From the NCBI RefSeq assembly GCF_021730435.1, contig NZ_JABWGX010000011.1, forward strand, positions 62,001 through 126,000: a DNA stretch of 64,000 nt, given 5' to 3'. The stretch comes from Xanthobacter agilis. Its GTDB lineage: Bacteria; Pseudomonadota; Alphaproteobacteria; Rhizobiales; Xanthobacteraceae. A program made the translations under genes and the position numbers. The notes under the pieces were generated by a model. The model ran no database searches. It saw only the letters and a program-made list of their open reading frames with translations, and was not told where the DNA came from. Below, in pieces: positions 1-64,000 of this stretch. Every line of letters begins with the position of its first letter. The first letter of the stretch is position 1.

Positions 1-635
1 AAGCCCCAGAAGGTCGCCGGCCCGGAAAAGGCGTTGGAAAGCCCGAGCCGCGCCAGCACCGCATCGAACAGCGCGCCGCGTCCGTAGACCCGCACATGCC
101 GCGCATCGACGAAGCTCGCGAGATACAGCGGGCGCCCCGCCAGCGGCGCCACCCGGGGCCGGGCCGCCGCGATCGCCGCATCCGTTGCGGCCAGCAGGCG
201 CGCGCCCGCCTCCGGTCGCCCGGTGGCCTCCGCCAACGTCAATGCCACCTGCCGCGCGCGGCCCCAGACGTCGCCTTCCGCCGCGAAAATGGCGAGGTTC
301 AAGGTGGGCGCGATCCGCGCCAGGGTCGGCTCCAGCGCCTCCAGCTGCGGCGTGATGACGATCAGGTCCGGCTTCAGCCGCGCCACCGCCTCGAGGTTCG
401 GCTCAAGCCGCAGGCCCACGTCCGCGACGCCCGGCGGCAAGGCCGGCTCACCCACCCAATGGTCATACTCGTCCGCCTCGGCAACCCCGGCCGGCACGAC
501 GCCGAGCCCGAGCAGGGTCTCGACGATACCCCAGTCGAACGCCACCACGCGCCGGGGCGCCGTCGCCCACGCCGGGGCGGCAAGCAAAGTGGATGCGGCG
601 GCGACAAACCCCCGGCGGCTGAGGATCATCCCCAT
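1..635 (-). CDS. FhuD-like iron-siderophore substrate-binding protein (partial, 3' end off window)
   Basis: Reading leftward from an ATG at 635 (or 629) the frame gives a twin-arginine signal (SRRGF, then a hydrophobic run ending APAWA) followed by a periplasmic binding fold beginning RRVVAFDWGIVETLLGLG, the usual opening of FhuD/FepB-type siderophore-binding lobes. A later stretch LKPDLIVITPQLEAL matches the helical-backbone class III binding proteins. It would deliver a ferric siderophore to an ABC importer; the FhuC-like ATPase at 1369-2157 is the likely partner and the permease should lie beyond the left edge. The frame is open without a stop upstream into the sigma-factor domain (636-1289), so an independent start is assumed from the Tat signal, not proven. 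The C-terminal part is outside the window. Confidence 0.75.
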   Translation of the reverse strand, partial: MGMILSRRGFVAAASTLLAAPAWATAPRRVVAFDWGIVETLLGLGVVPAGVAEADEYDHWVGEPALPPGVADVGLRLEPNLEAVARLKPDLIVITPQLEALEPTLARIAPTLNLAIFAAEGDVWGRARQVALTLAEATGRPEAGARLLAATDAAIAAARPRVAPLAGRPLYLASFVDARHVRVYGRGALFDAVLARLGLSNAFSGPATFWG

Positions 636-1289
636 CACGCCGACGCCTTCGCGACCACGCCGCGGGTCCCTGCCCGGCGTTCCGTGGCGGCGGGCGCCAT
701 CCGGGCAGGGCGCGCGGGTGCGACCGCAATAACCGTCGATACTGTCACGGCACGCCTTGGTGGCGTCGCGCACCATGAAGTTGACCAAGGTGCGCGAAAC
801 CCCCAGATATTCCGCGATATCCTTCTGCGGCATGCCGTCGAGACGATGACGCAGGAACGCGAAGCGGGTGCGCGGCGGCAGTGTAGCCAGGGTGCGCATC
901 ACCACCCCCACCATCTCCCTCTGCTCCAGGCGTTCCAGCGGACAGGCGCACGGCATGGGCACACGCTCGGCTTCCTCGGCGCTGCCCGCCCAAAGGCGCT
1001 CCCGTTTCAAGCGGCGCGCGCGGTCGATGGCGAGGTTGCGCACAAGGCGCGACAGGAAGGGCGCCGGATGGTCGGCCTCCACCACCCCTTCCGCCTCGCA
1101 CAGCTTCACCGCAGCATCCTCCACCACCTCCTCCGCAAGATGCTGCGACCGGAGAATCCGGAATGCCTCGCGCAGCAGGCGGGCGCGGTGGACGATCAGC
1201 GCCGCAAGCAGAGGCGCGACGGGCGATGCGGCGGGCAGTGCGCCGGAGGGTCCGGCCGCCCGCAATGATGCGTGAAGTGGCGCGTTCAT
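636..1289 (-). CDS. FecI-type ECF sigma factor domain, open in frame into the downstream FhuD-like gene
   Basis: From the ATG at 1289 the frame encodes sigma region 2 (FLSRLVRNLAIDRARR, the classic ECF -10 recognition helix) and region 4 (LPPRTRFAFLRHRLDGMPQKD then a helix-turn-helix ending SRTLVNFMVRDA), the pattern of FecI-like factors that switch on siderophore uptake. It sits downstream of the TonB receptor and ATPase genes on the same strand. I checked the + strand triplets of this frame from 1289 down to 627 and saw no stop: after region 4 about 45 further residues (Arg/Gly/Pro rich) lead straight into the Tat-signal Met of the binding protein. Either the two are translated as one product, the sigma is read with the downstream gene reinitiating internally, or a frameshift or sequencing error hides a stop. 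No dedicated anti-sigma gene is next to it. Confidence 0.7.
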
Positions 1290-1368
1290 GAAAACCCCTT
1301 TCCGCCCGGCCGCGACGAAACCGCCACGGTCGGCGCATCCCGTCCCCGGCGACCTGCCGGGCGCGGGC

Positions 1369-2157
1369 TCAGCGAACGAAACTCACGGGCCACCCGCCAT
1401 CCGGGTGGGGCATCACCGCCATGGGGATGCCGTAGATGTCCGCGAGTCCCTCGGCGGTCACCACATCCGCCGGCGCCCCGCGCTTCAGCAGCCGGCCGCC
1501 GCGCAGCGCCACGAGTTCGTCGCAATAGCGCGCGGCGATGTTCACGTCGTGCAGCACCACGGCAACTCCGAGGCCGCGCGCATGGCCGAGCTGCCGGGCC
1601 AGCGCCATCACCTCGACCTGATGGGCCACATCCAGCGCCGCGATCGGCTCGTCGAGGAGGAGATAGCGGGCCTCCTGCGCGACCAGCATGGCCAGCCACA
1701 CCCGCTGCCGCTCCCCGCCGGACAAGGTCTCCACCAGCCGGTCGGCGAAGGCGCCCACGTCGGCGAGTTGCAAGGCCGCCTCCACCGCGTCGCGGTCCCG
1801 CGCCGTCCGGCGCCCGAGCGCGCCATGCCAGGGATAGCGCCCGCAGGCCACCAGCTCCCGTACCTTGAGGGCGCCGGCCGAAGGCGGCGTCTGCGGCAGA
1901 TAGGCCACCATGCGGGCGAACGCACGGCTGCTCCAGCTCGACAGATCGCGCCCATCGAGCCGCAGCGCGCCGGCGCTCGGCGCCTGCTGGCGCGCCAGCA
2001 GCTTCAGCAGGGTGGACTTGCCGGACCCGTTGTGCCCGACGACGCCCACGACCCGCCCCGGGGCCAGGGTGAGGGACACCTCGTGAAGGAGGGTGCGCCC
2101 TTCGGCGGCAAAGCCGACGCCGTCGAGCGCGAAGCCCTCCATCGCCGCGCTCACCAT
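1369..2157 (-). CDS. FhuC/FepC-type iron-siderophore ABC transporter ATPase
   Basis: A 262-residue ATP-binding subunit with Walker A GHNGSGKST, signature LSGGERQR, Walker B LLLDEPIAALD and an H-loop in VLHDVN, in the usual order and at the usual size for FecE/FhuC/FepC. Its Q-loop region (MVAYLPQTPP) and GRYPWHG motif are typical of the ferric-siderophore and cobalamin branch. The ATG at 2157 overlaps the last codons of the TonB receptor (ATGGTGA), so the two genes are translationally coupled. It would energise uptake of the siderophore brought in by that receptor and bound by the FhuD-like protein to the left. Confidence 0.9.
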   Translation of the reverse strand: MVSAAMEGFALDGVGFAAEGRTLLHEVSLTLAPGRVVGVVGHNGSGKSTLLKLLARQQAPSAGALRLDGRDLSSWSSRAFARMVAYLPQTPPSAGALKVRELVACGRYPWHGALGRRTARDRDAVEAALQLADVGAFADRLVETLSGGERQRVWLAMLVAQEARYLLLDEPIAALDVAHQVEVMALARQLGHARGLGVAVVLHDVNIAARYCDELVALRGGRLLKRGAPADVVTAEGLADIYGIPMAVMPHPDGGWPVSFVR

Positions 2158-4739
2158 CGGTAGGTCACCTGCGCCGTCACGGTGCGCGTCTGGCCGTAGG
2201 AACAGCCGATGTAAGTGTTGCCGATGCTGGAACAGGTCCCGACATAATAATTGTCCAGCAGGTTCTTGGCGGTCAGCGAGAATAGCCAATTGTCCTTGGT
2301 GTAGCGCAGCGCCGCGTCGTACAGGGTATAGCTCGGCACGTAGATGGTGTTGGCGCGGTCGCCCCAGGTAGCGCCCACGTAACGCGCGCCGCCACCAAGG
2401 CCGAATCCCTTCAGCGCGCCCTCTTGGAAGGTGTAATCCAGCCAGGCGGACGCCAGATGCTCGGGCACACGCTCCGGCACGTTGCCGACAATGCTCGCCT
2501 GGCCCACCGGTGGAATGTCTTCCGTGACCTCCGCATGCAGGTAGGTATAGGCCGCCAGCACCTTGAAACCGTTCTCGAAATCCATGGCGGCTTCAAGCTC
2601 GAAGCCGCGCACCTGGATCTCGCCGGTCTGGTAATAGGCCATCTGCATCGGATCTGTGGTATCGAAGCTCACCGCGTTCTGCTTGGTGATCTGATAGATC
2701 GAGCTCTGGATATAGCTCTTGCCGTTGTTGGGCTGATACTTCATGCCCAGTTCATACTGCTCGCCGGTCTCGGGCTTCAGCGGCTGCATGTCGTAGCTGA
2801 TGGGCAGCGGGCCGTAGGCCGTATCCACGGTCACGCTCGACTGGGTGAAGCCTGGCACCACATTGAAGGAGCTGGCATAGCTGACATAGGGCGTGAGCCC
2901 GTTGTCGAACAGATAGGACAGGCCGACGCGGCCGGAAAAGGCGCTATCAGCGGAATTGCTCTTGAAATAGCTCGGTACGTTGACGCCGTAATAATATTTG
3001 AGCAGCGGCGCGAGCTGGGCCAGAACCGGGCTCTGGGTGGTGCTCTCGGTCGACACCCAATCATAGCGCCCGCCGAAGGTGAGCACCCATTTGTCGTGGA
3101 TCTTGAGCATGTCCTGGGCGTAGATGCCGGTCTGGCTCAAGTCTTGAGTCGTGTTCAGCGTGTTGATGAGCGGGTCGATGGTTAGGCTGTAGATGGGGAA
3201 ATAAGGATTGATGGGCGACACCGGCAGAGTGCCGGTGATGAGGCTTTGCAGCGGCCCCCCGTTTTGGGTGCCGTCCTGCTGGGTGTTGGAATAATCGAGG
3301 CCGAATACGAGCTTATTCTCGGCAAAGCCAAGGTCGCTGTCATACTGGGCCTGGTTATCGATGGTGAAGACGCCCAGCGTCTGGTCGTTTTGCTGGGCCG
3401 TGCGCAACAGGATGGAAGTGTCGCCGCCATAGGCCGAGGTCGGGTAGACGGTGAGATAATCCACATCCACCGACGCGTAGCGCAGGTTCTGGCGCAAGGT
3501 CCAGCCGTTGTCGGCGCGGTGCTCGAAGAAGTAGCCCACCGAATACTGGTCGGCGTTGTAATGGGACTGTCCGGGCACACCGAGGAAGCGCGAAGGCGGG
3601 ATCGAACCATAGACGCTGGGGTAGAGCGTGCCTTCAGCCGGCAGGAGCTGGTAGGTATCGCCGGTGCGGTCCCGCTGGTAGTTGGCGAACACCGTGAAGG
3701 TGGTGTCCGTGTTCGGCGTCCAGGTCAGGGTCGGAGCGAGATAGACGCGGTTGTTGTCGACATAGTCGACCTGCGTGTTGCCCTCCCGCACCAGGCCGGT
3801 GAGGCGATAGGTGATGTTGGTACCGTCGATGCCGGCGCCGTTGATGTCGAACCCGAGCTGCGCGGTGTCGAAGGAGCCGTAGGACCCCCAGATTTCACCG
3901 AACTGCGCGCCCACCACCGGCAGCTTGGAAACCAGATTGATGAGACCGCCCGGATTATTGAGGCCGTAGAGGGTGGACGTGGGGCCACGCAGGATGTCCA
4001 CCCGCTGCAGGCCATAGGGCTCCTGGCGGAAGCCGGCGAAGCCCGCGGTGGGCAGGCGCATGCCGTCGCGATAGACACCAAGCAGGTTTTCGTCGAAGCC
4101 GCGGATCACGAATTGCTCGAAGCGCGCATCCTCGCCATAGGGCGAGGCGGAAACGCCGGCGGAGTAATCGATGGCATCGCTCAGCGTCTGCACGCCGCGA
4201 TCCTGCATCTGCTGGCGGGTGACCACCGAAACCGATTGCGGCACCTCGCGCAGGGGCACATCCATCTTCATGCCGGTGGAGGTGTCCACCGCCACGAACG
4301 GGCCGGTCAGGTCGTTGGTCTCCACGTTCAGCGTATCGAGCTGGATGGTGCCATCCGCCGCAACCCCGGTCGCTCCGCCCGCCGAGGCGCGGGCGATGGT
4401 GACGGTGTTGGCATTGGTGAAGCGATAGCTCAGCCCGGTGCCCGCCAGCAGGCGGGACAGGGCCTGCTCCGGCGTCAGGTTGCCCGAGACGCCCGGCGAG
4501 CGCACGCCGCGGGCGAGATCAGCCGCATAAAGCACCTGCAGATTGGCCCGGTCGCCGAACGCGGACAGCGCCGCGCCGAGCGACGACGGCGGAATGGAGA
4601 AGCTGACGGCCGATTGCTGCGCCACCGCCACCGAGACCCACTGCCCCGAGGCCAGCGCCGTGCCGGCCAGCAGCCCAAGGCCCAGACGGATGACATTGCC
4701 GCTCACCCGCGACGGCCGACGCCCACGATAATCCTGCAT
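2151..4739 (-). CDS. TonB-dependent ferric-siderophore receptor with signalling domain
   Basis: An 862-residue outer-membrane receptor. After a signal peptide ending about AVAQQ comes a secretin/TonB N-terminal signalling domain (SFSIPPSSLGAALSAFGDRA ... LSRLLAGTGLSY), the module that transmits ligand occupancy to a FecR-type anti-sigma factor. The plug follows (REVPQSVSVVTRQQMQDRG, then VDILRGPTSTLYG and NPGGLINLVSK, the FpvA/FhuE/FoxA style), then the beta barrel, ending in an aromatic residue (TYRW). The start at 4739 has GGGGTG upstream; an ATG at 4751 is also possible. Genes for FecI and FecR lie just upstream on the same strand and the ATPase gene overlaps its 3' end, so this is a self-regulated uptake unit. 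The adjacent lipopeptide synthetase genes make that product the probable ligand, by inference. Confidence 0.93.
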   Translation of the reverse strand: MQDYRGRRPSRVSGNVIRLGLGLLAGTALASGQWVSVAVAQQSAVSFSIPPSSLGAALSAFGDRANLQVLYAADLARGVRSPGVSGNLTPEQALSRLLAGTGLSYRFTNANTVTIARASAGGATGVAADGTIQLDTLNVETNDLTGPFVAVDTSTGMKMDVPLREVPQSVSVVTRQQMQDRGVQTLSDAIDYSAGVSASPYGEDARFEQFVIRGFDENLLGVYRDGMRLPTAGFAGFRQEPYGLQRVDILRGPTSTLYGLNNPGGLINLVSKLPVVGAQFGEIWGSYGSFDTAQLGFDINGAGIDGTNITYRLTGLVREGNTQVDYVDNNRVYLAPTLTWTPNTDTTFTVFANYQRDRTGDTYQLLPAEGTLYPSVYGSIPPSRFLGVPGQSHYNADQYSVGYFFEHRADNGWTLRQNLRYASVDVDYLTVYPTSAYGGDTSILLRTAQQNDQTLGVFTIDNQAQYDSDLGFAENKLVFGLDYSNTQQDGTQNGGPLQSLITGTLPVSPINPYFPIYSLTIDPLINTLNTTQDLSQTGIYAQDMLKIHDKWVLTFGGRYDWVSTESTTQSPVLAQLAPLLKYYYGVNVPSYFKSNSADSAFSGRVGLSYLFDNGLTPYVSYASSFNVVPGFTQSSVTVDTAYGPLPISYDMQPLKPETGEQYELGMKYQPNNGKSYIQSSIYQITKQNAVSFDTTDPMQMAYYQTGEIQVRGFELEAAMDFENGFKVLAAYTYLHAEVTEDIPPVGQASIVGNVPERVPEHLASAWLDYTFQEGALKGFGLGGGARYVGATWGDRANTIYVPSYTLYDAALRYTKDNWLFSLTAKNLLDNYYVGTCSSIGNTYIGCSYGQTRTVTAQVTYRW

Positions 4740-4777
4740 GACACCCCGCACACCCGATGCGCTTCAGGCAATCCGGC

Positions 4778-4791
4778 TCCGGAGCTCCGGA
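4778..4791. promoter_or_regulatory. 14-bp perfect palindrome upstream of TonB receptor gene
   Basis: TCCGGAGCTCCGGA is a perfect palindrome 39-52 bases ahead of the receptor start, in the 143-base gap between fecR and the receptor gene. It could be an operator or part of a structured leader; no regulator can be named from sequence alone. Confidence 0.3.
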
Positions 4792-4882
4792 TGAATCGCC
4801 GCCGATATCGGAGAGACGGATGTCACGTGCCCGCACCTCACCCCAATGCCGCGAATTTTTCGGCGGCGCGGAGGGCGTTATG

Positions 4883-5857
4883 TCAGGCTGGATAGAGCAG
4901 AACGAGGTAACGCGTGAGCGCGACGGAACGCACCGGCAGCGTGCGGGTGATCGCCTCCAGCACCCCGTCCGGCTGGTGCACGTCAAAGATTCCAGACACC
5001 TGGAGACGCAGCAGATCCCGGTTGGTCACCACGATCCGGCCGCGCCGATAGCGGTTCACGTCGGCGATCACCTGCCGCAAAGGGCGATCCTCGAAGATCA
5101 GCTTGCCGCGCCTCCAGGCGGAGGCCTGGGCCTTGCCCACCACCTCCTTCGCGCCGAAGCCCGCGGCGTCATAGCTCACCGCCTCGCCGGCAAGAAGCTG
5201 GGTCATGTTCGCGGCGCCGGCACGGACGGTCACCGCGCTTTCCAGCACCGTCACCGTCACCTCGTCCGACCACAGGTGCACCGAAAACTGGGTGCCCTGC
5301 GCCGTCGTCACGCCATCGGCCGCCGCCACCGAGAACGGCCTCGCGTGATCCGGCGCGACATCGAAGAAGGCGCGACCGCGCAGCAGCGTCAGATGCCGGG
5401 CCTGCGGGCTGAAATCGATGGAGAGCGCGGAATCCGCGTCAAGCTCCACCCGTGAGCCGTCGGCGAGGTCGAGGCTCTTCTGCTCGCCCACACCGGTGCG
5501 GATGTCGCCGTCGGGCAGGTTCGGCAGCACCACGGCGCCAGCCACCACCGCCGCCGCTGCCGCGCCCGCCGCCCCCAGGATCAGCCCCCGCCGCGAGACC
5601 GAACGATCCCGCCGCAGCGGGTGGACCGTGTCCGCCGCTGGCGCCCGGCGCGGATCGCCCAGCCGGTCGAGGTCGCCCCAAAGCGCGCCGAGCATCTCAT
5701 ATGCGCGGCGGTTCTCGTCGCTTGCGCCGATCCAGCGCTGGAACTGCGCCAGCTCGGCCGGCGTCGCCTCCCCCGAATGCACCGTGGTGAACCAGGACAG
5801 CGCGGCATCACGGGCCATGTCTCGAACAGTCGTGTCTGGATCTTGCGATTTGGGCAC
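4883..5857 (-). CDS. fecR: FecR-family anti-sigma factor / transmembrane signal relay
   Basis: A 324-residue protein with an N-terminal cytoplasmic DUF4880-like part (AALSWFTTVHSGEATPAEL, FQRWIGASDENRRAYE), one transmembrane segment (GLILGAAGAAAAAVVAGAVV), and a periplasmic FecR domain (TGVGEQKSLDLADGSRVELD ... RGRAFFDVAPDHARPFSV) followed by a C-terminal STN-like region (LRQVIADVNRYRRGRIVV). FecR proteins hold the ECF sigma factor and release it when the TonB receptor's signalling domain binds the periplasmic part. It sits between fecI and the receptor on one strand, the textbook fecIRA order. The start is a GTG at 5857 with AGGTG upstream; an ATG at 5818 would cut off part of the N-terminal domain. 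Confidence 0.9.
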   Translation of the reverse strand: MPKSQDPDTTVRDMARDAALSWFTTVHSGEATPAELAQFQRWIGASDENRRAYEMLGALWGDLDRLGDPRRAPAADTVHPLRRDRSVSRRGLILGAAGAAAAAVVAGAVVLPNLPDGDIRTGVGEQKSLDLADGSRVELDADSALSIDFSPQARHLTLLRGRAFFDVAPDHARPFSVAAADGVTTAQGTQFSVHLWSDEVTVTVLESAVTVRAGAANMTQLLAGEAVSYDAAGFGAKEVVGKAQASAWRRGKLIFEDRPLRQVIADVNRYRRGRIVVTNRDLLRLQVSGIFDVHQPDGVLEAITRTLPVRSVALTRYLVLLYPA

Positions 5858-6126
5858 ACCGGCACCTGTGGAGCGAACGATGTGGCGAAGGAAGGGTTTC
5901 CGCCACTCTCGCTTACCTGACGAATTAGACTGGCCGATCCCTCACCTCAAGAATTAGAAAATTTCCAGATTGAAGGCAAAATGGGCGCGCGGAGCGGTGG
6001 CGGACCTGCCCACAGCGTATGAACCAAGAGCGTTTTCCGCTCGCTTCGGCTCCCGGCGATCGCTCCGGACGATCGGTTCATGCACGTTCCTCCACCGCGC
6101 AGAAATCCCCTTCTCTTGAAATGGGT

Positions 6127-6642
6127 CTAATCAAGGAGGCCGGCGAGCCGGTCCCGGAAATGGGCGAGGGCCTTCATCACATGCTTCTCCACCATGGAGC
6201 GCGTGATGCCCAGCCGCTCCCCGATCTCACTGTGGCTCAGCCCGTCGTATTTGTGCAGCAGGAACACTTCCCGGCATTTCGGCGGCAGCTCGGCGATGGC
6301 CGCATTCAACACCTCAAGGCGCTGCTTGTAGTCGAGGGCGCGCTCCGGTGAGGCCTCCCGCGAGGGCACATCTTCCTGATCGGGATCAGCCGCGATCACG
6401 CGTGCGCGCGCGGCCTCCTGCCGCATGTGGTCGATGGCGAGATTGTCGGCGACACGGAACAGATAGGCCGCCGGGCTGGCGATTTCGGCATTGGCCGACG
6501 TTGCGTAGACCCGCAGAAACGTATCCTGCACCACGTCGCTGGCCGCCGCCGAATTGCCCAGACGGCGCGTCACCCGCCGCACAAGCGCGTCGTAGTGCCC
6601 CGTGAAGGCGGATAATAGAAACGTTCTATTTTTCGGCGCCAC
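6127..6642 (-). CDS. fecI: FecI-type ECF sigma factor
   Basis: A 171-residue ECF sigma factor. Region 2 shows AASDVVQDTFLRVYATS and AAYLFRVADNLAIDHMRQEA; region 4 shows ELPPKCREVFLLHKYDGLSH and the helix-turn-helix GITRSMVEKHVMKALAHFRD. The motif order, size and 'DHMRQEA' wording are those of FecI/PvdS-like factors. With fecR and the receptor directly downstream on the same strand it should direct transcription of the uptake genes when ferric siderophore binds. The start is a GTG at 6642; a palindrome (6614-6630) falls inside the first codons. A 269-base gap separates it from fecR and contains distant inverted arms (ATGAACC near 6018, GGTTCAT near 6078) that may form an mRNA structure. Confidence 0.92.
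   Translation of the reverse strand: MAPKNRTFLLSAFTGHYDALVRRVTRRLGNSAAASDVVQDTFLRVYATSANAEIASPAAYLFRVADNLAIDHMRQEAARARVIAADPDQEDVPSREASPERALDYKQRLEVLNAAIAELPPKCREVFLLHKYDGLSHSEIGERLGITRSMVEKHVMKALAHFRDRLAGLLD
6614..6630. promoter_or_regulatory. Palindrome AATAGAA-ACG-TTCTATT at the fecI start
   Basis: Perfect 7-base arms separated by three bases. The form resembles the iron-control element recognised by Irr in Hyphomicrobiales (TTTAGAA-N3-TTCTAAA type). It overlaps the first codons of fecI as called from the GTG, so it would act as a roadblock or near-start operator. The Irr assignment is an inference from resemblance. Confidence 0.4.
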
Positions 6643-6824
6643 GATGGGAAACTTTCAGCCGGCCACAAAGGAGCAGAGCGCTCAATCAAACTCAACAGTC
6701 CAGATCCAACAACAACAGGATAATGAACTTGAGTAGCGGTGGCAATTCCCGGAAAGACGCGGCGCGGCGAACGGCCCGCGGCGATCCGAACAGGCCGTGG
6801 CGCGTGAATGCCCGAAAGACATCC

Positions 6825-6867
6825 GGGAAACGTCACGGCGCCGGTCCTGGCGGCCGTGACGTTTCCC
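6825..6867 (-). terminator. Strong hairpin just after the PKS/NRPS gene
   Basis: Arms GGGAAACGTCACGGC (6825-6839) and its exact complement (6853-6867) form a 15-bp stem starting 11 bases beyond the stop of the hybrid synthase. There is no T-run after it on the minus strand, so it may protect the mRNA 3' end or act with Rho. It separates the biosynthetic operon from fecI. Confidence 0.6.
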
Positions 6868-6877
6868 GCCGAGCGAC

Positions 6878-9800
6878 CTAAAGGTCGGACAGCAGGGCGT
6901 CGAGCTCGTCCTGGCTGAGGTCCACCCCGGAAAAATCGCTGGGCGAATAGCGGCGCGGCGCGGCCGCCACCTCCGTCACCCAGGCGCCGGCCTCGGCGCG
7001 GATCGCGCCCATCAACCGGTCGATGGTGGCGGTCGCGTGACCGGCACCGAACGCGCAGCGCACCACCAGCGCCCCCTCCTCCTGCCAGCAGTTGAAGGCG
7101 AGCCGGTGGGGACGCCCGGCCTCAGGGTCACGCTCGCGTCCCGCGCCCAGGCGCACCAGTCTCAGGCCGGCATGGCCGAAACGGCCGATGTCGCCCAGGA
7201 AGTTGAAGGACACCTGCGGCCGCGGTTCGGCCGGGACGGCCGCGCCGGAGCGCAGCATTCCGGAGCCGATGCCCCGCCGCGGCACGGCCCTCAGCGCATC
7301 CTTGGCTTCCAGAAGCCAATGCGCGAGATCCGACGTCCCCGCCGGCAGCGCCACCGGATAGCGGGTGGTGAACCAGCCGATGGTCCGCGAGAGATCGATG
7401 GCGGGGTCCAGCGGTTCGCGACCGTGCCCCTCCAGCTCGATGAGGATGGGGCCACCCGCCCACGCGAACAGCGATCGCGCCACAAGCGCGAGCGTGCTTT
7501 CGTGCGCCTGGAGGCCAAAGCGGTCCGCGAGATCGGCGAGCAGGGGTTCGGCGAGCGCCGCATCCAGCCGCATGTCGCGGCACCCTTCTTCCCCCTCGAT
7601 GTCGGGCGCCTCGGGATGGTCGAGCGGCACCGCGGTCGGCGCGCCGGTGTCCACCGCCCGCCAATAGGCCCGCTCAACCTCGAAGGCCGGCGCCGTCTGC
7701 GCCTGGTTGTGGCACCACCACGACCAGGCCGTGGCCGGCGCGGCCACCGGACGCGGCGGCACTGCGAGCGCCGCCGCCAGATCCTCCGCCAGGATCGCCC
7801 AGGAAACCATGTCGAACACGACATGATGGACCGCCACCACCAACCGTCGCGTGCCCCCGCCCTCGACCAACCCAGCCGCGCACTGGCGGCCCGAGGCGGG
7901 GTCGAGCTCGGCCATCAGGTCATCCGCCATCGCATCCTCGGCGGCGCCCCGGTCGTCCCCATCCGCCACCCTGGTTCGGACGAGAACCGGTACCGGCGCG
8001 CCCGCCTGCTGAAGCGGCGGCGCGCCATCACGCAGGCAGGTGCGCAACGCGTCATGGCGCTGAACGGCGGCGGAAAAAGCCCCGCGCAACGCCTCCTCGG
8101 ACACGCCATCCGGCAGATCGAACACCGCCGTCAGCGCCCAGCGCCGGCGGTCGGGCATGGGCAGGTCCATGAACCAGCGCTGGATCGGTGTCAGCGGCAC
8201 CGCCTCCGCCACCGGCCCGCGATCCACATCGGGGCTTGCAACGACCGGCCGCATGACGTCCGCAAGCAGCCGTGGCGTCGGCGCCGTGAAGATCTGCGTG
8301 GGGGACAGAAGCCACCCGGCCGCGCGGGCCTTGCCCGCGAGCTGGATGGCCATGATGGAATCCCCGCCCAAGGCAAAGAAGTCGTCATCGGGCCCGATGC
8401 CCCCCGCTGCGGCGGCGAACAGCTCCCGCCACAGCGCGAGCAGCGCCCCGAGCGGCCCCTCGGCGATGGCCGGCCCGCCGGCCTGCGGGCGCGGCGTGGC
8501 GAACAGCGCCATCAGCGCCTTGCGGTCCACCTTGCCGTTGGCGGTGAGCGGCAGCGCCGCCACTATGGCGAGGCGCGCCGGCCGCTGGGCTTCCGGCAGC
8601 ACATCGGCGATGCGGGCACCAAGACTCTCCGCGGTCTGGCCCGGCGCGACGGCGGCGGCGAACAGGCGCGCCGCCCCGCCCTCGCCCCGCTCCACCAGCA
8701 CGGCGGCATCGGCGACCCCAAGGCAGCCGCGGATGACCATGGCGACGCCGTTCGGATCAACCCGATGGCCACGGATCTTCACCATGTCATCCGTGCGGCC
8801 GAGAAAGCGCACGAGACCGTCCGCGCCCATACTGCCGAGGTCGCCGGTGCGGTAGGCGCGCGTGCCATCGGGGGCGAGGACGAATCCAGAGGCCGCCCCT
8901 GGCGCGAGCCCCACATAGCCGAGCGCGACCCCGGCGCCCCGCACGCGGATCTCACCCGTCCGCCCGGCGGGCAGGACGTCGCCCGCGTCATCGACAATGT
9001 CCAGCACCGCGCCGTCGAGCGCGCGTCCCACCGGGACCCGGCCATCTTCGGTCGGCGCGCGGGCCAGGGCTTCGGTCACCTCCACCATGGCGCAACCGAT
9101 GGTGGTTTCCGTGGGACCGTAGTGATTGAAGATGCGCAGGTCCGGCCGCAGGGACCGCAGCCGGTCCACAAGGGCGAAGGTGAGCACGTCGCCGCCGCAG
9201 ATCAGCGCCCGGCGCGGCAGCAGGGCCGCGGCCTCAGGCGTGGTGATGAGCGCCGAAAGATGGCTCGGGACGATCTTCAACACGTCGATGGGGTGCCGAT
9301 CCATCCAGGCGACGAGGGCGGCGGGGTCGCGGGCGGTCGGCCCATCCACCACATTGAGCATGCCGCCGCAGGCGAGGGCGCCGATGACCGAGGTATAGCC
9401 GAGATCGGCGGCAAACGAGGTGACGATCCCGAACACCACCGGCCCCGGCACCGACAGCCGGTGCAGCATGGCGCCGGCATAGGCCTGGAGCCCGCCGCAC
9501 GAGACCTTCACCCCTTTCGGCCGCCCGGTGGAACCGGAGGTGAAGAGGATATAGGCCAAGTCGCCCGCCGCGCACGTCACGCGCGGCGGCATATCCCGCT
9601 CCGGAGCGTGACGGTTCCAGGCGACGACCGGCACCGACACCGCCCCGTCATGCAGCGATGCGTCGGCGATGAGCACCTTGGCGCCACTGTCCGCCAGCAC
9701 TGCCGCGTGATGGGCCGCGGGGTGCTCCGGCTCCAGCGGCACGAAGGCGGCACCGAGATGGCTGGTGGCGGCCATGGCGACGAGGGGACCGGCGCCGCGC

Positions 9801-12800
9801 TCCAGGCAGAACGCCACCGTGTCGCCGCGCCCGACGCCGCTCCGCGCGAGGCGCGCCGCGAGATCGCCACTCGCCCGCGCGAGGGCCGACCAGGAGAGGA
9901 CGCCTTCCGCGTCGATCACCGCATCGGCGTCGGGCCGCTCCGCCGCCCAGCGCGCCACATGATCGGCAAGGGACGTGGCCGGCGCCTCCGGCGCACGCAC
10001 GGCCGCCGGGCTTCCGGTGAAGCCCTCCAGGATCTCGCGATAGCGCGCGACCCACCCTTCCACGCGGGCAGGGTCGAACAGGTCGGTGTTGAAGTTCGCC
10101 TCCACCGTCAGCCCCTCGGCATCGGCCTCAAGGTTCCAGTTGAGGTCCCAACGCACGCTGCCGTGGTCGTTGGCGCGCGCCTGCGGCGTGAGCGCGCCGA
10201 AGGCCGGCAAGGCCTCCATCTGGTCGAGGTTGAAGGAGACGCTGGCGAGCGGCGGGCGCGCGGGATCGCGCTTCACGCCACACGCCTTGACGATGGCCGG
10301 AAAGGGATAGGCGGGATAGGCCAGCGCCCGCGCCATGGCGCTGCGGGCAACACCGATGGGGTCCGCGCCGCTGATGCCGGAAAGGCGGAGCGGGAGCGTG
10401 GTGATGCAATAGCCGGTGAGCCCCGGCTCTCCCACCATGGGCTGCCCCGCGGCGAAAATGGCCACGGTGAGGTCATCTGCGCCCGAGAGTTCGCACAGCA
10501 ATTGCCCATAAGCGGCGAGGCACAGGGTGAAAAGCGAACAGTCGCGCGCGCGGGCGAGATCGAGCACGCGAGCGGACAAGGCATCCGGCAGGCGCAGGCG
10601 CACCTGCCCGCCCGCATGGGTCTGGAGCGGTGGACGCGGCCGGTCCGCCGGCAGATCCAGGGCCGGGGGCGGTGGATCAAACACCTGCCGCCAGTGCGCG
10701 GCGGCGGCCGGGTCCGCGGCGGCGGCACGGGCAAAGGCGGCGAAGCGCGCATAAGGCACCGTCGCCGGCAGATCGGCGGCGAAGCCGGCGCGACGGGCGC
10801 TATAAAGACGCGCCAAATCGTGTGCGAGCACCTGCATCGACCAACCATCGGTCACGATATGCGGCTGGATGAGGACAAGTTCGCTCGCCGCCCCGCCGAT
10901 CCGCAACAGCGCCGCGCGCAGCAGCGGGGCCGCCGCGAGGTCGAACGGCCGCGCCGCAGCAGCCCGCACCCAGGCGGCGGCCGCCGCCGTGTCCGGCAGA
11001 TCGACCTCCTCAAGGCTCAAGGCGACAGCACGGGCGATGACCGCCTGCGCGCCGCCCTCCGCAAAGCGCATGCGCAGGCTGTCATGGCGCGCCGAAAGGT
11101 CGCCCAGGGCCTCGCGCAAGGGGGCCGCCTCCAGCACGCCCTCGAAGCGCAGAACGAGGCTCTGGTTGTAGGCGGCCGCGCTTTGCGGACTGAAGGCGGA
11201 AAGCACCCACAGCGCCTGCTGGCCCGGACAGGTCTCGATGCTCGCGTGTGCCGCAGGTCGCGGCGCCTCGCCCATCAGGCCGACCGAGGCGAGGGCGCGC
11301 GCGCTCTCGACCACCGCCTCCACCACCTGTTCCAGGTCCGCATCGCTGTGCGCGGTGGAGAGGAAGCAGGTGCGCCCCTCCCACACATAGACGCCGCGCG
11401 AGATGAGCTGATTGTAAAAAAGGTCGCTCGCCCCCACGAAGCGGAACAGGGAGGCGAAATGCTCCACCCGGAGCGCGCGGCCCTCCTCCTCCAGACGGGC
11501 ATTGAGGCGGTGGCAGAGGGCGGTGGTGCGCGCGTTCAGGCGGTCCTGGAGCGCGGGACCGGCGGCTTCCAGATGGCCGAGCACGGCGGCAGCCGCCGCC
11601 ATGGTGAGCGGATTCTTGTTGAACGTGCCGGCGAAGAAGGTGCGTTCGGCCCGTGGGCCGCCGGCGTCGTCCAACGGCCAGGTGCCGCCGTCGATCCCGT
11701 CCAGGAACGCGCTGCGGCCGGAGACGACGCCGATGGGCAGACCGCCACCCACGATCTTGCCATAGGTGACGAGATCGGCCCGCACGTCCGCCCACGCCTG
11801 CGCGCCACCGGACGCCACGCGGAAGCCGAGCAGCACCTCGTCGAAGATCAGCGCCGCGCCGACGCGGGCGGTGAAGGTGCGCAGCCATTGCAGGAAGGCG
11901 CGTGGTTGCAGGCTCGGCCGCCGGCTCTGCACCGGCTCCACGATCACCGCCGCGAGGCTATCCGACAGCGCCTCCAACGCGGCCTGACTGCCCTCCGGGT
12001 CGGCATAATCGAGCACCACCACATCCGCCACCATGCCGAGCGGGGTGCCGCTGGCAAGGGTGGCGCTGCTGCCGTCCGGCGAGGTGCGCGCCAGGGTGCC
12101 GTCGAAATGGCCGTGATAGGAGCCGGCGAACATGGCCACCCGCGTGCGGCCGGTGGCGTGGCGGGCGAGCCGGAGGGCGGTCATCACCGCCTCGGTGCCG
12201 CTGTTGCAGAACACCACCCGCTCGTTGCCGGTGAGGCGGGCGATGCGCGCGGCCACCTCCCCCGCCTGTTCCGCCTGCGGCCCCAGGAACAGGCCCTGCT
12301 CGGCGAGCTGGCGGCCCATGGCATCCACCACCATCGGCGGATTGTGGCCGAACAGCTGGACGCCGAACCCCATGGTCAGGTCCACATAATCGTTGCCATC
12401 GGCATCCGTGATGTGGCTGCCGGCGCCCTTCACCCCGATGATGGGGTAAAGCATGGCCTTGGTCTCGGGCCGGAAGCCGGCCACCGCCCGGCTGTCGGCG
12501 AGCACCGCGCCATGGGCTTCGCGATGGCGGCGGGAAGCGCGGCTTCTGGCGACATAGCGCGCGGCAAAATCAGCGATGAAACCGCCGGCCTCGGCGCTCA
12601 TCGTCTCGACCTGGGGCGTCGGTGACTGGGGCGCGGATGCCTGGGACATGGATGCCTGGGACATGGATGCCTGGGGCGCGGATGCCTGGGGCGCGGATGC
12701 CTGGGGGTCGGTGCGTGCGCGCGCGGTGGCGCTGGCTCCGGATGCGACAGCTCCGGATGCGGACAGCGCGACCGGCGCCTGGGCCAGAACCTCGCGCACG

Positions 12801-15790
12801 ACACGATCCAGCAGCGCGCGCGGGGTGCTGAGGCTCTCGAACAGCTCACGACGGGGGATCGCCACCTTCCAGCGTCGCTCCAGGGTGGATAGGGCCTCGG
12901 TCAGCGCGAGGGAATCGATGCCGAGTGAGAAGAAGCCGGTTTCGCCAGCGAGTGCCGCCGCATCCAGTTGCAGGCTGCGTTGGAGGCTGGCCGACACCGC
13001 CGCCCGCACCTCGTCCGCGTCGAGCCGGCGGGCGGGGGCGGGTAGCGCGACCGCAGGCGCCGCGCCCGGCGTCGGCGGGCTGACGCGCGGCCGATCCGGC
13101 GCCGCGATCCAGTGCGGCGCACTGGCGAAGGGATAGCCGGGAAGGCACGCCCGCCGGCCCCCGAGGTCCGGCCAAGTGATGTCGAGCCCGGCCGCGAACA
13201 GGCGACACAAAGCGAGGGCCAGGGTCTCCCTCGCCGCGCGATTGCGGCGCATGGTGGGGACGAAGCGCAGCGCCTTGCCCTGGAAACCGGGCGCGCGCTG
13301 CGCCAGGGCCAGCAGGCTGGCGGCCGGGCCGATTTCGACCACCACCGTCACGCCAGCGGCGGCGATGACGTCGAGCCCCTCACCGAAACGCACGGGCGCG
13401 CGGATCTGCCGCCCCCAATAGGCCGGATCGCGCAGCGCCGCCCCGGTGGCGCCGGTCACGTTGGACACGACCGGCAGCCGCGGCTCGGAAAGGGCGGCGC
13501 CGCGCACCACCTCCTCGAACGGCGCCACCGCCGGCTCCATCAGGTGCGAATGGAAGGCATGGCTGGTGGCGAGGCGCTGGCAACCGATGCCGGCGGCATC
13601 CAGATCCGCCAGCAGCGCGCCGATCGCCGCGCCCTCGCCCGACACCACAATCTCATCGGGCGCATTGAGGGCGGCGATGCCGAGGTGCGGCGCATGCCGG
13701 TCCAAAAGCGGGGCAAGCCGCTCCAGCGGGGCGAACACCGCCGCCATCTCGCCCCCACGCGGCAGCTCCCCCATCAGCCGGCCGCGCGCGGCCACCACAT
13801 CGAGCCCCGCCTCGAACGGGAGCACGCCGGCGACGCACGCGGCCGACCATTCCCCGAGGCTGTGGCCGGCGAGCACGTCCGGCCGCACGCCGAAACCCGC
13901 GAGGCGCTCCGCCAGCGCGCATTCGAGCACGAACAGCGCCGGCTGGGCATAGGCCGTATCGGTCAGCCGCGCGCCGGCCGCGGGGTCGCACATCAGGCCG
14001 GCGAGGTCGAGGCCCAGGCGCTGCCCGGCCCCCTGCACCCGGTCGCGAAACGCGGTGTCGCAGCCGTAAAGATCCGCCGCCATGCCCGGCCACTGGCTGC
14101 CCTGGCCGGAAAACAGGAAGGCGACCTTCGGCCGCTCCGGGCCGGCGATACCCATGGCGCCGACCGGCGGCTCGTCCCCGGCGGCGATGGCGCGCAACCC
14201 GGCAATCGCCTCCTCCCGGCTGCGCGCGAGGCAGGCGGCGCGATGGGCGAAGCGGCCCCGCCCGCTCGCCAGCGCGGCGGCGACCTCCTCAAGGGGAAGG
14301 TCGCAATGGGCGGCAAGATGGTCCGCCAGGGCCGCCGCGAGGCGGCGCAGGCCGTCCGCGTCCGGCGCCGAGAGCGGCAGGATCGGCGGCAGGATCGACG
14401 GCGGCGCCTCCGCCTCGCAGGTGAAGGCAGGCGCCGCTTCCATGATCACATGGGCGTTGGTGCCGGAGAAGCCGAAGCTGCTCACCGCCGCGCGGCGGTG
14501 CCCGCAGGCGGGCCAATCCAAGGCGCGGTCGATGACCTTGACGGGCAGATCCTCCCAGGCGATGCGCGGATTGGGGCGGGATTGGTGCAGCGTCGCCGGC
14601 AGGCGCCCGGCCTCCAGCGCCAGCACCATCTTGACGAGGCCCGCGATGCCGGCGGCGGCCTCCAGGTGCCCGATATTGGTCTTGGCGGAGCCCAGCAGCA
14701 AAGGCGAAGACCGCTCCGCGCCATAGGCATCGGCAAGGGCCTGCACCTCGATGGGATCCCCGAGCGGCGTGCCCGTGCCATGGCACTCCACCGCCTGGAC
14801 CTCGTGCGGCGACAGGCCGGCAGCGGCCAGCGCGGCGGCGATGACCGCCCGTTGCGCGGCGCGGCTCGGGGCCGTGAGGGCGCTCGCGTGCCCGTCATGA
14901 TTGATGGCGCTGCCGCGAATGACGGCGCGGATGCGATCCCCGTCACGCACGGCGTCGGCTAGGCGCTTCAGCACCACGATGCCGCCGCCCTCACCACGCA
15001 CATAGCCGTCGGCGGCGGCGTCGAACGTGCGGCAGGCGTGGCCTGGACCGAGCATGCCGGCAGCTCCGAGCGCCGCCGTCACGGCCGGATCAAGCACAAG
15101 GTTCACGCCGCCCGCGAGCGCCAGGTCGCATTCGCCCGCGCGCAGGGCGCGGCAGGCGGCGTGGACCGCCACCAGCGAGGACGAGCACGCCGTGTCGATC
15201 ACCAGCGCCGGCCCGGTGATGTCCAGCCAATGGGAAATGCGGCCGGCGGCGATGGACCCCGCGTTGCCCAGGATCGCCGCCGGCGAGAGCGCATCGGCGG
15301 CGTGAAAGCGCGTTTCGTAATCCTTGGCGCCGAGCCCCAGGAACAGCCCGGTTGATCGCGGGCGCCGGCCGGCGTCGGCATAGCCGGCGTCCTCCAGCCC
15401 ATGCCACGCCAGCATCAGCGCCAGCCGATGCTGCGGGTCCATGGCGTCGGCCTCGTCGGGCCGCAGGCCGAAGAAAGCAGCGTCGAAGCGGTCCACGCCG
15501 TCGAGATAGCCGCCGGGCGGCAGTCCCTCCCGTTCCGGGCGGTCGGCGGGCGCGGGGCGCACCGCATCGCGCCCTTCAAACAAAAGGTTTGCGTACTCTT
15601 GTGCCGAGGCGGCCTGCGCGACGCGCGCGGCGAGGCCGACGATCGCCACCGGCGCCGCAGCCGACGCCACCTCGGCCCGCACAGCATCCAGACGACCTTC
15701 GAGCGCAAGCAAGAGATCCGCGATCTGCTCGGGGCGCAGCCGCGCCAGGCGGTGGGTGAGATCGGCGCGACGGTCCTCAATCACGCCCAC
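6878..15790 (-). CDS. Hybrid PKS-aminotransferase-NRPS (KS-AT-ACP-AMT-C-A-T-E), iturin/mycosubtilin-like
   Basis: A 2970-residue megasynthase. Domains in order: KS (active Cys202 in DTACSSSL, HGTGT, NIGHLEAAAG); AT (Ser644 in GHSLGEW, HAFH motif typical of malonyl-CoA); ACP (Ser960 in LGIDSL); a Gln/Ala/Ser linker; a class III PLP aminotransferase (FDEVLLGFR, Lys1345 in TYGKIVGGG); C (His1644 in PHIVTDGW, first His replaced by Pro); A (core FTSGSTGRPKG near 2083); T (Ser2478 in LGGDSI); and a C-terminal E domain (PLTPIQRWF, HHVVFDMVSW, EGHGREP, VSFNFLGD). Specificity residues read DLTKIGHIGK, matching Asp-activating codes. Predicted role: extend an acyl chain by two carbons, aminate the beta carbon, condense it with Asp and epimerise it. 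The start overlaps the upstream ligase gene by 14 bases. The E motif has DM where DG is usual, so its activity is uncertain. Confidence 0.93.
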   Translation of the reverse strand: MGVIEDRRADLTHRLARLRPEQIADLLLALEGRLDAVRAEVASAAAPVAIVGLAARVAQAASAQEYANLLFEGRDAVRPAPADRPEREGLPPGGYLDGVDRFDAAFFGLRPDEADAMDPQHRLALMLAWHGLEDAGYADAGRRPRSTGLFLGLGAKDYETRFHAADALSPAAILGNAGSIAAGRISHWLDITGPALVIDTACSSSLVAVHAACRALRAGECDLALAGGVNLVLDPAVTAALGAAGMLGPGHACRTFDAAADGYVRGEGGGIVVLKRLADAVRDGDRIRAVIRGSAINHDGHASALTAPSRAAQRAVIAAALAAAGLSPHEVQAVECHGTGTPLGDPIEVQALADAYGAERSSPLLLGSAKTNIGHLEAAAGIAGLVKMVLALEAGRLPATLHQSRPNPRIAWEDLPVKVIDRALDWPACGHRRAAVSSFGFSGTNAHVIMEAAPAFTCEAEAPPSILPPILPLSAPDADGLRRLAAALADHLAAHCDLPLEEVAAALASGRGRFAHRAACLARSREEAIAGLRAIAAGDEPPVGAMGIAGPERPKVAFLFSGQGSQWPGMAADLYGCDTAFRDRVQGAGQRLGLDLAGLMCDPAAGARLTDTAYAQPALFVLECALAERLAGFGVRPDVLAGHSLGEWSAACVAGVLPFEAGLDVVAARGRLMGELPRGGEMAAVFAPLERLAPLLDRHAPHLGIAALNAPDEIVVSGEGAAIGALLADLDAAGIGCQRLATSHAFHSHLMEPAVAPFEEVVRGAALSEPRLPVVSNVTGATGAALRDPAYWGRQIRAPVRFGEGLDVIAAAGVTVVVEIGPAASLLALAQRAPGFQGKALRFVPTMRRNRAARETLALALCRLFAAGLDITWPDLGGRRACLPGYPFASAPHWIAAPDRPRVSPPTPGAAPAVALPAPARRLDADEVRAAVSASLQRSLQLDAAALAGETGFFSLGIDSLALTEALSTLERRWKVAIPRRELFESLSTPRALLDRVVREVLAQAPVALSASGAVASGASATARARTDPQASAPQASAPQASMSQASMSQASAPQSPTPQVETMSAEAGGFIADFAARYVARSRASRRHREAHGAVLADSRAVAGFRPETKAMLYPIIGVKGAGSHITDADGNDYVDLTMGFGVQLFGHNPPMVVDAMGRQLAEQGLFLGPQAEQAGEVAARIARLTGNERVVFCNSGTEAVMTALRLARHATGRTRVAMFAGSYHGHFDGTLARTSPDGSSATLASGTPLGMVADVVVLDYADPEGSQAALEALSDSLAAVIVEPVQSRRPSLQPRAFLQWLRTFTARVGAALIFDEVLLGFRVASGGAQAWADVRADLVTYGKIVGGGLPIGVVSGRSAFLDGIDGGTWPLDDAGGPRAERTFFAGTFNKNPLTMAAAAAVLGHLEAAGPALQDRLNARTTALCHRLNARLEEEGRALRVEHFASLFRFVGASDLFYNQLISRGVYVWEGRTCFLSTAHSDADLEQVVEAVVESARALASVGLMGEAPRPAAHASIETCPGQQALWVLSAFSPQSAAAYNQSLVLRFEGVLEAAPLREALGDLSARHDSLRMRFAEGGAQAVIARAVALSLEEVDLPDTAAAAAWVRAAAARPFDLAAAPLLRAALLRIGGAASELVLIQPHIVTDGWSMQVLAHDLARLYSARRAGFAADLPATVPYARFAAFARAAAADPAAAAHWRQVFDPPPPALDLPADRPRPPLQTHAGGQVRLRLPDALSARVLDLARARDCSLFTLCLAAYGQLLCELSGADDLTVAIFAAGQPMVGEPGLTGYCITTLPLRLSGISGADPIGVARSAMARALAYPAYPFPAIVKACGVKRDPARPPLASVSFNLDQMEALPAFGALTPQARANDHGSVRWDLNWNLEADAEGLTVEANFNTDLFDPARVEGWVARYREILEGFTGSPAAVRAPEAPATSLADHVARWAAERPDADAVIDAEGVLSWSALARASGDLAARLARSGVGRGDTVAFCLERGAGPLVAMAATSHLGAAFVPLEPEHPAAHHAAVLADSGAKVLIADASLHDGAVSVPVVAWNRHAPERDMPPRVTCAAGDLAYILFTSGSTGRPKGVKVSCGGLQAYAGAMLHRLSVPGPVVFGIVTSFAADLGYTSVIGALACGGMLNVVDGPTARDPAALVAWMDRHPIDVLKIVPSHLSALITTPEAAALLPRRALICGGDVLTFALVDRLRSLRPDLRIFNHYGPTETTIGCAMVEVTEALARAPTEDGRVPVGRALDGAVLDIVDDAGDVLPAGRTGEIRVRGAGVALGYVGLAPGAASGFVLAPDGTRAYRTGDLGSMGADGLVRFLGRTDDMVKIRGHRVDPNGVAMVIRGCLGVADAAVLVERGEGGAARLFAAAVAPGQTAESLGARIADVLPEAQRPARLAIVAALPLTANGKVDRKALMALFATPRPQAGGPAIAEGPLGALLALWRELFAAAAGGIGPDDDFFALGGDSIMAIQLAGKARAAGWLLSPTQIFTAPTPRLLADVMRPVVASPDVDRGPVAEAVPLTPIQRWFMDLPMPDRRRWALTAVFDLPDGVSEEALRGAFSAAVQRHDALRTCLRDGAPPLQQAGAPVPVLVRTRVADGDDRGAAEDAMADDLMAELDPASGRQCAAGLVEGGGTRRLVVAVHHVVFDMVSWAILAEDLAAALAVPPRPVAAPATAWSWWCHNQAQTAPAFEVERAYWRAVDTGAPTAVPLDHPEAPDIEGEEGCRDMRLDAALAEPLLADLADRFGLQAHESTLALVARSLFAWAGGPILIELEGHGREPLDPAIDLSRTIGWFTTRYPVALPAGTSDLAHWLLEAKDALRAVPRRGIGSGMLRSGAAVPAEPRPQVSFNFLGDIGRFGHAGLRLVRLGAGRERDPEAGRPHRLAFNCWQEEGALVVRCAFGAGHATATIDRLMGAIRAEAGAWVTEVAAAPRRYSPSDFSGVDLSQDELDALLSDL
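12631..12705. repeat. Five exact-length 15-bp tandem repeats in the synthase linker
   Basis: Units GCGCGGATGCCTGGG and ACATGGATGCCTGGG alternate as one, two and two copies, with a decayed sixth copy at 12616-12630. On the coding strand they give the pentapeptide repeat Q-A-S-(A/M)-(P/S) between the ACP and the aminotransferase domain. The unit length keeps frame, so copy number could vary between strains without disrupting the protein. Confidence 0.9.
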
Positions 15791-17948
15791 GGGCGCCTCC
15801 CTCGATCATGGACAGAAGTTCCTCCAGGTCCCCGCCCTGGCGGGGTCCGGCCACCTTCCGCGCAACCGCCGCCGGCTCTGCTGGCGGCCCGCACAGGTGC
15901 GCGACGATGGCGCCGATGGTCGGGTAGTCGAAGGCGAAGGTCTGCGGCAGCTCCCGCCCGCAGTGGGCGCCAAGGGCGGCGGCCAGTTCCACCGCATCGA
16001 TGGAGGTGAGACCAAGCTCGCTTAGGCCGCGTTGCGCGGCCACCTCGGACACGGGCAGCTCCAGCCGCTGGGCCAGCCATTCTCGCAGCCACGATCCGAG
16101 GGCCGCCGCGTCTCCCCCCGGCACGGGCTGCGACGCGGACGGAACCGCTCCCGCACGCCCCCGTTCGCGCGCGCTGCGCCACTCGGCGATGACCGGCAGC
16201 GCGCCGTCGCGCCACGCCCGGCCGTTGGCCGAACGCTGGATCTTGCCGCTGGAGGTGCGCAGCACCGCGCCCGGCTCCACCAGCACGATGCGCGCAAGCT
16301 GAAGCTCCAGATTTTCCCAGACGGCGGCGCTGATGGCGCTGAACAGGGGGTCGGGATCGGCGCGGCGCTGGGTGCGCTCCAGTTCCTGCACCAGCACCAC
16401 CTGGACGCCGCCATGGTCGTCGGCGACGCTGAAGGCGGCGCCGCTGCCGATGCGAAGGGCCGGGTGCGCGGCCTGCGCCACCCGCTCGATATCCTGCGGA
16501 TAATGATTGGCGCCGGACAGGATGATGAGGTCCTTGATGCGGCCGGTGATGCACAATTCACCGTCGATCATGGCCCCGAGATCGCCGGTGCGCAGATAGC
16601 CGTTCGGGTCATCCTCGCCGGCGATGCGCACCCCGAAGGTGGCGGCGCTCTCCTCCACGCGGCGCCAATAGCCGCGGGCGATGGTGGGTCCGCCGACCCA
16701 GACCTCGCCCACCCCGTCCGGCGGCAGGCGGCGGAGCGTCTGCGGATCGACGATGGCGACCGGCACGTCGGCCAGCGGCGCCCCGCACCCGGCGATCACG
16801 CTGCGGCGAGGCGCCGAAGGCGTGGTCGAGGGCGGGGCGAGCGCGATCCGGCCCGCTTCCAACGCCCCCGGATCGAGCGTGAACAGCCGGGGCGCCATCC
16901 CCACCGGGCTCGCCGTGACCGCCAGGGTCGATTCCGCAAGGCCATAGGCCGGCGCGAACGTCTCACGGCGGAACCCATAAGGGCCGAACGTATCCGTGAA
17001 AGTCTCCATCACCTGCGGATCGATGGGCTCCGCGGCGTTCATGGCCATGACCAGGGAGGAAAGGTCGAGCCCTTCGCGCTGCTCGGGCGCGATCCGGCGG
17101 TTGCACAGGTCATAGGCGAAGCTCGGCGCGGCGGTATGGGTGCCGCGAAAGCGGGTGATGGCGTCGAGCCACAGCACCGGCCGCTGCAGGAAGCTGTTGG
17201 GCGCCATCTGCACCACCGGACAGCCGGAGAACAGCGTCTGCAACAGGCCGAAGATGAGCCCGAGGTCATGGAAGGCCGGCAGCCAACTCACCATGGTGCT
17301 GGCCGGCGAAAGACCCCACGCCGCTTCCATGCGGGCCATGTCCGCCATGAGGTTGGCGTGGCTCACCTCCACCCCTTTCGGCAACGCGGTGGAGCCGGAG
17401 GTGTATTGGATGAAGCAGGTCGCCTGCGGATCCACCGCCCGCAGCGGAGCCGCCCGCGCCGGATCCAGGTCGAGGCCGCCGAGATCGTGCCAGCGCAGGG
17501 CGCCGAGAACGGTGCTGTCAGCCCGCCAATGGGCGACCTGCTCGGCCACGCCACCGCCCGTGAGCGCCACCTTTGCGCCGCTGTCGGCCGCGACCGCCTG
17601 CAGGCGCGCGATCAACCGGTGCCGGCGTGGCGGATTGATCGGCACCGCGAGGCGGCCCGACCATTGGCAGGCCAGAAACGCGACCAGGAAGTCGACGCAG
17701 GGCTGGAACACCAGCAGCACGGGCGCGCCGGGCGCGCTTTCCCGCTCCAATACGCCGGCCACGGCCGCGACGCGCGCCGCCAAGGCGGCGGCGGTGCAGT
17801 GCTCCGCCACCGCGCCATGACTGTCGAGGAAGGTGATCGACCAGCGGCCATCGGGCGCCCGCGCCAACGCCTCCAGCCGCAGCGCGATGGTGCCGGCCTG
17901 CGCCGCGGCGGTCACTGCGGCTGCGCCTGTTGCTGCAGCTTCTGCCAT
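15777..17948 (-). CDS. Fatty acyl-AMP ligase with C-terminal acyl carrier protein
   Basis: A 723-residue loading enzyme. The adenylating part carries QYTSGST, SWLPAFHDLGLIFG, APAYGLAEST and YLRTGDLG with GRIKDLIILSGANHYPQD, the wording of FAAL enzymes that activate fatty acids as acyl-AMP and pass them to a carrier protein rather than to CoA. The last ~90 residues form an ACP with LGLTSIDAVEL (phosphopantetheine Ser649). The partner is the KS of the next gene, which starts inside its 3' end. FAAL-ACP followed by KS-AT-ACP-aminotransferase is the start of iturin, mycosubtilin and puwainaphycin pathways. The ATG at 17948 lies 37 bases inside the exporter gene; this overlap supports translational coupling. 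Confidence 0.9.
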   Translation of the reverse strand: MAEAAATGAAAVTAAAQAGTIALRLEALARAPDGRWSITFLDSHGAVAEHCTAAALAARVAAVAGVLERESAPGAPVLLVFQPCVDFLVAFLACQWSGRLAVPINPPRRHRLIARLQAVAADSGAKVALTGGGVAEQVAHWRADSTVLGALRWHDLGGLDLDPARAAPLRAVDPQATCFIQYTSGSTALPKGVEVSHANLMADMARMEAAWGLSPASTMVSWLPAFHDLGLIFGLLQTLFSGCPVVQMAPNSFLQRPVLWLDAITRFRGTHTAAPSFAYDLCNRRIAPEQREGLDLSSLVMAMNAAEPIDPQVMETFTDTFGPYGFRRETFAPAYGLAESTLAVTASPVGMAPRLFTLDPGALEAGRIALAPPSTTPSAPRRSVIAGCGAPLADVPVAIVDPQTLRRLPPDGVGEVWVGGPTIARGYWRRVEESAATFGVRIAGEDDPNGYLRTGDLGAMIDGELCITGRIKDLIILSGANHYPQDIERVAQAAHPALRIGSGAAFSVADDHGGVQVVLVQELERTQRRADPDPLFSAISAAVWENLELQLARIVLVEPGAVLRTSSGKIQRSANGRAWRDGALPVIAEWRSARERGRAGAVPSASQPVPGGDAAALGSWLREWLAQRLELPVSEVAAQRGLSELGLTSIDAVELAAALGAHCGRELPQTFAFDYPTIGAIVAHLCGPPAEPAAVARKVAGPRQGGDLEELLSMIEGGARGRD

Positions 17949-20695
17949 GCGTAATGCTCCATCATTGCCTCGTGGCGCGCGGCAAGCGCGGCGACGATCC
18001 GGTCCTTGATCTCGGGCTCGCTGTCGAGGAGCGCGCGCAAGGATGTCTGGTCGATGGTGAGCAGGCGGCACGCCTTGCGCGTCACCACGCGGGTGAACTC
18101 CTCGGCGGTTTCGAGGGCCGCGTATTCGCCCACCGCATCCCCGGCTTCCAGCACCGCCACCGGCATCCAGGTGCCATCGGACAGGCGGATGCTCTGCTGG
18201 GCCTCGCCCTGGGTGATGAAGATCATGCGGCCGGCGGGCTTGCGCTCCTCGATGAGCACCGTGTCAGCCGCCACCGATTCCACGGTCATGCGGGCGAGCA
18301 GACGCTCCAGGAAAGATTCAGGAACCCCCTGGAGCACCGGGCGCTTGCGCAGCCGGTCGAGCAGTTGGTCGCGCGGCACCACGCCTTCGGAACCGGCGAT
18401 CATGCTCCGCTGCCAGAGGTCGGCGTAGACGCCGTCGGCGGCAAGAAGCGACGCGTGGGTGCCGCTTTCCTCCAGGCGTCCGTTCCGCACCACATAGATG
18501 AGGTCGGCATGCTCGCACTGGGTCAGCTCGTGCGTGATCGCCACCACGGTGCGGCCGGCCGTGACCTTGCGCAAGGTCGCCTCCACGGCCTCCCGGCTCG
18601 CGGGGTCGAGCGCCGAGGTGGCCTCGTCGAGCAGCAGGATCTGTGGATCGCGCAAGATGGCGCGGGCAATGGCGATGCGCTGGCGCTGGCCGCCCGAGAG
18701 CTTGTTGCCGCCTTCACCCACGTTGGTGTCGTAACCGTCGCTGAGCGCCATGATGATGTCGTGGATGTCGGCCGCCTTCGCCGCGGCCTCCACTTCGGCA
18801 TCGGTGGCGTCGAGCTTGCCCATGCGGATGTTCTCCCGCACGGAGGTCTGGAACAGCTGGGCCTCCTGTGGCACCAGCGAGATAAGCGAGCGGATCTGCG
18901 CCTCGCCGAGCAGGCGCAGATCGACGCCGTTCAGCCGGACATGCCCGCTCGATGGCGAGAACTGGTTCTCGATGAGGCGCAGGATGGTGGACTTGCCCGA
19001 GCCGGACGGCCCCACCACCATCACCCGCTTGGGACAGTCGATGGACAGCGAGATCTTGTCGATGGCCGTGATCCCGCCCTCATAGCTGAAGCTCACCTCA
19101 TCGAAGCGCAGCGCATGCACCGGCCCGTCGATGGGCTCAGGCGTCTGCGGATCGGGCGCCGCGTCGGGCTTGGCGAGCAGCGCCTCCACCCGCTCCAGCC
19201 CGCCGATACCCTGGATCAGCAGCGGCAACTGCGCGCCGATGAAGCCGGCGGCGCCACCGATGGTCAGCAGCAGCGTGATGAAGGCGACGATGGTGCCCGA
19301 GGACACGAGCCCGTCCACCGACTGCACGGCCCCCAGCGCGATCACCACCAGTTGCGCGGCGCTGACGCCGAAGCTGGTGGTGCGGCCCACGAGTCCCGAG
19401 GAGAAGTATTGATGGTAGCTCGACTTGAACAGCCGACCGAGCTGGCTCGTGAAGAACCGGGATTGCAGGTCGCGCAGCCCGAAAATGCGGATGACCCGCT
19501 GCATCAGCAAGGTTTCCTTGACGATGCGGGCAAGTTTTGAATCCTCGGCGCCGCGCTCGTAATTGAAGCGCACCGCCCGGCGGCTGAAGCCGCGCGGCAG
19601 CCAGAAGGCGATGATGAGGGTCGCCAGGGTGGCGATCGCCAGATTCCGGTCCAAAGTGAAGGCGACCACCACCGAGCCGATCAGCATCAGACCCTTGGAG
19701 AACAGCCCCGGCACGGCCCAGATGACCGCCTTCTCCACCACCGTGAGGTCGTTGGAGAAATCGGCGATGATCTCGTCATTGTCGGCGCTCGCCAGATCCC
19801 GGGCGTCGATATTGTTGATCTTCTTGAACATGCGCGCGCGCGTCTCATTCAAGATGCGCGGCCCGAGCTTGGCGACGGTGTAATCCAGCAGCACGCCGAA
19901 CGCGGAGGAGGCAAGGAACCCCCAGATCAGATAGGATAGGTAAGTGCGGATAACCTCGACGTTGCTGGGCTTGATGCCGTCGTCGAACAATCCCTGCAAC
20001 CACACCGGTACCTTGACCGCATAAAGGATCTGCACCGCATTGGCGAGCAGGAAGAAGAACAGCAACATCTTGTGCGACGCGGCCGCCCGCATCACCCACA
20101 AGACGAGATAGACCGGGCCCTTGTCCGACGCGTCAGGCTTGAGGGCGTCCTGCCACTTGAGTTCCAGCGCACCCGCGGAGAGACCGGTGGCGGCCTGGCT
20201 CGCGGCGTCGACCGATCCATCGACCCCCATGTTGCGCCCGAAGGCGGTGAAGCCCTTCGGCCCCTTGGTCCTCAGCAGGAATTCGACGAAAGCCGCCGCC
20301 CGGCGGACGTCCTTCTGGTCGACCTCGGGCAGCAGCAAGCGGCTGGCAAGTCCGGCCAGATCGTGCGCCTCCGCGCGCGGGATGCGCACCGGAGCCGCCT
20401 TCTTGCCATCCTCGCGCGCCACTTCCAGCAGCACCGAATGCAGCAGCCCGAGCCCCAGAAGGCCCCACGCCCCGCTCGGCATCGCCAGCTTGTAGGTGAA
20501 CAGGTGACGGGCGAGCCGGCGGACCGGATCGCGCCGCGCTTCCTCGGGATCGGCCGCCATCGCCGCTTCGATGAAGCCGCCGTCCGGCTTCAGCGCGAGG
20601 CGCTCACAGGCGACGCCGTAGAGACGCCGCAGCTTGTGCAGCACCTCATCCTCAGTTTCATGTTTCTTGAACCAGTCGAAATGCCGGATGGACAT
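17912..20695 (-). CDS. ABC exporter with C-terminal cyclic-nucleotide-binding-like domain
   Basis: A 927-residue half-transporter. The first ~190 residues are a soluble extension I do not recognise. Next is a six-helix exporter domain (about 215-510, e.g. KMLLFFFLLANAVQILYAV and LGAVQSVDGLVSSGTIVAFI). The nucleotide-binding domain has Walker A GPSGSGKST (Lys568), signature LSGGQRQR, LLLDEATSALD and a switch His in VVAITHE. From about 770 to the end there is a CAP_ED-like fold (VPESFLERLLARM, RMIFITQGEAQQSIRLSDGT, AGDAVGEYAALE). It lies between the thioesterase and the acyl-AMP ligase in the biosynthetic operon and probably exports the lipopeptide or a precursor. The regulatory-like domain suggests gating, but the ligand is unknown. 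Confidence 0.85.
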   Translation of the reverse strand: MSIRHFDWFKKHETEDEVLHKLRRLYGVACERLALKPDGGFIEAAMAADPEEARRDPVRRLARHLFTYKLAMPSGAWGLLGLGLLHSVLLEVAREDGKKAAPVRIPRAEAHDLAGLASRLLLPEVDQKDVRRAAAFVEFLLRTKGPKGFTAFGRNMGVDGSVDAASQAATGLSAGALELKWQDALKPDASDKGPVYLVLWVMRAAASHKMLLFFFLLANAVQILYAVKVPVWLQGLFDDGIKPSNVEVIRTYLSYLIWGFLASSAFGVLLDYTVAKLGPRILNETRARMFKKINNIDARDLASADNDEIIADFSNDLTVVEKAVIWAVPGLFSKGLMLIGSVVVAFTLDRNLAIATLATLIIAFWLPRGFSRRAVRFNYERGAEDSKLARIVKETLLMQRVIRIFGLRDLQSRFFTSQLGRLFKSSYHQYFSSGLVGRTTSFGVSAAQLVVIALGAVQSVDGLVSSGTIVAFITLLLTIGGAAGFIGAQLPLLIQGIGGLERVEALLAKPDAAPDPQTPEPIDGPVHALRFDEVSFSYEGGITAIDKISLSIDCPKRVMVVGPSGSGKSTILRLIENQFSPSSGHVRLNGVDLRLLGEAQIRSLISLVPQEAQLFQTSVRENIRMGKLDATDAEVEAAAKAADIHDIIMALSDGYDTNVGEGGNKLSGGQRQRIAIARAILRDPQILLLDEATSALDPASREAVEATLRKVTAGRTVVAITHELTQCEHADLIYVVRNGRLEESGTHASLLAADGVYADLWQRSMIAGSEGVVPRDQLLDRLRKRPVLQGVPESFLERLLARMTVESVAADTVLIEERKPAGRMIFITQGEAQQSIRLSDGTWMPVAVLEAGDAVGEYAALETAEEFTRVVTRKACRLLTIDQTSLRALLDSEPEIKDRIVAALAARHEAMMEHYAWQKLQQQAQPQ

Positions 20696-20704
20696 GGCGG
20701 CTCT

Positions 20705-21655
20705 TTATGATTTCCGAGGCGGATGGAGAGGAGCGGAAAGCGCGGCCTTACCGGCCGTCGGCGCCGCCGCGACCGTGGCGAGCGGGCCGGGTGCCCCCTC
20801 GCCTTTGCCGACCGCGTCCACGGCGATCAGAGGGGTCAGCAGGGCGGTAAAAGCGGGCGCGGCGCTGGTCCAGGGGAAGTGCCCGGCATCCAACGCCAGG
20901 AACCGGACCGGCCCCGCGCAGACCTCCCGCCACGCCTCAAGCTCATCCGCCGAAACCGAGGTGTCGCGCAGGAGGCGGATCACCGAGAGCGTGCAGCGGA
21001 GCGGTGGCGCAAGGCGCGGCCGATAGGTCTCGCAGGCTTGCAGGTCGGCGCGCAGCGCCGCCTCCTGCTGGTCGGCGAACGAAGCGCCAAGTTCAGTGCC
21101 AAGCTCAATGCCATGCTCGGCGCCGTGGTCGAAGCCCCCTTGGCCGAACCGCTCGCGAAGCTCAGCCAGCAGCGGCCCGCGCGGCAGCCGGTGCAGCGGC
21201 GCATCGCAGGGGGGCAGGCTGGGCGAGCGAAAGCCGGAGACGATGATCTGCATCCCCCGACTGGCCGGCACGTCCAGACGCTCCAGCGCCTGGGCAACCT
21301 CAAATGCGAGCAGGGCGCCGAAGCTGTTGCCCAGGAGGACGAGCGGCCCCCCGTCATCCTCCCCGGCACAGTGAACGATGGCCTCGGCGAGCATCCCCGC
21401 CAGGCGCCGCGCATCCGCGACCGGCGCGCCCGGTTCCGCCGGATCGTGCCCCGGCAGCACCACCGCGGCGACGTTGATGTGGTCCGGCAACGCGTACGCG
21501 AGGCGGGCGCAGGACAGGATGGTGCCGCCGGCATGGGGAAAACAAATGACGGCTGGCGCGCCACGCCGGCGCCGGACCCACCGCAGCACCGAGGGCGCGC
21601 CGTCCGCGCGCTCGGGACCACCGGCCGCGCCAAGGATCTGCGTGCGCGTCGCCAT
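20705..21655 (-). CDS. Type II (editing) thioesterase
   Basis: A 316-residue alpha/beta hydrolase of the GrsT/RifR type: FPHAGG near the N-terminus (oxyanion region), nucleophile Ser in LLGNSFGALLAFE, and a C-terminal His in ALDAGHFPW. Such enzymes clear mis-primed acyl or aminoacyl groups from carrier domains. It is the first gene of the minus-strand operon and ends 9 bases before the exporter start. The ATG at 21655 with CAGGGG upstream is preferred; an in-frame ATG at 21697 is possible. A Pro/Ala-rich tail of about 40 residues is not needed for the fold. Confidence 0.88.
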   Translation of the reverse strand: MATRTQILGAAGGPERADGAPSVLRWVRRRRGAPAVICFPHAGGTILSCARLAYALPDHINVAAVVLPGHDPAEPGAPVADARRLAGMLAEAIVHCAGEDDGGPLVLLGNSFGALLAFEVAQALERLDVPASRGMQIIVSGFRSPSLPPCDAPLHRLPRGPLLAELRERFGQGGFDHGAEHGIELGTELGASFADQQEAALRADLQACETYRPRLAPPLRCTLSVIRLLRDTSVSADELEAWREVCAGPVRFLALDAGHFPWTSAAPAFTALLTPLIAVDAVGKGEGAPGPLATVAAAPTAGKAALSAPLHPPRKS

Positions 21656-21819
21656 CACCGCTTCGGCCCCTGGACGGCGGACGTCGATGTGTCGCATCGT
21701 GCGGCCATCAAAATTGTCGCTCTCATGACGCCATCGGCGCGGCCCCGCCTGTCCCTCGAGCAGGCGCGAAGGCACGGCGCCACATGCACGTTCTCCCGCC
21801 GAACATCGGAGCAGCTCCC

Positions 21820-22686
21820 ATGCCGACCACGGTCGCCCCCATCGACGAGGACACCATCCAGACCCTCGACCGCGACGGCGCGGTCTGTCTGCGCGGCCGC
21901 TTCGATCGGCGATGGATCGAGCTCGCGGCGGCCGGCATCCGCCGCAACCTCGAGCACCCCTCGCCCCTGTTCCAGAGCTTCTCGCCGGACGGGGGCGGCG
22001 CCTTCCACTCCGACATCTGGTCGCGGCGGCACATTCCGGAACTTGAGACGTTCGCGCTCGAATCGCCGTCCGCCGCCATCGCCGCCCGGTGCCTGCGCAC
22101 CCGCAAGGTGCGCCTGCTGCAGGACACGTGGTTCCTGAAGAGCCCAGGCACGCAGGTGCGGACCCCCTGGCACCACGACAATGTCGTGCTCGGACCGTTC
22201 TGCTCCATCTGGGTCGCGCTCGACGCCATCCCGCGTGAAGCCGCGCTGGAGTTCGTGCGCGGCTCCCACCGCTGGAACCAGCTGTTCATGCCGGAAAGCT
22301 TCTTCGAGAAAGACGAGAAGGCCCTGCCGGCGGTGGAAGATTTCTATTCCCGTTACCATGGGAAACTCGATCTCTCCGCGAACGAGACCTTTTCCCGGCT
22401 TCCGGACATCGAGGCCAAGCGGAGCGACTATGACATCTTGAGTTGGGATCTGGAGCCCGGCGACTGCCTCGTCTTCCACGCCCGAACCCTGCATGGCGCG
22501 CCGGGCAACACCCTGGCCCACGACACGCGCCGCATGGTCACCCGCTGGGTGGACGAAACCGCGTTGCTCGCCCCCCACGGTGGCGCGGTGGTGGAGCGGC
22601 TGGCGGCGGAAGGCTTCGGCGTGGATCTCACGATCGGCGGTCCCATCCGAGGCGATCTGTTCCCCGTGATCGAGCCCCTCGCCTAG
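21820..22686 (+). CDS. PhyH-family Fe(II)/2-oxoglutarate dioxygenase
   Basis: A 288-residue oxygenase. The HxD iron motif appears in TPWHHDNVVLG and the distal His in ARTLHGAPGN, followed by an Arg (HDTRRM) suited to bind 2-oxoglutarate; the segment GPFCSIWVALDAI is typical of phytanoyl-CoA-dioxygenase-like enzymes. The ATG at 21820 has GGAG 11 bases ahead; an in-frame ATG at 21784 lacks one. It is divergent from the thioesterase gene, in the middle of the assembly-line genes, so a tailoring hydroxylation is likely. Because the hybrid synthase has an Asp-type A domain, beta-hydroxylation of Asp to an iron ligand is an attractive guess; hydroxylation of the acyl chain or another residue is equally open. 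Confidence 0.85.
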   Translation: MPTTVAPIDEDTIQTLDRDGAVCLRGRFDRRWIELAAAGIRRNLEHPSPLFQSFSPDGGGAFHSDIWSRRHIPELETFALESPSAAIAARCLRTRKVRLLQDTWFLKSPGTQVRTPWHHDNVVLGPFCSIWVALDAIPREAALEFVRGSHRWNQLFMPESFFEKDEKALPAVEDFYSRYHGKLDLSANETFSRLPDIEAKRSDYDILSWDLEPGDCLVFHARTLHGAPGNTLAHDTRRMVTRWVDETALLAPHGGAVVERLAAEGFGVDLTIGGPIRGDLFPVIEPLA

Positions 22687-22840
22687 AGCGTTTTCCGTTC
22701 GCACGGACTCACCCATCCGCGCCAGGTTTTCGGATTTACGCATTTTCTTCACGCGAACCGGAATCCACTTCGCTTGAAAAGGCTCGAAGCCGCGCGCCGT
22801 CCGCACGCCGGATGACGCTTCGGTCTTTTCAAGAAAGACG

Positions 22841-22882
22841 ACAACGCCCGGCGCGGGATCACAAAACCCGCGCGGGCGTTGT
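22841..22882. terminator. Long hairpin downstream of the dioxygenase gene
   Basis: ACAACGCCCGgCGCGGG pairs with CCCGCGCGGGCGTTGT (one bulged base, loop of nine). On the + strand no T-run follows; on the minus strand a T-rich stretch (TCTTTCTT) follows. It may terminate the dioxygenase transcript or act in both directions. Confidence 0.5.
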
Positions 22883-23201
22883 GGACGGCTGAAGGCGAGG
22901 CCGCCGGGCGGGCGCGCGCACTGCCTGGTCATGGCGCGCCGGGATGAATGTGGAGCCGCCGCCCTCGGCCAGCCAGCCATAGCGCACGCATGTCGCGCAG
23001 ACCTCAGACCCACCTTCCCCATAATCTGCGCCGTCTCCACCTGCCCGGCCCTCGCCGGAGCCTGGACGCTGACCGGCCGCGCCACCGGGCCGAAGGCAAA
23101 TCTTCGGCGGCGACCGGCTGGAATGACCTCTTCTTGGGCACATGATCGGGAACCGCGTCGGTGAGACAGACGCGCGGCGCCCCACTTTGCCCGAAAAACG
23201 T

Positions 23202-23216
23202 GCGCAATGCTTGCGC
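23202..23216. promoter_or_regulatory. Inverted repeat GCGCAA-TGC-TTGCGC
   Basis: Perfect six-base arms with a three-base spacer about 200 bases upstream of the small ABM-like gene, at the boundary where composition turns AT-rich. A possible operator; no regulator is assigned. Confidence 0.3.
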
Positions 23217-23412
23217 AATCGATTCAGGATCAACTTTTGCTTAGGACAGGGCCAAGATATCATCGTCGAAACATGAAGCAACGGTGAAAGTATGGGCGGA
23301 ATTGATATTTTTAGACCCATGCAGATATTTGGAACCGGCCAAAAAGTTGCAGTTGCTCCTCAAAAACGGCCCTGCTAGCAAAACGACACAACTTGTCGTA
23401 GGAGACAGTGCA

Positions 23413-23739
23413 GTGGCCAGCATGTTTATGACGATCTCTCGTTGTCACGTTAAGGCCGGAAGTGAAAAGGAAGCGCGCGCGCTCCTTGAAAAGGAAATGC
23501 TGCCCAACGACGGCAAGAAGCCGGGCGAAGTCATTGAAGGCCTCGTGGGCTTTGGACTTATGAAGTCCAAGAAAGACCCGTCCATGTACGGTATTGCCAC
23601 CGTGTGGGAAAGCGAAGCGGCTTTCGACAAGATGGCTGCCAATCCGCGCGCCAAGGACGGCGGCGGCATCGTCGAGAAGCTCCAGAAGCTCTGCGACGGC
23701 GACGTCAAGGGTGAAGGTTTCTACATCGAAAGCCTCTGA
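23413..23739 (+). CDS. Small ABM-fold (antibiotic biosynthesis monooxygenase-like) protein
   Basis: A 108-residue single-domain protein: FMTISRCHVKAGSEKEARAL, FGLMKSKKDPSMYGIATVWE and SEAAFDKMAANP follow the ABM/dimeric alpha-beta barrel pattern, a fold used by cofactor-free monooxygenases, haem-degrading IsdG-like enzymes and many proteins of unknown role. I chose the GTG at 23413 because GGAGA lies eight bases before it; the ATG at 23422 is the alternative. Codon use is less GC-extreme than in its neighbours and the upstream DNA is AT-rich, which may indicate separate origin. Position between the dioxygenase and NRPS genes hints at a tailoring or iron-release task, without proof. Confidence 0.65.
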   Translation: MASMFMTISRCHVKAGSEKEARALLEKEMLPNDGKKPGEVIEGLVGFGLMKSKKDPSMYGIATVWESEAAFDKMAANPRAKDGGGIVEKLQKLCDGDVKGEGFYIESL

Positions 23740-23951
23740 TACCGTCGGTGGCGGCCCCTGGCCGTCACCGCCCCTCTGTCGCTCCGGGATGGGCCTTCGA
23801 TCCCCGGCGTTTTTCGCGCCTGGATCAGGTCCGGACGACAGCTTGCGACAGAACCACGGTCGGCGTGATCCAAGCGCCGGCTCTGGTCGTTTCCGGATCG
23901 GGCCGGCATGACGCGCCCGTGGGCGCTGTGGTGGGTCGCGGCGGGGCTGAT

Positions 23952-23990
23952 CCGCCCGAAATCGGGCGGGCCGGGTGACTCAAGAGTCAC
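23952..23990. promoter_or_regulatory. Two adjacent palindromes upstream of the first NRPS gene
   Basis: CCGCCCGA-AA-TCGGGCGG (23952-23969) is followed five bases later by GTGACTC-AA-GAGTCAC (23975-23990). Both have perfect arms around an AA centre. They lie 50-90 bases before the NRPS start within the 302-base gap after the ABM-like gene, the place expected for operators or a leader structure. Nothing else is recognised in that gap. Confidence 0.45.
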
Positions 23991-24041
23991 GCCGGCGCAA
24001 GTGACACGCGCTGGCTGTTTCCTGTTTTCAAGGGTTGAGAT

Positions 24042-27000
24042 GTGGCCCGAGGTCCGATCGCAGACATTTATGGCCTGACGGACATGCAACGCGCGATGCT
24101 CGTGCGGTGTGTGACCTATCCCGATCAGCCTCTTTACACGGGTCAGTGGTGGGCGTTGCTAGATGGCGCGCTGGATGCGCCCGCATTCTGCGCGGCGTGG
24201 GCCGGCGTGGTCGCGCGCCATGGCGCGTTGCGCAGCGGCTTTCACTGGGAGCTCAAGGCCGATCCGGTCCAAGTGGTGCTCGACGCACCGGCGTTTCAGC
24301 TGGAACGCCGCGACTGGTCGGGGCAATCGGACTGGCGCCAGGCCCTCGACGCGCTGCTGGCGGACGACCGCGCGCACCCCTTTGACGTCAAGCGCGCGCC
24401 GTTGATGCGGGTGCGTCTGTTGACCCTCGCGAACGACCGCCATCTGCTGGTGTGGACGCGTCACCATCTGGTCGTGGACGGCTGGTCGCTCGGCGAGATC
24501 CTGGCCGAGGTGCTTGCCCTTTATCGCGGGCGCGCCGTGCCCCCGGCCCTGCAGTTCCGGCGCTATGTGGAATGGGACGAGCGCCGCGACCGCGCCGCCG
24601 CGCGCGGGCATTGGAGCCATGTGCTCGACGGCTTCGTGCCGCACGAGGTGATCCGGGATCCCGCAGGGTCGGGACCACGGATCGGCGAGGTTGCGATCGA
24701 TCTTCCAGCCGACGCGGCGGCGCGCATCGACCAGCTCACACGCACCGAGCGACTGACGCTGAGCACCCTGGTGGAAGGCGCCTGGGCGCTGGTGCTGGCG
24801 CGGGCGAGCGGCGCCGACGACGTGCTGTTCGGCTGCGTGGAGACGGTGCGGCCGCCGGAACTGCTGGGTGATCGCTCGGCCCATCTCGTGGGTCCGCAGA
24901 TCGGCATCCTGCCGAACCGCGTGCTGCGCGACGCGACGCCCCTGCGCCCATGGCTGGCACGGCTCCAGGCGGCGCGGGTCGCCGGGCGCGAAGCCGGTCC
25001 GGTCGGCCTCGACACGGTCCGCGACCTGATCGGCCTGCCGCGCGAAGCGGTGCCGCTGCGCAGTCTCGTGGCGGTGCAGACCTATCCCCTGTCCCTCGCC
25101 AGCGCCTTTCGCGACGCGGGATTGACCCTTGCCACCAGCGGCGACGTCACCTTGCCCGACATGCCGCTCAACCTGATGGTTGAAATCGGCGACACTTTCC
25201 AGCTCCGCCTGATGTTCGACCAACGGCATGTGACCTCGGAGGAAGCCGAGCAGTATCTCGACATGCTCGCCACCGCCCTGCGGCATCTGCCGGAGAGTCT
25301 CGACCGGCCCGCCGATGCCCTCGACGTGCTACCCGCGTCGCGGCTGAGGCGGATCGAGGCGCAGCTTCAAGGGCGGCCCTTGCCGGCGCCCGAAGGCACG
25401 GTGGTGGAGCTCATCCTCGCCCGGATGTACGAGCGGCCCGAAGCCCCGGCGGTCATCGCCGGGGGCGACGTGTGGTCCTATGCGGATCTTTGCGCCCGCG
25501 CGGCGGGCGTGGCGGCGCGGCTCGCCGCGGCGGGCGTGGCGCGCGGCGCCCGCGTGGCCCTGCTGCTCGACCACGGCCCCCAGGCGATCGCCGCCATTCT
25601 CGGCATCCATTTCGCCGGCGCCGCTTATGTCCCGATCGATCCCGATGCGCCGGCGGAGCGGCGCGCGCTGATCCTGGACACCGCGGACGTCGCCGCGATC
25701 GTGACGAACCACGCGGCGGCGGACGCCTGTCCCGGCCGCGCGGTGGTGGCGATGGAGGATGCGCCGACCGCGCCGGATCTGCTGAAGTCCGTGCGCCCGC
25801 CGGCACCCGAGGACGAGGCCTATGTCGTCTTCACCTCGGGCTCCACGGGGCGCCCCAAGGGCGTCTGCGTCGGCCATGACAATCTGCGCTATCATGTGGC
25901 GGCCAGCGCGGCGGAGAATGCCGATCTGCCGATCGGGCGCTTCCTGCTGACGTTCCCGCTGTTCTTCGACGGCGCGGTGACCGGCGTGTTCTGCACCCTT
26001 GCGGACGGCGGCGCCCTGGTGATGCCGACCCGCGCCGAGACGCGGGACGCGGATGCGCTGGTAACGCTCATCCGGACAAGCGCGGCAAGTCATGTCTGCA
26101 TGATGCCTTCGCTGTGGGGCCTTCTGCTCGATGCCGCCGGACCACAGGGGCTGGCCGGTGTCCGCATGGCCAAGGTCGCGGCGGAGCCGTGTCCGCCGGC
26201 GCTGGTGGCGGCCCATGCCGCCCGCGCACCCCACGCCGTGCTGTGCAACGAATACGGCCCGACCGAAGCGACCGTGTGGGTCAGCGTCGAGCGCTGCCGG
26301 CCGGAAACGACGGGCGCCACGGTCGCCATCGGCCATCCCATTCCCGGCACCCGCCTGTTCGTGCTCGACCCGGACGGGCGCCCCTGCCCGTCCGGAACGG
26401 TGGGCGAATTGATGGTGACCGGGCCGCCGGTGGCGCGGGCCTATGTGGGCGCGGCGCCCGGAGTCGCGCTGCGCGGACCGCCCAACCCGTACACGAACGA
26501 CCCCGCCTTCGCCCCCACCTATCGCACCGGCGACCGGGTGGCGCTCGGCTTCGACGGACGGCTCGTCTTCCACGGCCGGCGGGACCGGCAGGTGAAGCTG
26601 AACGGCTACCGCGTCGAGCCCGGCGAGATCGAGGCCGCGCTGCTGGAACAGGCCGGCATCGCGGAAGCCGCCGTGGTGGTGGAAGAGACGGAGGGACGGC
26701 CGGCGCGGCTCGTGGCCCATATCGGCGCCCATCCCACGGCGCCCGATGACGAGGCCTTGCGCCTGCGGCTCGCGGCCCGGCTTCCCGCCTACATGATGCC
26801 GCAGGCCTTCGTGCGGCATGGGCGTCTGCCGCGCACCGCCAACGGGAAGGTGGACGCGGCCGCCCTGCCGCTGGCCCCCGCGTGCGCGGTCGCCGCCGCG
26901 CCACCGGAAGGGGCGCTTGAAACGGCGCTCGCGGCCATCTGGGGCGAGCTGCTGGGGGTCGCGCGGGTCGGGCGGCATGATGATTTCTTCGCGCTGGGCG

Positions 27001-27197
27001 GCAGCTCCCTTATCGCCATGCAGATGATCGCCCGCGTGCGGCGCGACCTTGCCCGCCCCGCCACCCTGGCGGACCTGTTCGAAGCGCCGCAGATCGCCCG
27101 GCTGGCGGCGCGGCTTGACGCCCGCTCGGCGGCGGCGCCGGAGGCCGGGACCGGTCTGGCGGCGCGCCAACGCACGCGGGTGGAGTTGCCGTCATGA
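24042..27197 (+). CDS. NRPS module C-A-T
   Basis: A 1051-residue single-module synthetase. C domain about 8-430 with HHLVVDG at His141-Gly147; A domain about 465-960 with FTSGSTGRPKG (Phe597), NEYGPTEATVW, YRTGD, and NGYRVEPGEIE and NGKVD; T domain with LGGSSL (Ser989). The specificity residues, read by hand alignment to PheA, are D-G-T-C-K-A-E-V-W-K, which I cannot match to a known code; the Lys in a usually hydrophobic place suggests an unusual or acidic substrate. The start is a GTG at 24042. It ends 28 bases before the next NRPS and lacks a TE, so it hands its chain to that protein. Confidence 0.93.
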   Translation: MARGPIADIYGLTDMQRAMLVRCVTYPDQPLYTGQWWALLDGALDAPAFCAAWAGVVARHGALRSGFHWELKADPVQVVLDAPAFQLERRDWSGQSDWRQALDALLADDRAHPFDVKRAPLMRVRLLTLANDRHLLVWTRHHLVVDGWSLGEILAEVLALYRGRAVPPALQFRRYVEWDERRDRAAARGHWSHVLDGFVPHEVIRDPAGSGPRIGEVAIDLPADAAARIDQLTRTERLTLSTLVEGAWALVLARASGADDVLFGCVETVRPPELLGDRSAHLVGPQIGILPNRVLRDATPLRPWLARLQAARVAGREAGPVGLDTVRDLIGLPREAVPLRSLVAVQTYPLSLASAFRDAGLTLATSGDVTLPDMPLNLMVEIGDTFQLRLMFDQRHVTSEEAEQYLDMLATALRHLPESLDRPADALDVLPASRLRRIEAQLQGRPLPAPEGTVVELILARMYERPEAPAVIAGGDVWSYADLCARAAGVAARLAAAGVARGARVALLLDHGPQAIAAILGIHFAGAAYVPIDPDAPAERRALILDTADVAAIVTNHAAADACPGRAVVAMEDAPTAPDLLKSVRPPAPEDEAYVVFTSGSTGRPKGVCVGHDNLRYHVAASAAENADLPIGRFLLTFPLFFDGAVTGVFCTLADGGALVMPTRAETRDADALVTLIRTSAASHVCMMPSLWGLLLDAAGPQGLAGVRMAKVAAEPCPPALVAAHAARAPHAVLCNEYGPTEATVWVSVERCRPETTGATVAIGHPIPGTRLFVLDPDGRPCPSGTVGELMVTGPPVARAYVGAAPGVALRGPPNPYTNDPAFAPTYRTGDRVALGFDGRLVFHGRRDRQVKLNGYRVEPGEIEAALLEQAGIAEAAVVVEETEGRPARLVAHIGAHPTAPDDEALRLRLAARLPAYMMPQAFVRHGRLPRTANGKVDAAALPLAPACAVAAAPPEGALETALAAIWGELLGVARVGRHDDFFALGGSSLIAMQMIARVRRDLARPATLADLFEAPQIARLAARLDARSAAAPEAGTGLAARQRTRVELPS

Positions 27198-27225
27198 CGG
27201 TACGCCAACGGCCGGGCCGCATCTG

Positions 27226-30200
27226 ATGGCGAGTGGATACGTCGCGAACCTCTCGTTCGGCCAGCGCCAGATCCGCATGGCCGAACTGCTGCGCCCGGGC
27301 CGCACCCTCTTCGCCATGCCCCTTGTCGCGCGGATCACCGGAACCGTGGATGCGGACGCGCTGCGCGCCGCCCTCGATGCGGTGGTGCGCCGCCACGACA
27401 GCCTGCGCGCGCGCTTTCCGCTGGTGGATGGCCGTCCGGTCCAGGCGGTTGCCGATGCCGGCACGCTGGCGTTGCCGGTGATCGGGGCGGACGCGCCCCT
27501 GGACAGCGCCACCTTCGAGGCGCGTGTGATGTCCCGCGCTCAGGAGATGGTGGCGGAACCGTTCGACCTCTCCAGCGGCCCGCTGGCGCGGCTCTGCCTG
27601 ATCTCAGCCTCGGATGGGGGCGCGGCGCTGGTCGCGGTATTCCATCACCTCATCTGCGATGGCGCGTCGCTGAGTGTTTTTCTCCGGGATCTCACGCAGG
27701 CCTATGATGACGCCCTGCGCGGGTGCGACAGCACGCGGGAGGCGCTGCCGCTCCAGGCGCCGGACTTCGCCGATTGGGAGCAGGACTGCTTCGGCGCGCC
27801 CGGCCCGGCCCTCGACAGCGCCATGGCCGCATGGCGGGCGCAGCTGAAAGGCGCGCCGGCCACCCTCGATCTGCCGTTCGACCGGCGCCGGAACGGCGAT
27901 GGCGGGACCCGCAGCGCCCAGGCCCACACGGTGGTGAAGGGCACCACAGCCGCCCACCTTTCGGAATGGGCGCGGGCGGAAGAAACAAGCGCGTTCAGCG
28001 TCTATCTCGCGTTGTTTTTCGCGCTGCTGCGGCGATGGAGCGGCATCGACGACCTCGTGGTCACGATCCCGGTCTCCAAACGCGACCGCCCCGAGCTTGC
28101 CGACCTGATCGGCCTGATGGTGGACACCCTCCCCATCCGCGCCCGGGTGGAGACCGATGCGCGCTTTCCGGCGCTGCTCGCCCAGGTGCGCGACACGCTG
28201 CGCGCGGCCATGTCCCATCGCGACCTGCCGTTCGAGCGGATCGTGGAGGCAAGCGGCGTGGAGCGGCGCGGCGAGGCCGCCCCCTTCATGCAGGTGCTGT
28301 TCGGCGCCGCCGAGACCCCGCCCGCCCCCTTCACGGCCCTCGACGGCACCCGCTTCGAGAGGATGCCGGAGCGGCTGGAGCAGGCGGGGAAAGCAGACCT
28401 CTCGGTGGTCTATGCGGTGGCGGCGGACGGGCTGCACCTGTGGTGCCGCTATGACGCGGACCTGTTCGAGGCCTCGACCATCGACGCCCTGCTCGGCTGG
28501 TTCGGCCGGCTGGCGCAGGGGGTGGCGCACGACCCGAACCAACCGGTGCTGGAGATCCCGCTGATGGAGCCGGCCGAGGGGCGCGCGCTGGTCGCGCGCT
28601 TCAACGCCACGCAACGGCCCTACGAGCGCGACAGCACCGTCATCGATCTCTTCTTTCGTGATGCCGCGGCCCATCCCGATGCACCCGCCATCGAGGAACA
28701 TGGCGTCAGCCGGGCTTACGGCACGCTCGCCGCGCGGGCGCGCCGGCTGGCCAGCATCCTGGCCGCCGAAGGCGTGACGCGGGGCGACGTGGTGATCCTG
28801 GCGCTGCCGGTTTCGGCGGCCCTCGTGGAAGCGCTGCTGGCGGTGCTCACGCTCGGCGCCGCTTATGCCCCCATCGATCCCACCTATCCCGCCGAGCAAC
28901 GGGACGCGCGCGCCCTGCGGGTCGCCGCGCGGCACGCCATCGTGGCCGATGCGTCCCTCCACGCCGCGGGATGCGAAAGCCTGGTATGGGACCAGCTGAT
29001 GGCCCGCGCCGAGGCCGCCCCGCCCCATCCTGGCACCCCGGTGGAGCCGGAAAGCCCGGCCTATGTCATGTTCACCTCGGGCTCGACCGGCGCCCCCAAG
29101 GCCGTGAGCGTGCCCCATCGCGCCATCGCGCGGCTCGCGCGCGAAACCGGCCTCGCGGCGCCGGGGCGGCGGGCGGCGGTCTATTCCAACCCGGCCTTCG
29201 ATGCCTCCACCCTCGAGATCTGGCTACCGCTGCTCAACGGCGGCACGCTGGTGCCGGTCGATCGCACGGTGGTGATGGACCCGCGCGCCCTGCGGCTGTT
29301 CCTGAGCGAAGCGCGCATCACCTTGCTGTGGATCACCGCCGGCCTGTTCCAGCAGATCGCCGCCGTCGATCCCGCCGTGTTCGCCGGTCCGCGCCGGGTC
29401 ATCACCGGCGGCGACGTGGTCAATCCCGTCGCCGCGCGCGCGGTGCTGGCGGCGGGGCGGGACAGCGGACTGGTGCTCGTCAACGGCTACGGCCCGACCG
29501 AGAACACCACCTTCAGCACCACCTTCGACATCGCCGGCCTGCATCCCGACGACCTGTCGATCCCCATCGGCAGGCCCATCGGCAACAGCACCGCTTATGT
29601 GCTGGACCCGGCCGGACAGCCGTTGCCGGCGGGGCTGGTGGGGGAAATCTGGGTGGGGGGAGACGGCGTCGGCCTGGGCTATCTGGGCGACGCGGAGCTG
29701 ACCGCGGCCCGCTTTCGCCCCGATCCCTTCGCATCCCGTGGCGATGCCCACATGTATCGCACCGGCGACCTGGGCCGTTGGCGCGCCGACGGCAACATCA
29801 TCTTCCTGGGCCGGGCCGACAACCAGGTGAAGGTCCGTGGCTTCCGGGTGGAGCTGGGGGAGATCGAAGCGGTGCTGGCGCTCCATCCAGCGGTGGCCGG
29901 CGCCGCCGTGGTGGCGCCGCGCCGGGAGGGGGGCGAGCGCAACCTCGTCGCCTACGTTACCGCCAAGGCCGGCGCCGGGCTCACGGTCGCGGATCTGCGC
30001 GACCATCTGCAGGCACACCTGCCGCGCCAGCTGCTGCCCCACGCCTTCGCGATCCTCGATCACTTCCCGCTGAACGCCAACGGCAAGGTGGACACGCGCG
30101 CCCTGCCACCGGTGGATGTGGCCGACGCGCATCCCGACGCCGTGCAGGAGCCGCGCACGCCGGAAGAGCGGATCGTCGCCCGGATCTGGGCCGATCTCCT

Positions 30201-33200
30201 CGGCCATGCGCCGGCCAGCCTCCAGGACAATTTCTTCCATGTGGGCGGCGATTCCATCCTCACCATCCGCCTGGTGGCGCGTGCGTTCGAGGCGGGGCTC
30301 GACGTCGATCTCAAGGACGTGTTCGCACAGCCGACCATCGAGGGCATCGCAGGCGTCGCCACCCGGCGGAAACGGGCCGCCCAGGTGGAAGGGAACGGCG
30401 TCCGGCACGGAGTGGACCTGCTTCCGGCGGCGGGCGATGCCCGCAATCCCTGCCGCTTCGTCAGCATCGCCGTGGCGCCGACGGTGTCGGCGGTGGACCT
30501 CGGCTATGCCATCCAGCGGCTTGCCGAACGCCATGACGCCCTGCGGCTCGTCCAGGTGGAGGACGGCACCGGCCGGCGCCTTGCCATCTCGGATTTCCTG
30601 CCCGCCGTGCCGGTGCGGTTCGTGGACGTGCCGGCCGGCACCCTCGGCGACCTCGACCGCTGGATCGGCGACCACCGTGGCCGGTTGGCGCGGGGCATCG
30701 ACCTTTCCGCCGGCGTGACCATTGCCGCGACCCTGGTGAAGGAGGAGGCGGAAGCCGGCGCCACCCTTGCCGTCATCCTCGCCCTGCATGAGGCGATCGC
30801 CGACGACCGGGCGCTGCTGCTGTTCGCCACCGAGCTGGAAAGCGCGCTGGCGGCCGGGCCCGACAGCGCGCGCCTGCCCCCTCCCCCGCTCAGCTTCTCG
30901 CAATGGCTCGCCTGGCTCACCGGCCATGCCGCGAGCACGGCCGTGCGCGAGGCGGCCATGGCGCGCGAGGCGGCGGCGCTCGATCCCCCGCCGATATTCA
31001 CCGACGCCGTGGACCCCACGCTGGCGCGGGCCAGCCTGCTCCTCGATCCGGGAATGACCCGCCTGCTGACGGAGGAGCTGCCGGGCCGGCTCGGCGTATC
31101 CGCCCTCGATGCGCTGCTGGTCGCTCTCGGCGAGGTATGGGGGGCGGCCCCGGCGATCGAGGTCGTGGACGGCCGCCGATTGCAGCCGGCCGGCGCGCCG
31201 GATGCCGCCGGCCTGATCGCCAATCTCGATTGCGTGCTGCCGCTCCAGGCCTGTGCCCCTTGCGGACCGCTCGATTTGCGCCTGCGCGAGACCAAGGCGG
31301 CGCGCCAGCGGGCGGAGCCCCTGGGGCTCGCGTTCGGCGTCGTGCGCTCCGCATTCCATGTGGCCGAGGCGGCGATCGGGCTCGCGCTGCTGCCGGCGCC
31401 GCCCCAGGATCCGGCGATCCAGCTGCACCACGCGCCCGCCTTCTCCGCCGCGGTGCGGGCGGGCCTCACGGTGCGGACCGTGGGCGGGCGGATCGAGCTG
31501 CGCTGGCTCGGCGCGGCGCCGGTGCAGGGGGGGGCTGCGCAGGGGCCTGCGGCCGTGCTGGAACAGATCGCCCAGGCCCTGCACGCGATCGGAGCATGGG
31601 CGCGGAATCATGCCGCTCCCCTTTTCACGCCGGAAGACTTCCCCCTGGCCGGGCTCGACGCCGCCGCGCTGGAGCAGGTGGTGGGCACCGACACGGACGT
31701 GGAGGACCTTTACCCGCTCTCCCCCATGCAGGAGGCGATGCTACTGCATTCCCTGAGCCGGCAAGGTTCGGCGGTGAATGTCGAGCAAAGCTGCATGCGC
31801 TTCAGCGGCAACCTCGACGTGCCCGCCCTGCGCAAGGCCTGGACGCTGGTGTTCGACCGCCATCCGGTGCTGCGCACGGTGTTCCGCTGGCGCGGGCTGG
31901 CCCGGCCGCTCCAGCTGGTGCGCCGCGCCTGCCGCCAGCCGCTGGAGGTGGAGACCTGGCCCGCGTTCAGCACCGCGCGGCTCGAACAGCGCCTGGCCCA
32001 GGACCGGGCCCAGGGTTTCGATCTGGAAGCCGGACCGCTCGCCCGCCTGACCCTGATCCGCGTGAGCGACACCGAATCCTATCTGATCGCCAGCTTCCAT
32101 CATGTCTTGGCCGACGGCTGGTGCCTCGCCCAACTGGAGCGCGAGGCCCGGTCCGCCTACGAGGCGTTCCGGCGGGGCATCCATCCGGCCCTTGCGCCGG
32201 TGGCGCGGTTTCGCGACTTCATCGCCTGGAGCGCCACCGCCGCGCGCGAGGCGACGCCGGCCTATTTCGGCCCCCTGCTCGCGGCGGCCCCGCGCCAACC
32301 GGCGCTTCATGCGCCCGGCGACGGCAGCGGGCCGTTCGTCACCGTGCGGCGCCAGCTCTCGGCGCCGCAGAGCAAGGCACTCGCGGACCTGTCGCGCCGG
32401 CGCGGGCTCACCATCGCGGCCTTGGCGCATCTGGCCTGGGGCCTGTGGTCGGCAGCACGGCGGGGATGCCGCGACACGGTCTTCTGCACCACCGTGTCCG
32501 GCCGCCCGCCCCAGGTGCCAGGGGTGGAGCAGATGGTGGGCCTGTTCATCAACAATCTGCCGGTGCGGCTGTGCTTCGATGACGACAGCCCCCTCATCGC
32601 GCTCGCCCAGGAGATGCAGCGCCAGATCGCGGCGCTCCAAAGCCAGGCGCAGGTCTCCCTCCTGGAGGTGGGCGAGGCCGCGGGCGTGAGCGATCGGGCG
32701 GACGCCCTGTTTGATACCCTGCTCGTGGTCGAGAACATGCCGTCTGGAACCGACGCCTGGAGCGGTGCCAGCGGACTGCGCGTCGAGAGCCTGCACAATG
32801 CCCTGAAGACCGCCTACACCATCACTGGCGTCATCATTCCCGGCGAACGCATCGGCATCTCCCTGGTCCTGCCCGACCCGGACGGCACCGCCGCCGCGAC
32901 GGGCGCGCGGATGATCGAGGAGGTCGCCGCCCTCCTCGCCACCCTGCCCGGCGCCATCGACGCCACCGCCGGCGCGCTCGCCCTGCCTGCCGCGGCGCCC
33001 GTGCCGCGACATGGAGCACTGGACGGCGGGGGTTCCGAAAGCTCGGCCCCGCCCGGCCGGGCGCCGCGCGGGCGCCCGGCCCAGGGCGCGGTCGAGCCGG
33101 TGACGCTCGACATCCTCTCGGCGATCACCGGCCGCCGCCTGGGCGTGGACGACGACGTGCTCGCGGGCGGCATCACCTCCCTCGGGCTCGCGACCGCGGC

Positions 33201-34176
33201 GATGCGCCTGTCCGAACGCCTTGGACGGCCGGTGCCGGTCACGCTGCTGATCGAGCATCGCACCGTCGCCGCGCTCGCCCGTGCCCTGGCGCGCGGCCAG
33301 ATTTGGGACCCGGTGGTGCCGTTGACGTCGGGGCCGGATACGCCGTTCGTGTGCGTGCACCCCATCGCCGGCGATGTCGGCGCCTTCCTGGACCTTGCCC
33401 GTGCCCTCCCGCCGCGAACACCGTTCTGGGCGTTGCAGGCGCCGGGATTGGAGCCGGGGCAGGAACCACCCGGCAGCGTCGAGGCGCTCGCGACCGCGAA
33501 CCTTCACGCCCTCGCCCGCCGCAAGCTATCGGCGCCGCGCTTCCTGGGCGGCTATTCCTTCGGCGGTATCGTGGCCTATGAGATGGCGCGCCAGCTCGCC
33601 GCGCGCGGGACGCCGCCGGAACGGCTCGTCATCATCGACACCCCCGCCCCCCTCGGCAGCCGCTCGGTGCTGCCCGATGATCCCGACCAAGCCCAGGCGG
33701 AATGGCTGGTGCGCATGGCCGGCGTGCGCGCGCGCCACCATGGGGTCGGCGAAAACCTCACCGTCGCGGACCTCCTGCCGCTCGGGGCCGATGCGCGCTT
33801 CACGCTCGCGTGCCAGCGGATGCAGGACGCCGGCCTGGTCGCGCCGGACGGCGACGCGGCATGGCTGCGGCGCGCCTATGGCGCGAGCCGGGCCCTCTAT
33901 GATGCTTTCCTGAACTATCGGCCCGGCCCCGACCTCGCCCGCGACCTGCCGCTCTGCCTCGTGAGGGCCTCGACGGTGCGTCAAGGCGATCTCAGCGCCA
34001 AGGACATGCGCATCGTGTCGGAGCCGGACATGGGATGGTCGCGCCTCGTGGCGGGCACCATCGGCGTGCGCACCATTTCCGGCGACCATGTGTCCATGCT
34101 ATCCGGCCCGGCAGCCGCCGCGACCGCCGGCGCCATCGCCCAGTTTCTCGACCTCCCACCGTCCGCGCACGGCTAG
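27226..34176 (+). CDS. NRPS C-A-T-(E-like)-C-T-TE, terminal release protein
   Basis: A 2316-residue synthetase. C1 has HHLICDG (His140). A has FTSGSTGAPK (Phe616), GYGPTENTTF, YRTGDLG, NANGKVD; specificity residues read D-A-L-W-I-G-G-T-F-K, one change from the classic Val code, so an aliphatic residue is predicted. T1 Ser1010 (GGDSI). Residues ~1055-1475 form a C/E-superfamily domain that lacks HHxxxDG (HEAIADD instead) but ends in TPEDFPLAGLD like E domains; probably inactive. C2 has HHVLADG (His1625); T2 Ser1985 (GGITSL); TE has GYSFGG (Ser2111). The last module has no A domain, so T2 must be loaded in trans or serve only as a transfer station. The ATG at 27226 is preferred because the C domain begins there. 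Confidence 0.92.
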   Translation: MASGYVANLSFGQRQIRMAELLRPGRTLFAMPLVARITGTVDADALRAALDAVVRRHDSLRARFPLVDGRPVQAVADAGTLALPVIGADAPLDSATFEARVMSRAQEMVAEPFDLSSGPLARLCLISASDGGAALVAVFHHLICDGASLSVFLRDLTQAYDDALRGCDSTREALPLQAPDFADWEQDCFGAPGPALDSAMAAWRAQLKGAPATLDLPFDRRRNGDGGTRSAQAHTVVKGTTAAHLSEWARAEETSAFSVYLALFFALLRRWSGIDDLVVTIPVSKRDRPELADLIGLMVDTLPIRARVETDARFPALLAQVRDTLRAAMSHRDLPFERIVEASGVERRGEAAPFMQVLFGAAETPPAPFTALDGTRFERMPERLEQAGKADLSVVYAVAADGLHLWCRYDADLFEASTIDALLGWFGRLAQGVAHDPNQPVLEIPLMEPAEGRALVARFNATQRPYERDSTVIDLFFRDAAAHPDAPAIEEHGVSRAYGTLAARARRLASILAAEGVTRGDVVILALPVSAALVEALLAVLTLGAAYAPIDPTYPAEQRDARALRVAARHAIVADASLHAAGCESLVWDQLMARAEAAPPHPGTPVEPESPAYVMFTSGSTGAPKAVSVPHRAIARLARETGLAAPGRRAAVYSNPAFDASTLEIWLPLLNGGTLVPVDRTVVMDPRALRLFLSEARITLLWITAGLFQQIAAVDPAVFAGPRRVITGGDVVNPVAARAVLAAGRDSGLVLVNGYGPTENTTFSTTFDIAGLHPDDLSIPIGRPIGNSTAYVLDPAGQPLPAGLVGEIWVGGDGVGLGYLGDAELTAARFRPDPFASRGDAHMYRTGDLGRWRADGNIIFLGRADNQVKVRGFRVELGEIEAVLALHPAVAGAAVVAPRREGGERNLVAYVTAKAGAGLTVADLRDHLQAHLPRQLLPHAFAILDHFPLNANGKVDTRALPPVDVADAHPDAVQEPRTPEERIVARIWADLLGHAPASLQDNFFHVGGDSILTIRLVARAFEAGLDVDLKDVFAQPTIEGIAGVATRRKRAAQVEGNGVRHGVDLLPAAGDARNPCRFVSIAVAPTVSAVDLGYAIQRLAERHDALRLVQVEDGTGRRLAISDFLPAVPVRFVDVPAGTLGDLDRWIGDHRGRLARGIDLSAGVTIAATLVKEEAEAGATLAVILALHEAIADDRALLLFATELESALAAGPDSARLPPPPLSFSQWLAWLTGHAASTAVREAAMAREAAALDPPPIFTDAVDPTLARASLLLDPGMTRLLTEELPGRLGVSALDALLVALGEVWGAAPAIEVVDGRRLQPAGAPDAAGLIANLDCVLPLQACAPCGPLDLRLRETKAARQRAEPLGLAFGVVRSAFHVAEAAIGLALLPAPPQDPAIQLHHAPAFSAAVRAGLTVRTVGGRIELRWLGAAPVQGGAAQGPAAVLEQIAQALHAIGAWARNHAAPLFTPEDFPLAGLDAAALEQVVGTDTDVEDLYPLSPMQEAMLLHSLSRQGSAVNVEQSCMRFSGNLDVPALRKAWTLVFDRHPVLRTVFRWRGLARPLQLVRRACRQPLEVETWPAFSTARLEQRLAQDRAQGFDLEAGPLARLTLIRVSDTESYLIASFHHVLADGWCLAQLEREARSAYEAFRRGIHPALAPVARFRDFIAWSATAAREATPAYFGPLLAAAPRQPALHAPGDGSGPFVTVRRQLSAPQSKALADLSRRRGLTIAALAHLAWGLWSAARRGCRDTVFCTTVSGRPPQVPGVEQMVGLFINNLPVRLCFDDDSPLIALAQEMQRQIAALQSQAQVSLLEVGEAAGVSDRADALFDTLLVVENMPSGTDAWSGASGLRVESLHNALKTAYTITGVIIPGERIGISLVLPDPDGTAAATGARMIEEVAALLATLPGAIDATAGALALPAAAPVPRHGALDGGGSESSAPPGRAPRGRPAQGAVEPVTLDILSAITGRRLGVDDDVLAGGITSLGLATAAMRLSERLGRPVPVTLLIEHRTVAALARALARGQIWDPVVPLTSGPDTPFVCVHPIAGDVGAFLDLARALPPRTPFWALQAPGLEPGQEPPGSVEALATANLHALARRKLSAPRFLGGYSFGGIVAYEMARQLAARGTPPERLVIIDTPAPLGSRSVLPDDPDQAQAEWLVRMAGVRARHHGVGENLTVADLLPLGADARFTLACQRMQDAGLVAPDGDAAWLRRAYGASRALYDAFLNYRPGPDLARDLPLCLVRASTVRQGDLSAKDMRIVSEPDMGWSRLVAGTIGVRTISGDHVSMLSGPAAAATAGAIAQFLDLPPSAHG

Positions 34177-34185
34177 GATCTCACC

Positions 34186-35829
34186 ATGAGCCGAGCAGCA
34201 GGACAGAGCTTTCCCCCCCGATATGGCGCCACCCACCGGGTCCACCGGTGGATCGGAGCGGGCACAGGCGCGCTGCTGCTCTCGGGCTGCATGGTCGGGC
34301 CGGATTTCCAGCCCCCGCCGGCTCCGGACGTGAGCGGCTACACACCCGAGGGCAAGCTCGCGCCGGCAGCGGCCACCGCCATCGCGGGTGGGGCGCCACA
34401 GACCTTCGTGACCGGTCTCGACGTGGGCGGACAGTGGTGGCGGGAATTCGGCTCCCCGCAGATCAACGCCTTCGTGGAGGAAGCCGTCCGCAATCATCCC
34501 GATGTGAAGGCCGCGCAATATGCCTTGCAGTCGGCGCGCCAATCGGTGCTCCAGGCCCAGGGCGCGCTCGCGCCTCAGATCCCCGGAACCTTCTCCGCCA
34601 CCCGCGAGCAGGTGCCCGCGGCCTCGGGCGGCACCACCGGGGCGCCGTCCCTCTACAATCTCTACAATGCGTCGGTGAGCGTCACCTTCACCCTCGACGT
34701 GTTCGGCGGCCTGCGGCGGCAGGTGGAATCGGCGGAGGCCCAGGCCCGCTATCAGCGTTTCGAGCTGGAGGCGACCTATCTCGCCCTGACGGCCAATGTG
34801 GTCACGGCCGCCATCACCGATGCGTCCCTGCGGGCTCAGATCGCCGCCACCCAGGAGATCATTGCCGCCGAGACCGACCAGTTGCACCGCGTGCGGCGCC
34901 AATTCGAGGTCGGCGCGGTCTCGCAGGCGGACGTGCTGTCCCAGCAGGCGACCCTCGCCCAAACCCAGGCCGCCCTGCCGCCGCTGCAGAAGCAGCTCGC
35001 CCAGGGGCGCAACCAGTTGATGGCCTATCTCGGCCGCCTGCCCAGCCAGGACCGGGGCGAGAGCGTGAACCTCGCGCAACTGCGCCTGCCCGGCAAGCTG
35101 CCGGTGAGCCTTCCCGCGCAGCTGGTGCGCCAGCGCCCCGACATCCGCGCGGCCGAGGCGACCCTGCATCAGGCGGCGGCCACCGTCGGCGTGAACGTCG
35201 CGAACCTGCTGCCGCGATTCACCTTGACCCCCTCGCTGGGGACCGAGGCCCTCACCCTGGGCCAGCTTTTCACGCCGCAGAGCCTGGCCTGGACCGTCGC
35301 CGCCAACATCCAGCAGCAGCTTATGGATGGCGGGCAGCTCTATCGCACCAAGGAAGCGAGCGTCGCGACCTTCGAGCAGGACTATGCCCTGTACCAGAGC
35401 ACGGTCATCACCGCGTTCCAGAACGTGGCGGATTCGCTCCGGGCGGTGCAATACGATGCCGCCACCCTGCGCGCGCAGGCGGCGGCGGAGAAATCCGCAC
35501 GCGACAGCCTCACCATGGCGCAGCAGCAGTTCAAGGTCGGCGCAATCAGCTACGCGATCATCATCAACGCCCAGCAGACCTACCAGAACGCGCTGATCTC
35601 CCGCATCCAGGCGCAGGCCACGCGCTACACCGACACGGTGGCGCTGTTCCAATCCCTGGGCGGGGGATGGTGGAACCGCACCGACGAGACCAAAGCCGCC
35701 CTGCCGCGCGACGGCGGCTACCTTCAGGGACCGGACGGGCCCGCCACCGCAGCGACCAGGGAAGCCGCCTTCGGCGCGGCCCCCGCGACCCCAGAGGCCT
35801 CCAACACGTCCATGGAGACGACCCGGTGA
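34186..35829 (+). CDS. NodT/OprM-type outer-membrane efflux lipoprotein
   Basis: A 547-residue TolC-like channel subunit. A lipobox (LLSGC, Cys35) marks it as a lipoprotein; repeated OEP motifs are visible (VKAAQYALQSARQSVLQAQG, GAVSQADVLSQQATLAQTQA, RPDIRAAEATLHQAAATVG). The start is 9 bases after the NRPS stop and the stop overlaps the GTG of the next gene, so it is co-transcribed with the synthetase and RND genes. It should form the exit duct of the tripartite pump. Confidence 0.92.
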   Translation: MSRAAGQSFPPRYGATHRVHRWIGAGTGALLLSGCMVGPDFQPPPAPDVSGYTPEGKLAPAAATAIAGGAPQTFVTGLDVGGQWWREFGSPQINAFVEEAVRNHPDVKAAQYALQSARQSVLQAQGALAPQIPGTFSATREQVPAASGGTTGAPSLYNLYNASVSVTFTLDVFGGLRRQVESAEAQARYQRFELEATYLALTANVVTAAITDASLRAQIAATQEIIAAETDQLHRVRRQFEVGAVSQADVLSQQATLAQTQAALPPLQKQLAQGRNQLMAYLGRLPSQDRGESVNLAQLRLPGKLPVSLPAQLVRQRPDIRAAEATLHQAAATVGVNVANLLPRFTLTPSLGTEALTLGQLFTPQSLAWTVAANIQQQLMDGGQLYRTKEASVATFEQDYALYQSTVITAFQNVADSLRAVQYDAATLRAQAAAEKSARDSLTMAQQQFKVGAISYAIIINAQQTYQNALISRIQAQATRYTDTVALFQSLGGGWWNRTDETKAALPRDGGYLQGPDGPATAATREAAFGAAPATPEASNTSMETTR

Positions 35830-36959
35830 CGAAACGGCGTGTCATGTTCTGGGTGGTGGTCGCCGCGCTGGTCGGCGGCCTCGTCTATGGCTTCAATCCC
35901 CTTGCGCCCAGCGGCGCCGGCAAGGGACCGGCGGGCAAGGGACCGGCGGACCATGGCGGCCCGCCGCAGACGGTCGCCGCGGAGCCGGCAAAAACGCAGA
36001 TGTGGCAGCCCAGCATGGAGCTGGTGGGCGAGCTGCGCGCCTCGAAGGGCGCCGACCTCGCGCTCCAGGTCTCCGGCATCGTGCAATCCATCTCCTTTGA
36101 ATCCGGCGATCCGGTCCAGGCCGGCATGCCCCTGCTCCAGCTCATCGCCGACGACCAGGTGGCCAAGCTCGACTCGCTGAAGGCCACCGCCGCCCTCAAT
36201 GCCCTGACGCTGAAGCGTGACACCGAGCAGCTCAAGATCAAGGCCGTGAGCCAGGCCACGGTGGACACCGACCAGGCCAATCTGAAGAATGCCGAGGCCC
36301 TGGTGGCGCAACAGCAGGCCCTGGTCAATCAATACAGCCTCAAGGCGCCGTTCTCGGGCCACCTTGGCATCCGCAGCGTCGACCTCGGGCAATATGTGAG
36401 CGCGGGCACCACCGTCGTCACGCTTCAGGCGCTCGACCCCATCTTCGCCGACTTCTATGTTCCGCAACAGTATTTCGGGCGCATCGAGGTGGGCCAGCCG
36501 GTGACGGTGAAGATCGACACCTATCCCAGCGAGACGTTCCCCGGCACTGTCAGCGCCATCAATCCCAAGATCGAGACCGGCAGCCGCAACGTCCGCGTCC
36601 GGGCCACGTTGAAGAACCCGAACGGCCGCCTGGTGCCCGGGATGTTCGCGAAGATCGCCCTGGACCTTGGCAAAGCGGAGCGGTTCGTGACGCTGCCGCA
36701 GACCGCCATCGTGGCCAATCCCTACGGGGCGACCGTCTTCGTTCTGGAAAAGAGCACCGACGGCAAGGCCCTGGTGGCGCGCGAGACCTTCGTGAAGACC
36801 GGCCAGGCGCGCGGGGACCTGATCGCCGTGGTCTCCGGCCTCAAGGAGGGCGAGACGGTGGTGGTGGCGGGCCAGATCAAGCTGCGCAACGGCACGCCGG
36901 CGGTGATCGACAATTCGCATATTCCCAAGACCGAGGCCGATCCGAAAGTGTCGGACTGA
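35826..36959 (+). CDS. RND efflux periplasmic adaptor (membrane fusion protein)
   Basis: A 377-residue HlyD/AcrA-type adaptor: N-terminal membrane anchor (MFWVVVAALVGGLVYGF), lipoyl half-motifs (GELRASKGADLALQVSGIVQ and YSLKAPFSGHLGIRSVDLGQ), a short hairpin between them, and a beta-barrel domain (VTVKIDTYPSETFPGTVSAI, RLVPGMFAKIAL). The most probable start is the GTG at 35826, giving a GTGA overlap with the previous stop; an ATG at 35844 is an alternative. It joins the channel and pump proteins encoded on either side. Confidence 0.93.
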   Translation: MTKRRVMFWVVVAALVGGLVYGFNPLAPSGAGKGPAGKGPADHGGPPQTVAAEPAKTQMWQPSMELVGELRASKGADLALQVSGIVQSISFESGDPVQAGMPLLQLIADDQVAKLDSLKATAALNALTLKRDTEQLKIKAVSQATVDTDQANLKNAEALVAQQQALVNQYSLKAPFSGHLGIRSVDLGQYVSAGTTVVTLQALDPIFADFYVPQQYFGRIEVGQPVTVKIDTYPSETFPGTVSAINPKIETGSRNVRVRATLKNPNGRLVPGMFAKIALDLGKAERFVTLPQTAIVANPYGATVFVLEKSTDGKALVARETFVKTGQARGDLIAVVSGLKEGETVVVAGQIKLRNGTPAVIDNSHIPKTEADPKVSD

Positions 36960-36972
36960 CAGGAGACGCACG

Positions 36973-39900
36973 ATGCGCTTCACCGACATCTTCGTCCGGC
37001 GCCCGGTGCTCGCCCTGGTGGTGAGCGCGCTGATCCTGGTGATCGGGCTTCGCGCCATGTTCGCGCTGCCGATCCTTCAGTATCCGCAAATGCAGAATGG
37101 CGTGGTGACCATCACCACCACCTATGCCGGCGCCGATGCCGACATCATCGCCGGGTTCATCACCGCGCCGCTGGAAAACGTCATCGCCCAGGCCAACGGC
37201 ATCGACTACATGACCTCGTCGAGCCAGACCGGGGTCAGCACGATCAACGTGAACCTGCGGCTGAACTACGACACCGGCAAGGCGCTCACCGAGATCAGCA
37301 CCAAGGTCAGCTCGGTTCTGGACCAGTTGCCCAACGGCACCCAGCAGCCGATCCTCGCCCTGAAGGTGGGGGCGACCATCGACGCCATGTACATCGCCTT
37401 TTCCAGCACCATCCTGGCCGAGAACGAGGTAACCGACTATGTGGCGCGGGTGGTGCAGCCCAAGCTTCAGGCGGTCGCGGGCGTGCAGGTGGCGGAGATC
37501 CTGGGCGGCAAGAACTTCGCGTTGCGGGCCTGGCTCGACCCCGACAAGCTGGCGGCGCATGGCCTCACCGCCACCGACGTGGCAACCGCGCTCGGCACCA
37601 ACGATTACATCTCCGGTGTCGGCACCACCAAGGGCCGGCTGATCCAGGTGAAGCTCTCGGCCGCCACCAATCTGCACACGGTGGAGGAGTTCCGGCAGCT
37701 CATCGTCAAGAACGTCTCGGGCGCGGTCATCCGTCTGAAGGACGTGGCGAATGTCACCCTCGGCAGCGACGACTACGATTCCAGGACCAGCTTCAACGGC
37801 AAGTCGGCGGTCTATGTGGGCATCCAGGTGGCGCCCTCGGCCAACCTGCTGGACGTGATCCGCGGCGTGCGGCAGGTGCTGCCCGCCATCTTCGCCGACC
37901 TGCCCACCGGCCTCTCCGGCACGGTGCTCTACGACGCCACCGACTTCGTGAACAGCTCCATCGAGGAAGTGGTCCGCTCCCTGTTCGAGGCGGCGGTGAT
38001 CGTCACGCTGGTGGTGTTCGCCTTCCTCGGCTCGTGGCGTTCGGTGCTGATCCCCATCGTGGCGATCCCGCTCTCGCTCATCGGCAGCTTCGCCGTGATG
38101 CTGGCGTTCGGCTTTTCCATCAATCTCCTGACCTTGCTGGCGCTGGTGCTCGCCATCGGCCTTGTGGTGGACGATGCCATCATCGTGGTGGAGGGCGTCA
38201 ACCGCCACCTGGAGCAGGGGCTGACGCCGCTAGACGCGGCCATCGCCGCCGCGCGCGAGCTGGCGAGCCCCATCATCGCCATGACGACGGTTCTGATCGC
38301 GGTCTATGTCCCGGTCGGCTTCCAGGGCGGGCTCACCGGCAGCCTGTTCACGGAATTCGCCTTCACCCTGGTCGCGGCGGTGCTGGTCTCGGCGGTGATC
38401 GCCCTGACCTTGTCGCCCATGAGCTGCGCCCATCTGCTGGCGCCCTACGATCCCGATGCCCGAACCCTGGACGCGCGGCTGGTGCGCGCCATCGACGGCA
38501 CCATGAAGGCCATCACCGCCGGCTACCGGCGGGCGCTCTCGGCCTCGCTGCGGCTGCTGCCGCTCACCCTCCTGTTCGGCGCCCTGGTGCTGTCGAGCAT
38601 CTATTGGCTGTACACCAATTCCACCGCGCAGCTGGCACCCCCCGAGGACGAGGGGGTCATCATGACCATGATGACCGCGGCGCCGAACGCCACGCTGGAG
38701 CAGCGCGAATTCTATGTGCAGCAGATTTACGCCATCCTCGACAAGCAGCCGGAGACCGACCTCGTCTTCCAGATCGACATGCCGGGAGAGGTCATCGGCG
38801 GCTGGGTGCTGAAGCCATGGGGCGAGCGCAAGCAATCTGCGCTCGCGCTGGCCCCGCTCATCCAGCGGGAGTTCGACAAGATCGCCGGCGTCCGCGTGGC
38901 CGCCTTCCAGCTGCCGCCCCTGCCCGGCAGCAGCGGGCTGCCGATCCAGTTCGTGCTGAAGTCGAATGATTCCTACCAGCGGCTCTATGAGGCCTCGCAG
39001 AACTTCCTCGCCGAGGCGATGAAAAGCGGCAAGTTCATCTTCCTCGACAGCGACATGAAGATCGACCAGCCGCACGCCACCATCCATTTCGACCGTGACA
39101 CGGTCTCGAGTCTCGGCCTCAACATGAGCGACGTGGGCGCGGCCATGGCGACCCTGCTCGGCGGCAGCTACACCAATTATTTCGACCTCGGTGGAAAGTC
39201 ATACAAGGTCATTCCCCAGGTGATGCAGCTGCATCGGCTCAATACCGATCAGCTTCTTAACTATTACATCCGGGCCGGGGACGGCACGAACGTGCCGCTG
39301 TCGACCATCGCCCGGATCGAGATGAAGACCGTTCCGCAATCGCTCAACCACTTCCAGCAGCTCAATTCCTCCACCATTTCGGGCATCGCCATGCCGGGCG
39401 TGTCGGACGGGGAGGCCCTGGCGGAGCTGCAGGCGATCGCGGCCCGGGCCCTGCCGTCCGGCTACAGCATCGACTACGCCGGGGCGTCGCGGCAGCTGGA
39501 GCACGAATCCAACGGCTTCGTCACCACCTTCGCGCTCGCCCTCGTCATCATCTTCCTGGCGCTGGCGGCGCTGTTCAACAGCTTCCGCGATCCGCTCATC
39601 ATCCTGGTGTCGGTGCCCATGTCGCTGGCGGGGGCTCTCGTCTTCATCTGGCTCGGCATCGGCGGCGCCAGCATCAACATCTACACCCAGGTCGGCCTGG
39701 TGACGCTGATGGGCCTCGTCAGCAAGCACGGCATCCTGATGGTGGAGGTGGCGAACGGGCTGCGCGAGGCGGGACGCACCAAGCGCGAGGCGATCATCGA
39801 AGCCGCCTCCATCCGCCTGCGGCCGATCCTCATGACCACGGCCGCCATGGTGCTGGGCGTGACCCCGCTCATCATCGCCACCGGCGCGGGCGCCAACTCG

Positions 39901-40038
39901 CGCTATAACATGGGCCTTGTGATCGCGTCCGGCCTGGCCATCGGCACCTTCTTCACCTTGTTCGTGGTGCCGGCCTTCTACCTTCTCATCAGCCACAACC
40001 GCGAGACGCCGGCGGCCGAGACCGCCGCCACCCCCTGA
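36973..40038 (+). CDS. RND (HAE1/AcrB-like) inner-membrane efflux pump
   Basis: A 1021-residue, twelve-helix proton-driven exporter. It opens with FTDIFVRRPVLALVVSALIL, and helix 4 carries LALVLAIGLVVDDAIIVVEG with the paired Asp residues of the proton relay; the GYRRAL start of the second half and the SKHGILMVEVANGLREAG motif of helix 10 are as in AcrB/MexF-type pumps. Being the last of three pump genes directly after the NRPS genes, it most likely secretes the lipopeptide, in the way PvdRT-OpmQ serves pyoverdine; this substrate is inferred from position. A short C/G hairpin with TTT overlaps the stop (about 40031-40050). Confidence 0.94.
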   Translation: MRFTDIFVRRPVLALVVSALILVIGLRAMFALPILQYPQMQNGVVTITTTYAGADADIIAGFITAPLENVIAQANGIDYMTSSSQTGVSTINVNLRLNYDTGKALTEISTKVSSVLDQLPNGTQQPILALKVGATIDAMYIAFSSTILAENEVTDYVARVVQPKLQAVAGVQVAEILGGKNFALRAWLDPDKLAAHGLTATDVATALGTNDYISGVGTTKGRLIQVKLSAATNLHTVEEFRQLIVKNVSGAVIRLKDVANVTLGSDDYDSRTSFNGKSAVYVGIQVAPSANLLDVIRGVRQVLPAIFADLPTGLSGTVLYDATDFVNSSIEEVVRSLFEAAVIVTLVVFAFLGSWRSVLIPIVAIPLSLIGSFAVMLAFGFSINLLTLLALVLAIGLVVDDAIIVVEGVNRHLEQGLTPLDAAIAAARELASPIIAMTTVLIAVYVPVGFQGGLTGSLFTEFAFTLVAAVLVSAVIALTLSPMSCAHLLAPYDPDARTLDARLVRAIDGTMKAITAGYRRALSASLRLLPLTLLFGALVLSSIYWLYTNSTAQLAPPEDEGVIMTMMTAAPNATLEQREFYVQQIYAILDKQPETDLVFQIDMPGEVIGGWVLKPWGERKQSALALAPLIQREFDKIAGVRVAAFQLPPLPGSSGLPIQFVLKSNDSYQRLYEASQNFLAEAMKSGKFIFLDSDMKIDQPHATIHFDRDTVSSLGLNMSDVGAAMATLLGGSYTNYFDLGGKSYKVIPQVMQLHRLNTDQLLNYYIRAGDGTNVPLSTIARIEMKTVPQSLNHFQQLNSSTISGIAMPGVSDGEALAELQAIAARALPSGYSIDYAGASRQLEHESNGFVTTFALALVIIFLALAALFNSFRDPLIILVSVPMSLAGALVFIWLGIGGASINIYTQVGLVTLMGLVSKHGILMVEVANGLREAGRTKREAIIEAASIRLRPILMTTAAMVLGVTPLIIATGAGANSRYNMGLVIASGLAIGTFFTLFVVPAFYLLISHNRETPAAETAATP

Positions 40039-40148
40039 GAGGGGTTTACATCCGCACGGGCGCACGTCATCCCCTCGCCATTCTTGCGCGTCCACATCTC
40101 CCGCAGGAAAATCCACCCCTCGCCTGAAGATGATCCAAGGAACCGGGA

Positions 40149-40946
40149 ATGCCCGAAGCAAACGGCACCGAGGCGGAGTGGTTCGAGCGGGACGCGCCGT
40201 TTCGTCTCGTTTCGGCAAGCGGGGTGATGGCCGGGGCCATGTCGCTCAACCGGTTACCGCTTGCGCAGTTGGAGGCTCAGGCGGACGAGGTCTTGAGCCC
40301 GTTGGAGGCCGCCCGTCTCACCGACCGGCTCGCGCCGCGTCGCCGACACTCGTTCCTGGCCGGTCGGCGCGCGGCCAAGCAGGCCCTGCGCCACCTGCTG
40401 CCGTCCGCGGCGGCGCGCGACTTCCATGTCTTGCCCGGCGTGCTGGAGCAGCCGGTGGTTTCCGGCCCCGGGGTCTCCAATCTCCAGGTCACCTTGTCCC
40501 ACACCGGAACGCTGGCGGTGGCGCTGGCGCATCCCGAGGCCTGCCCCATGGGCGTGGATCTGGAACAACTGAGCCCGGAGCATCGCCCCGTGCTGCGCGA
40601 ACAGGCCGGAGCCCGCGAGCAGGCTTTGGCGATGACAGCCCTGGATCTCGACGAAGACCGAAGACTGCTCCTGCTCTGGTGCCTGAAGGAGGCCCTCTCC
40701 AAAGCGCTGCGATGCGGCCTCACCGTACCGTTCGACCTGCTGGAGGTGGCGACCCTGGACCCCGCTCCGAGCGGTGCGCGCGCGCGATTTTCCAACTTCG
40801 GGCAATATGAGGGCTTCGCCTTTTGCAGGGGGGACCTGTGCCTTGCCGCCGTGCTGCCGCACACCGTGCAGTGGCTCGGCGCGAACGGCACCGAGCCGGT
40901 CACCACCTTGGCCGCGTGGCTGGGAGCCGCGGCCCCCGCCGCCTGA
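40149..40946 (+). CDS. Sfp-type 4'-phosphopantetheinyl transferase
   Basis: A 265-residue enzyme that converts apo carrier domains to the holo form with CoA. The two family signatures are present: GVDLEQL (Asp137 and Glu139 for Mg2+) and WCLKEALSKA (Glu181, Lys185), preceded by SHTGTLAVAL. The N-terminal RRHSFLAGRRAAKQAL fits the EntD/Sfp group. It ends the plus-strand biosynthetic block and would activate the five ACP/T domains encoded nearby plus the FAAL-linked ACP. Confidence 0.93.
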   Translation: MPEANGTEAEWFERDAPFRLVSASGVMAGAMSLNRLPLAQLEAQADEVLSPLEAARLTDRLAPRRRHSFLAGRRAAKQALRHLLPSAAARDFHVLPGVLEQPVVSGPGVSNLQVTLSHTGTLAVALAHPEACPMGVDLEQLSPEHRPVLREQAGAREQALAMTALDLDEDRRLLLLWCLKEALSKALRCGLTVPFDLLEVATLDPAPSGARARFSNFGQYEGFAFCRGDLCLAAVLPHTVQWLGANGTEPVTTLAAWLGAAAPAA

Positions 40947-41065
40947 AAGCCGCGGCATGGCGCTCCGCGTCGCGATCCGGCCGCGCGCGTAAATCCGACG
41001 CCGCTCCCCGAAGTCCCGGCCCTTCCCTCGCCCTTCCCTTGCCCGACCCTGGCCAGGACCGCGCT

Positions 41066-42553
41066 TCACGCCCTCGCTTCACGCCCCCTTGCCCGAGCTT
41101 CGACCGGCGCCACGCGGGGTGGGTGCGACAACCGGGTGGGCGTGCCATGCCCTTCGAGCGCCGGCTTAAGCTTGGGACCCGCCCCTTCCCGCTCGTCGCC
41201 CTTATCCAGATGAACTTCGTCCAGGAACGTCCGCATTTCCGCCTGCAACGTCTCCAATTGCTGGCGGAGACCATCCGCGGCGGAAAACAGGCGGCCGGCC
41301 GTCGTCTTCGATTCCAGAACCGCGCCCGCGACCAGGGAGATTCCATCGGACACCTCAAGGGTGCCCTTCGAGACATGGTCGATGGTGCCCGTGATGGCCC
41401 TCGCCGCATCTTCCTGGTTGCGAACCGTTGCGGAAATGGCCCCGGTCGCGGTGTTGAGCACGGCGATCGTGCCGGCGATGCGTTCGATATCCGCGAGGGT
41501 CTCTCGGGTATCCAACTGGACCGCCTCAATCTGGGACCGGATTTCCGATGTCGCCTTGCCGGTCCGCCCCGCGAGCTGCTTGACCTCCTCCGCCACCACG
41601 GCAAACCCCTGGCCTGCCGCGCCGGCATGGACCGCCTCGATGGTCGCATTGAGAGCCAGCAGATGCGTCTTGCCGGCAATCTCGCTGATCATGCCGACGA
41701 TGCCGCTGATCCGGCCCGCGGCCTCCGACAAGGTCGTGACCTTGGCGCGCGCCTGGCCGGCATTTTGCGCCGCACAGGCCGCAACATCCGTGGAGTGCTT
41801 CACCTGGCTGCCGATGTCCTGCACCGATGCCGACAGCTTGATGCCGGCGGTCACCGTCGCCTCCACGTCGGCGGATGCCCGGTCGGCAGCCGCCACCACC
41901 GCCGCCGACCGTCGCGCGGTCTCCTCCGCGAAGGCGGTCATGCCCTGCGCCGTGGCGTGCAGCTCGGTCATCGACGCTGAAATGACGGAAACCACCGCGC
42001 CGACAGAGTTCTCGAAGGACAGGGCCACACGATCGAGCATGGCGCGCCGGTCCCGTCGTCCGGCCCGGAGATAGACATCGAGGGCAAGCTCCATGTCGAG
42101 CATGGCGACCCGGATCAGGGCGCTTTGAAGCTCGGTTGCGCGACGGCGCTTGCGGCGGTCCGGGAGAGCACCGCGCGCGCCCTCCGCGCCGATCGCCGCC
42201 ACCGCCTGGCTGATGAGGAAGCTGTAGCCGCCGATGTACCAGCGGGGCTCCAGCCCGAGCCTGTGGTGCATCTCGCCGATGCGCATCACCGAGGTGTCGT
42301 ATTCCGCATCGAACCGCCCATCGAGGATCACCGCCCAATGATCGAGCTGGAGGCCCTTGGCCCGACTCATTGCCGCCCCATCGGCGAAGAACCGACGCGT
42401 TTCCGGTATCCCTCCCAGATGCGCGTAGAACGCATCGAGCACCGGAGAAAGAACGGCGAGGATGGTCGTCTTCGATGATCTCAGGAGCGCGACAGTATCC
42501 TCGTCGATCAGGTTGAATTGCAGTCTGTCCATGGCTTTCAAGACCCCGCCCAT
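41066..42553 (-). CDS. Globin-coupled methyl-accepting transducer
   Basis: A 495-residue soluble sensor with no membrane segment. Residues ~1-165 form a protoglobin domain ([15 protein letters not shown], then [20 protein letters not shown]; the His before RLGL is the expected haem ligand). A coiled region leads to a chemoreceptor signalling domain with [20 protein letters not shown] and [20 protein letters not shown]. Such HemAT-like proteins sense O2 and drive aerotaxis or other outputs. It lies next to nifA, pointing the same way, which fits oxygen-aware nitrogen fixation, but it is separated by 126 bases and no CheA/CheW genes are close. The start could also be the ATG at 42532. Confidence 0.85.
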
Positions 42554-42679
42554 CCCTGCAACACTCTCGCCGCCGAGGGACGCCGGCGCGGCGGAGATGG
42601 GCCTTGCTCCCCGATCGCGCGACGGTGGAACGCCGGCTGCCACCGGCATCTGCCGCACCGCGCGCGATCGGGCCGAGGC

Positions 42680-44392
42680 TCAGAATTTCTTGACGTCGAT
42701 ACCGTGCCGGTTCAGCGCGTAAGCCACCTGGCGCGGCGTCAGATTGAGCAGGCGCGCCGCTTTTGCCTGCACCCAGCCAGCCGTCTCCATCGCGTCGAGC
42801 AGCATTTCGGCATCGGGCAGGCGCGGGATGTGAACCCGCGCCGCGCTTCGCCTCGCGACGCCGCGCCCGGACATCTCGACGGTCCGGGCATCTGCGGCCG
42901 GGTCCGGCATGTCGAACGGCGAGCACGACGACAACCGCTCCGCCCCTGTGAGGACGTCGTCCTCGGGTGGACATCCGGTGTCCTCGCGATAGAGGCTCCG
43001 CGAGCGCCCCTCTCCGGCAGCGAATCGGCGCTGGCCCCGCGACGCAACCCTCAGGTGACGCGCCAGCAGGCCGGCGGGACACCCCTCGCCCCGGCAGGCG
43101 AAATCCGTGGCCTCGATCTGCGGCCCCTGCGCCAGAATAGCGGTGCGCCGGATGCAGTTCTCAAGCTCGCGCACATTGCCGGGAAACGCGCAGGCGCGCA
43201 CGACCTCAAGGGCCGAGGCGCCGAGCTTCAGGCGGGTGTGGTTCTCGGCATTGAAGCGCTGCAGGACATGGCGGGCGAGCACCGGAATGTCGCCGGGCCG
43301 ATCCCGCAACGCCGGCAGCAGGATGGGCACGACGCCCAGGCGATAATAGAGATCGGCCCGGAAAACGCCCATCGCCACGGCCGTTTCGAGATCCCGATTG
43401 GTGGCGGCCACGATCCGCACGTCCACCTTCAGCGTCCGCGTCCCGCCGACCCGCTCGAACTCCCCCTCCTGCAGCACCCGCAACAGCTTGGCCTGGAAGC
43501 CCGCGGAGATGTCGCCAATCTCATCAAGGAACAAGGTGCCGCCATCGGCCAGCTCGAATCGGCCTTTGCGCGCCGCCAGGGCTCCCGTGAAAGCGCCCTT
43601 CTCGTGGCCGAAAAGCTCCGACTCCAGCATCGTTTCCGGCAGCGCCGCGCAATTGACCTTCACGAACGGCCCGGCCCGGCGGGGGGACAGGTGGTGAACC
43701 GCCTGGGCGAACAGCTCCTTGCCGGTACCGCTCTCGCCGCGCAGCAGCACGGCGAGAGCGCTCCCCGCCACCCGCGCCACCTTGTCCAGCGCCGCCCCCA
43801 AGGCCGCGCTGGACCCGACGATGCCCAGGTCGCGCGGGCGCGGCGGCGCGCCGGGCGGCGTCTCCACCGGCGGCGCCAACTCCTTCGGTGGCGGGGCCAC
43901 GCGCAACGCGGCCGCCACGAGGCTCGCCACCACGGTCAAAACCCGCAGATCCTCGTCGCAACTGCCCGCCATGCCCGACCGCCGCAGGCGCTCCACGCTC
44001 AAGGTGCCGACCACCCGGCCCGCTTCCTTTATGGGCACGCCGATACGGACCTCCTTGTCTCCCCCCGCGCAACCCGGCGTGCGCGCCACGGACGGCAGCG
44101 CCGTGTCGGCGATTTCCGCCAGAAAGGCGCCACCCGCGCGCTCCGCCGCCGCGCTGGCCTCTCCAGCGCCGGCGGCGAGCGGACGCGGAGCGCCGGTGTC
44201 GTCAACGATGCAGACAAGCCCATGATCGAGCCCGCAGAAACGCGACAGGACGCCCAGGGCCGCGCCGATGGCGCACGCCGGCGGCTGCGGCTCGGCGAGG
44301 ATCTCGGCGATCTCGCACACCCCCGACAGCGCCACATCGGCATCGCCGGGCGGAAGGGGAATCGCCTCGGAGGGCGGGGACATCACGTTCAT
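42680..44392 (-). CDS. nifA: NifA, sigma-54-dependent nitrogen fixation activator (O2-responsive type)
   Basis: A 570-residue activator. N-terminal GAF-like domain ([17 protein letters not shown] ... [20 protein letters not shown]), AAA+ domain with Walker A GESGTGKE, the GAFTGA loop contacting sigma-54 and GNVRELENC, then a Fis-type helix-turn-helix ending [20 protein letters not shown], which is NifA wording rather than VnfA/AnfA. Across the AAA+/linker junction the cysteines fit C-X11-C-X19-C-X4-C exactly, the metal-binding oxygen and redox switch of rhizobial NifA. The start at 44392 has GGAGA nine bases ahead. It follows vnfENX and the nfu gene on the same strand after 120 bases, an unusual home for nifA. 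Confidence 0.9.
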
Positions 44393-44512
44393 GCCGTTTT
44401 CTCCGCTGGTACGGCTGCGGGCGGAGCGGAAACACGCTCGTTCGAAGCGCCGCCTCAAGGCCGCGTCCTGGAGCAGCGCCGCAATGCGCAACCCTGCCGC
44501 TGGGACACGGGG

Positions 44513-44839
44513 TCAGCCGATGATGGGAACGACCATCACCGGAATATCGAGCACGGCCATGAGCCGGCGGCGAATACCACCGAGCGTCTGGCCCGCGAGC
44601 GAGCACGACAGGCAGGTGCCGGTGAGGCGCACCTCCACCCGCTCACCGCGCACCGCGATCAGTTCGAGATCCCCGCCATCGGCGCGGATGATGGGTCGGA
44701 TCTCCTCGATGGTAGCGGCGATCAGAGCGAGGCGCTCGGCCTCGCTGAGCGTGGCGCGACCGGCGAAGGCGTCGGCGTCGTCCCCGCAGAGAACGGCGGG
44801 CGACGCATCGGACGAGGCAATGGCTGCGGTGTCGGTCAT
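44513..44839 (-). CDS. NifU C-terminal-like (NFU) iron-sulfur scaffold protein
   Basis: A 108-residue protein whose second half is an NFU domain: IEEIRPIIRADGGDLELI and a CxxC in TGTCLSCSLA, the [4Fe-4S] cluster ligands in this family. It lacks the N-terminal IscU-like part of full NifU. It would carry or deliver Fe-S clusters for the cofactor scaffold proteins encoded upstream. The ATG at 44839 has GGAG eight bases before it; a GTG at 44848 would overlap the vnfX stop. Last gene but one of the vnfENX run. Confidence 0.85.
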   Translation of the reverse strand: MTDTAAIASSDASPAVLCGDDADAFAGRATLSEAERLALIAATIEEIRPIIRADGGDLELIAVRGERVEVRLTGTCLSCSLAGQTLGGIRRRLMAVLDIPVMVVPIIG

Positions 44840-44844
44840 CGGGA

Positions 44845-45327
44845 TCACTCCAGCTCTTCAAGTGAGGACACGAGGCGATGGCTCTGGCCGGCGATGCCGG
44901 CGGCTGGCGGGACGGAAACGGTCGGCGCCTGCGCCTTGAGCCTGGCCTTCTCGACCCAGGCGAGGCCGCCATAAACGAGGGCGAGGCTGACTTCGTTGAG
45001 CAGGTCCACGATGTCGTGGCCGGTATCCACGATAATGGGCTGAATCCCCACGCCCATCAGCCGACGGATGGAGGACGTGCCGATGGAAGCCGCATAAACG
45101 GCATGGCAGCCCTCCAGAAAGTCAAGCTTGGCCAGCACCTTATCCTGAACGGTCCCGGTCAGGCCGGCGCGACCGCTTTCCCCCACCTGATCGGCTCTCA
45201 GGAACGCGCCGACGCCGATCAGGTCCGCCCGGCCGGGCGCGACATCGTACAGCACCAGGCTTTCGGCGCCGCCGAAGTGCAGGTTGACGGTGGTTTGGTC
45301 ATTGGAGGCGAAAGCGACCTTCAGCAT
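44845..45327 (-). CDS. vnfX: VnfX/NifX-family cofactor carrier
   Basis: A 160-residue member of the NifX/NafY dinitrogenase-cofactor-binding family: KVAFASNDQTTVNLHFGGAE at the N-terminus, LADQ-type loop, and RRLMGVGIQPIIVD near the end of the fold. NifX/VnfX bind NifB-co and cofactor precursors in transit to NifEN/VnfEN. Its ATG shares a base with the vnfN stop (TGATG) and it has GGAGGGAGG upstream, so it is tightly coupled to vnfN. The C-terminal VEKARLKAQAP extension is usual for NifX. Placement after vnfEN gives the symbol. Confidence 0.88.
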   Translation of the reverse strand: MLKVAFASNDQTTVNLHFGGAESLVLYDVAPGRADLIGVGAFLRADQVGESGRAGLTGTVQDKVLAKLDFLEGCHAVYAASIGTSSIRRLMGVGIQPIIVDTGHDIVDLLNEVSLALVYGGLAWVEKARLKAQAPTVSVPPAAGIAGQSHRLVSSLEELE

Positions 45328-46697
45328 CAGGACCTCCCTCCCACGGCCCGCGCGGGGGGCGCGGAGCGGTAGCGCGAGCGATACGGTGCGATTTCCTGGT
45401 AATGGGCGACGAGCAGATCCGCCGCCTTGAACACCAGACGGCGCGTGCCGCCGTAGCCGATGGCGGAATCCGCATGGGCGCCATAGGAATCATAGATCGG
45501 GAATCCGGCGCGCAGCAGCGTCGCGCCTGTGCGCGCGGCGATCTCCGCGCCGTGCGAATTGGTGACGATCATGTCCACCTGTTGCTCGCGCGCGAGCCAT
45601 TCGAGATCGGCCAGATCCCCCACCACCACGGTCTCCACCGGCAGGCTTGAGAGATGGCCGGCGCGGGTCGAGGACACCGCCGCCACCCGCGCGCCCATGG
45701 CGTGGAAAAAGCCAGTGAGCGCGGCCAAAAGATCTGCATCGGCAGCCACCGCCACACGAGCGCCGCCGAACTGGAACTGGCAATCCACCATGGCATCGGT
45801 GAGCCGCGCCCGCTGCCGTTCGATGCCGGCGGGCACATCTCGGCCGGAAATGTCGGCCAGCGCCAAAGTGAAGGCGTCGGCGGCCTCAAGGCCGGTGAGA
45901 CTGGCGAACCGCCGATCCGGCACGCCGGTGCGGGCCTTGAGGGCATCGGCCGCCTTGTCGAGGGAGGGACCAACCACCAGGGTTGCCACCGATTCCCCCA
46001 TGGTGGCGATGTCGGCGCGGCTGGTGCCGCCATAGGTGAGGGTGGAATAGCCCTCCTCGATCAGATGCCCGTCGAGGGAGCCGGCAAGGTCCGGCAGGAT
46101 GATGGGCCTAAGGCCGAACGCCTCGATCCAGTTCCTCACCTCGTCGAGATCGCCCGGCGAGAGCATGGCGGAGGCGAGAACATTCACCTGGCCGGCGCGC
46201 CGGCCAGCAAGGTCGGCCCGCGGCACCAGGGTTTCCACCATGGCGGTCACGGCGGCGGCAAATCCGCTCTCCAGACAGCCCAGGGTGTCGGATGCGCTCA
46301 CCGGCACCACCGCCACATGGGCAAAATCCGGACGGCGTTTGCGGAAGGCGGTGATGGTGCGGGGCACGTCGGCGCCCTGCATCTCGGAAAGCCCTGTGGT
46401 GACAAGGCCAATGACCCGCGGCCGGTTGGTTTCGCAGATGGTGGCCAACGCCTCCACCACGGCGTCGTCGGCCCCGAGCACGGTCGTGGTCTGATCCATG
46501 GCCGTGGTCTGGAGCGCGATCGGCTCGTTGAAATGACGCATGAAGAACAGCTTGTTGAAGCTGGTGCAGCCGCGCGCGCCGTGCTCCAGCGGCATGGCCT
46601 CGGCCAGCCCCAGGAACGCCAGCGAAGCGCCGATGGGCTGGCTCGCCTTCAGCGGATTCACCGCCAGCGGCTTGGTGGGCAGGACGATTTCAGCCAT
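45327..46697 (-). CDS. vnfN: VnfN, scaffold subunit for FeV-cofactor assembly
   Basis: A 456-residue NifN/VnfN homologue. It opens with NPLKASQPIGASLAFLGL and HGARGCTSFNKLFFMRHFNEP, the NifN-specific wording, and carries TTGLSEMQGADVPRTI and GGTSRADIATMGE further on. With VnfE it forms the tetramer on which the NifB-derived core is matured to FeV-co before transfer to apo-VnfDGK. Only ten bases separate it from vnfE. I call it vnfN rather than nifN because it lies in a vanadium nitrogenase cluster; the two are hard to tell apart by sequence alone. Confidence 0.9.
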   Translation of the reverse strand: MAEIVLPTKPLAVNPLKASQPIGASLAFLGLAEAMPLEHGARGCTSFNKLFFMRHFNEPIALQTTAMDQTTTVLGADDAVVEALATICETNRPRVIGLVTTGLSEMQGADVPRTITAFRKRRPDFAHVAVVPVSASDTLGCLESGFAAAVTAMVETLVPRADLAGRRAGQVNVLASAMLSPGDLDEVRNWIEAFGLRPIILPDLAGSLDGHLIEEGYSTLTYGGTSRADIATMGESVATLVVGPSLDKAADALKARTGVPDRRFASLTGLEAADAFTLALADISGRDVPAGIERQRARLTDAMVDCQFQFGGARVAVAADADLLAALTGFFHAMGARVAAVSSTRAGHLSSLPVETVVVGDLADLEWLAREQQVDMIVTNSHGAEIAARTGATLLRAGFPIYDSYGAHADSAIGYGGTRRLVFKAADLLVAHYQEIAPYRSRYRSAPPARAVGGRS

Positions 46698-46707
46698 CAC
46701 CGCGCCC

Positions 46708-48114
46708 TCATGCCGCCGGCCGCGTGGCGACACGGGCCACGCGCCGCCACGGCGGCGTGTCGCGCACCGCCGCCCACACCGGCGAATGCACCGCATGGTC
46801 GATGTTGCGGGCCAGCTCGACGAGGCCGTCATAGCCCGCGTAGCCGATGCGCCGGACATGGTCGATGTCGAGGAAGGGAATGCGCGACTTCAGCGTCGGG
46901 TAGATGTAGCGGTCCCCGGCGATGAGAATGTCGGCGCCGCACGCGTGATAGGTTTGGATGAGTGCGGTCTGATCGTTGTCCGAAATCATGCGGGCCTCGG
47001 GGCCCATCAGGGCGCGGATGCGGGCCTTGTCCTCCTCGGTGGATTTCTCGGTGCCGGTGGCCACCACCACCATGCCCAGGTCTTGCATGGCCGAAACCAC
47101 CGACCACGACTTGTAGCCGCCGGTGAAGATGAGCACCCTTTTGCCGGCGAGCCGCGCCCGCAGCGGGGCCAATGCGGCGGCCACCTTGGCTTCCTCGCGG
47201 GCCACGAGCGCCGCGACGCGCGCTGACAGGTCGTCGTCGCCCAAGAGGCACGCGAAGTCCCGGAACGCCTGGGAGGTGTCGGCCACCCCGTAGAAGCTGC
47301 CCTCGAACCACGGCACGCCGTGATCGTCCTCCAGCTTGCGCGCCACATGCAGCATGGCCTTGGAGCACACCACCATGCTCGCCTCGGCCCGGTGCATGGT
47401 CTGCACCTCGTGGAAGCGGCTGTCGCCGGAGAAGCTGCACAGGATCCGCAGGCCCAGCTCATCGAACAACGGCGCCACATTCCAGAATTCGCCGCCCACG
47501 TTCCATTCACCGATGAGGTTGATGTCGTGACGGCGGATGCCGGGGATCTCGGCCTCGGGCGGCACCGGGTCGGGCTCGCGCGTGCCGATGATGTGGCGAT
47601 AGGCGGCGTCCCCGGCGATGCGGTTGCCGAGATTCTTGTTGCCGTAGAAGCCCGCGCAATCCACCGGCACCACCGGCACGTCGAAACGCGCCGCGGCGGC
47701 CTTCGCCACCGCCTCGATATCGTCCCCCTGGAGCGCCGGCACGCAGGTGTTGTAGACGAACACCGCGGCCGGGGCATGGTCCGCGACCGCCTGGCCGATC
47801 GCCTTGAACAGGCGCTTCTCGCCGCGGCCGGTGATGACATCCATGTCGTTGAGATCGGTGGTCATGCCGATGCGGTAGATGTCGGAGCCGCCCGAGCGGG
47901 TGCCGCGATTGTCCCAGGACGAACCGGCGCAGCCGATGGGGCCGTGCACGATGTGCGCGACATCACAGATGGGCAGCAGCGCGTTGCGGGCGCCATCGAA
48001 GCAGCATCCACCCTGGGTGGCGCCCGGCTTCGGCTTGGCGCAGCCGGATTTGGACTTCTTGTTGTGGGCACAAGCCGGCTCGTTCATGAGAGCCTTGATC
48101 TCGTCGGGCGTCAT
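46708..48114 (-). CDS. vnfE: VnfE, scaffold subunit for FeV-cofactor assembly
   Basis: A 468-residue NifE/VnfE homologue: Cys-rich N-terminus ([31 protein letters not shown]), [35 protein letters not shown] and [14 protein letters not shown]. These match the NifE-type cofactor scaffold that pairs with VnfN. The ATG at 48114 is preceded by GGAGGG and, 57 bases upstream, by a sigma-54 element, so it heads the vnfE-N-X-nfu unit. A longer frame extends to 48303 but lacks conserved sequence there. Confidence 0.92.
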
Positions 48115-48170
48115 GTGACCCTCCGTGAAGACGGATCCCGATATATCCACGGGAACATGACCACAGGAGT

Positions 48171-48186
48171 AGCAAGCGGCGGGCCA
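48171..48186 (-). promoter_or_regulatory. Sigma-54 promoter for vnfE-N-X
   Basis: On the minus strand TGGCCCG-N4-TTGCT, with GG and GC ten bases apart, one change from the TGGCACG-N4-TTGCW consensus; 57 bases upstream of the vnfE ATG. Confidence 0.75.
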
Positions 48187-48287
48187 GCGCCGGATTCCAG
48201 GCCCCGCGCCGACCAAACCACGGACGCACATGGGCTTTACCAAGCCGCCTCCCGCCCGCGCTGCCTGCCCGCAGGGTCCTGTTTTTC

Positions 48288-48330
48288 GTACAAACGCGGC
48301 CATGAACGCGGCATTTGTACATTTCCGTTC
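48288..48330. promoter_or_regulatory. Candidate VnfA upstream activator sites between vnfE and vnfA
   Basis: Two motifs of the type GTAC-N6-GNNC (48288-48301, second half GGCC; 48317-48330, second half GTTC). The two GTACAAA arms (48288-48294 forward, 48314-48320 reverse) also form an imperfect inverted repeat. The region is 100-140 bases from both sigma-54 elements in this 377-base divergent gap, the right distance for enhancer binding. The known VnfA site in Azotobacter is GTAC-N6-GTAC. Confidence 0.55.
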
Positions 48331-48431
48331 GATCCACAGGCCGCCGACAAAAAATCCCGAGACGCTGCAGTTTGGATATTCCCAAAATTATATAACGTGT
48401 GTGAGAATGGCATCGTCTGCCAGAGACGGGA

Positions 48432-48447
48432 TGGTCCCGAAATTGCG
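48432..48447 (+). promoter_or_regulatory. Possible sigma-54 promoter for vnfA
   Basis: TGGTCCC-N4-TTGCG with correct GG/GC spacing, 45 bases before the vnfA start. It keeps the essential GG and GC but has two changes in the -24 box, so it is weaker than the other elements in the window; it would allow autoregulation. Confidence 0.45.
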
Positions 48448-48491
48448 AAACTCACCCACGATGCCGGTGCACCGATGGGATTGGCTTTGCA

Positions 48492-50114
48492 ATGCTTGCC
48501 GAGGAAATCGTCACCGTGGACGTCGACGACACAATCGAAGACTTCACGCACTGTTTCACCGGCGAATGCCGGATCAACGTGCTGCCCATCCTCTACCAGA
48601 TCAGCCAGGTGATCGCTGAAAACGAAGACCTGACGAAGTCCCTCGCCATCATCCTCAAGGTGATGCAAAGGCGCCTCAAGGTTCACCGCGGCACCGTCAC
48701 CCTTTATGACAGGGGCTCGGAGACCATCTTCATCCATGAGAGCTTCGGCCTCACGGAAGAAGAGAAGTCGCGCGGCATCTATCTTCCGGGCGAGGGATTG
48801 ACCGGAGAGGTGGTGGAGACCGGCAAGCCCATCGTGGTGCCGCACCTTGCCGCCGACCCGCGCTTTCTGGACCGCACCCGCGCCCATGAGGACGGCAGCG
48901 CCGCGCGCGCCTCCTTCTTCTGCGTGCCCATCATCCATTCGCGCAAGGTGCACGGCACCATCAGCGCCGAGCGTGTCTATCTCGATCAACGGCTCCTGAA
49001 ACAAGACGTGGAGCTGATCGCCACCATCGCCTCCATGATCGCGCCGGCGGTGGAACTGTATCTGCTGGAAAACGTGGAGAAGGTGCGGCTCGAGAACGAG
49101 AACCGCCGCCTGAAGAGCGCGCTGCGCCAGCGGTTCAAGCCCTCCAACATCATCGGCAATTCCAAGCCCATGCAGGAGGTCTATGGCCTCATCCAGAAGG
49201 TGGCCGCCACCAAGGCCACCGTGCTGGTGCTGGGCGAGAGCGGGGTCGGCAAGGAGCTGGTGGCTAACGCGATCCACTATAACAGCCCCTCCGCCGAGGG
49301 GCCGTTCGTGGTGTTCAATTGCGCCGCGCTGCCGGAAAGCATCATCGAAAGCGAGCTGTTCGGCCATGAGAAGGGCGCCTTCACCGGCGCGCTCGGCACC
49401 CGCAAGGGACGCTTCGAGCTGGCCGATGGCGGCACCATCTTCCTCGACGAAGTGGGCGAGCTGTCCCTGCCCATGCAGGCCAAGCTCCTGCGCGTGCTGC
49501 AGCAAAAGACCTTCGACCGGGTCGGTGGCTCGAAGCCGATCCGGGTCGATCTGCGGATCATCGCCGCCACCAACCGCAACCTGCCGGAGATGGTGGAGAA
49601 GGGCACCTTTCGCGAGGACCTGTATTACCGGCTCAACGTCTTCCCCATCACCATCCCACCCCTGCGCGACCGGGCAAGCGACGTGATCCTGCTGACCGAC
49701 CATTTCGTCGCGAAATGCGCGGAAGACACCGGCAAGGAGGTGAAGCGCATCTCCACCCCCGCCCTCAACATGCTGATGGCCTATCACTGGCCCGGCAACG
49801 TGCGCGAGCTGGAGAACGTGATCGAGCGCTCGGTGATCCTCTCCGACGACAGCGTGATCCACGGCTATAACCTGCCGCCCTCACTCCAGACCTCCGCGGA
49901 GACCGGCACCAGCTTCGGCTGCGGGCTGGAGGCCAAGATCCAAGCGGTCGAATACGAGATGATCGTCGAAGCCCTGAAGAACCACCACGGCAACACCACC
50001 GAGGCCGCGAAGGACCTGGGCCTCACCCGGCGCATCCTCGGCCTGCGGATGGAAAAGCACGGCATCAACTACAAGAACTATCGGCGCGGCGCGGCGGCCA
50101 ACGACACGCCGTGA
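48492..50114 (+). CDS. vnfA: VnfA, sigma-54-dependent activator of vanadium nitrogenase genes
   Basis: A 540-residue enhancer-binding protein. GAF domain about 30-190 (LPILYQISQVIAENEDLTKS, RGIYLPGEGLTGEV, FFCVPIIHSRKVHGTISAER), AAA+ domain with Walker A GESGVGKE, the GAFTGA loop and [13 protein letters not shown], and a C-terminal HTH (NTTEAAKDLGLTRRILGLRM). Unlike the nifA product it lacks the C-X11-C linker motif but has two N-terminal cysteines spaced C-X4-C (Cys21, Cys26). Divergent from vnfE and near all vnf operons, with GTAC-type sites upstream of each, it is the expected activator. The ribosome-binding site before the ATG at 48492 is weak. Confidence 0.9.
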   Translation: MLAEEIVTVDVDDTIEDFTHCFTGECRINVLPILYQISQVIAENEDLTKSLAIILKVMQRRLKVHRGTVTLYDRGSETIFIHESFGLTEEEKSRGIYLPGEGLTGEVVETGKPIVVPHLAADPRFLDRTRAHEDGSAARASFFCVPIIHSRKVHGTISAERVYLDQRLLKQDVELIATIASMIAPAVELYLLENVEKVRLENENRRLKSALRQRFKPSNIIGNSKPMQEVYGLIQKVAATKATVLVLGESGVGKELVANAIHYNSPSAEGPFVVFNCAALPESIIESELFGHEKGAFTGALGTRKGRFELADGGTIFLDEVGELSLPMQAKLLRVLQQKTFDRVGGSKPIRVDLRIIAATNRNLPEMVEKGTFREDLYYRLNVFPITIPPLRDRASDVILLTDHFVAKCAEDTGKEVKRISTPALNMLMAYHWPGNVRELENVIERSVILSDDSVIHGYNLPPSLQTSAETGTSFGCGLEAKIQAVEYEMIVEALKNHHGNTTEAAKDLGLTRRILGLRMEKHGINYKNYRRGAAANDTP

Positions 50115-50142
50115 GCCCCCGCTCGAGCCGCAGGAGACTTCC

Positions 50143-50481
50143 ATGAGTGAGCTGACCGAGAACCAGCGCTTTCATCTGCTTCTGGCCGACATCGCCATGG
50201 CCGCGGCCATCCGCGGCTGCAATTCCAGCTTCACCCTGGACGGCGACTACACGCCCGGTACGCTGCGCGACACCTGGCTGGCGGCCACATCGGACGACGG
50301 GCTCAAGAAGCGCGTGATGGCGCTTGCCAATGCCGGCTTCGCCTCGCTCCAGGGCGTGCCCGCGGAGCAGATCACCAAGGCAGCCACCGCCTATGGCATC
50401 CCGGTGGATGACACGCTGGCGCAGGAGATCGCCGGCCATTTCTCCGCGAAACGCGAAGCGGTGCTGCGCTATCGGCGATAG
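50143..50481 (+). CDS. Unknown 112-residue protein downstream of vnfA
   Basis: A compact, mostly helical soluble protein starting MSELTENQRFHLLLADIAMA, with AAIRGCNSSFTLDGDYTPGT and a C-terminal AKREAVLRYRR. No domain is recognised. The ATG follows the vnfA stop by 28 bases and has GGAG upstream, so it is likely co-transcribed with vnfA. It contains a single Cys and no metal-binding motif. A role linked to vanadium nitrogenase regulation or assembly is only suggested by position. Confidence 0.7.
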   Translation: MSELTENQRFHLLLADIAMAAAIRGCNSSFTLDGDYTPGTLRDTWLAATSDDGLKKRVMALANAGFASLQGVPAEQITKAATAYGIPVDDTLAQEIAGHFSAKREAVLRYRR

Positions 50482-50576
50482 GCCCGCCAGCCGCACGCCA
50501 ACACGGCGCCGGCGCGGTCCCAGGCCCGCCGGCGCAAGAAGGCCGCGATGCTCCACCCGACCCCCACGACAGTCGC

Positions 50577-50609
50577 GAAAAAGCCGCCCGTCCCTGCAGG
50601 ACGAGCGGC
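50577..50609 (-). terminator. Rho-independent terminator for the vnfH operon
   Basis: On the minus strand GCCGCTCGTCC pairs with GGACGGGCGGC (one C-A mismatch) around a five-base loop and is followed by TTTTT. It lies 66 bases past the stop of the Nif11-like gene and separates the convergent vnfA-side gene. Confidence 0.75.
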
Positions 50610-50674
50610 CGAGTTGGTCTGCCAGCATTCCACCACGCGCGACTCCCGGGCGGCCGCATGGGTACCCGCGATGG

Positions 50675-50872
50675 CTACATGGGTGTAATGCCATATTCCT
50701 TGTAGATTTCGTCCTGCGCCAGCTTGAACTCCTTCATGGTGAAATCGAATCCCGCGCTGCGGATCTCCGTCCAGCTCGCGTCATCGTCTTCACTGACCTC
50801 GTTCATCTTGCGTCGAAAATCATCATCCGACCGCATCCGGCGAATGTAGGCGACGGCTGATTCGACCGACAT
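50675..50872 (-). CDS. Nif11-domain small protein
   Basis: A 65-residue protein: MSVESAVAYIRRMRSDDDFR, then a segment ending WTEIRSAGFDFTMKEFKLAQ and DEIYKEYG. This is the Nif11 leader-like domain (helical, ends with the AGFDFT-x-EL/F-x-A pattern), known from nif clusters and as leaders of nitrile hydratase-like peptide precursors. There is no Cys-rich or Gly-Gly core after the domain, so it is not an obvious RiPP precursor. GGAGGAGAG precedes the start. It follows vnfH after a stable hairpin, in the same operon. Confidence 0.8.
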   Translation of the reverse strand: MSVESAVAYIRRMRSDDDFRRKMNEVSEDDDASWTEIRSAGFDFTMKEFKLAQDEIYKEYGITPM

Positions 50873-50914
50873 GCCCTCTCCTCCAATGGATTTCCAGCAC
50901 ACCCCGGGGCGGGG

Positions 50915-50942
50915 CGGGGCGCGGCGCTGGCGCCGCGCCCCG
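50915..50942 (-). other. GC-rich hairpin between vnfH and the Nif11 gene
   Basis: CGGGGCGCGGCGC and its exact complement flank a two-base centre (13-bp arms). Located 10 bases past the vnfH stop, it could stabilise the vnfH mRNA end and set a higher VnfH:Nif11 ratio, or attenuate transcription. Confidence 0.6.
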
Positions 50943-50952
50943 GAAAGCGGCG

Positions 50953-52739
<1,787 letters not shown>

Positions 52740-52871
52740 GGCGCCCCCTTGGTCGCGAAACCGTGCCGGCGCGCGCGGATTCACGGCGTCTGCCCGATGC
52801 TCGCGATCGAAGATGGATACTTCACGCGCCGCAGGGCGAGGAGCCCGGCTGCGGCGGCTCGAGAACTCAAT

Positions 52872-52887
52872 CGCAACAGTCGTGCCA
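52872..52887 (-). promoter_or_regulatory. Sigma-54 promoter for the fusion-vnfH-Nif11 operon
   Basis: On the minus strand TGGCACG-N4-TTGCG, a full match to the -24/-12 consensus core, about 133 bases before the fusion ATG. Confidence 0.88.
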
Positions 52888-52930
52888 GAAGTGTTTTCAA
52901 GCGCAGGCACCGGCTTTTTCCGGGTCTCTC

Positions 52931-52974
52931 GCACTGGCGCGTACGCTTTTTCGCAGCTTCGTACCAATTCGTGC
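52931..52974. promoter_or_regulatory. Pair of inverted VnfA-type activator sites between the two vnf operons
   Basis: Site 1 at 52931-52944 reads GTAC-GCGCCA-GTGC on the minus strand; site 2 at 52961-52974 reads GTAC-CAATTC-GTGC on the plus strand. Same motif, opposite directions, 16 bases apart. They stand 44-87 bases from the minus promoter and 77-120 from the vnfD promoter in this 463-base divergent gap, so one cluster could activate both operons. Confidence 0.65.
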
Positions 52975-53050
52975 AGCCGCGACTGGACGCGGTCACCTTT
53001 TTTTGCAGCACCCAGGCCCGAATGCGACGAGACATAGTCTCCACCGGCTC

Positions 53051-53066
53051 TGGCACGCTTCCTGCG
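53051..53066 (+). promoter_or_regulatory. Sigma-54 promoter for vnfDGK
   Basis: TGGCACG-N4-CTGCG: perfect -24 box and correct GG-N10-GC spacing, 137 bases upstream of the vnfD ATG. Confidence 0.85.
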
Positions 53067-53190
53067 ATGGGGATGCCGACGCGGTTCGGAAAGATATCCG
53101 GACCCTCTGCGCGGATGCCGGCCGCGTTGTCGGCCGGCTGCTGCACGGGATCGTCACCGCCGCAACTTCCGGCCATGCTCACATGAGTGA

Positions 53191-54959
<1,769 letters not shown>

Positions 54960-55031
54960 CGGCGAGGGCGCACATCTGCCGGAGCCCGGACGGTCTTGCG
55001 CGATCTGTCCGTCCCGCTCCGCACGGGCCCG

Positions 55032-56522
<1,491 letters not shown>

Positions 56523-56548
56523 GCCGGCGGAAGCCTTGACGACCTGTC

Positions 56549-56570
56549 GGGGGGTGGTGCGCCACCCCCC
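56549..56570 (+). terminator. Hairpin after vnfK
   Basis: GGGGGGTGG-TGCG-CCACCCCCC, nine-base perfect arms, 27 bases beyond the vnfK stop; followed by TTCACCCTCCC rather than a T-run, so probably an mRNA-end stabiliser with partial termination before the following gene. Confidence 0.55.
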
Positions 56571-56605
56571 TTCACCCTCCCAGGCCCGCCGCAAAGGATC
56601 CGGCA

Positions 56606-57499
56606 ATGAGCTTCATGGAGCGCCTCGCAGCGGATTCCGCCTTCGGCTGGCCACGCCGGCTTGCCGGGCCCGAGCACCGGCAGATCGAGCTTTACACCAA
56701 GCGCAAGGCGCTAAGCTTCCTTCCCGACCCGCCGCCGCCGGAGCTGCCGCTGGCGCCGATCGCGGCGGTCTGCCGGGCCGCCTTTCTGGTGGACGCGGTG
56801 CTGTCCGCGCGCCACCCCGGCGCGCCGGGGCGCACCTCCTGGCAGCGCTATCTCGACCTGCCCAAGGCGAGCCGCACCGACAAGATCGTCGCCGAGCTTT
56901 ATCGCATCGTGCGCATAGCCCGCACGGTGGCCTTCCACCCCCAAGGACACGTGGAGATGCGTGACGCCATCGTGCGCTTCAACGGCGCCATCGACCGGGT
57001 CGCGCTTTCGCTGGAGATCACCGTGGCCGGGCTCGACCTGATCGAGGCCATGACCGCCTATTGGCTCGCCGCGGCCGAAAGCCCTTATCCGGAGGCCTAT
57101 GTGGAGGCGATGCTGGCCGAGTATTTCTTCGACATCGTCGCCGAGATCAAGCGCTTTGCCGACGAAGACCGCATCCTCTACCAATTCCGCCGCGCGTCGT
57201 CCTTCAACCGCCATTTCCGCCTCGACTGCGACAATCCCAAGTCGAGCGTAGCCGATGGCGCGCTGGCCTTCGAGATCCCGCCGGCCCATCGCGATGCCGC
57301 GCGCTATCCCATCGATTTCTTCCTGGTGCACGACCAGACGCTTCACATCATTCCGGTGGAGGCGACGCGCGAGGGCCGCATCGCCCTCGCGGAGCTGCCC
57401 AGGTGGCGCGCCCGCACCCCCGACGATCTGTCCCTGCCGGCCGCCTTCCGCCCCCGTTTCGCCCGCGAGGTGATGGTGGTGGGCCAGCCCATGACCTGA
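56606..57499 (+). CDS. Unknown 297-residue protein of the vanadium nitrogenase locus
   Basis: A soluble, largely helical protein with no recognised domain. Visible features: MERLAADSAFGWPRRLAGPE at the start; a middle section rich in hydrophobic helices (FNGAIDRVALSLEITVAGLD, EAMTAYWLAAAESPYPEAYV, FFDIVAEIKRFADEDRILYQ); and a beta-rich end (YPIDFFLVHDQTLHIIPVEA). It has only two Cys and no P-loop or signal peptide. AAGGA precedes the ATG. Position between vnfK and a NifX-family gene, 19 bases from the latter, makes a nitrogenase-accessory role likely, but none can be named. Confidence 0.75.
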   Translation: MSFMERLAADSAFGWPRRLAGPEHRQIELYTKRKALSFLPDPPPPELPLAPIAAVCRAAFLVDAVLSARHPGAPGRTSWQRYLDLPKASRTDKIVAELYRIVRIARTVAFHPQGHVEMRDAIVRFNGAIDRVALSLEITVAGLDLIEAMTAYWLAAAESPYPEAYVEAMLAEYFFDIVAEIKRFADEDRILYQFRRASSFNRHFRLDCDNPKSSVADGALAFEIPPAHRDAARYPIDFFLVHDQTLHIIPVEATREGRIALAELPRWRARTPDDLSLPAAFRPRFAREVMVVGQPMT

Positions 57500-57518
57500 A
57501 AGGCGAAAGGATAGTCCC

Positions 57519-58016
57519 ATGGCCCCTGAAACCCAGACGCCGACCCTGCGCATCGCCGTCACCACTGACAGCCTCATCCAGCTTGACGCCAATTTCGCCG
57601 CCGCCAAGCAGGTGGTGTTCTACGACGTGACGCCGAAGGGCTCCGAATTCGTGGATGTGGTCCACTTCCAGCGCCGCGCCAAGGGCAAGGCCTCCGGCGG
57701 CGGCAAGGCGGCCAACGGCGGGCGCTGCATCATGGACGACATGGGCGACGACGACGGCACCGGGCGCGATCCCCTGGTGGAGCGGGTGGAGGCCCTCGAC
57801 GGCTGCGCCGTGCTGTTCACCCTCGGCCTCAGCGATGTGGCTGCGGTGCGGGTGCACGACCTCAAGGTGTTTCCGGTCAAGAGCGAGCGGGTACGCGACA
57901 TCGACGATGTGATCGCCCAGGTGCAGCGGCTGATGACGGGCGTGCCGCCGCTCTGGATCCGCCGCGCCCTGAACCGCCGCTCCGGGAGTGCGGAGGAAGA
58001 TCTTCAGGAATATTGA
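57519..58016 (+). CDS. NifX-family cofactor-binding protein
   Basis: A 165-residue NifX/NafY-type protein: LRIAVTTDSLIQLDANFAAA, VVFYDVTPKGSEFVDVVHF, a Gly/Lys-rich insert (KGKASGGGKAANGG), LDGCAVLFTLGLSDVAAVRV and a C-terminal PPLWIRRALNRR like the end of NafY/NifB-associated domains. It is the third NifX-fold protein encoded in this window. AAAGGA precedes the start. The probable role is chaperoning apo-VnfDGK or carrying FeV-co; whether it corresponds to VnfY cannot be settled by eye. Confidence 0.85.
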   Translation: MAPETQTPTLRIAVTTDSLIQLDANFAAAKQVVFYDVTPKGSEFVDVVHFQRRAKGKASGGGKAANGGRCIMDDMGDDDGTGRDPLVERVEALDGCAVLFTLGLSDVAAVRVHDLKVFPVKSERVRDIDDVIAQVQRLMTGVPPLWIRRALNRRSGSAEEDLQEY

Positions 58017-58055
58017 GCGGGCGGCCTCCCCCATCGGGGGAGGCCTTGGAATGTC

Positions 58056-58880
58056 CTACCCTGCGACACTCCCGAGGAACCGGCGCCGCACTGTCGCGCC
58101 GACCACATTGATGAGCGTCACCAGCGCGAGCAACACCAGGATCAGCGCCGAGGCCTCCCTGTATTCGAACAGGTGGAAGGCGGTGACGATCTCCAGCCCC
58201 AGCCCGCCGGCACCGACCGCGCCGAGGGTGGTGGCGGCCCGCAGATTGTGCTCCCACCGATAGACGCTCACATCCACCAATCGCGGCAGCACCTGCGGCA
58301 GGATCGAGAAGCGCAGCACCCCGAGCCGCGACACGCCATGGGCCCGCAGAGCATCGCCGGGGCCGGTCTCCACATGCTCGATGGTCTCGGCGAAGAACTT
58401 GCCAAGCATGCCGGTGGTGTGGGTGGCAAGGGCCAGGATGCCCGGCAGCGGGCCGAACCCCACCGCCGCCACGAAGATCACGCCCCAGATCAGGCCGGGA
58501 ATGGATCTCAGCACATTGAGGAACAGCCGCACCGGCTCGCCGATGAACGGCGTATGCACGAAGTTGCGCGCCGCCAGCGCCGCCAGGGGCAACGCCACGA
58601 GGGCGCCGGCGACGGTGCCGGCAACGCTCATGGAGAGGGTTTCGAGCAGGGGGCGGCCCCAGGCATGCCAGCGGCTGAAGTCGGGCGGCATGGCATCACA
58701 GGCCAGCCGCCAGATGGTTGGAACAGCATCCACATACCGGCCCAGATCGAATGCGCCGGCATAGATGAAGGCGGACAGGATCACCGCAACGCCCATTGCG
58801 GTGCCCAGGAGCGTGCGGCGGGTCCGCCTGCGGCCATCCTCAAGGATGGCCGCGACGTTAAGGGAGAGCGATGCGCTCAT
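58056..58880 (-). CDS. PhnE-like ABC transporter permease (putative vanadate uptake)
   Basis: A 274-residue permease with about six membrane segments and the EAA-like loop (ALRAHGVSRLGVLRFSILPQ) followed by VYRWEHNLRAATTLGAVGAG, the signature region of phosphonate/phosphite PhnE proteins. It overlaps the end of the binding-protein gene by four bases (ATGA). Together with its partners it forms an oxyanion importer. Vanadate is a structural analogue of phosphate, and the genes adjoin the vnf cluster, so vanadate is a plausible substrate; phosphonate or phosphite remains the alternative. No phn catabolic genes are near. Confidence 0.88.
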   Translation of the reverse strand: MSASLSLNVAAILEDGRRRTRRTLLGTAMGVAVILSAFIYAGAFDLGRYVDAVPTIWRLACDAMPPDFSRWHAWGRPLLETLSMSVAGTVAGALVALPLAALAARNFVHTPFIGEPVRLFLNVLRSIPGLIWGVIFVAAVGFGPLPGILALATHTTGMLGKFFAETIEHVETGPGDALRAHGVSRLGVLRFSILPQVLPRLVDVSVYRWEHNLRAATTLGAVGAGGLGLEIVTAFHLFEYREASALILVLLALVTLINVVGATVRRRFLGSVAG

Positions 58881-59779
58881 TGCACAGGCGGAATGGCGTC
58901 GGGATTGGTGTTCTTGATGGCATCGATCCAGATCCGCACCCGGTCGACGTCCGAATCCACCGCCGGAATGAAGGCCTCGGCCCGGAACACCTTGAGCGCC
59001 TCGGGATCGTCAACCGAGATGAAGGCCTTGCGGATCTCCTCCTTGAACGCCGGGTCGAGGCCCTCGCGGAAGGTCCACATGTATTCGGGAATGGGCGGGG
59101 AAACGGCCAGCACGCGCACCTGGTCTGGCGAGATTTTCCCCTCCTTGATGAGGCGATCGTAAATGGGCTTGGAGAGGCCGCCGGCGGTCACTTTCTTGCC
59201 GGCCACGGCCAGAGCCACCGCGTCATGGGCGCCCAGCACCCGCAGCGTATAGTCGCGCCCGGAGGCAAGGCCGGCATCGAGCAGCTGCCAGCGCGGCACC
59301 CAGGTGCCCGAGGTGGAGGCGGGATCGCCGAAGGCGATTTCGGTGCCCTTCAGATCCTTCAGCGACTGGGCCGGGCTGTCCTTCGGCACGATGATGACGG
59401 CCTCGAAGGTGGGGCCCACCACCGCGTGGGACGGACGGGCGAACGGCTCGAGCTTCGAGGCCCGCGAACGCAGGATGTAGGTGACCGGGCCGAGATAGGC
59501 GATGTCGATGCGGCCGAACCGCAGCGCCTCGCCGGTGGCCGCGTAATTGGCGCCCACCACCAGCTCGACCGGCAGTCCGAGCTTCTTTTCCAGATAGGTG
59601 CGCAGCGGCTCGTTGAGGCGCATCACGGTCGGGGCGGATTCGCCCGGCAGCAGGCCCACCACCAGCTTTTGCGGCTTTTCCGCCAGCGCCTGCGGCACGC
59701 TCGCGGTGAACAACCCGGCCACCGCCAGCGCGGCCGCGGCAAGGGCTTTTCGCGGGGGGACCCGAAACGAAAAGGTCAT
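58877..59779 (-). CDS. PhnD-like periplasmic oxyanion-binding protein (putative vanadate binder)
   Basis: A 300-residue type 2 periplasmic binding protein with a Sec signal peptide (KALAAAALAVAGLF ... PQALA cleavage). Family sequence: KLVVGLLPGESAPTVMRLNE, EALRFGRIDIAYLGPVTYIL, FEAVIIVPKDSPAQSLKDLK and GDPASTSGTWVPRWQLLDAG, the last giving the Ser/Thr-rich anion-binding loop of PhnD/PtxB. AGAGGA precedes the ATG at 59779. Encoded between the ATPase and permease of the same system. Confidence 0.9.
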   Translation of the reverse strand: MTFSFRVPPRKALAAAALAVAGLFTASVPQALAEKPQKLVVGLLPGESAPTVMRLNEPLRTYLEKKLGLPVELVVGANYAATGEALRFGRIDIAYLGPVTYILRSRASKLEPFARPSHAVVGPTFEAVIIVPKDSPAQSLKDLKGTEIAFGDPASTSGTWVPRWQLLDAGLASGRDYTLRVLGAHDAVALAVAGKKVTAGGLSKPIYDRLIKEGKISPDQVRVLAVSPPIPEYMWTFREGLDPAFKEEIRKAFISVDDPEALKVFRAEAFIPAVDSDVDRVRIWIDAIKNTNPDAIPPVQ

Positions 59780-59789
59780 GTTGATCCTC

Positions 59790-60593
59790 TCAGGAGTTGT
59801 CCGGCGACAGAACGCGGTCGCCATTGGGCGCGGGGGCAGAAAAAATGGCGGCCTCGGCCTCGGCATCGAAGGCGCCGGCCGGACCGTCGAAGGCGACCCG
59901 CCCGCCGGACAGGCCGACGATGCGGTCCGCCAGGACACGGGCAAGCTGGAGTTGGTGCAGCACGAGCACCGCCGTGAGCCCGTCGCGCACCACCAGCCGG
60001 CGCAGTTCGCCGCCCAGCCGGCGGGCCAGCACCGGGTCCACCGAGGCGAACGGCTCGTCGCCGAGGATCAGGCGCGGCGCGCGCACCAGGGCGCGCGCTA
60101 TGCCCACCCGCTGGCGCTCACCGCCGGAGAGGGTGTCGGTGCGGGCGGTGGCGCGGGACAAGAGCCCCACGTCCGCCAGGGCCAGCGCCGCCCGCTCCCG
60201 CGCCGCGCGCGGCCAGGGCAGAAGCGAAAGCGGATGGCGGGTATCGGCGAGGCCCAGCAGCACATTGTCGATGGCGGGAAGGCGGCCGATGAGGGCATGG
60301 TCCTGAAACACCATGGCGGTGCGCCGGCGCATCTCGCGCAGCACGCCCGGTTCCCCGAGGCCGCCGAGCCCCGCCACCGCCACCCGCCCCGCCTGCGGCG
60401 CCACCAGGCCGTTCAGCACGTTCATGAGCGTGGTTTTGCCAACGCCGGACGGCCCCACCACGGCGGTGATGGTGCCTTCCGCGAACGCGGTGGAAATCTC
60501 GTTGAGGATGGGCCGCCCGCCGCGCATCACGGAAAGCCCCACGATGGTGAGGGCGGGACGCCACGCCTGCGAGCCGATGGTGAGCGCATTCAC
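59790..60593 (-). CDS. PhnC-like ABC transporter ATPase (putative vanadate uptake)
   Basis: A 267-residue ATPase with Walker A GPSGVGKTT, signature LSGGERQR, Walker B RLILGDEPFASVD and H-loop VLHQLQ; the VNG/LGLADTRHPLSLLPW insert resembles PhnC proteins. The start is a GTG at 60593 overlapping the previous stop (GTGA), showing translational coupling to the 83-residue gene. Ten bases separate it from the binding-protein gene. Confidence 0.9.
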   Translation of the reverse strand: MNALTIGSQAWRPALTIVGLSVMRGGRPILNEISTAFAEGTITAVVGPSGVGKTTLMNVLNGLVAPQAGRVAVAGLGGLGEPGVLREMRRRTAMVFQDHALIGRLPAIDNVLLGLADTRHPLSLLPWPRAARERAALALADVGLLSRATARTDTLSGGERQRVGIARALVRAPRLILGDEPFASVDPVLARRLGGELRRLVVRDGLTAVLVLHQLQLARVLADRIVGLSGGRVAFDGPAGAFDAEAEAAIFSAPAPNGDRVLSPDNS

Positions 60594-60841
60594 GGCTTGA
60601 GACCTTGCACGAGGGTGAGCCTGGGCCGCGCGGCGGGGTGATGGCGACGCAGGCGGGCGGCATGGCTCCAAATGGCGTCCACCACCTCCTCGATGCCGCC
60701 GTCCAGCGCCGCCTCGCGAAAGCCGGCGGCGACCAGCATGTCGACCGCGCACTCGGCCAAGGCGACGGCGATGGTGTCGAACTCATGTCCATCGAGACGC
60801 ATCTCGAGGATGCAGCGATTCAGGCAGATCTCCGGGCGCAT
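60590..60841 (-). CDS. Unknown 83-residue protein, first gene of the oxyanion transporter operon
   Basis: MRPEICLNRCILEMRLDGHE is followed by FDTIAVALAECAVDMLVAAG and GGIEEVVDAIWSHAARLRRH. Soluble, helical, three Cys in the first half; no family recognised. GGGAG lies nine bases before the ATG at 60841. Coupling to the ATPase gene (GTGA) implies a related task, perhaps as a sensor or as an accessory to metal-oxyanion uptake. Confidence 0.65.
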   Translation of the reverse strand: MRPEICLNRCILEMRLDGHEFDTIAVALAECAVDMLVAAGFREAALDGGIEEVVDAIWSHAARLRRHHPAARPRLTLVQGLKP

Positions 60842-61008
60842 GGCATCACTCCCGCAGGCCCGGAACGACATGGAAAACAGGATAAAGGCGTGGCAACAGC
60901 GGCATGGCAGCCTCCGGCAGGCCCATGGATGCGAGCATCCCAGGCAACAATGCTGAAAAGGAGTGCGGCTCAAGCCGTCTCGGACGCGCTCTACGGCGCA
61001 TCAGATCC

Positions 61009-61054
61009 GCAATGTATTTAACATTGCCATTTAAATAGTAATATTTTTATTACT
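61009..61054. promoter_or_regulatory. AT-rich control region with two palindromes upstream of the transporter operon
   Basis: GCAATGT-ATTTA-ACATTGC (61009-61027) and AGTAATA-TTTT-TATTACT (61037-61054) lie in a roughly 100-base AT-rich island, exceptional in this GC-rich window. They are 170-215 bases upstream of the small first gene. Paired dyads with alternating AT suit a metal- or ModE-type repressor; the second could instead be a terminator-like hairpin for the flanking DUF2478 gene, which ends at 61103 on the same strand. Confidence 0.5.
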
Positions 61055-61102
61055 TAATAATGTCAATATATCATTCAATGTTTTTCATTCAGGATTTGAT
61101 GT

Positions 61103-62350
61103 CTATCCATTCAGATGCGCATCATGAGCACCGGCCGGATCTGCCGGGTCGCCGGCGACACCTCCATTCACATGGGCGTAGCGGCCGAAGCGGGTGAAGT
61201 CGCGCGGCAGCGCGCCGGCCTCCACCGCCTGTGCCAATCCTTCCGGGTCATGCACCAGAAGGCCGCCCAGCGTTTCCACGCCGTAATCGTAAAGCCGTGG
61301 CGTCATGGGCGTGGACGGCCCCACCAGCGCGATGGGGCGGCTGCCGGCCAGGCGCAGGATACGCGGCAGGCTGCGGTTGATGAGCGCCGAGGAATTCACG
61401 ATCGCCCCGCCACATCCGGGCAACAGCGCATCCATGGCGGCGATGGGATAAGCGCCGGGGCGCGGATCAGCCTCCACCACCGCGCAGCGGGGCAGGATGC
61501 CGTCCACGCCGGGAAAGGCGCCGATGACCACCACCTGGCCCTCCACATGGCGGAAGCGGTGCGCGCCGTTCCCCGGCCGCCCTTCGAGGTCATAGCGGTT
61601 GTAATGGGCATTGAGCGCGGCCACACCCACCGCGGTTTCGAGCGGGTCCCATGAGGCGGTCAGCTCGGCCAGGTCGCGCAGGCTGCGCCGGCGCAGCTCC
61701 GGCAGGCGCGCGCGCAGCTCACGCGGATGGCGCGGCAAAGCGGCGAGACCCGCGCCCTGCGGCCCCTCCACCAGGATCCAACGCGGACCGATGGTGATGC
61801 GGCGCACCTCCGCTTCGGCGACGCCCAGGGCGAGATCGCGATAAAGCCTGTCCGGTCCCCACCAGGTCCACAGGGCGCGGCGGTCCGGCGCGATCATGGA
61901 ACCTTCGTGGCGCACATAGCTGTGCCATTGGTGGATGGCCTGCCCGGCAATGGCGGTGAGCATGGGCAGCCCGCGCCCCACCCCGCCGCCGATGGGCGCG
62001 CCGACCAGGTCGGTCGCCTCGGTGCAGGCGGAGAAGCGGCCGATGAGCAGGAGGTCCGCCACCTCGGCCATAGCCCGACGCAGAAACCCTTCCGCCGCGC
62101 CCGGCTCGCGCGGCAGCGGCCGGCTGGTGGCAAGGTCGATATAGAGCGGCGGCCCGCTGGCATCGGGCCGCGGCACCTGGACGTAACCGAGCACGCGGAA
62201 CCCGCGCGCGTTCAGCTCGAAGGCGAAGGATGCCAGCAGAGCGTCCACGCATTCGAACGGATCGTGCACGACCACGCCAGGACGGATCCAGCCGCATGCC
62301 GGCGCAGGATCCCCTTGCAGCGGCGACCTCGGCACCTTCGACCCGCTCAT
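61103..62350 (-). CDS. DUF2478 / DUF364-like (heavy-metal chelation) two-domain protein
   Basis: A 415-residue protein. The N-terminal ~160 residues resemble DUF2478, a family seen near molybdate transport and nif genes (LASFAFELNARGFRVLGYVQ, PLYIDLATSRPLPREPG, ADLLLIGRFSACTEATDLVG). The rest resembles the DUF4213/DUF364 'heavy-metal chelation' fold (LTASWDPLETAVGVAALNAH, HVEGQVVVIGAFPGVDG, GCGGAIVNSSALINRSLPRI, ALVGPSTPMTPRLYDYGVET). The ATG at 62350 follows GGAGGT closely; an ATG at 62362 would give better spacing. It has a sigma-54 promoter 60 bases upstream, placing it in the nitrogen-fixation regulon. A metal or metal-complex handling role is inferred. Confidence 0.75.
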   Translation of the reverse strand: MSGSKVPRSPLQGDPAPACGWIRPGVVVHDPFECVDALLASFAFELNARGFRVLGYVQVPRPDASGPPLYIDLATSRPLPREPGAAEGFLRRAMAEVADLLLIGRFSACTEATDLVGAPIGGGVGRGLPMLTAIAGQAIHQWHSYVRHEGSMIAPDRRALWTWWGPDRLYRDLALGVAEAEVRRITIGPRWILVEGPQGAGLAALPRHPRELRARLPELRRRSLRDLAELTASWDPLETAVGVAALNAHYNRYDLEGRPGNGAHRFRHVEGQVVVIGAFPGVDGILPRCAVVEADPRPGAYPIAAMDALLPGCGGAIVNSSALINRSLPRILRLAGSRPIALVGPSTPMTPRLYDYGVETLGGLLVHDPEGLAQAVEAGALPRDFTRFGRYAHVNGGVAGDPADPAGAHDAHLNG

Positions 62351-62409
62351 GACACCTCCACCCATCGGCCGGACCCGAAAGACGCTTCCAAGGAATGCTA
62401 GGATGCCAT

Positions 62410-62425
62410 CGCAAGCATCGGGCCA
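62410..62425 (-). promoter_or_regulatory. Sigma-54 promoter for the DUF2478/DUF364 gene
   Basis: Minus-strand TGGCCCG-N4-TTGCG with GG-N10-GC spacing, the same -24 variant as the vnfE promoter, 60 bases upstream of the ATG. Confidence 0.7.
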
Positions 62426-62509
62426 GTGGCGGAAGCGGCGCCGTTCGGGCGTTTGCCCTGCCGCACCGGAGGTCGAGTGCACCTGGGGGAACGCCGTCAT
62501 GCACCCTTC

Positions 62510-62523
62510 GTACATCTGCGAAC
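62510..62523. promoter_or_regulatory. Candidate VnfA activator site
   Basis: GTAC-ATCTGC-GAAC, the GTAC-N6-GNNC form seen at the vnf operons, between two divergent sigma-54 promoters (85 bases from the left one, 43 from the right). Confidence 0.5.
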
Positions 62524-62565
62524 ACTTTGAGGCCGGGAACGCCGCCATCTCCTGAAAGCGTCGCT

Positions 62566-62581
62566 TGGCGCGACCCTTGCT
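62566..62581 (+). promoter_or_regulatory. Sigma-54 promoter for the ATP-grasp gene
   Basis: TGGCGCG-N4-TTGCT, one change from consensus, 64 bases before the ATG at 62645. Confidence 0.78.
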
Positions 62582-62644
62582 CAGTTCCACCCCGGCCCAC
62601 CCCGCGCCCCGCCGCGGACGAGCCAAACCAGAAAGCGAGACACC

Positions 62645-63694
62645 ATGGCCCAACTCCGTCTCGACGAGGTGCTGCTGCGGCCCGGAACGGGCGCCCTGGC
62701 GCGCATCCTTTTCCTCGCGCCTTACGCGCCGGAGGCGCCGGATTACGCCTGTCGCGCCTTTGCCGGCGATGGCGGCTATCCGGCCTATTACCATCGCGTG
62801 TTCGAGACCCTCACCAAGCTCGGCTATCCGGTGCGCACCGCCTCGCGGGCCGACGCCCCGCTCCAGGCCGCAGGCGCCACCGACCTCGTCTTTTCCCTCA
62901 TGAACCGCATGGAGATGGCCAATCCGGAAGTCTTCGTGCCGGCGTTGTGCGAGTTCCTGCACCTGCCCCATGTGGGCGCCACGCCCAATATCCGGGCGCT
63001 GGCCGAAGACAAGTGGCTGACCAAGAAGGTAGCCGAGGCCAGCGGCCTGCCGGTGGCGCCAGGCGCCCGCTACGACACCCCCGCCGCCCTTGCCGTGCCG
63101 CCGCCGTTCGCCGGCCCCTATTTCGTGAAGAACCGTTTCGGTGCCGCCTCCGAGGGGGTTTCGGATGCGTCCATCCAGGATGATTGGGCGGGCGCCGCGC
63201 GCGTGGCGGCGGATCTGATGGCGCGCGGCATGGCGGTCCTGGTGGAGCGGTTCGCCCCCGGCATCGACGTGACCGTGCCGGTGCTCGGCGGAGCGGAACC
63301 GCTGGTGCTCGGCCTCGTGCATCCCCGCTCCGACCGGGCGGGCGCCATCGTCACCGAGGAGCTGAAGCGGGACGATCCGCTCGGCTATGCGCTGTTCGAC
63401 GCGGGAGACGCGGAAGCGGCTTTCCACGCCGACGCCCGGGCACTGTGGGGCGCCGCCGGCCCCATGGATTATCTGCGCCTCGACTATCGCTTCGACGCTG
63501 AAACCGGGCGGCGCACGTTCCTGGAGTTCAACATCTGCTGCCACATCGGCCGCTCCGGCGCCATCTGTCTGGCCGCCGGCCAATGGGGCCTGTCGCAAGC
63601 GGACGTGCTGGGCCATGTGGTAGAATTCTCCCTCGCCCGCCAGCGCCGCCGGCTTCAGCCGCGCGAGACGGAGGCGATACGATGCGCCCAGTGA
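62645..63694 (+). CDS. ATP-grasp ligase (D-Ala-D-Ala ligase-like)
   Basis: A 349-residue enzyme. The pattern YHRVFETLTKLGYPV, HLPHVGATPNIRALAEDKWL, KKVAEASGLPVAPGARYDT, YFVKNRFGAASEGVSD, VLVERFAPGIDVTVPVLGG and YLRLDYRFD ... FLEFNICC follows the D-Ala-D-Ala ligase branch of ATP-grasp proteins, with the metal-binding Asp and Glu/Asn residues near the end in place. Such enzymes form an amide or ester from an acyl phosphate. It is not a normal cell-wall ligase by context: it has a sigma-54 promoter, is divergent from the DUF364-like gene and overlaps the next gene by 13 bases. A role in making or loading a small metal ligand is conceivable. Confidence 0.85.
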   Translation: MAQLRLDEVLLRPGTGALARILFLAPYAPEAPDYACRAFAGDGGYPAYYHRVFETLTKLGYPVRTASRADAPLQAAGATDLVFSLMNRMEMANPEVFVPALCEFLHLPHVGATPNIRALAEDKWLTKKVAEASGLPVAPGARYDTPAALAVPPPFAGPYFVKNRFGAASEGVSDASIQDDWAGAARVAADLMARGMAVLVERFAPGIDVTVPVLGGAEPLVLGLVHPRSDRAGAIVTEELKRDDPLGYALFDAGDAEAAFHADARALWGAAGPMDYLRLDYRFDAETGRRTFLEFNICCHIGRSGAICLAAGQWGLSQADVLGHVVEFSLARQRRRLQPRETEAIRCAQ

Positions 63695-64000
63695 TGCCCG
63701 CGCCGGACGGCGCCTTGATGCCCGCCGGTCCGCTCGACCTTCTGTGCGAAGTGCCGGTGCCGCTGCGGATGCGGTTCGCCGACGACCTGTCGCGCCATCT
63801 CGCCCGCCATTGCACGCAGGGTGGAGAAGCCTTCTCCTGCCATGTGCCCATGGGCCAGGGCGGCCCGAGCCCGCTCGACCGCCTGCGCTATGTCCGCGAT
63901 CCGCTCGACTTTCCGCGCATGCTGGTGTCGGCCCGGCACGGCAATGCGTTCAACCGCCGTTTCCATGACACACACATGCGCGCCGGGGCCTTCAGCTCCG
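63682..64000 (+). CDS. Unknown protein, 5' part only
   Basis: At least 106 residues from the ATG at 63682, open to the window edge. Visible: MPAGPLDLLCEVPVPLRMRF, LARHCTQGGEAFSCHVPMGQ, and a segment ending FPRMLVSARHGNAFNRRF. No signal peptide or known motif in the part seen. It overlaps the ATP-grasp gene by 13 bases and is therefore probably in the same sigma-54 operon. Function cannot be assigned. Confidence 0.6.
   Translation, partial: MRPVMPAPDGALMPAGPLDLLCEVPVPLRMRFADDLSRHLARHCTQGGEAFSCHVPMGQGGPSPLDRLRYVRDPLDFPRMLVSARHGNAFNRRFHDTHMRAGAFSS

Follow-up and report, generated by a model that had tools for sequence, protein, structure and literature searches.

A divergent gap near vanadium nitrogenase genes as a candidate bidirectional VnfA-sigma-54 promoter of a putative vanadium-processing module

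The gap between a DUF2478-DUF4213-DUF364 gene and an ATP-grasp gene is probably a bidirectional, VnfA-activated sigma-54 promoter, and the products on its two sides probably process intracellular vanadium for the FeV-cofactor. VnfA/sigma-54 control with co-induction of both sides is the best reading of the sequence and a supported candidate regulation. The module is already known from the annotation match of its last four genes to an Azotobacter operon (PMC9542535) and from a link between DUF364 and vanadium made in 2010 (PMC2954201). New are the conserved layout of the promoter and the ATP-grasp gene, whose CCH motif is invariant. Beyond these two, no published link of ATP-grasp, DUF2478 or DUF364 to vanadium nitrogenase appeared among the papers listed. 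The central features of the window, which is the whole 64-kb stretch of DNA analysed, are as follows; sigma-54 scores are on our own weighting with a maximum of 19.5.

61103..62350, minus strand: gene of the DUF2478-DUF4213-DUF364 protein, 415 aa (Pfam, match to 3l5o with E 1.3e-34, structure model)
62351..62644, no strand: divergent regulatory gap, 294 bp, between the two start codons
62410..62425, minus strand: sigma-54 -24/-12 element TGGCCCGATGCTTGCG, facing the DUF364 gene, score 18.0
62479..62492, no strand: distal VnfA-like site GCACCTGGGGGAAC, 6/8 positions, 31 bp upstream of the proximal site
62510..62523, no strand: proximal VnfA-like site GTACATCTGCGAAC, GTAC-N6-GAAC form, 7/8 positions of GTAC-N6-GTAC
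62566..62581, plus strand: sigma-54 -24/-12 element TGGCGCGACCCTTGCT, facing the ATP-grasp gene, score 18.5
62645..63694, plus strand: gene of the ATP-grasp ligase-like protein, 349 aa, with the invariant EFNICCHIGRSG (profile and fold searches)

Both sigma-54 elements carry the GG and GC of the -24/-12 type. Their presence on both strands of a 294-base divergent gap, at 62425-62410 and 62566-62581, agrees with the original prediction, as does the GTAC-N6-GNNC motif between them at 62510-62523. The second site at 62479-62492 was absent from that prediction. Together, the gap holds paired GTAC-N6-GTAC-like sites at a set spacing (7/8 and 6/8, 31 bp). Neither element fits the strict sigma-54 consensus TGGCACRNNNNTTGCW (position 5 = C or G), one position being missed; of the seven genomic matches to this consensus, none lies on the contig of the window.

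All four VnfA-like sites with at least 7/8 positions in the 64-kb window lie in the vnfE/vnfA, fusion/vnfD and 62351-62644 gaps, and so do all five sigma-54 elements scoring at least 18; for the first two gaps, this placement presupposes start codons of vnfE and of the fusion gene that lie downstream of their longest-ORF starts (vnfE at ATG 48114 with GGAGG ahead, the fusion gene near 52784 or 52739). The original observation that the gap repeats the layout of the two vnf gaps is confirmed; the three gaps take in 9/9 of the top sites and elements. The pattern GTAC-N6-GNAC-N(40-70)-TGGCNNRNNNNYTGC, devised post hoc with the site already seen, matched the 4.8-Mb genome once, at the gap site, and its backwards control gave 0 matches.

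The layout recurs in relatives. A composite was defined as two sites of at least 6/8, 30-32 bp apart, followed 54-59 bp on by a sigma-54 element; the spacing limits were fixed after inspecting the sites in these upstream regions. It is present in 9/18 ATP-grasp upstream regions, the window included, which is 9/14 of those with SBP and GTPase genes downstream. The four named loci without SBP and GTPase genes have none. The expectation that the motif is kept in related genomes holds for 8 of the 13 named operon-carrying loci beside vnf genes and for G456, a genome outside the rule-setting set, but four Rhodoblastus loci and L043, five operon loci in all, lack the exact composite ahead of their ATP-grasp gene. 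The Rhodoblastus DUF364 upstream regions contain sigma-54 elements and related sites. Across the 18 loci (790.8 kb counted over both strands), 19 composites were found, 13 in this divergent gap, six in vnf promoter regions and none elsewhere. No composite arose in 5400 dinucleotide-shuffled versions of the 18 regions upstream of ATP-grasp genes. A chance origin of the gap sites was ruled out by these shuffles and by the confinement to three gaps in the window. Among the nine composite-bearing regions, 34/36 pairs are 35-53% identical and two close pairs 77 and 87%; the site letters are fixed. The distal site reads GCAC-N6-G(A/T)AC in all nine. The proximal site is mostly GTAC-N6-G(A/T)AC, with GTTC or TTAC as the first half in three.

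The predicted gene pair is really one DUF2478-DUF4213-DUF364 gene facing a five-gene operon (a 1+5 divergon). The plus-strand order is ATP-grasp, SBP, HypB-like GTPase, ABC ATPase and nitroreductase, and the operon runs past the window end. The original prediction had missed this continuation, which takes in three further genes and the greater part of the second. The GTPase is cysteine-rich. The SBP has no evident signal peptide and looks cytosolic by eye. Three further features are relevant.

48492..50114, plus strand: sigma-54 activator with a GAF domain, taken as VnfA (domain matches, position)
58056..60752, minus strand: PhnCDE-like ABC transporter, between vnfK and the module
63682..64000, plus strand: start of the SBP_bac_6 gene, 348 aa, continuing past the window end to 64728 (contig numbering)

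The activator is called VnfA because it lies beside vnfE; its best NCBIfam match, nifA, is below the cut-off (493.3 vs 528.85 bits). The position of the transporter and the VodABC system of A. vinelandii suggest a role in vanadate uptake. Its PhnE clears the phosphonate-transporter cut-off (279.7 vs 216.7 bits), and the score of the adjoining transporter as a phosphonate importer was counted against the vanadium reading.

The ATP-grasp protein has no Pfam family at E <=0.01. Its fold is supported by a model with a pLDDT of 82.8, with 4zqi as the best Foldseek match (E 1.7e-16). The 50 Foldseek matches listed are all D-alanine-D-alanine ligases (TM 0.54-0.71 by query), and VanA/Ddl are the profile matches. 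Membership in the D-Ala-D-Ala ligases was rejected at 46.5 bits vs the NCBIfam subfamily cut-off of 243. The segment EVNTFPGMTSYS of VanA (3se7) corresponds to EFNICCHIGRSG, which is invariant in 18/18 family members. Distant homologues (about 31-36% identity) were found in five genomes of one other genus. In two alignments examined, the distant homologues L030 and L031 read EVNLSCNL where the window family has EFNICCHI; the CCH motif is therefore not general across ATP-grasp homologues.

In the divergent protein, DUF364 (PF04016) passes the gathering score (100.1 vs 23 bits), and all three domains were matched in 15/15 aligned members (E <=0.001). Its DUF4213 and DUF364 region resembles Dhaf4260 of the DUF364 family (PDB 3l5o, E 1.3e-34), which the predicted model also matches. 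Unlike Dhaf4260, it has an N-terminal DUF2478 fused. By hand mapping from the alignment onto the residues given in PMC2954201, the pocket residues Gly37, Asn83, Gly129 and Glu148 are kept, whereas Gly39, Arg42, Thr174 and Asp180 differ, the last being replaced by an invariant Asn (N325). The same paper links DUF364 by genome context to the vanadium genes RPA1384/RPA1385 and considers a role in metal chelation. Azospirillum has DUF2478-DUF364 homologues (nine records, 41-44%) with TusA-family neighbours and no vnf genes in two regions examined.

To our knowledge, the reduction of vanadium, its carriage and its presentation to VnfEN have not been worked out. When molybdenum is scarce, VnfA would be made. 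From a pair of neighbouring sites spaced about 31 bp, it would serve promoters in both directions and switch on the DUF2478-DUF4213-DUF364 gene and the five-gene operon at the same time as vnfE, vnfD and the fusion gene. Vanadium would be imported by the neighbouring PhnCDE-like transporter and processed inside the cell by the module products. The flavin nitroreductase may reduce it, and a small ligand to chelate it may be synthesised or attached by the ATP-grasp ligase and the DUF364 protein. Three proteins, the SBP without an evident signal peptide, the cysteine-rich GTPase and the ABC ATPase, could hold vanadium and pass it on to VnfEN for the FeV-cofactor. A more specific version is tentative and somewhat doubtful: in a dedicated vanadium line, the ATP-grasp protein with a Cys-Cys-His acceptor loop would make or load a thiol ligand for reduced vanadium, replacing the Azotobacter glutamate-cysteine ligase in alphaproteobacteria, and the DUF2478-DUF364 protein would complete the chelator.

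The distribution of the genes bears on a rather unlikely alternative, in which the module serves alternative nitrogenases generally (vanadium and iron-only) or cofactor-ligand chemistry and VnfA control merely reflects the Mo-free regulon. The ATP-grasp gene occurs without the GTPase in genomes with Fe-only nitrogenase (Rhodomicrobium udaipurense, G030 and Blastochloris sulfoviridis), and Rhodomicrobium sp. Az07 has it with no delta subunit of any kind; the protein is therefore not strictly vanadium-linked. A DUF364 protein lies inside the Mo-nitrogenase nif cluster of Methylococcus sp. EFPC2. Against this alternative, each of the 13 named SBP and GTPase operon loci shares its stretch of DNA with pieces of vnfD or vnfK, and ten of them also have a PhnD-like gene. 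At E <=1e-40, the GTPase is missing from 6/10 ATP-grasp genomes, two of the ten (G073 and G312) looking like the same organism, and five of these six are without a Vnf delta subunit. The MAG G313 has Vnf and the ATP-grasp gene but no GTPase match. At class level, the ATP-grasp protein (E <=1e-60) and AnfG_VnfG were found in the same 2/385 genomes, one of them the window's own. At order level, with the own genome counted, ATP-grasp homologues (E <1e-140) occur in 5/297 genomes and the delta subunit in 4/297, all among these five. A GTPase search of 398 phylum genomes (E <=1e-50) returned only G000 and G456. In the plasmid collection, the GTPase search gave four records, none from Azotobacter or Nostoc, and the ATP-grasp search three weak ones; a VnfD relative at 74% is encoded on three Nostoc plasmids of that collection. 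Fusobacterium vincentii has a similar SBP-GTPase-ABC set adjoining ZnuA/ABC-3-type genes, and the set may have a general metal role.

A role of the products in detoxifying vanadate, or in making a vanadophore (a vanadium chelator that is exported or periplasmic), is improbable. The ligase, the nearby transporter and the siderophore-type proposal for DUF364 in PMC2954201 would suit such a function, but the scanned module genes include no exporter, NRPS or outer-membrane receptor, and the SBP looks cytosolic. Control of the sigma-54 promoters by NifA, NtrC or the second sigma-54 activator encoded in the window (42680-44491), with incidental VnfA-like sites, is very improbable: the sites keep their position and spacing across loci and recur in vnf promoters, and NifA control was rejected in the absence of an exact TGT-N10-ACA site from the 62351-62644 gap.

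Under the preferred reading of VnfA-controlled vanadium processing, a conserved gene set that accompanies vnf and has the same type of switch narrows the choice of vanadium-handling candidates to a few. In alphaproteobacteria the set also includes a ligase whose distinctive motif gives a testable chemical prediction. Such genes would be relevant for moving V-nitrogenase into a new host.

The divergon can be compared with Azotobacter vinelandii as described in PMC9542535. Avin_02430-02390 encode an SBP, a nickel-binding GTPase, an ABC ATPase, a nitroreductase and then a glutamate-cysteine ligase. Between this operon and Avin_02450, termed 'uncharacterised', sigma-54 promoters face both ways and depend on VnfA1, which gives a ChIP peak in the intervening gap. 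The four operon genes other than the glutamate-cysteine ligase gene are reported to be conserved in Proteobacteria with Vnf. The VnfA1 motif is GT(T/A)C-N6-GTAC, and most promoters have two sites. The order SBP-GTPase-ABC ATPase-nitroreductase is found again in the window operon, a likeness by domain annotation and not by sequence. Its first gene encodes an ATP-grasp ligase, whereas the A. vinelandii operon instead ends with the glutamate-cysteine ligase; judged by ORF size and place across loci and a domain scan of the window operon, neither this ligase nor another common plus-strand gene follows the nitroreductase. As at the VnfA1-bound promoters described there, two set-spaced sites lie upstream of a -24/-12 element. 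Unlike at those promoters, the site pair here is common to two outward-facing promoters.

The gap between the genes for a DUF364 protein and an ATP-grasp protein, together with these genes, is a well-supported, conserved VnfA-type divergon. Start codons bound the gap on both sides. The original prediction described a gene pair; in fact, one minus-strand gene faces a five-gene operon, and a pair was seen because the window ends inside the second operon gene. Every operon gene start overlaps the preceding stop, so the five genes likely share one transcript.

Features of the divergon and its neighbourhood (the last four in contig numbering continuing the window)
56606-57499, plus strand: 297-aa ORF adjoining vnfK, between the DUF364 gene and vnfK
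58056-60752: PhnCDE-like ABC transporter, between the DUF364 gene and vnfK
61103-62350, minus strand: DUF2478-DUF4213-DUF364 protein, 415 aa, with DUF2478 at profile positions 82-159
62351-62644: divergent gap, 294 bp
62425-62410, minus strand: sigma-54 element TGGCCCGATGCTTGCG
62479-62492: second VnfA-like site GCACCTGGGGGAAC, 31 bp from the GTACATCTGCGAAC site
62510-62523: GTAC-N6-GNNC-type site GTACATCTGCGAAC
62566-62581, plus strand: sigma-54 element TGGCGCGACCCTTGCT
62645-63694, plus strand: ATP-grasp protein, 349 aa, first of five operon genes
63682-64728, plus strand: SBP_bac_6 protein (SBP), no evident signal peptide by eye
64719-65417, plus strand: CobW/HypB-type GTPase
65414-66271, plus strand: ABC ATPase
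66259-66807, plus strand: nitroreductase

Sigma-54 elements on both strands and a GTAC-N6-GNNC motif between them were located where the original prediction had placed them. Neither element fits the strict consensus TGGCACRNNNNTTGCW, which has seven matches genome-wide and none on this contig. The predicted common layout of the vnfE/vnfA, fusion/vnfD and 62351-62644 gaps held. All four VnfA-like sites in the window with at least 7/8 matches and all five sigma-54 elements with scores of 18 or more are confined to these gaps, taking as starts ATG 48114 for vnfE (preceded by GGAGG) and about 52784 or 52739 for the fusion gene, each inside the longest ORF. A GTAC-N6-GNAC plus sigma-54 pattern, composed after the site was known, matched the 4.8-Mb genome once, in the 62351-62644 gap; a control pattern had no match.

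For the relatives, a composite was defined as two 14-mers, each at least 6/8 to GTAC-N6-GTAC and 30-32 bp apart, followed by a sigma-54 element of score 17 or more whose first base lies 54-59 bp beyond that of the second 14-mer. With these spacing limits, chosen after inspection of the relatives' site listing, it lies upstream of the ATP-grasp gene in 9 of 18 loci, including the window. The layout expected in related genomes was kept in part: it is present in eight named loci (L038, L039, L045, L046, L048-L051) and in genome G456, and missing upstream of the ATP-grasp gene in L040-L043 and L047, all operon-bearing. G456 (32 and 56 bp) is the fairer test, because it was not used in setting the limits. 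Counting the window, 9/14 loci with the operon have the composite versus 0/4 without. It occurred in none of 5400 shuffles. Both strands of the 18 loci (790.8 kb) hold 19 composites, 13 in this gap type (either direction) and six in vnf promoter regions. Under looser settings (spacing 50-110 bp, score at least 16.5), six of eight divergent gaps have a composite towards DUF364; L048 and L050 lack it. A looser site listing gave no paired sites in four Rhodomicrobium loci (L025-L028). Among the nine regions with a composite, the only ones aligned, identity is 35-53% in all but two of the 36 pairs (the exceptions being L038/L039 with 77% and L048/L050 with 87%), and TTGGC-N-CG-N4-TTGCT and most site letters are fixed. 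In L046, a gap of this type separates the ATP-grasp gene from a divergent PhnC-like gene.

Scanning genomes with the ATP-grasp protein yielded 17 named loci. SBP and GTPase genes follow in 13 (L038-L043, L045-L051; the L050 contig ends before the ABC gene) and are missing in L044 and L052-L054, where nitroreductase (L052) or DUF364 (L054) genes adjoin ATP-grasp. Pieces of vnfD or vnfK share the stretch with the operon in all 13 loci, ten of which also have a PhnD-like gene. DUF364 adjoins the operon in 11, seven divergently and four (Rhodoblastus) on the same strand. L038 (16214-17392) and L039 (14848-16047) have a second DUF2478-DUF364 copy between operon and vnfX.

Among 385 genomes of the class, ATP-grasp (E <=1e-60) and the delta subunit AnfG_VnfG occur in the same two, one being the window's own (p 1.4e-5; 0.0026 without it). 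Among 297 genomes of the order, close ATP-grasp homologues occur in five and AnfG_VnfG in four of these five, leaving out five genomes of one genus matched at 33-36% identity at the looser cut-off of 1e-20. Without the own genome the counts are 4 and 3 of 296 (p 9.3e-7), the four being one genus; by genus they are 1 and 1 of 122 (p 0.008). These weaker values leave the linkage and promoter evidence unaltered. The delta subunit is present in 17/19 genomes, the exceptions being Rhodomicrobium sp. Az07 and the MAG of L050, a locus that itself holds a VnfK piece.

The PhnE protein exceeds the phosphonate-transporter cut-off; according to passages of PMC9542535, Azotobacter vinelandii VodABC is annotated for phosphonate and predicted to carry vanadate. 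The 297-aa ORF has no Pfam or NCBIfam match; relatives (44-54% identity) occur in 10/13 operon loci. Elsewhere in the vnf cluster, a minus-strand gene (51882-52967) fuses Nitro_FeMo-Co and glyoxalase domains and has relatives in other vnf clusters. A minus-strand ORF adjoining vnfH (50675-51448) has a C-terminal Nif11 domain; L035 and L092 contain a similar stretch.

The ATP-grasp model (pLDDT 82.8) matches D-alanine-D-alanine ligases (Ddl). As a Ddl family member the protein was rejected (46.5 bits versus a cut-off of 243). Segment EFNICCHIGRSG is invariant in 18/18, and its E and N align with Mg ligands of Ddl. VanA has EVNTFPGMTSYS at this place, and the two distant homologues printed have EVNLSCNL. 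Given the invariant Cys-Cys-His, a thiol or metal may be involved at the acceptor site. This ligase is chemically interesting. All three domains of the DUF364 protein were matched in 15/15 aligned members. Its model (pLDDT 82.3) matches 3l5o and 3npg. By hand mapping of pocket residues in excerpts of the 2010 structure paper (PMC2954201), Gly37, Asn83, Gly129 and Glu148 are kept, whereas Gly39, Arg42, Thr174 and Asp180 are not, so its chemistry may differ. Six GTPase cysteines (C64, C96, C99, C110, C204, C207) are invariant in 9/9 aligned members, two of them paralogues.

The promoter elements and their conservation, the operon make-up and the linkage to vnf and the transporter can be read directly from the sequence. 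VnfA would exert control in X. agilis, and the products would reduce vanadium, make a ligand, carry the metal and pass it on to VnfEN. Several observations speak against a role confined to vanadium. Fe-only genomes (Rhodomicrobium udaipurense, G030, Blastochloris sulfoviridis) also have the ATP-grasp gene, as does Az07, which has no delta subunit. G313, like L054, has Vnf, ATP-grasp and DUF364 genes but no GTPase match at E <=1e-40, a lack that incompleteness of the MAG may explain. A paralogous SBP-GTPase-ABC set, its SBP fused to DUF1858, adjoins ZnuA/ABC-3-type genes in Fusobacterium vincentii (L076 10823-13807). A like set adjoins Peripla_BP_2/FecCD genes in G139 (L075 7134-12784), which shares its genus code with R. 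udaipurense. The paralogous GTPases are 56-60% identical. These two sets point to a broader metal-handling module, of which the vnf operon would be a vanadium-adapted copy. DUF364 accompanies Mo-nitrogenase genes too: on a Methylococcus sp. EFPC2 plasmid, the DUF364 gene (L087 2158-3177) comes soon after bfr, and nifHDK lie in the same stretch. In Azospirillum (L085 11671-13188, L086 11712-13191), a DUF2478-DUF364 gene immediately follows a TusA-family sulfurtransferase gene; no nitrogenase gene is annotated in these stretches.

Regulation and module are already partly known from the A. vinelandii operon and the DUF364-vanadium links. According to parts of PMC9542535, the A. vinelandii counterpart (SBP, nickel-binding GTPase, ABC ATPase, nitroreductase, glutamate-cysteine ligase) is VnfA1-dependent and, apart from its last gene, is described as conserved among Proteobacteria that have Vnf. 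The paper gives the VnfA1 motif as GT(T/A)C-N6-GTAC and places two copies in most promoters. Excerpts of PMC2954201 tie DUF364 by genome context to two vanadium genes, RPA1384 and RPA1385, and propose that it helps to make a chelator. Among the open-licence literature matches listed, no paper names such a link for ATP-grasp or DUF2478. The present analysis adds to this the ATP-grasp gene of the operon, its DUF2478-DUF364 partner across a VnfA-type divergent promoter region, and the promoter layout seen in alphaproteobacteria.
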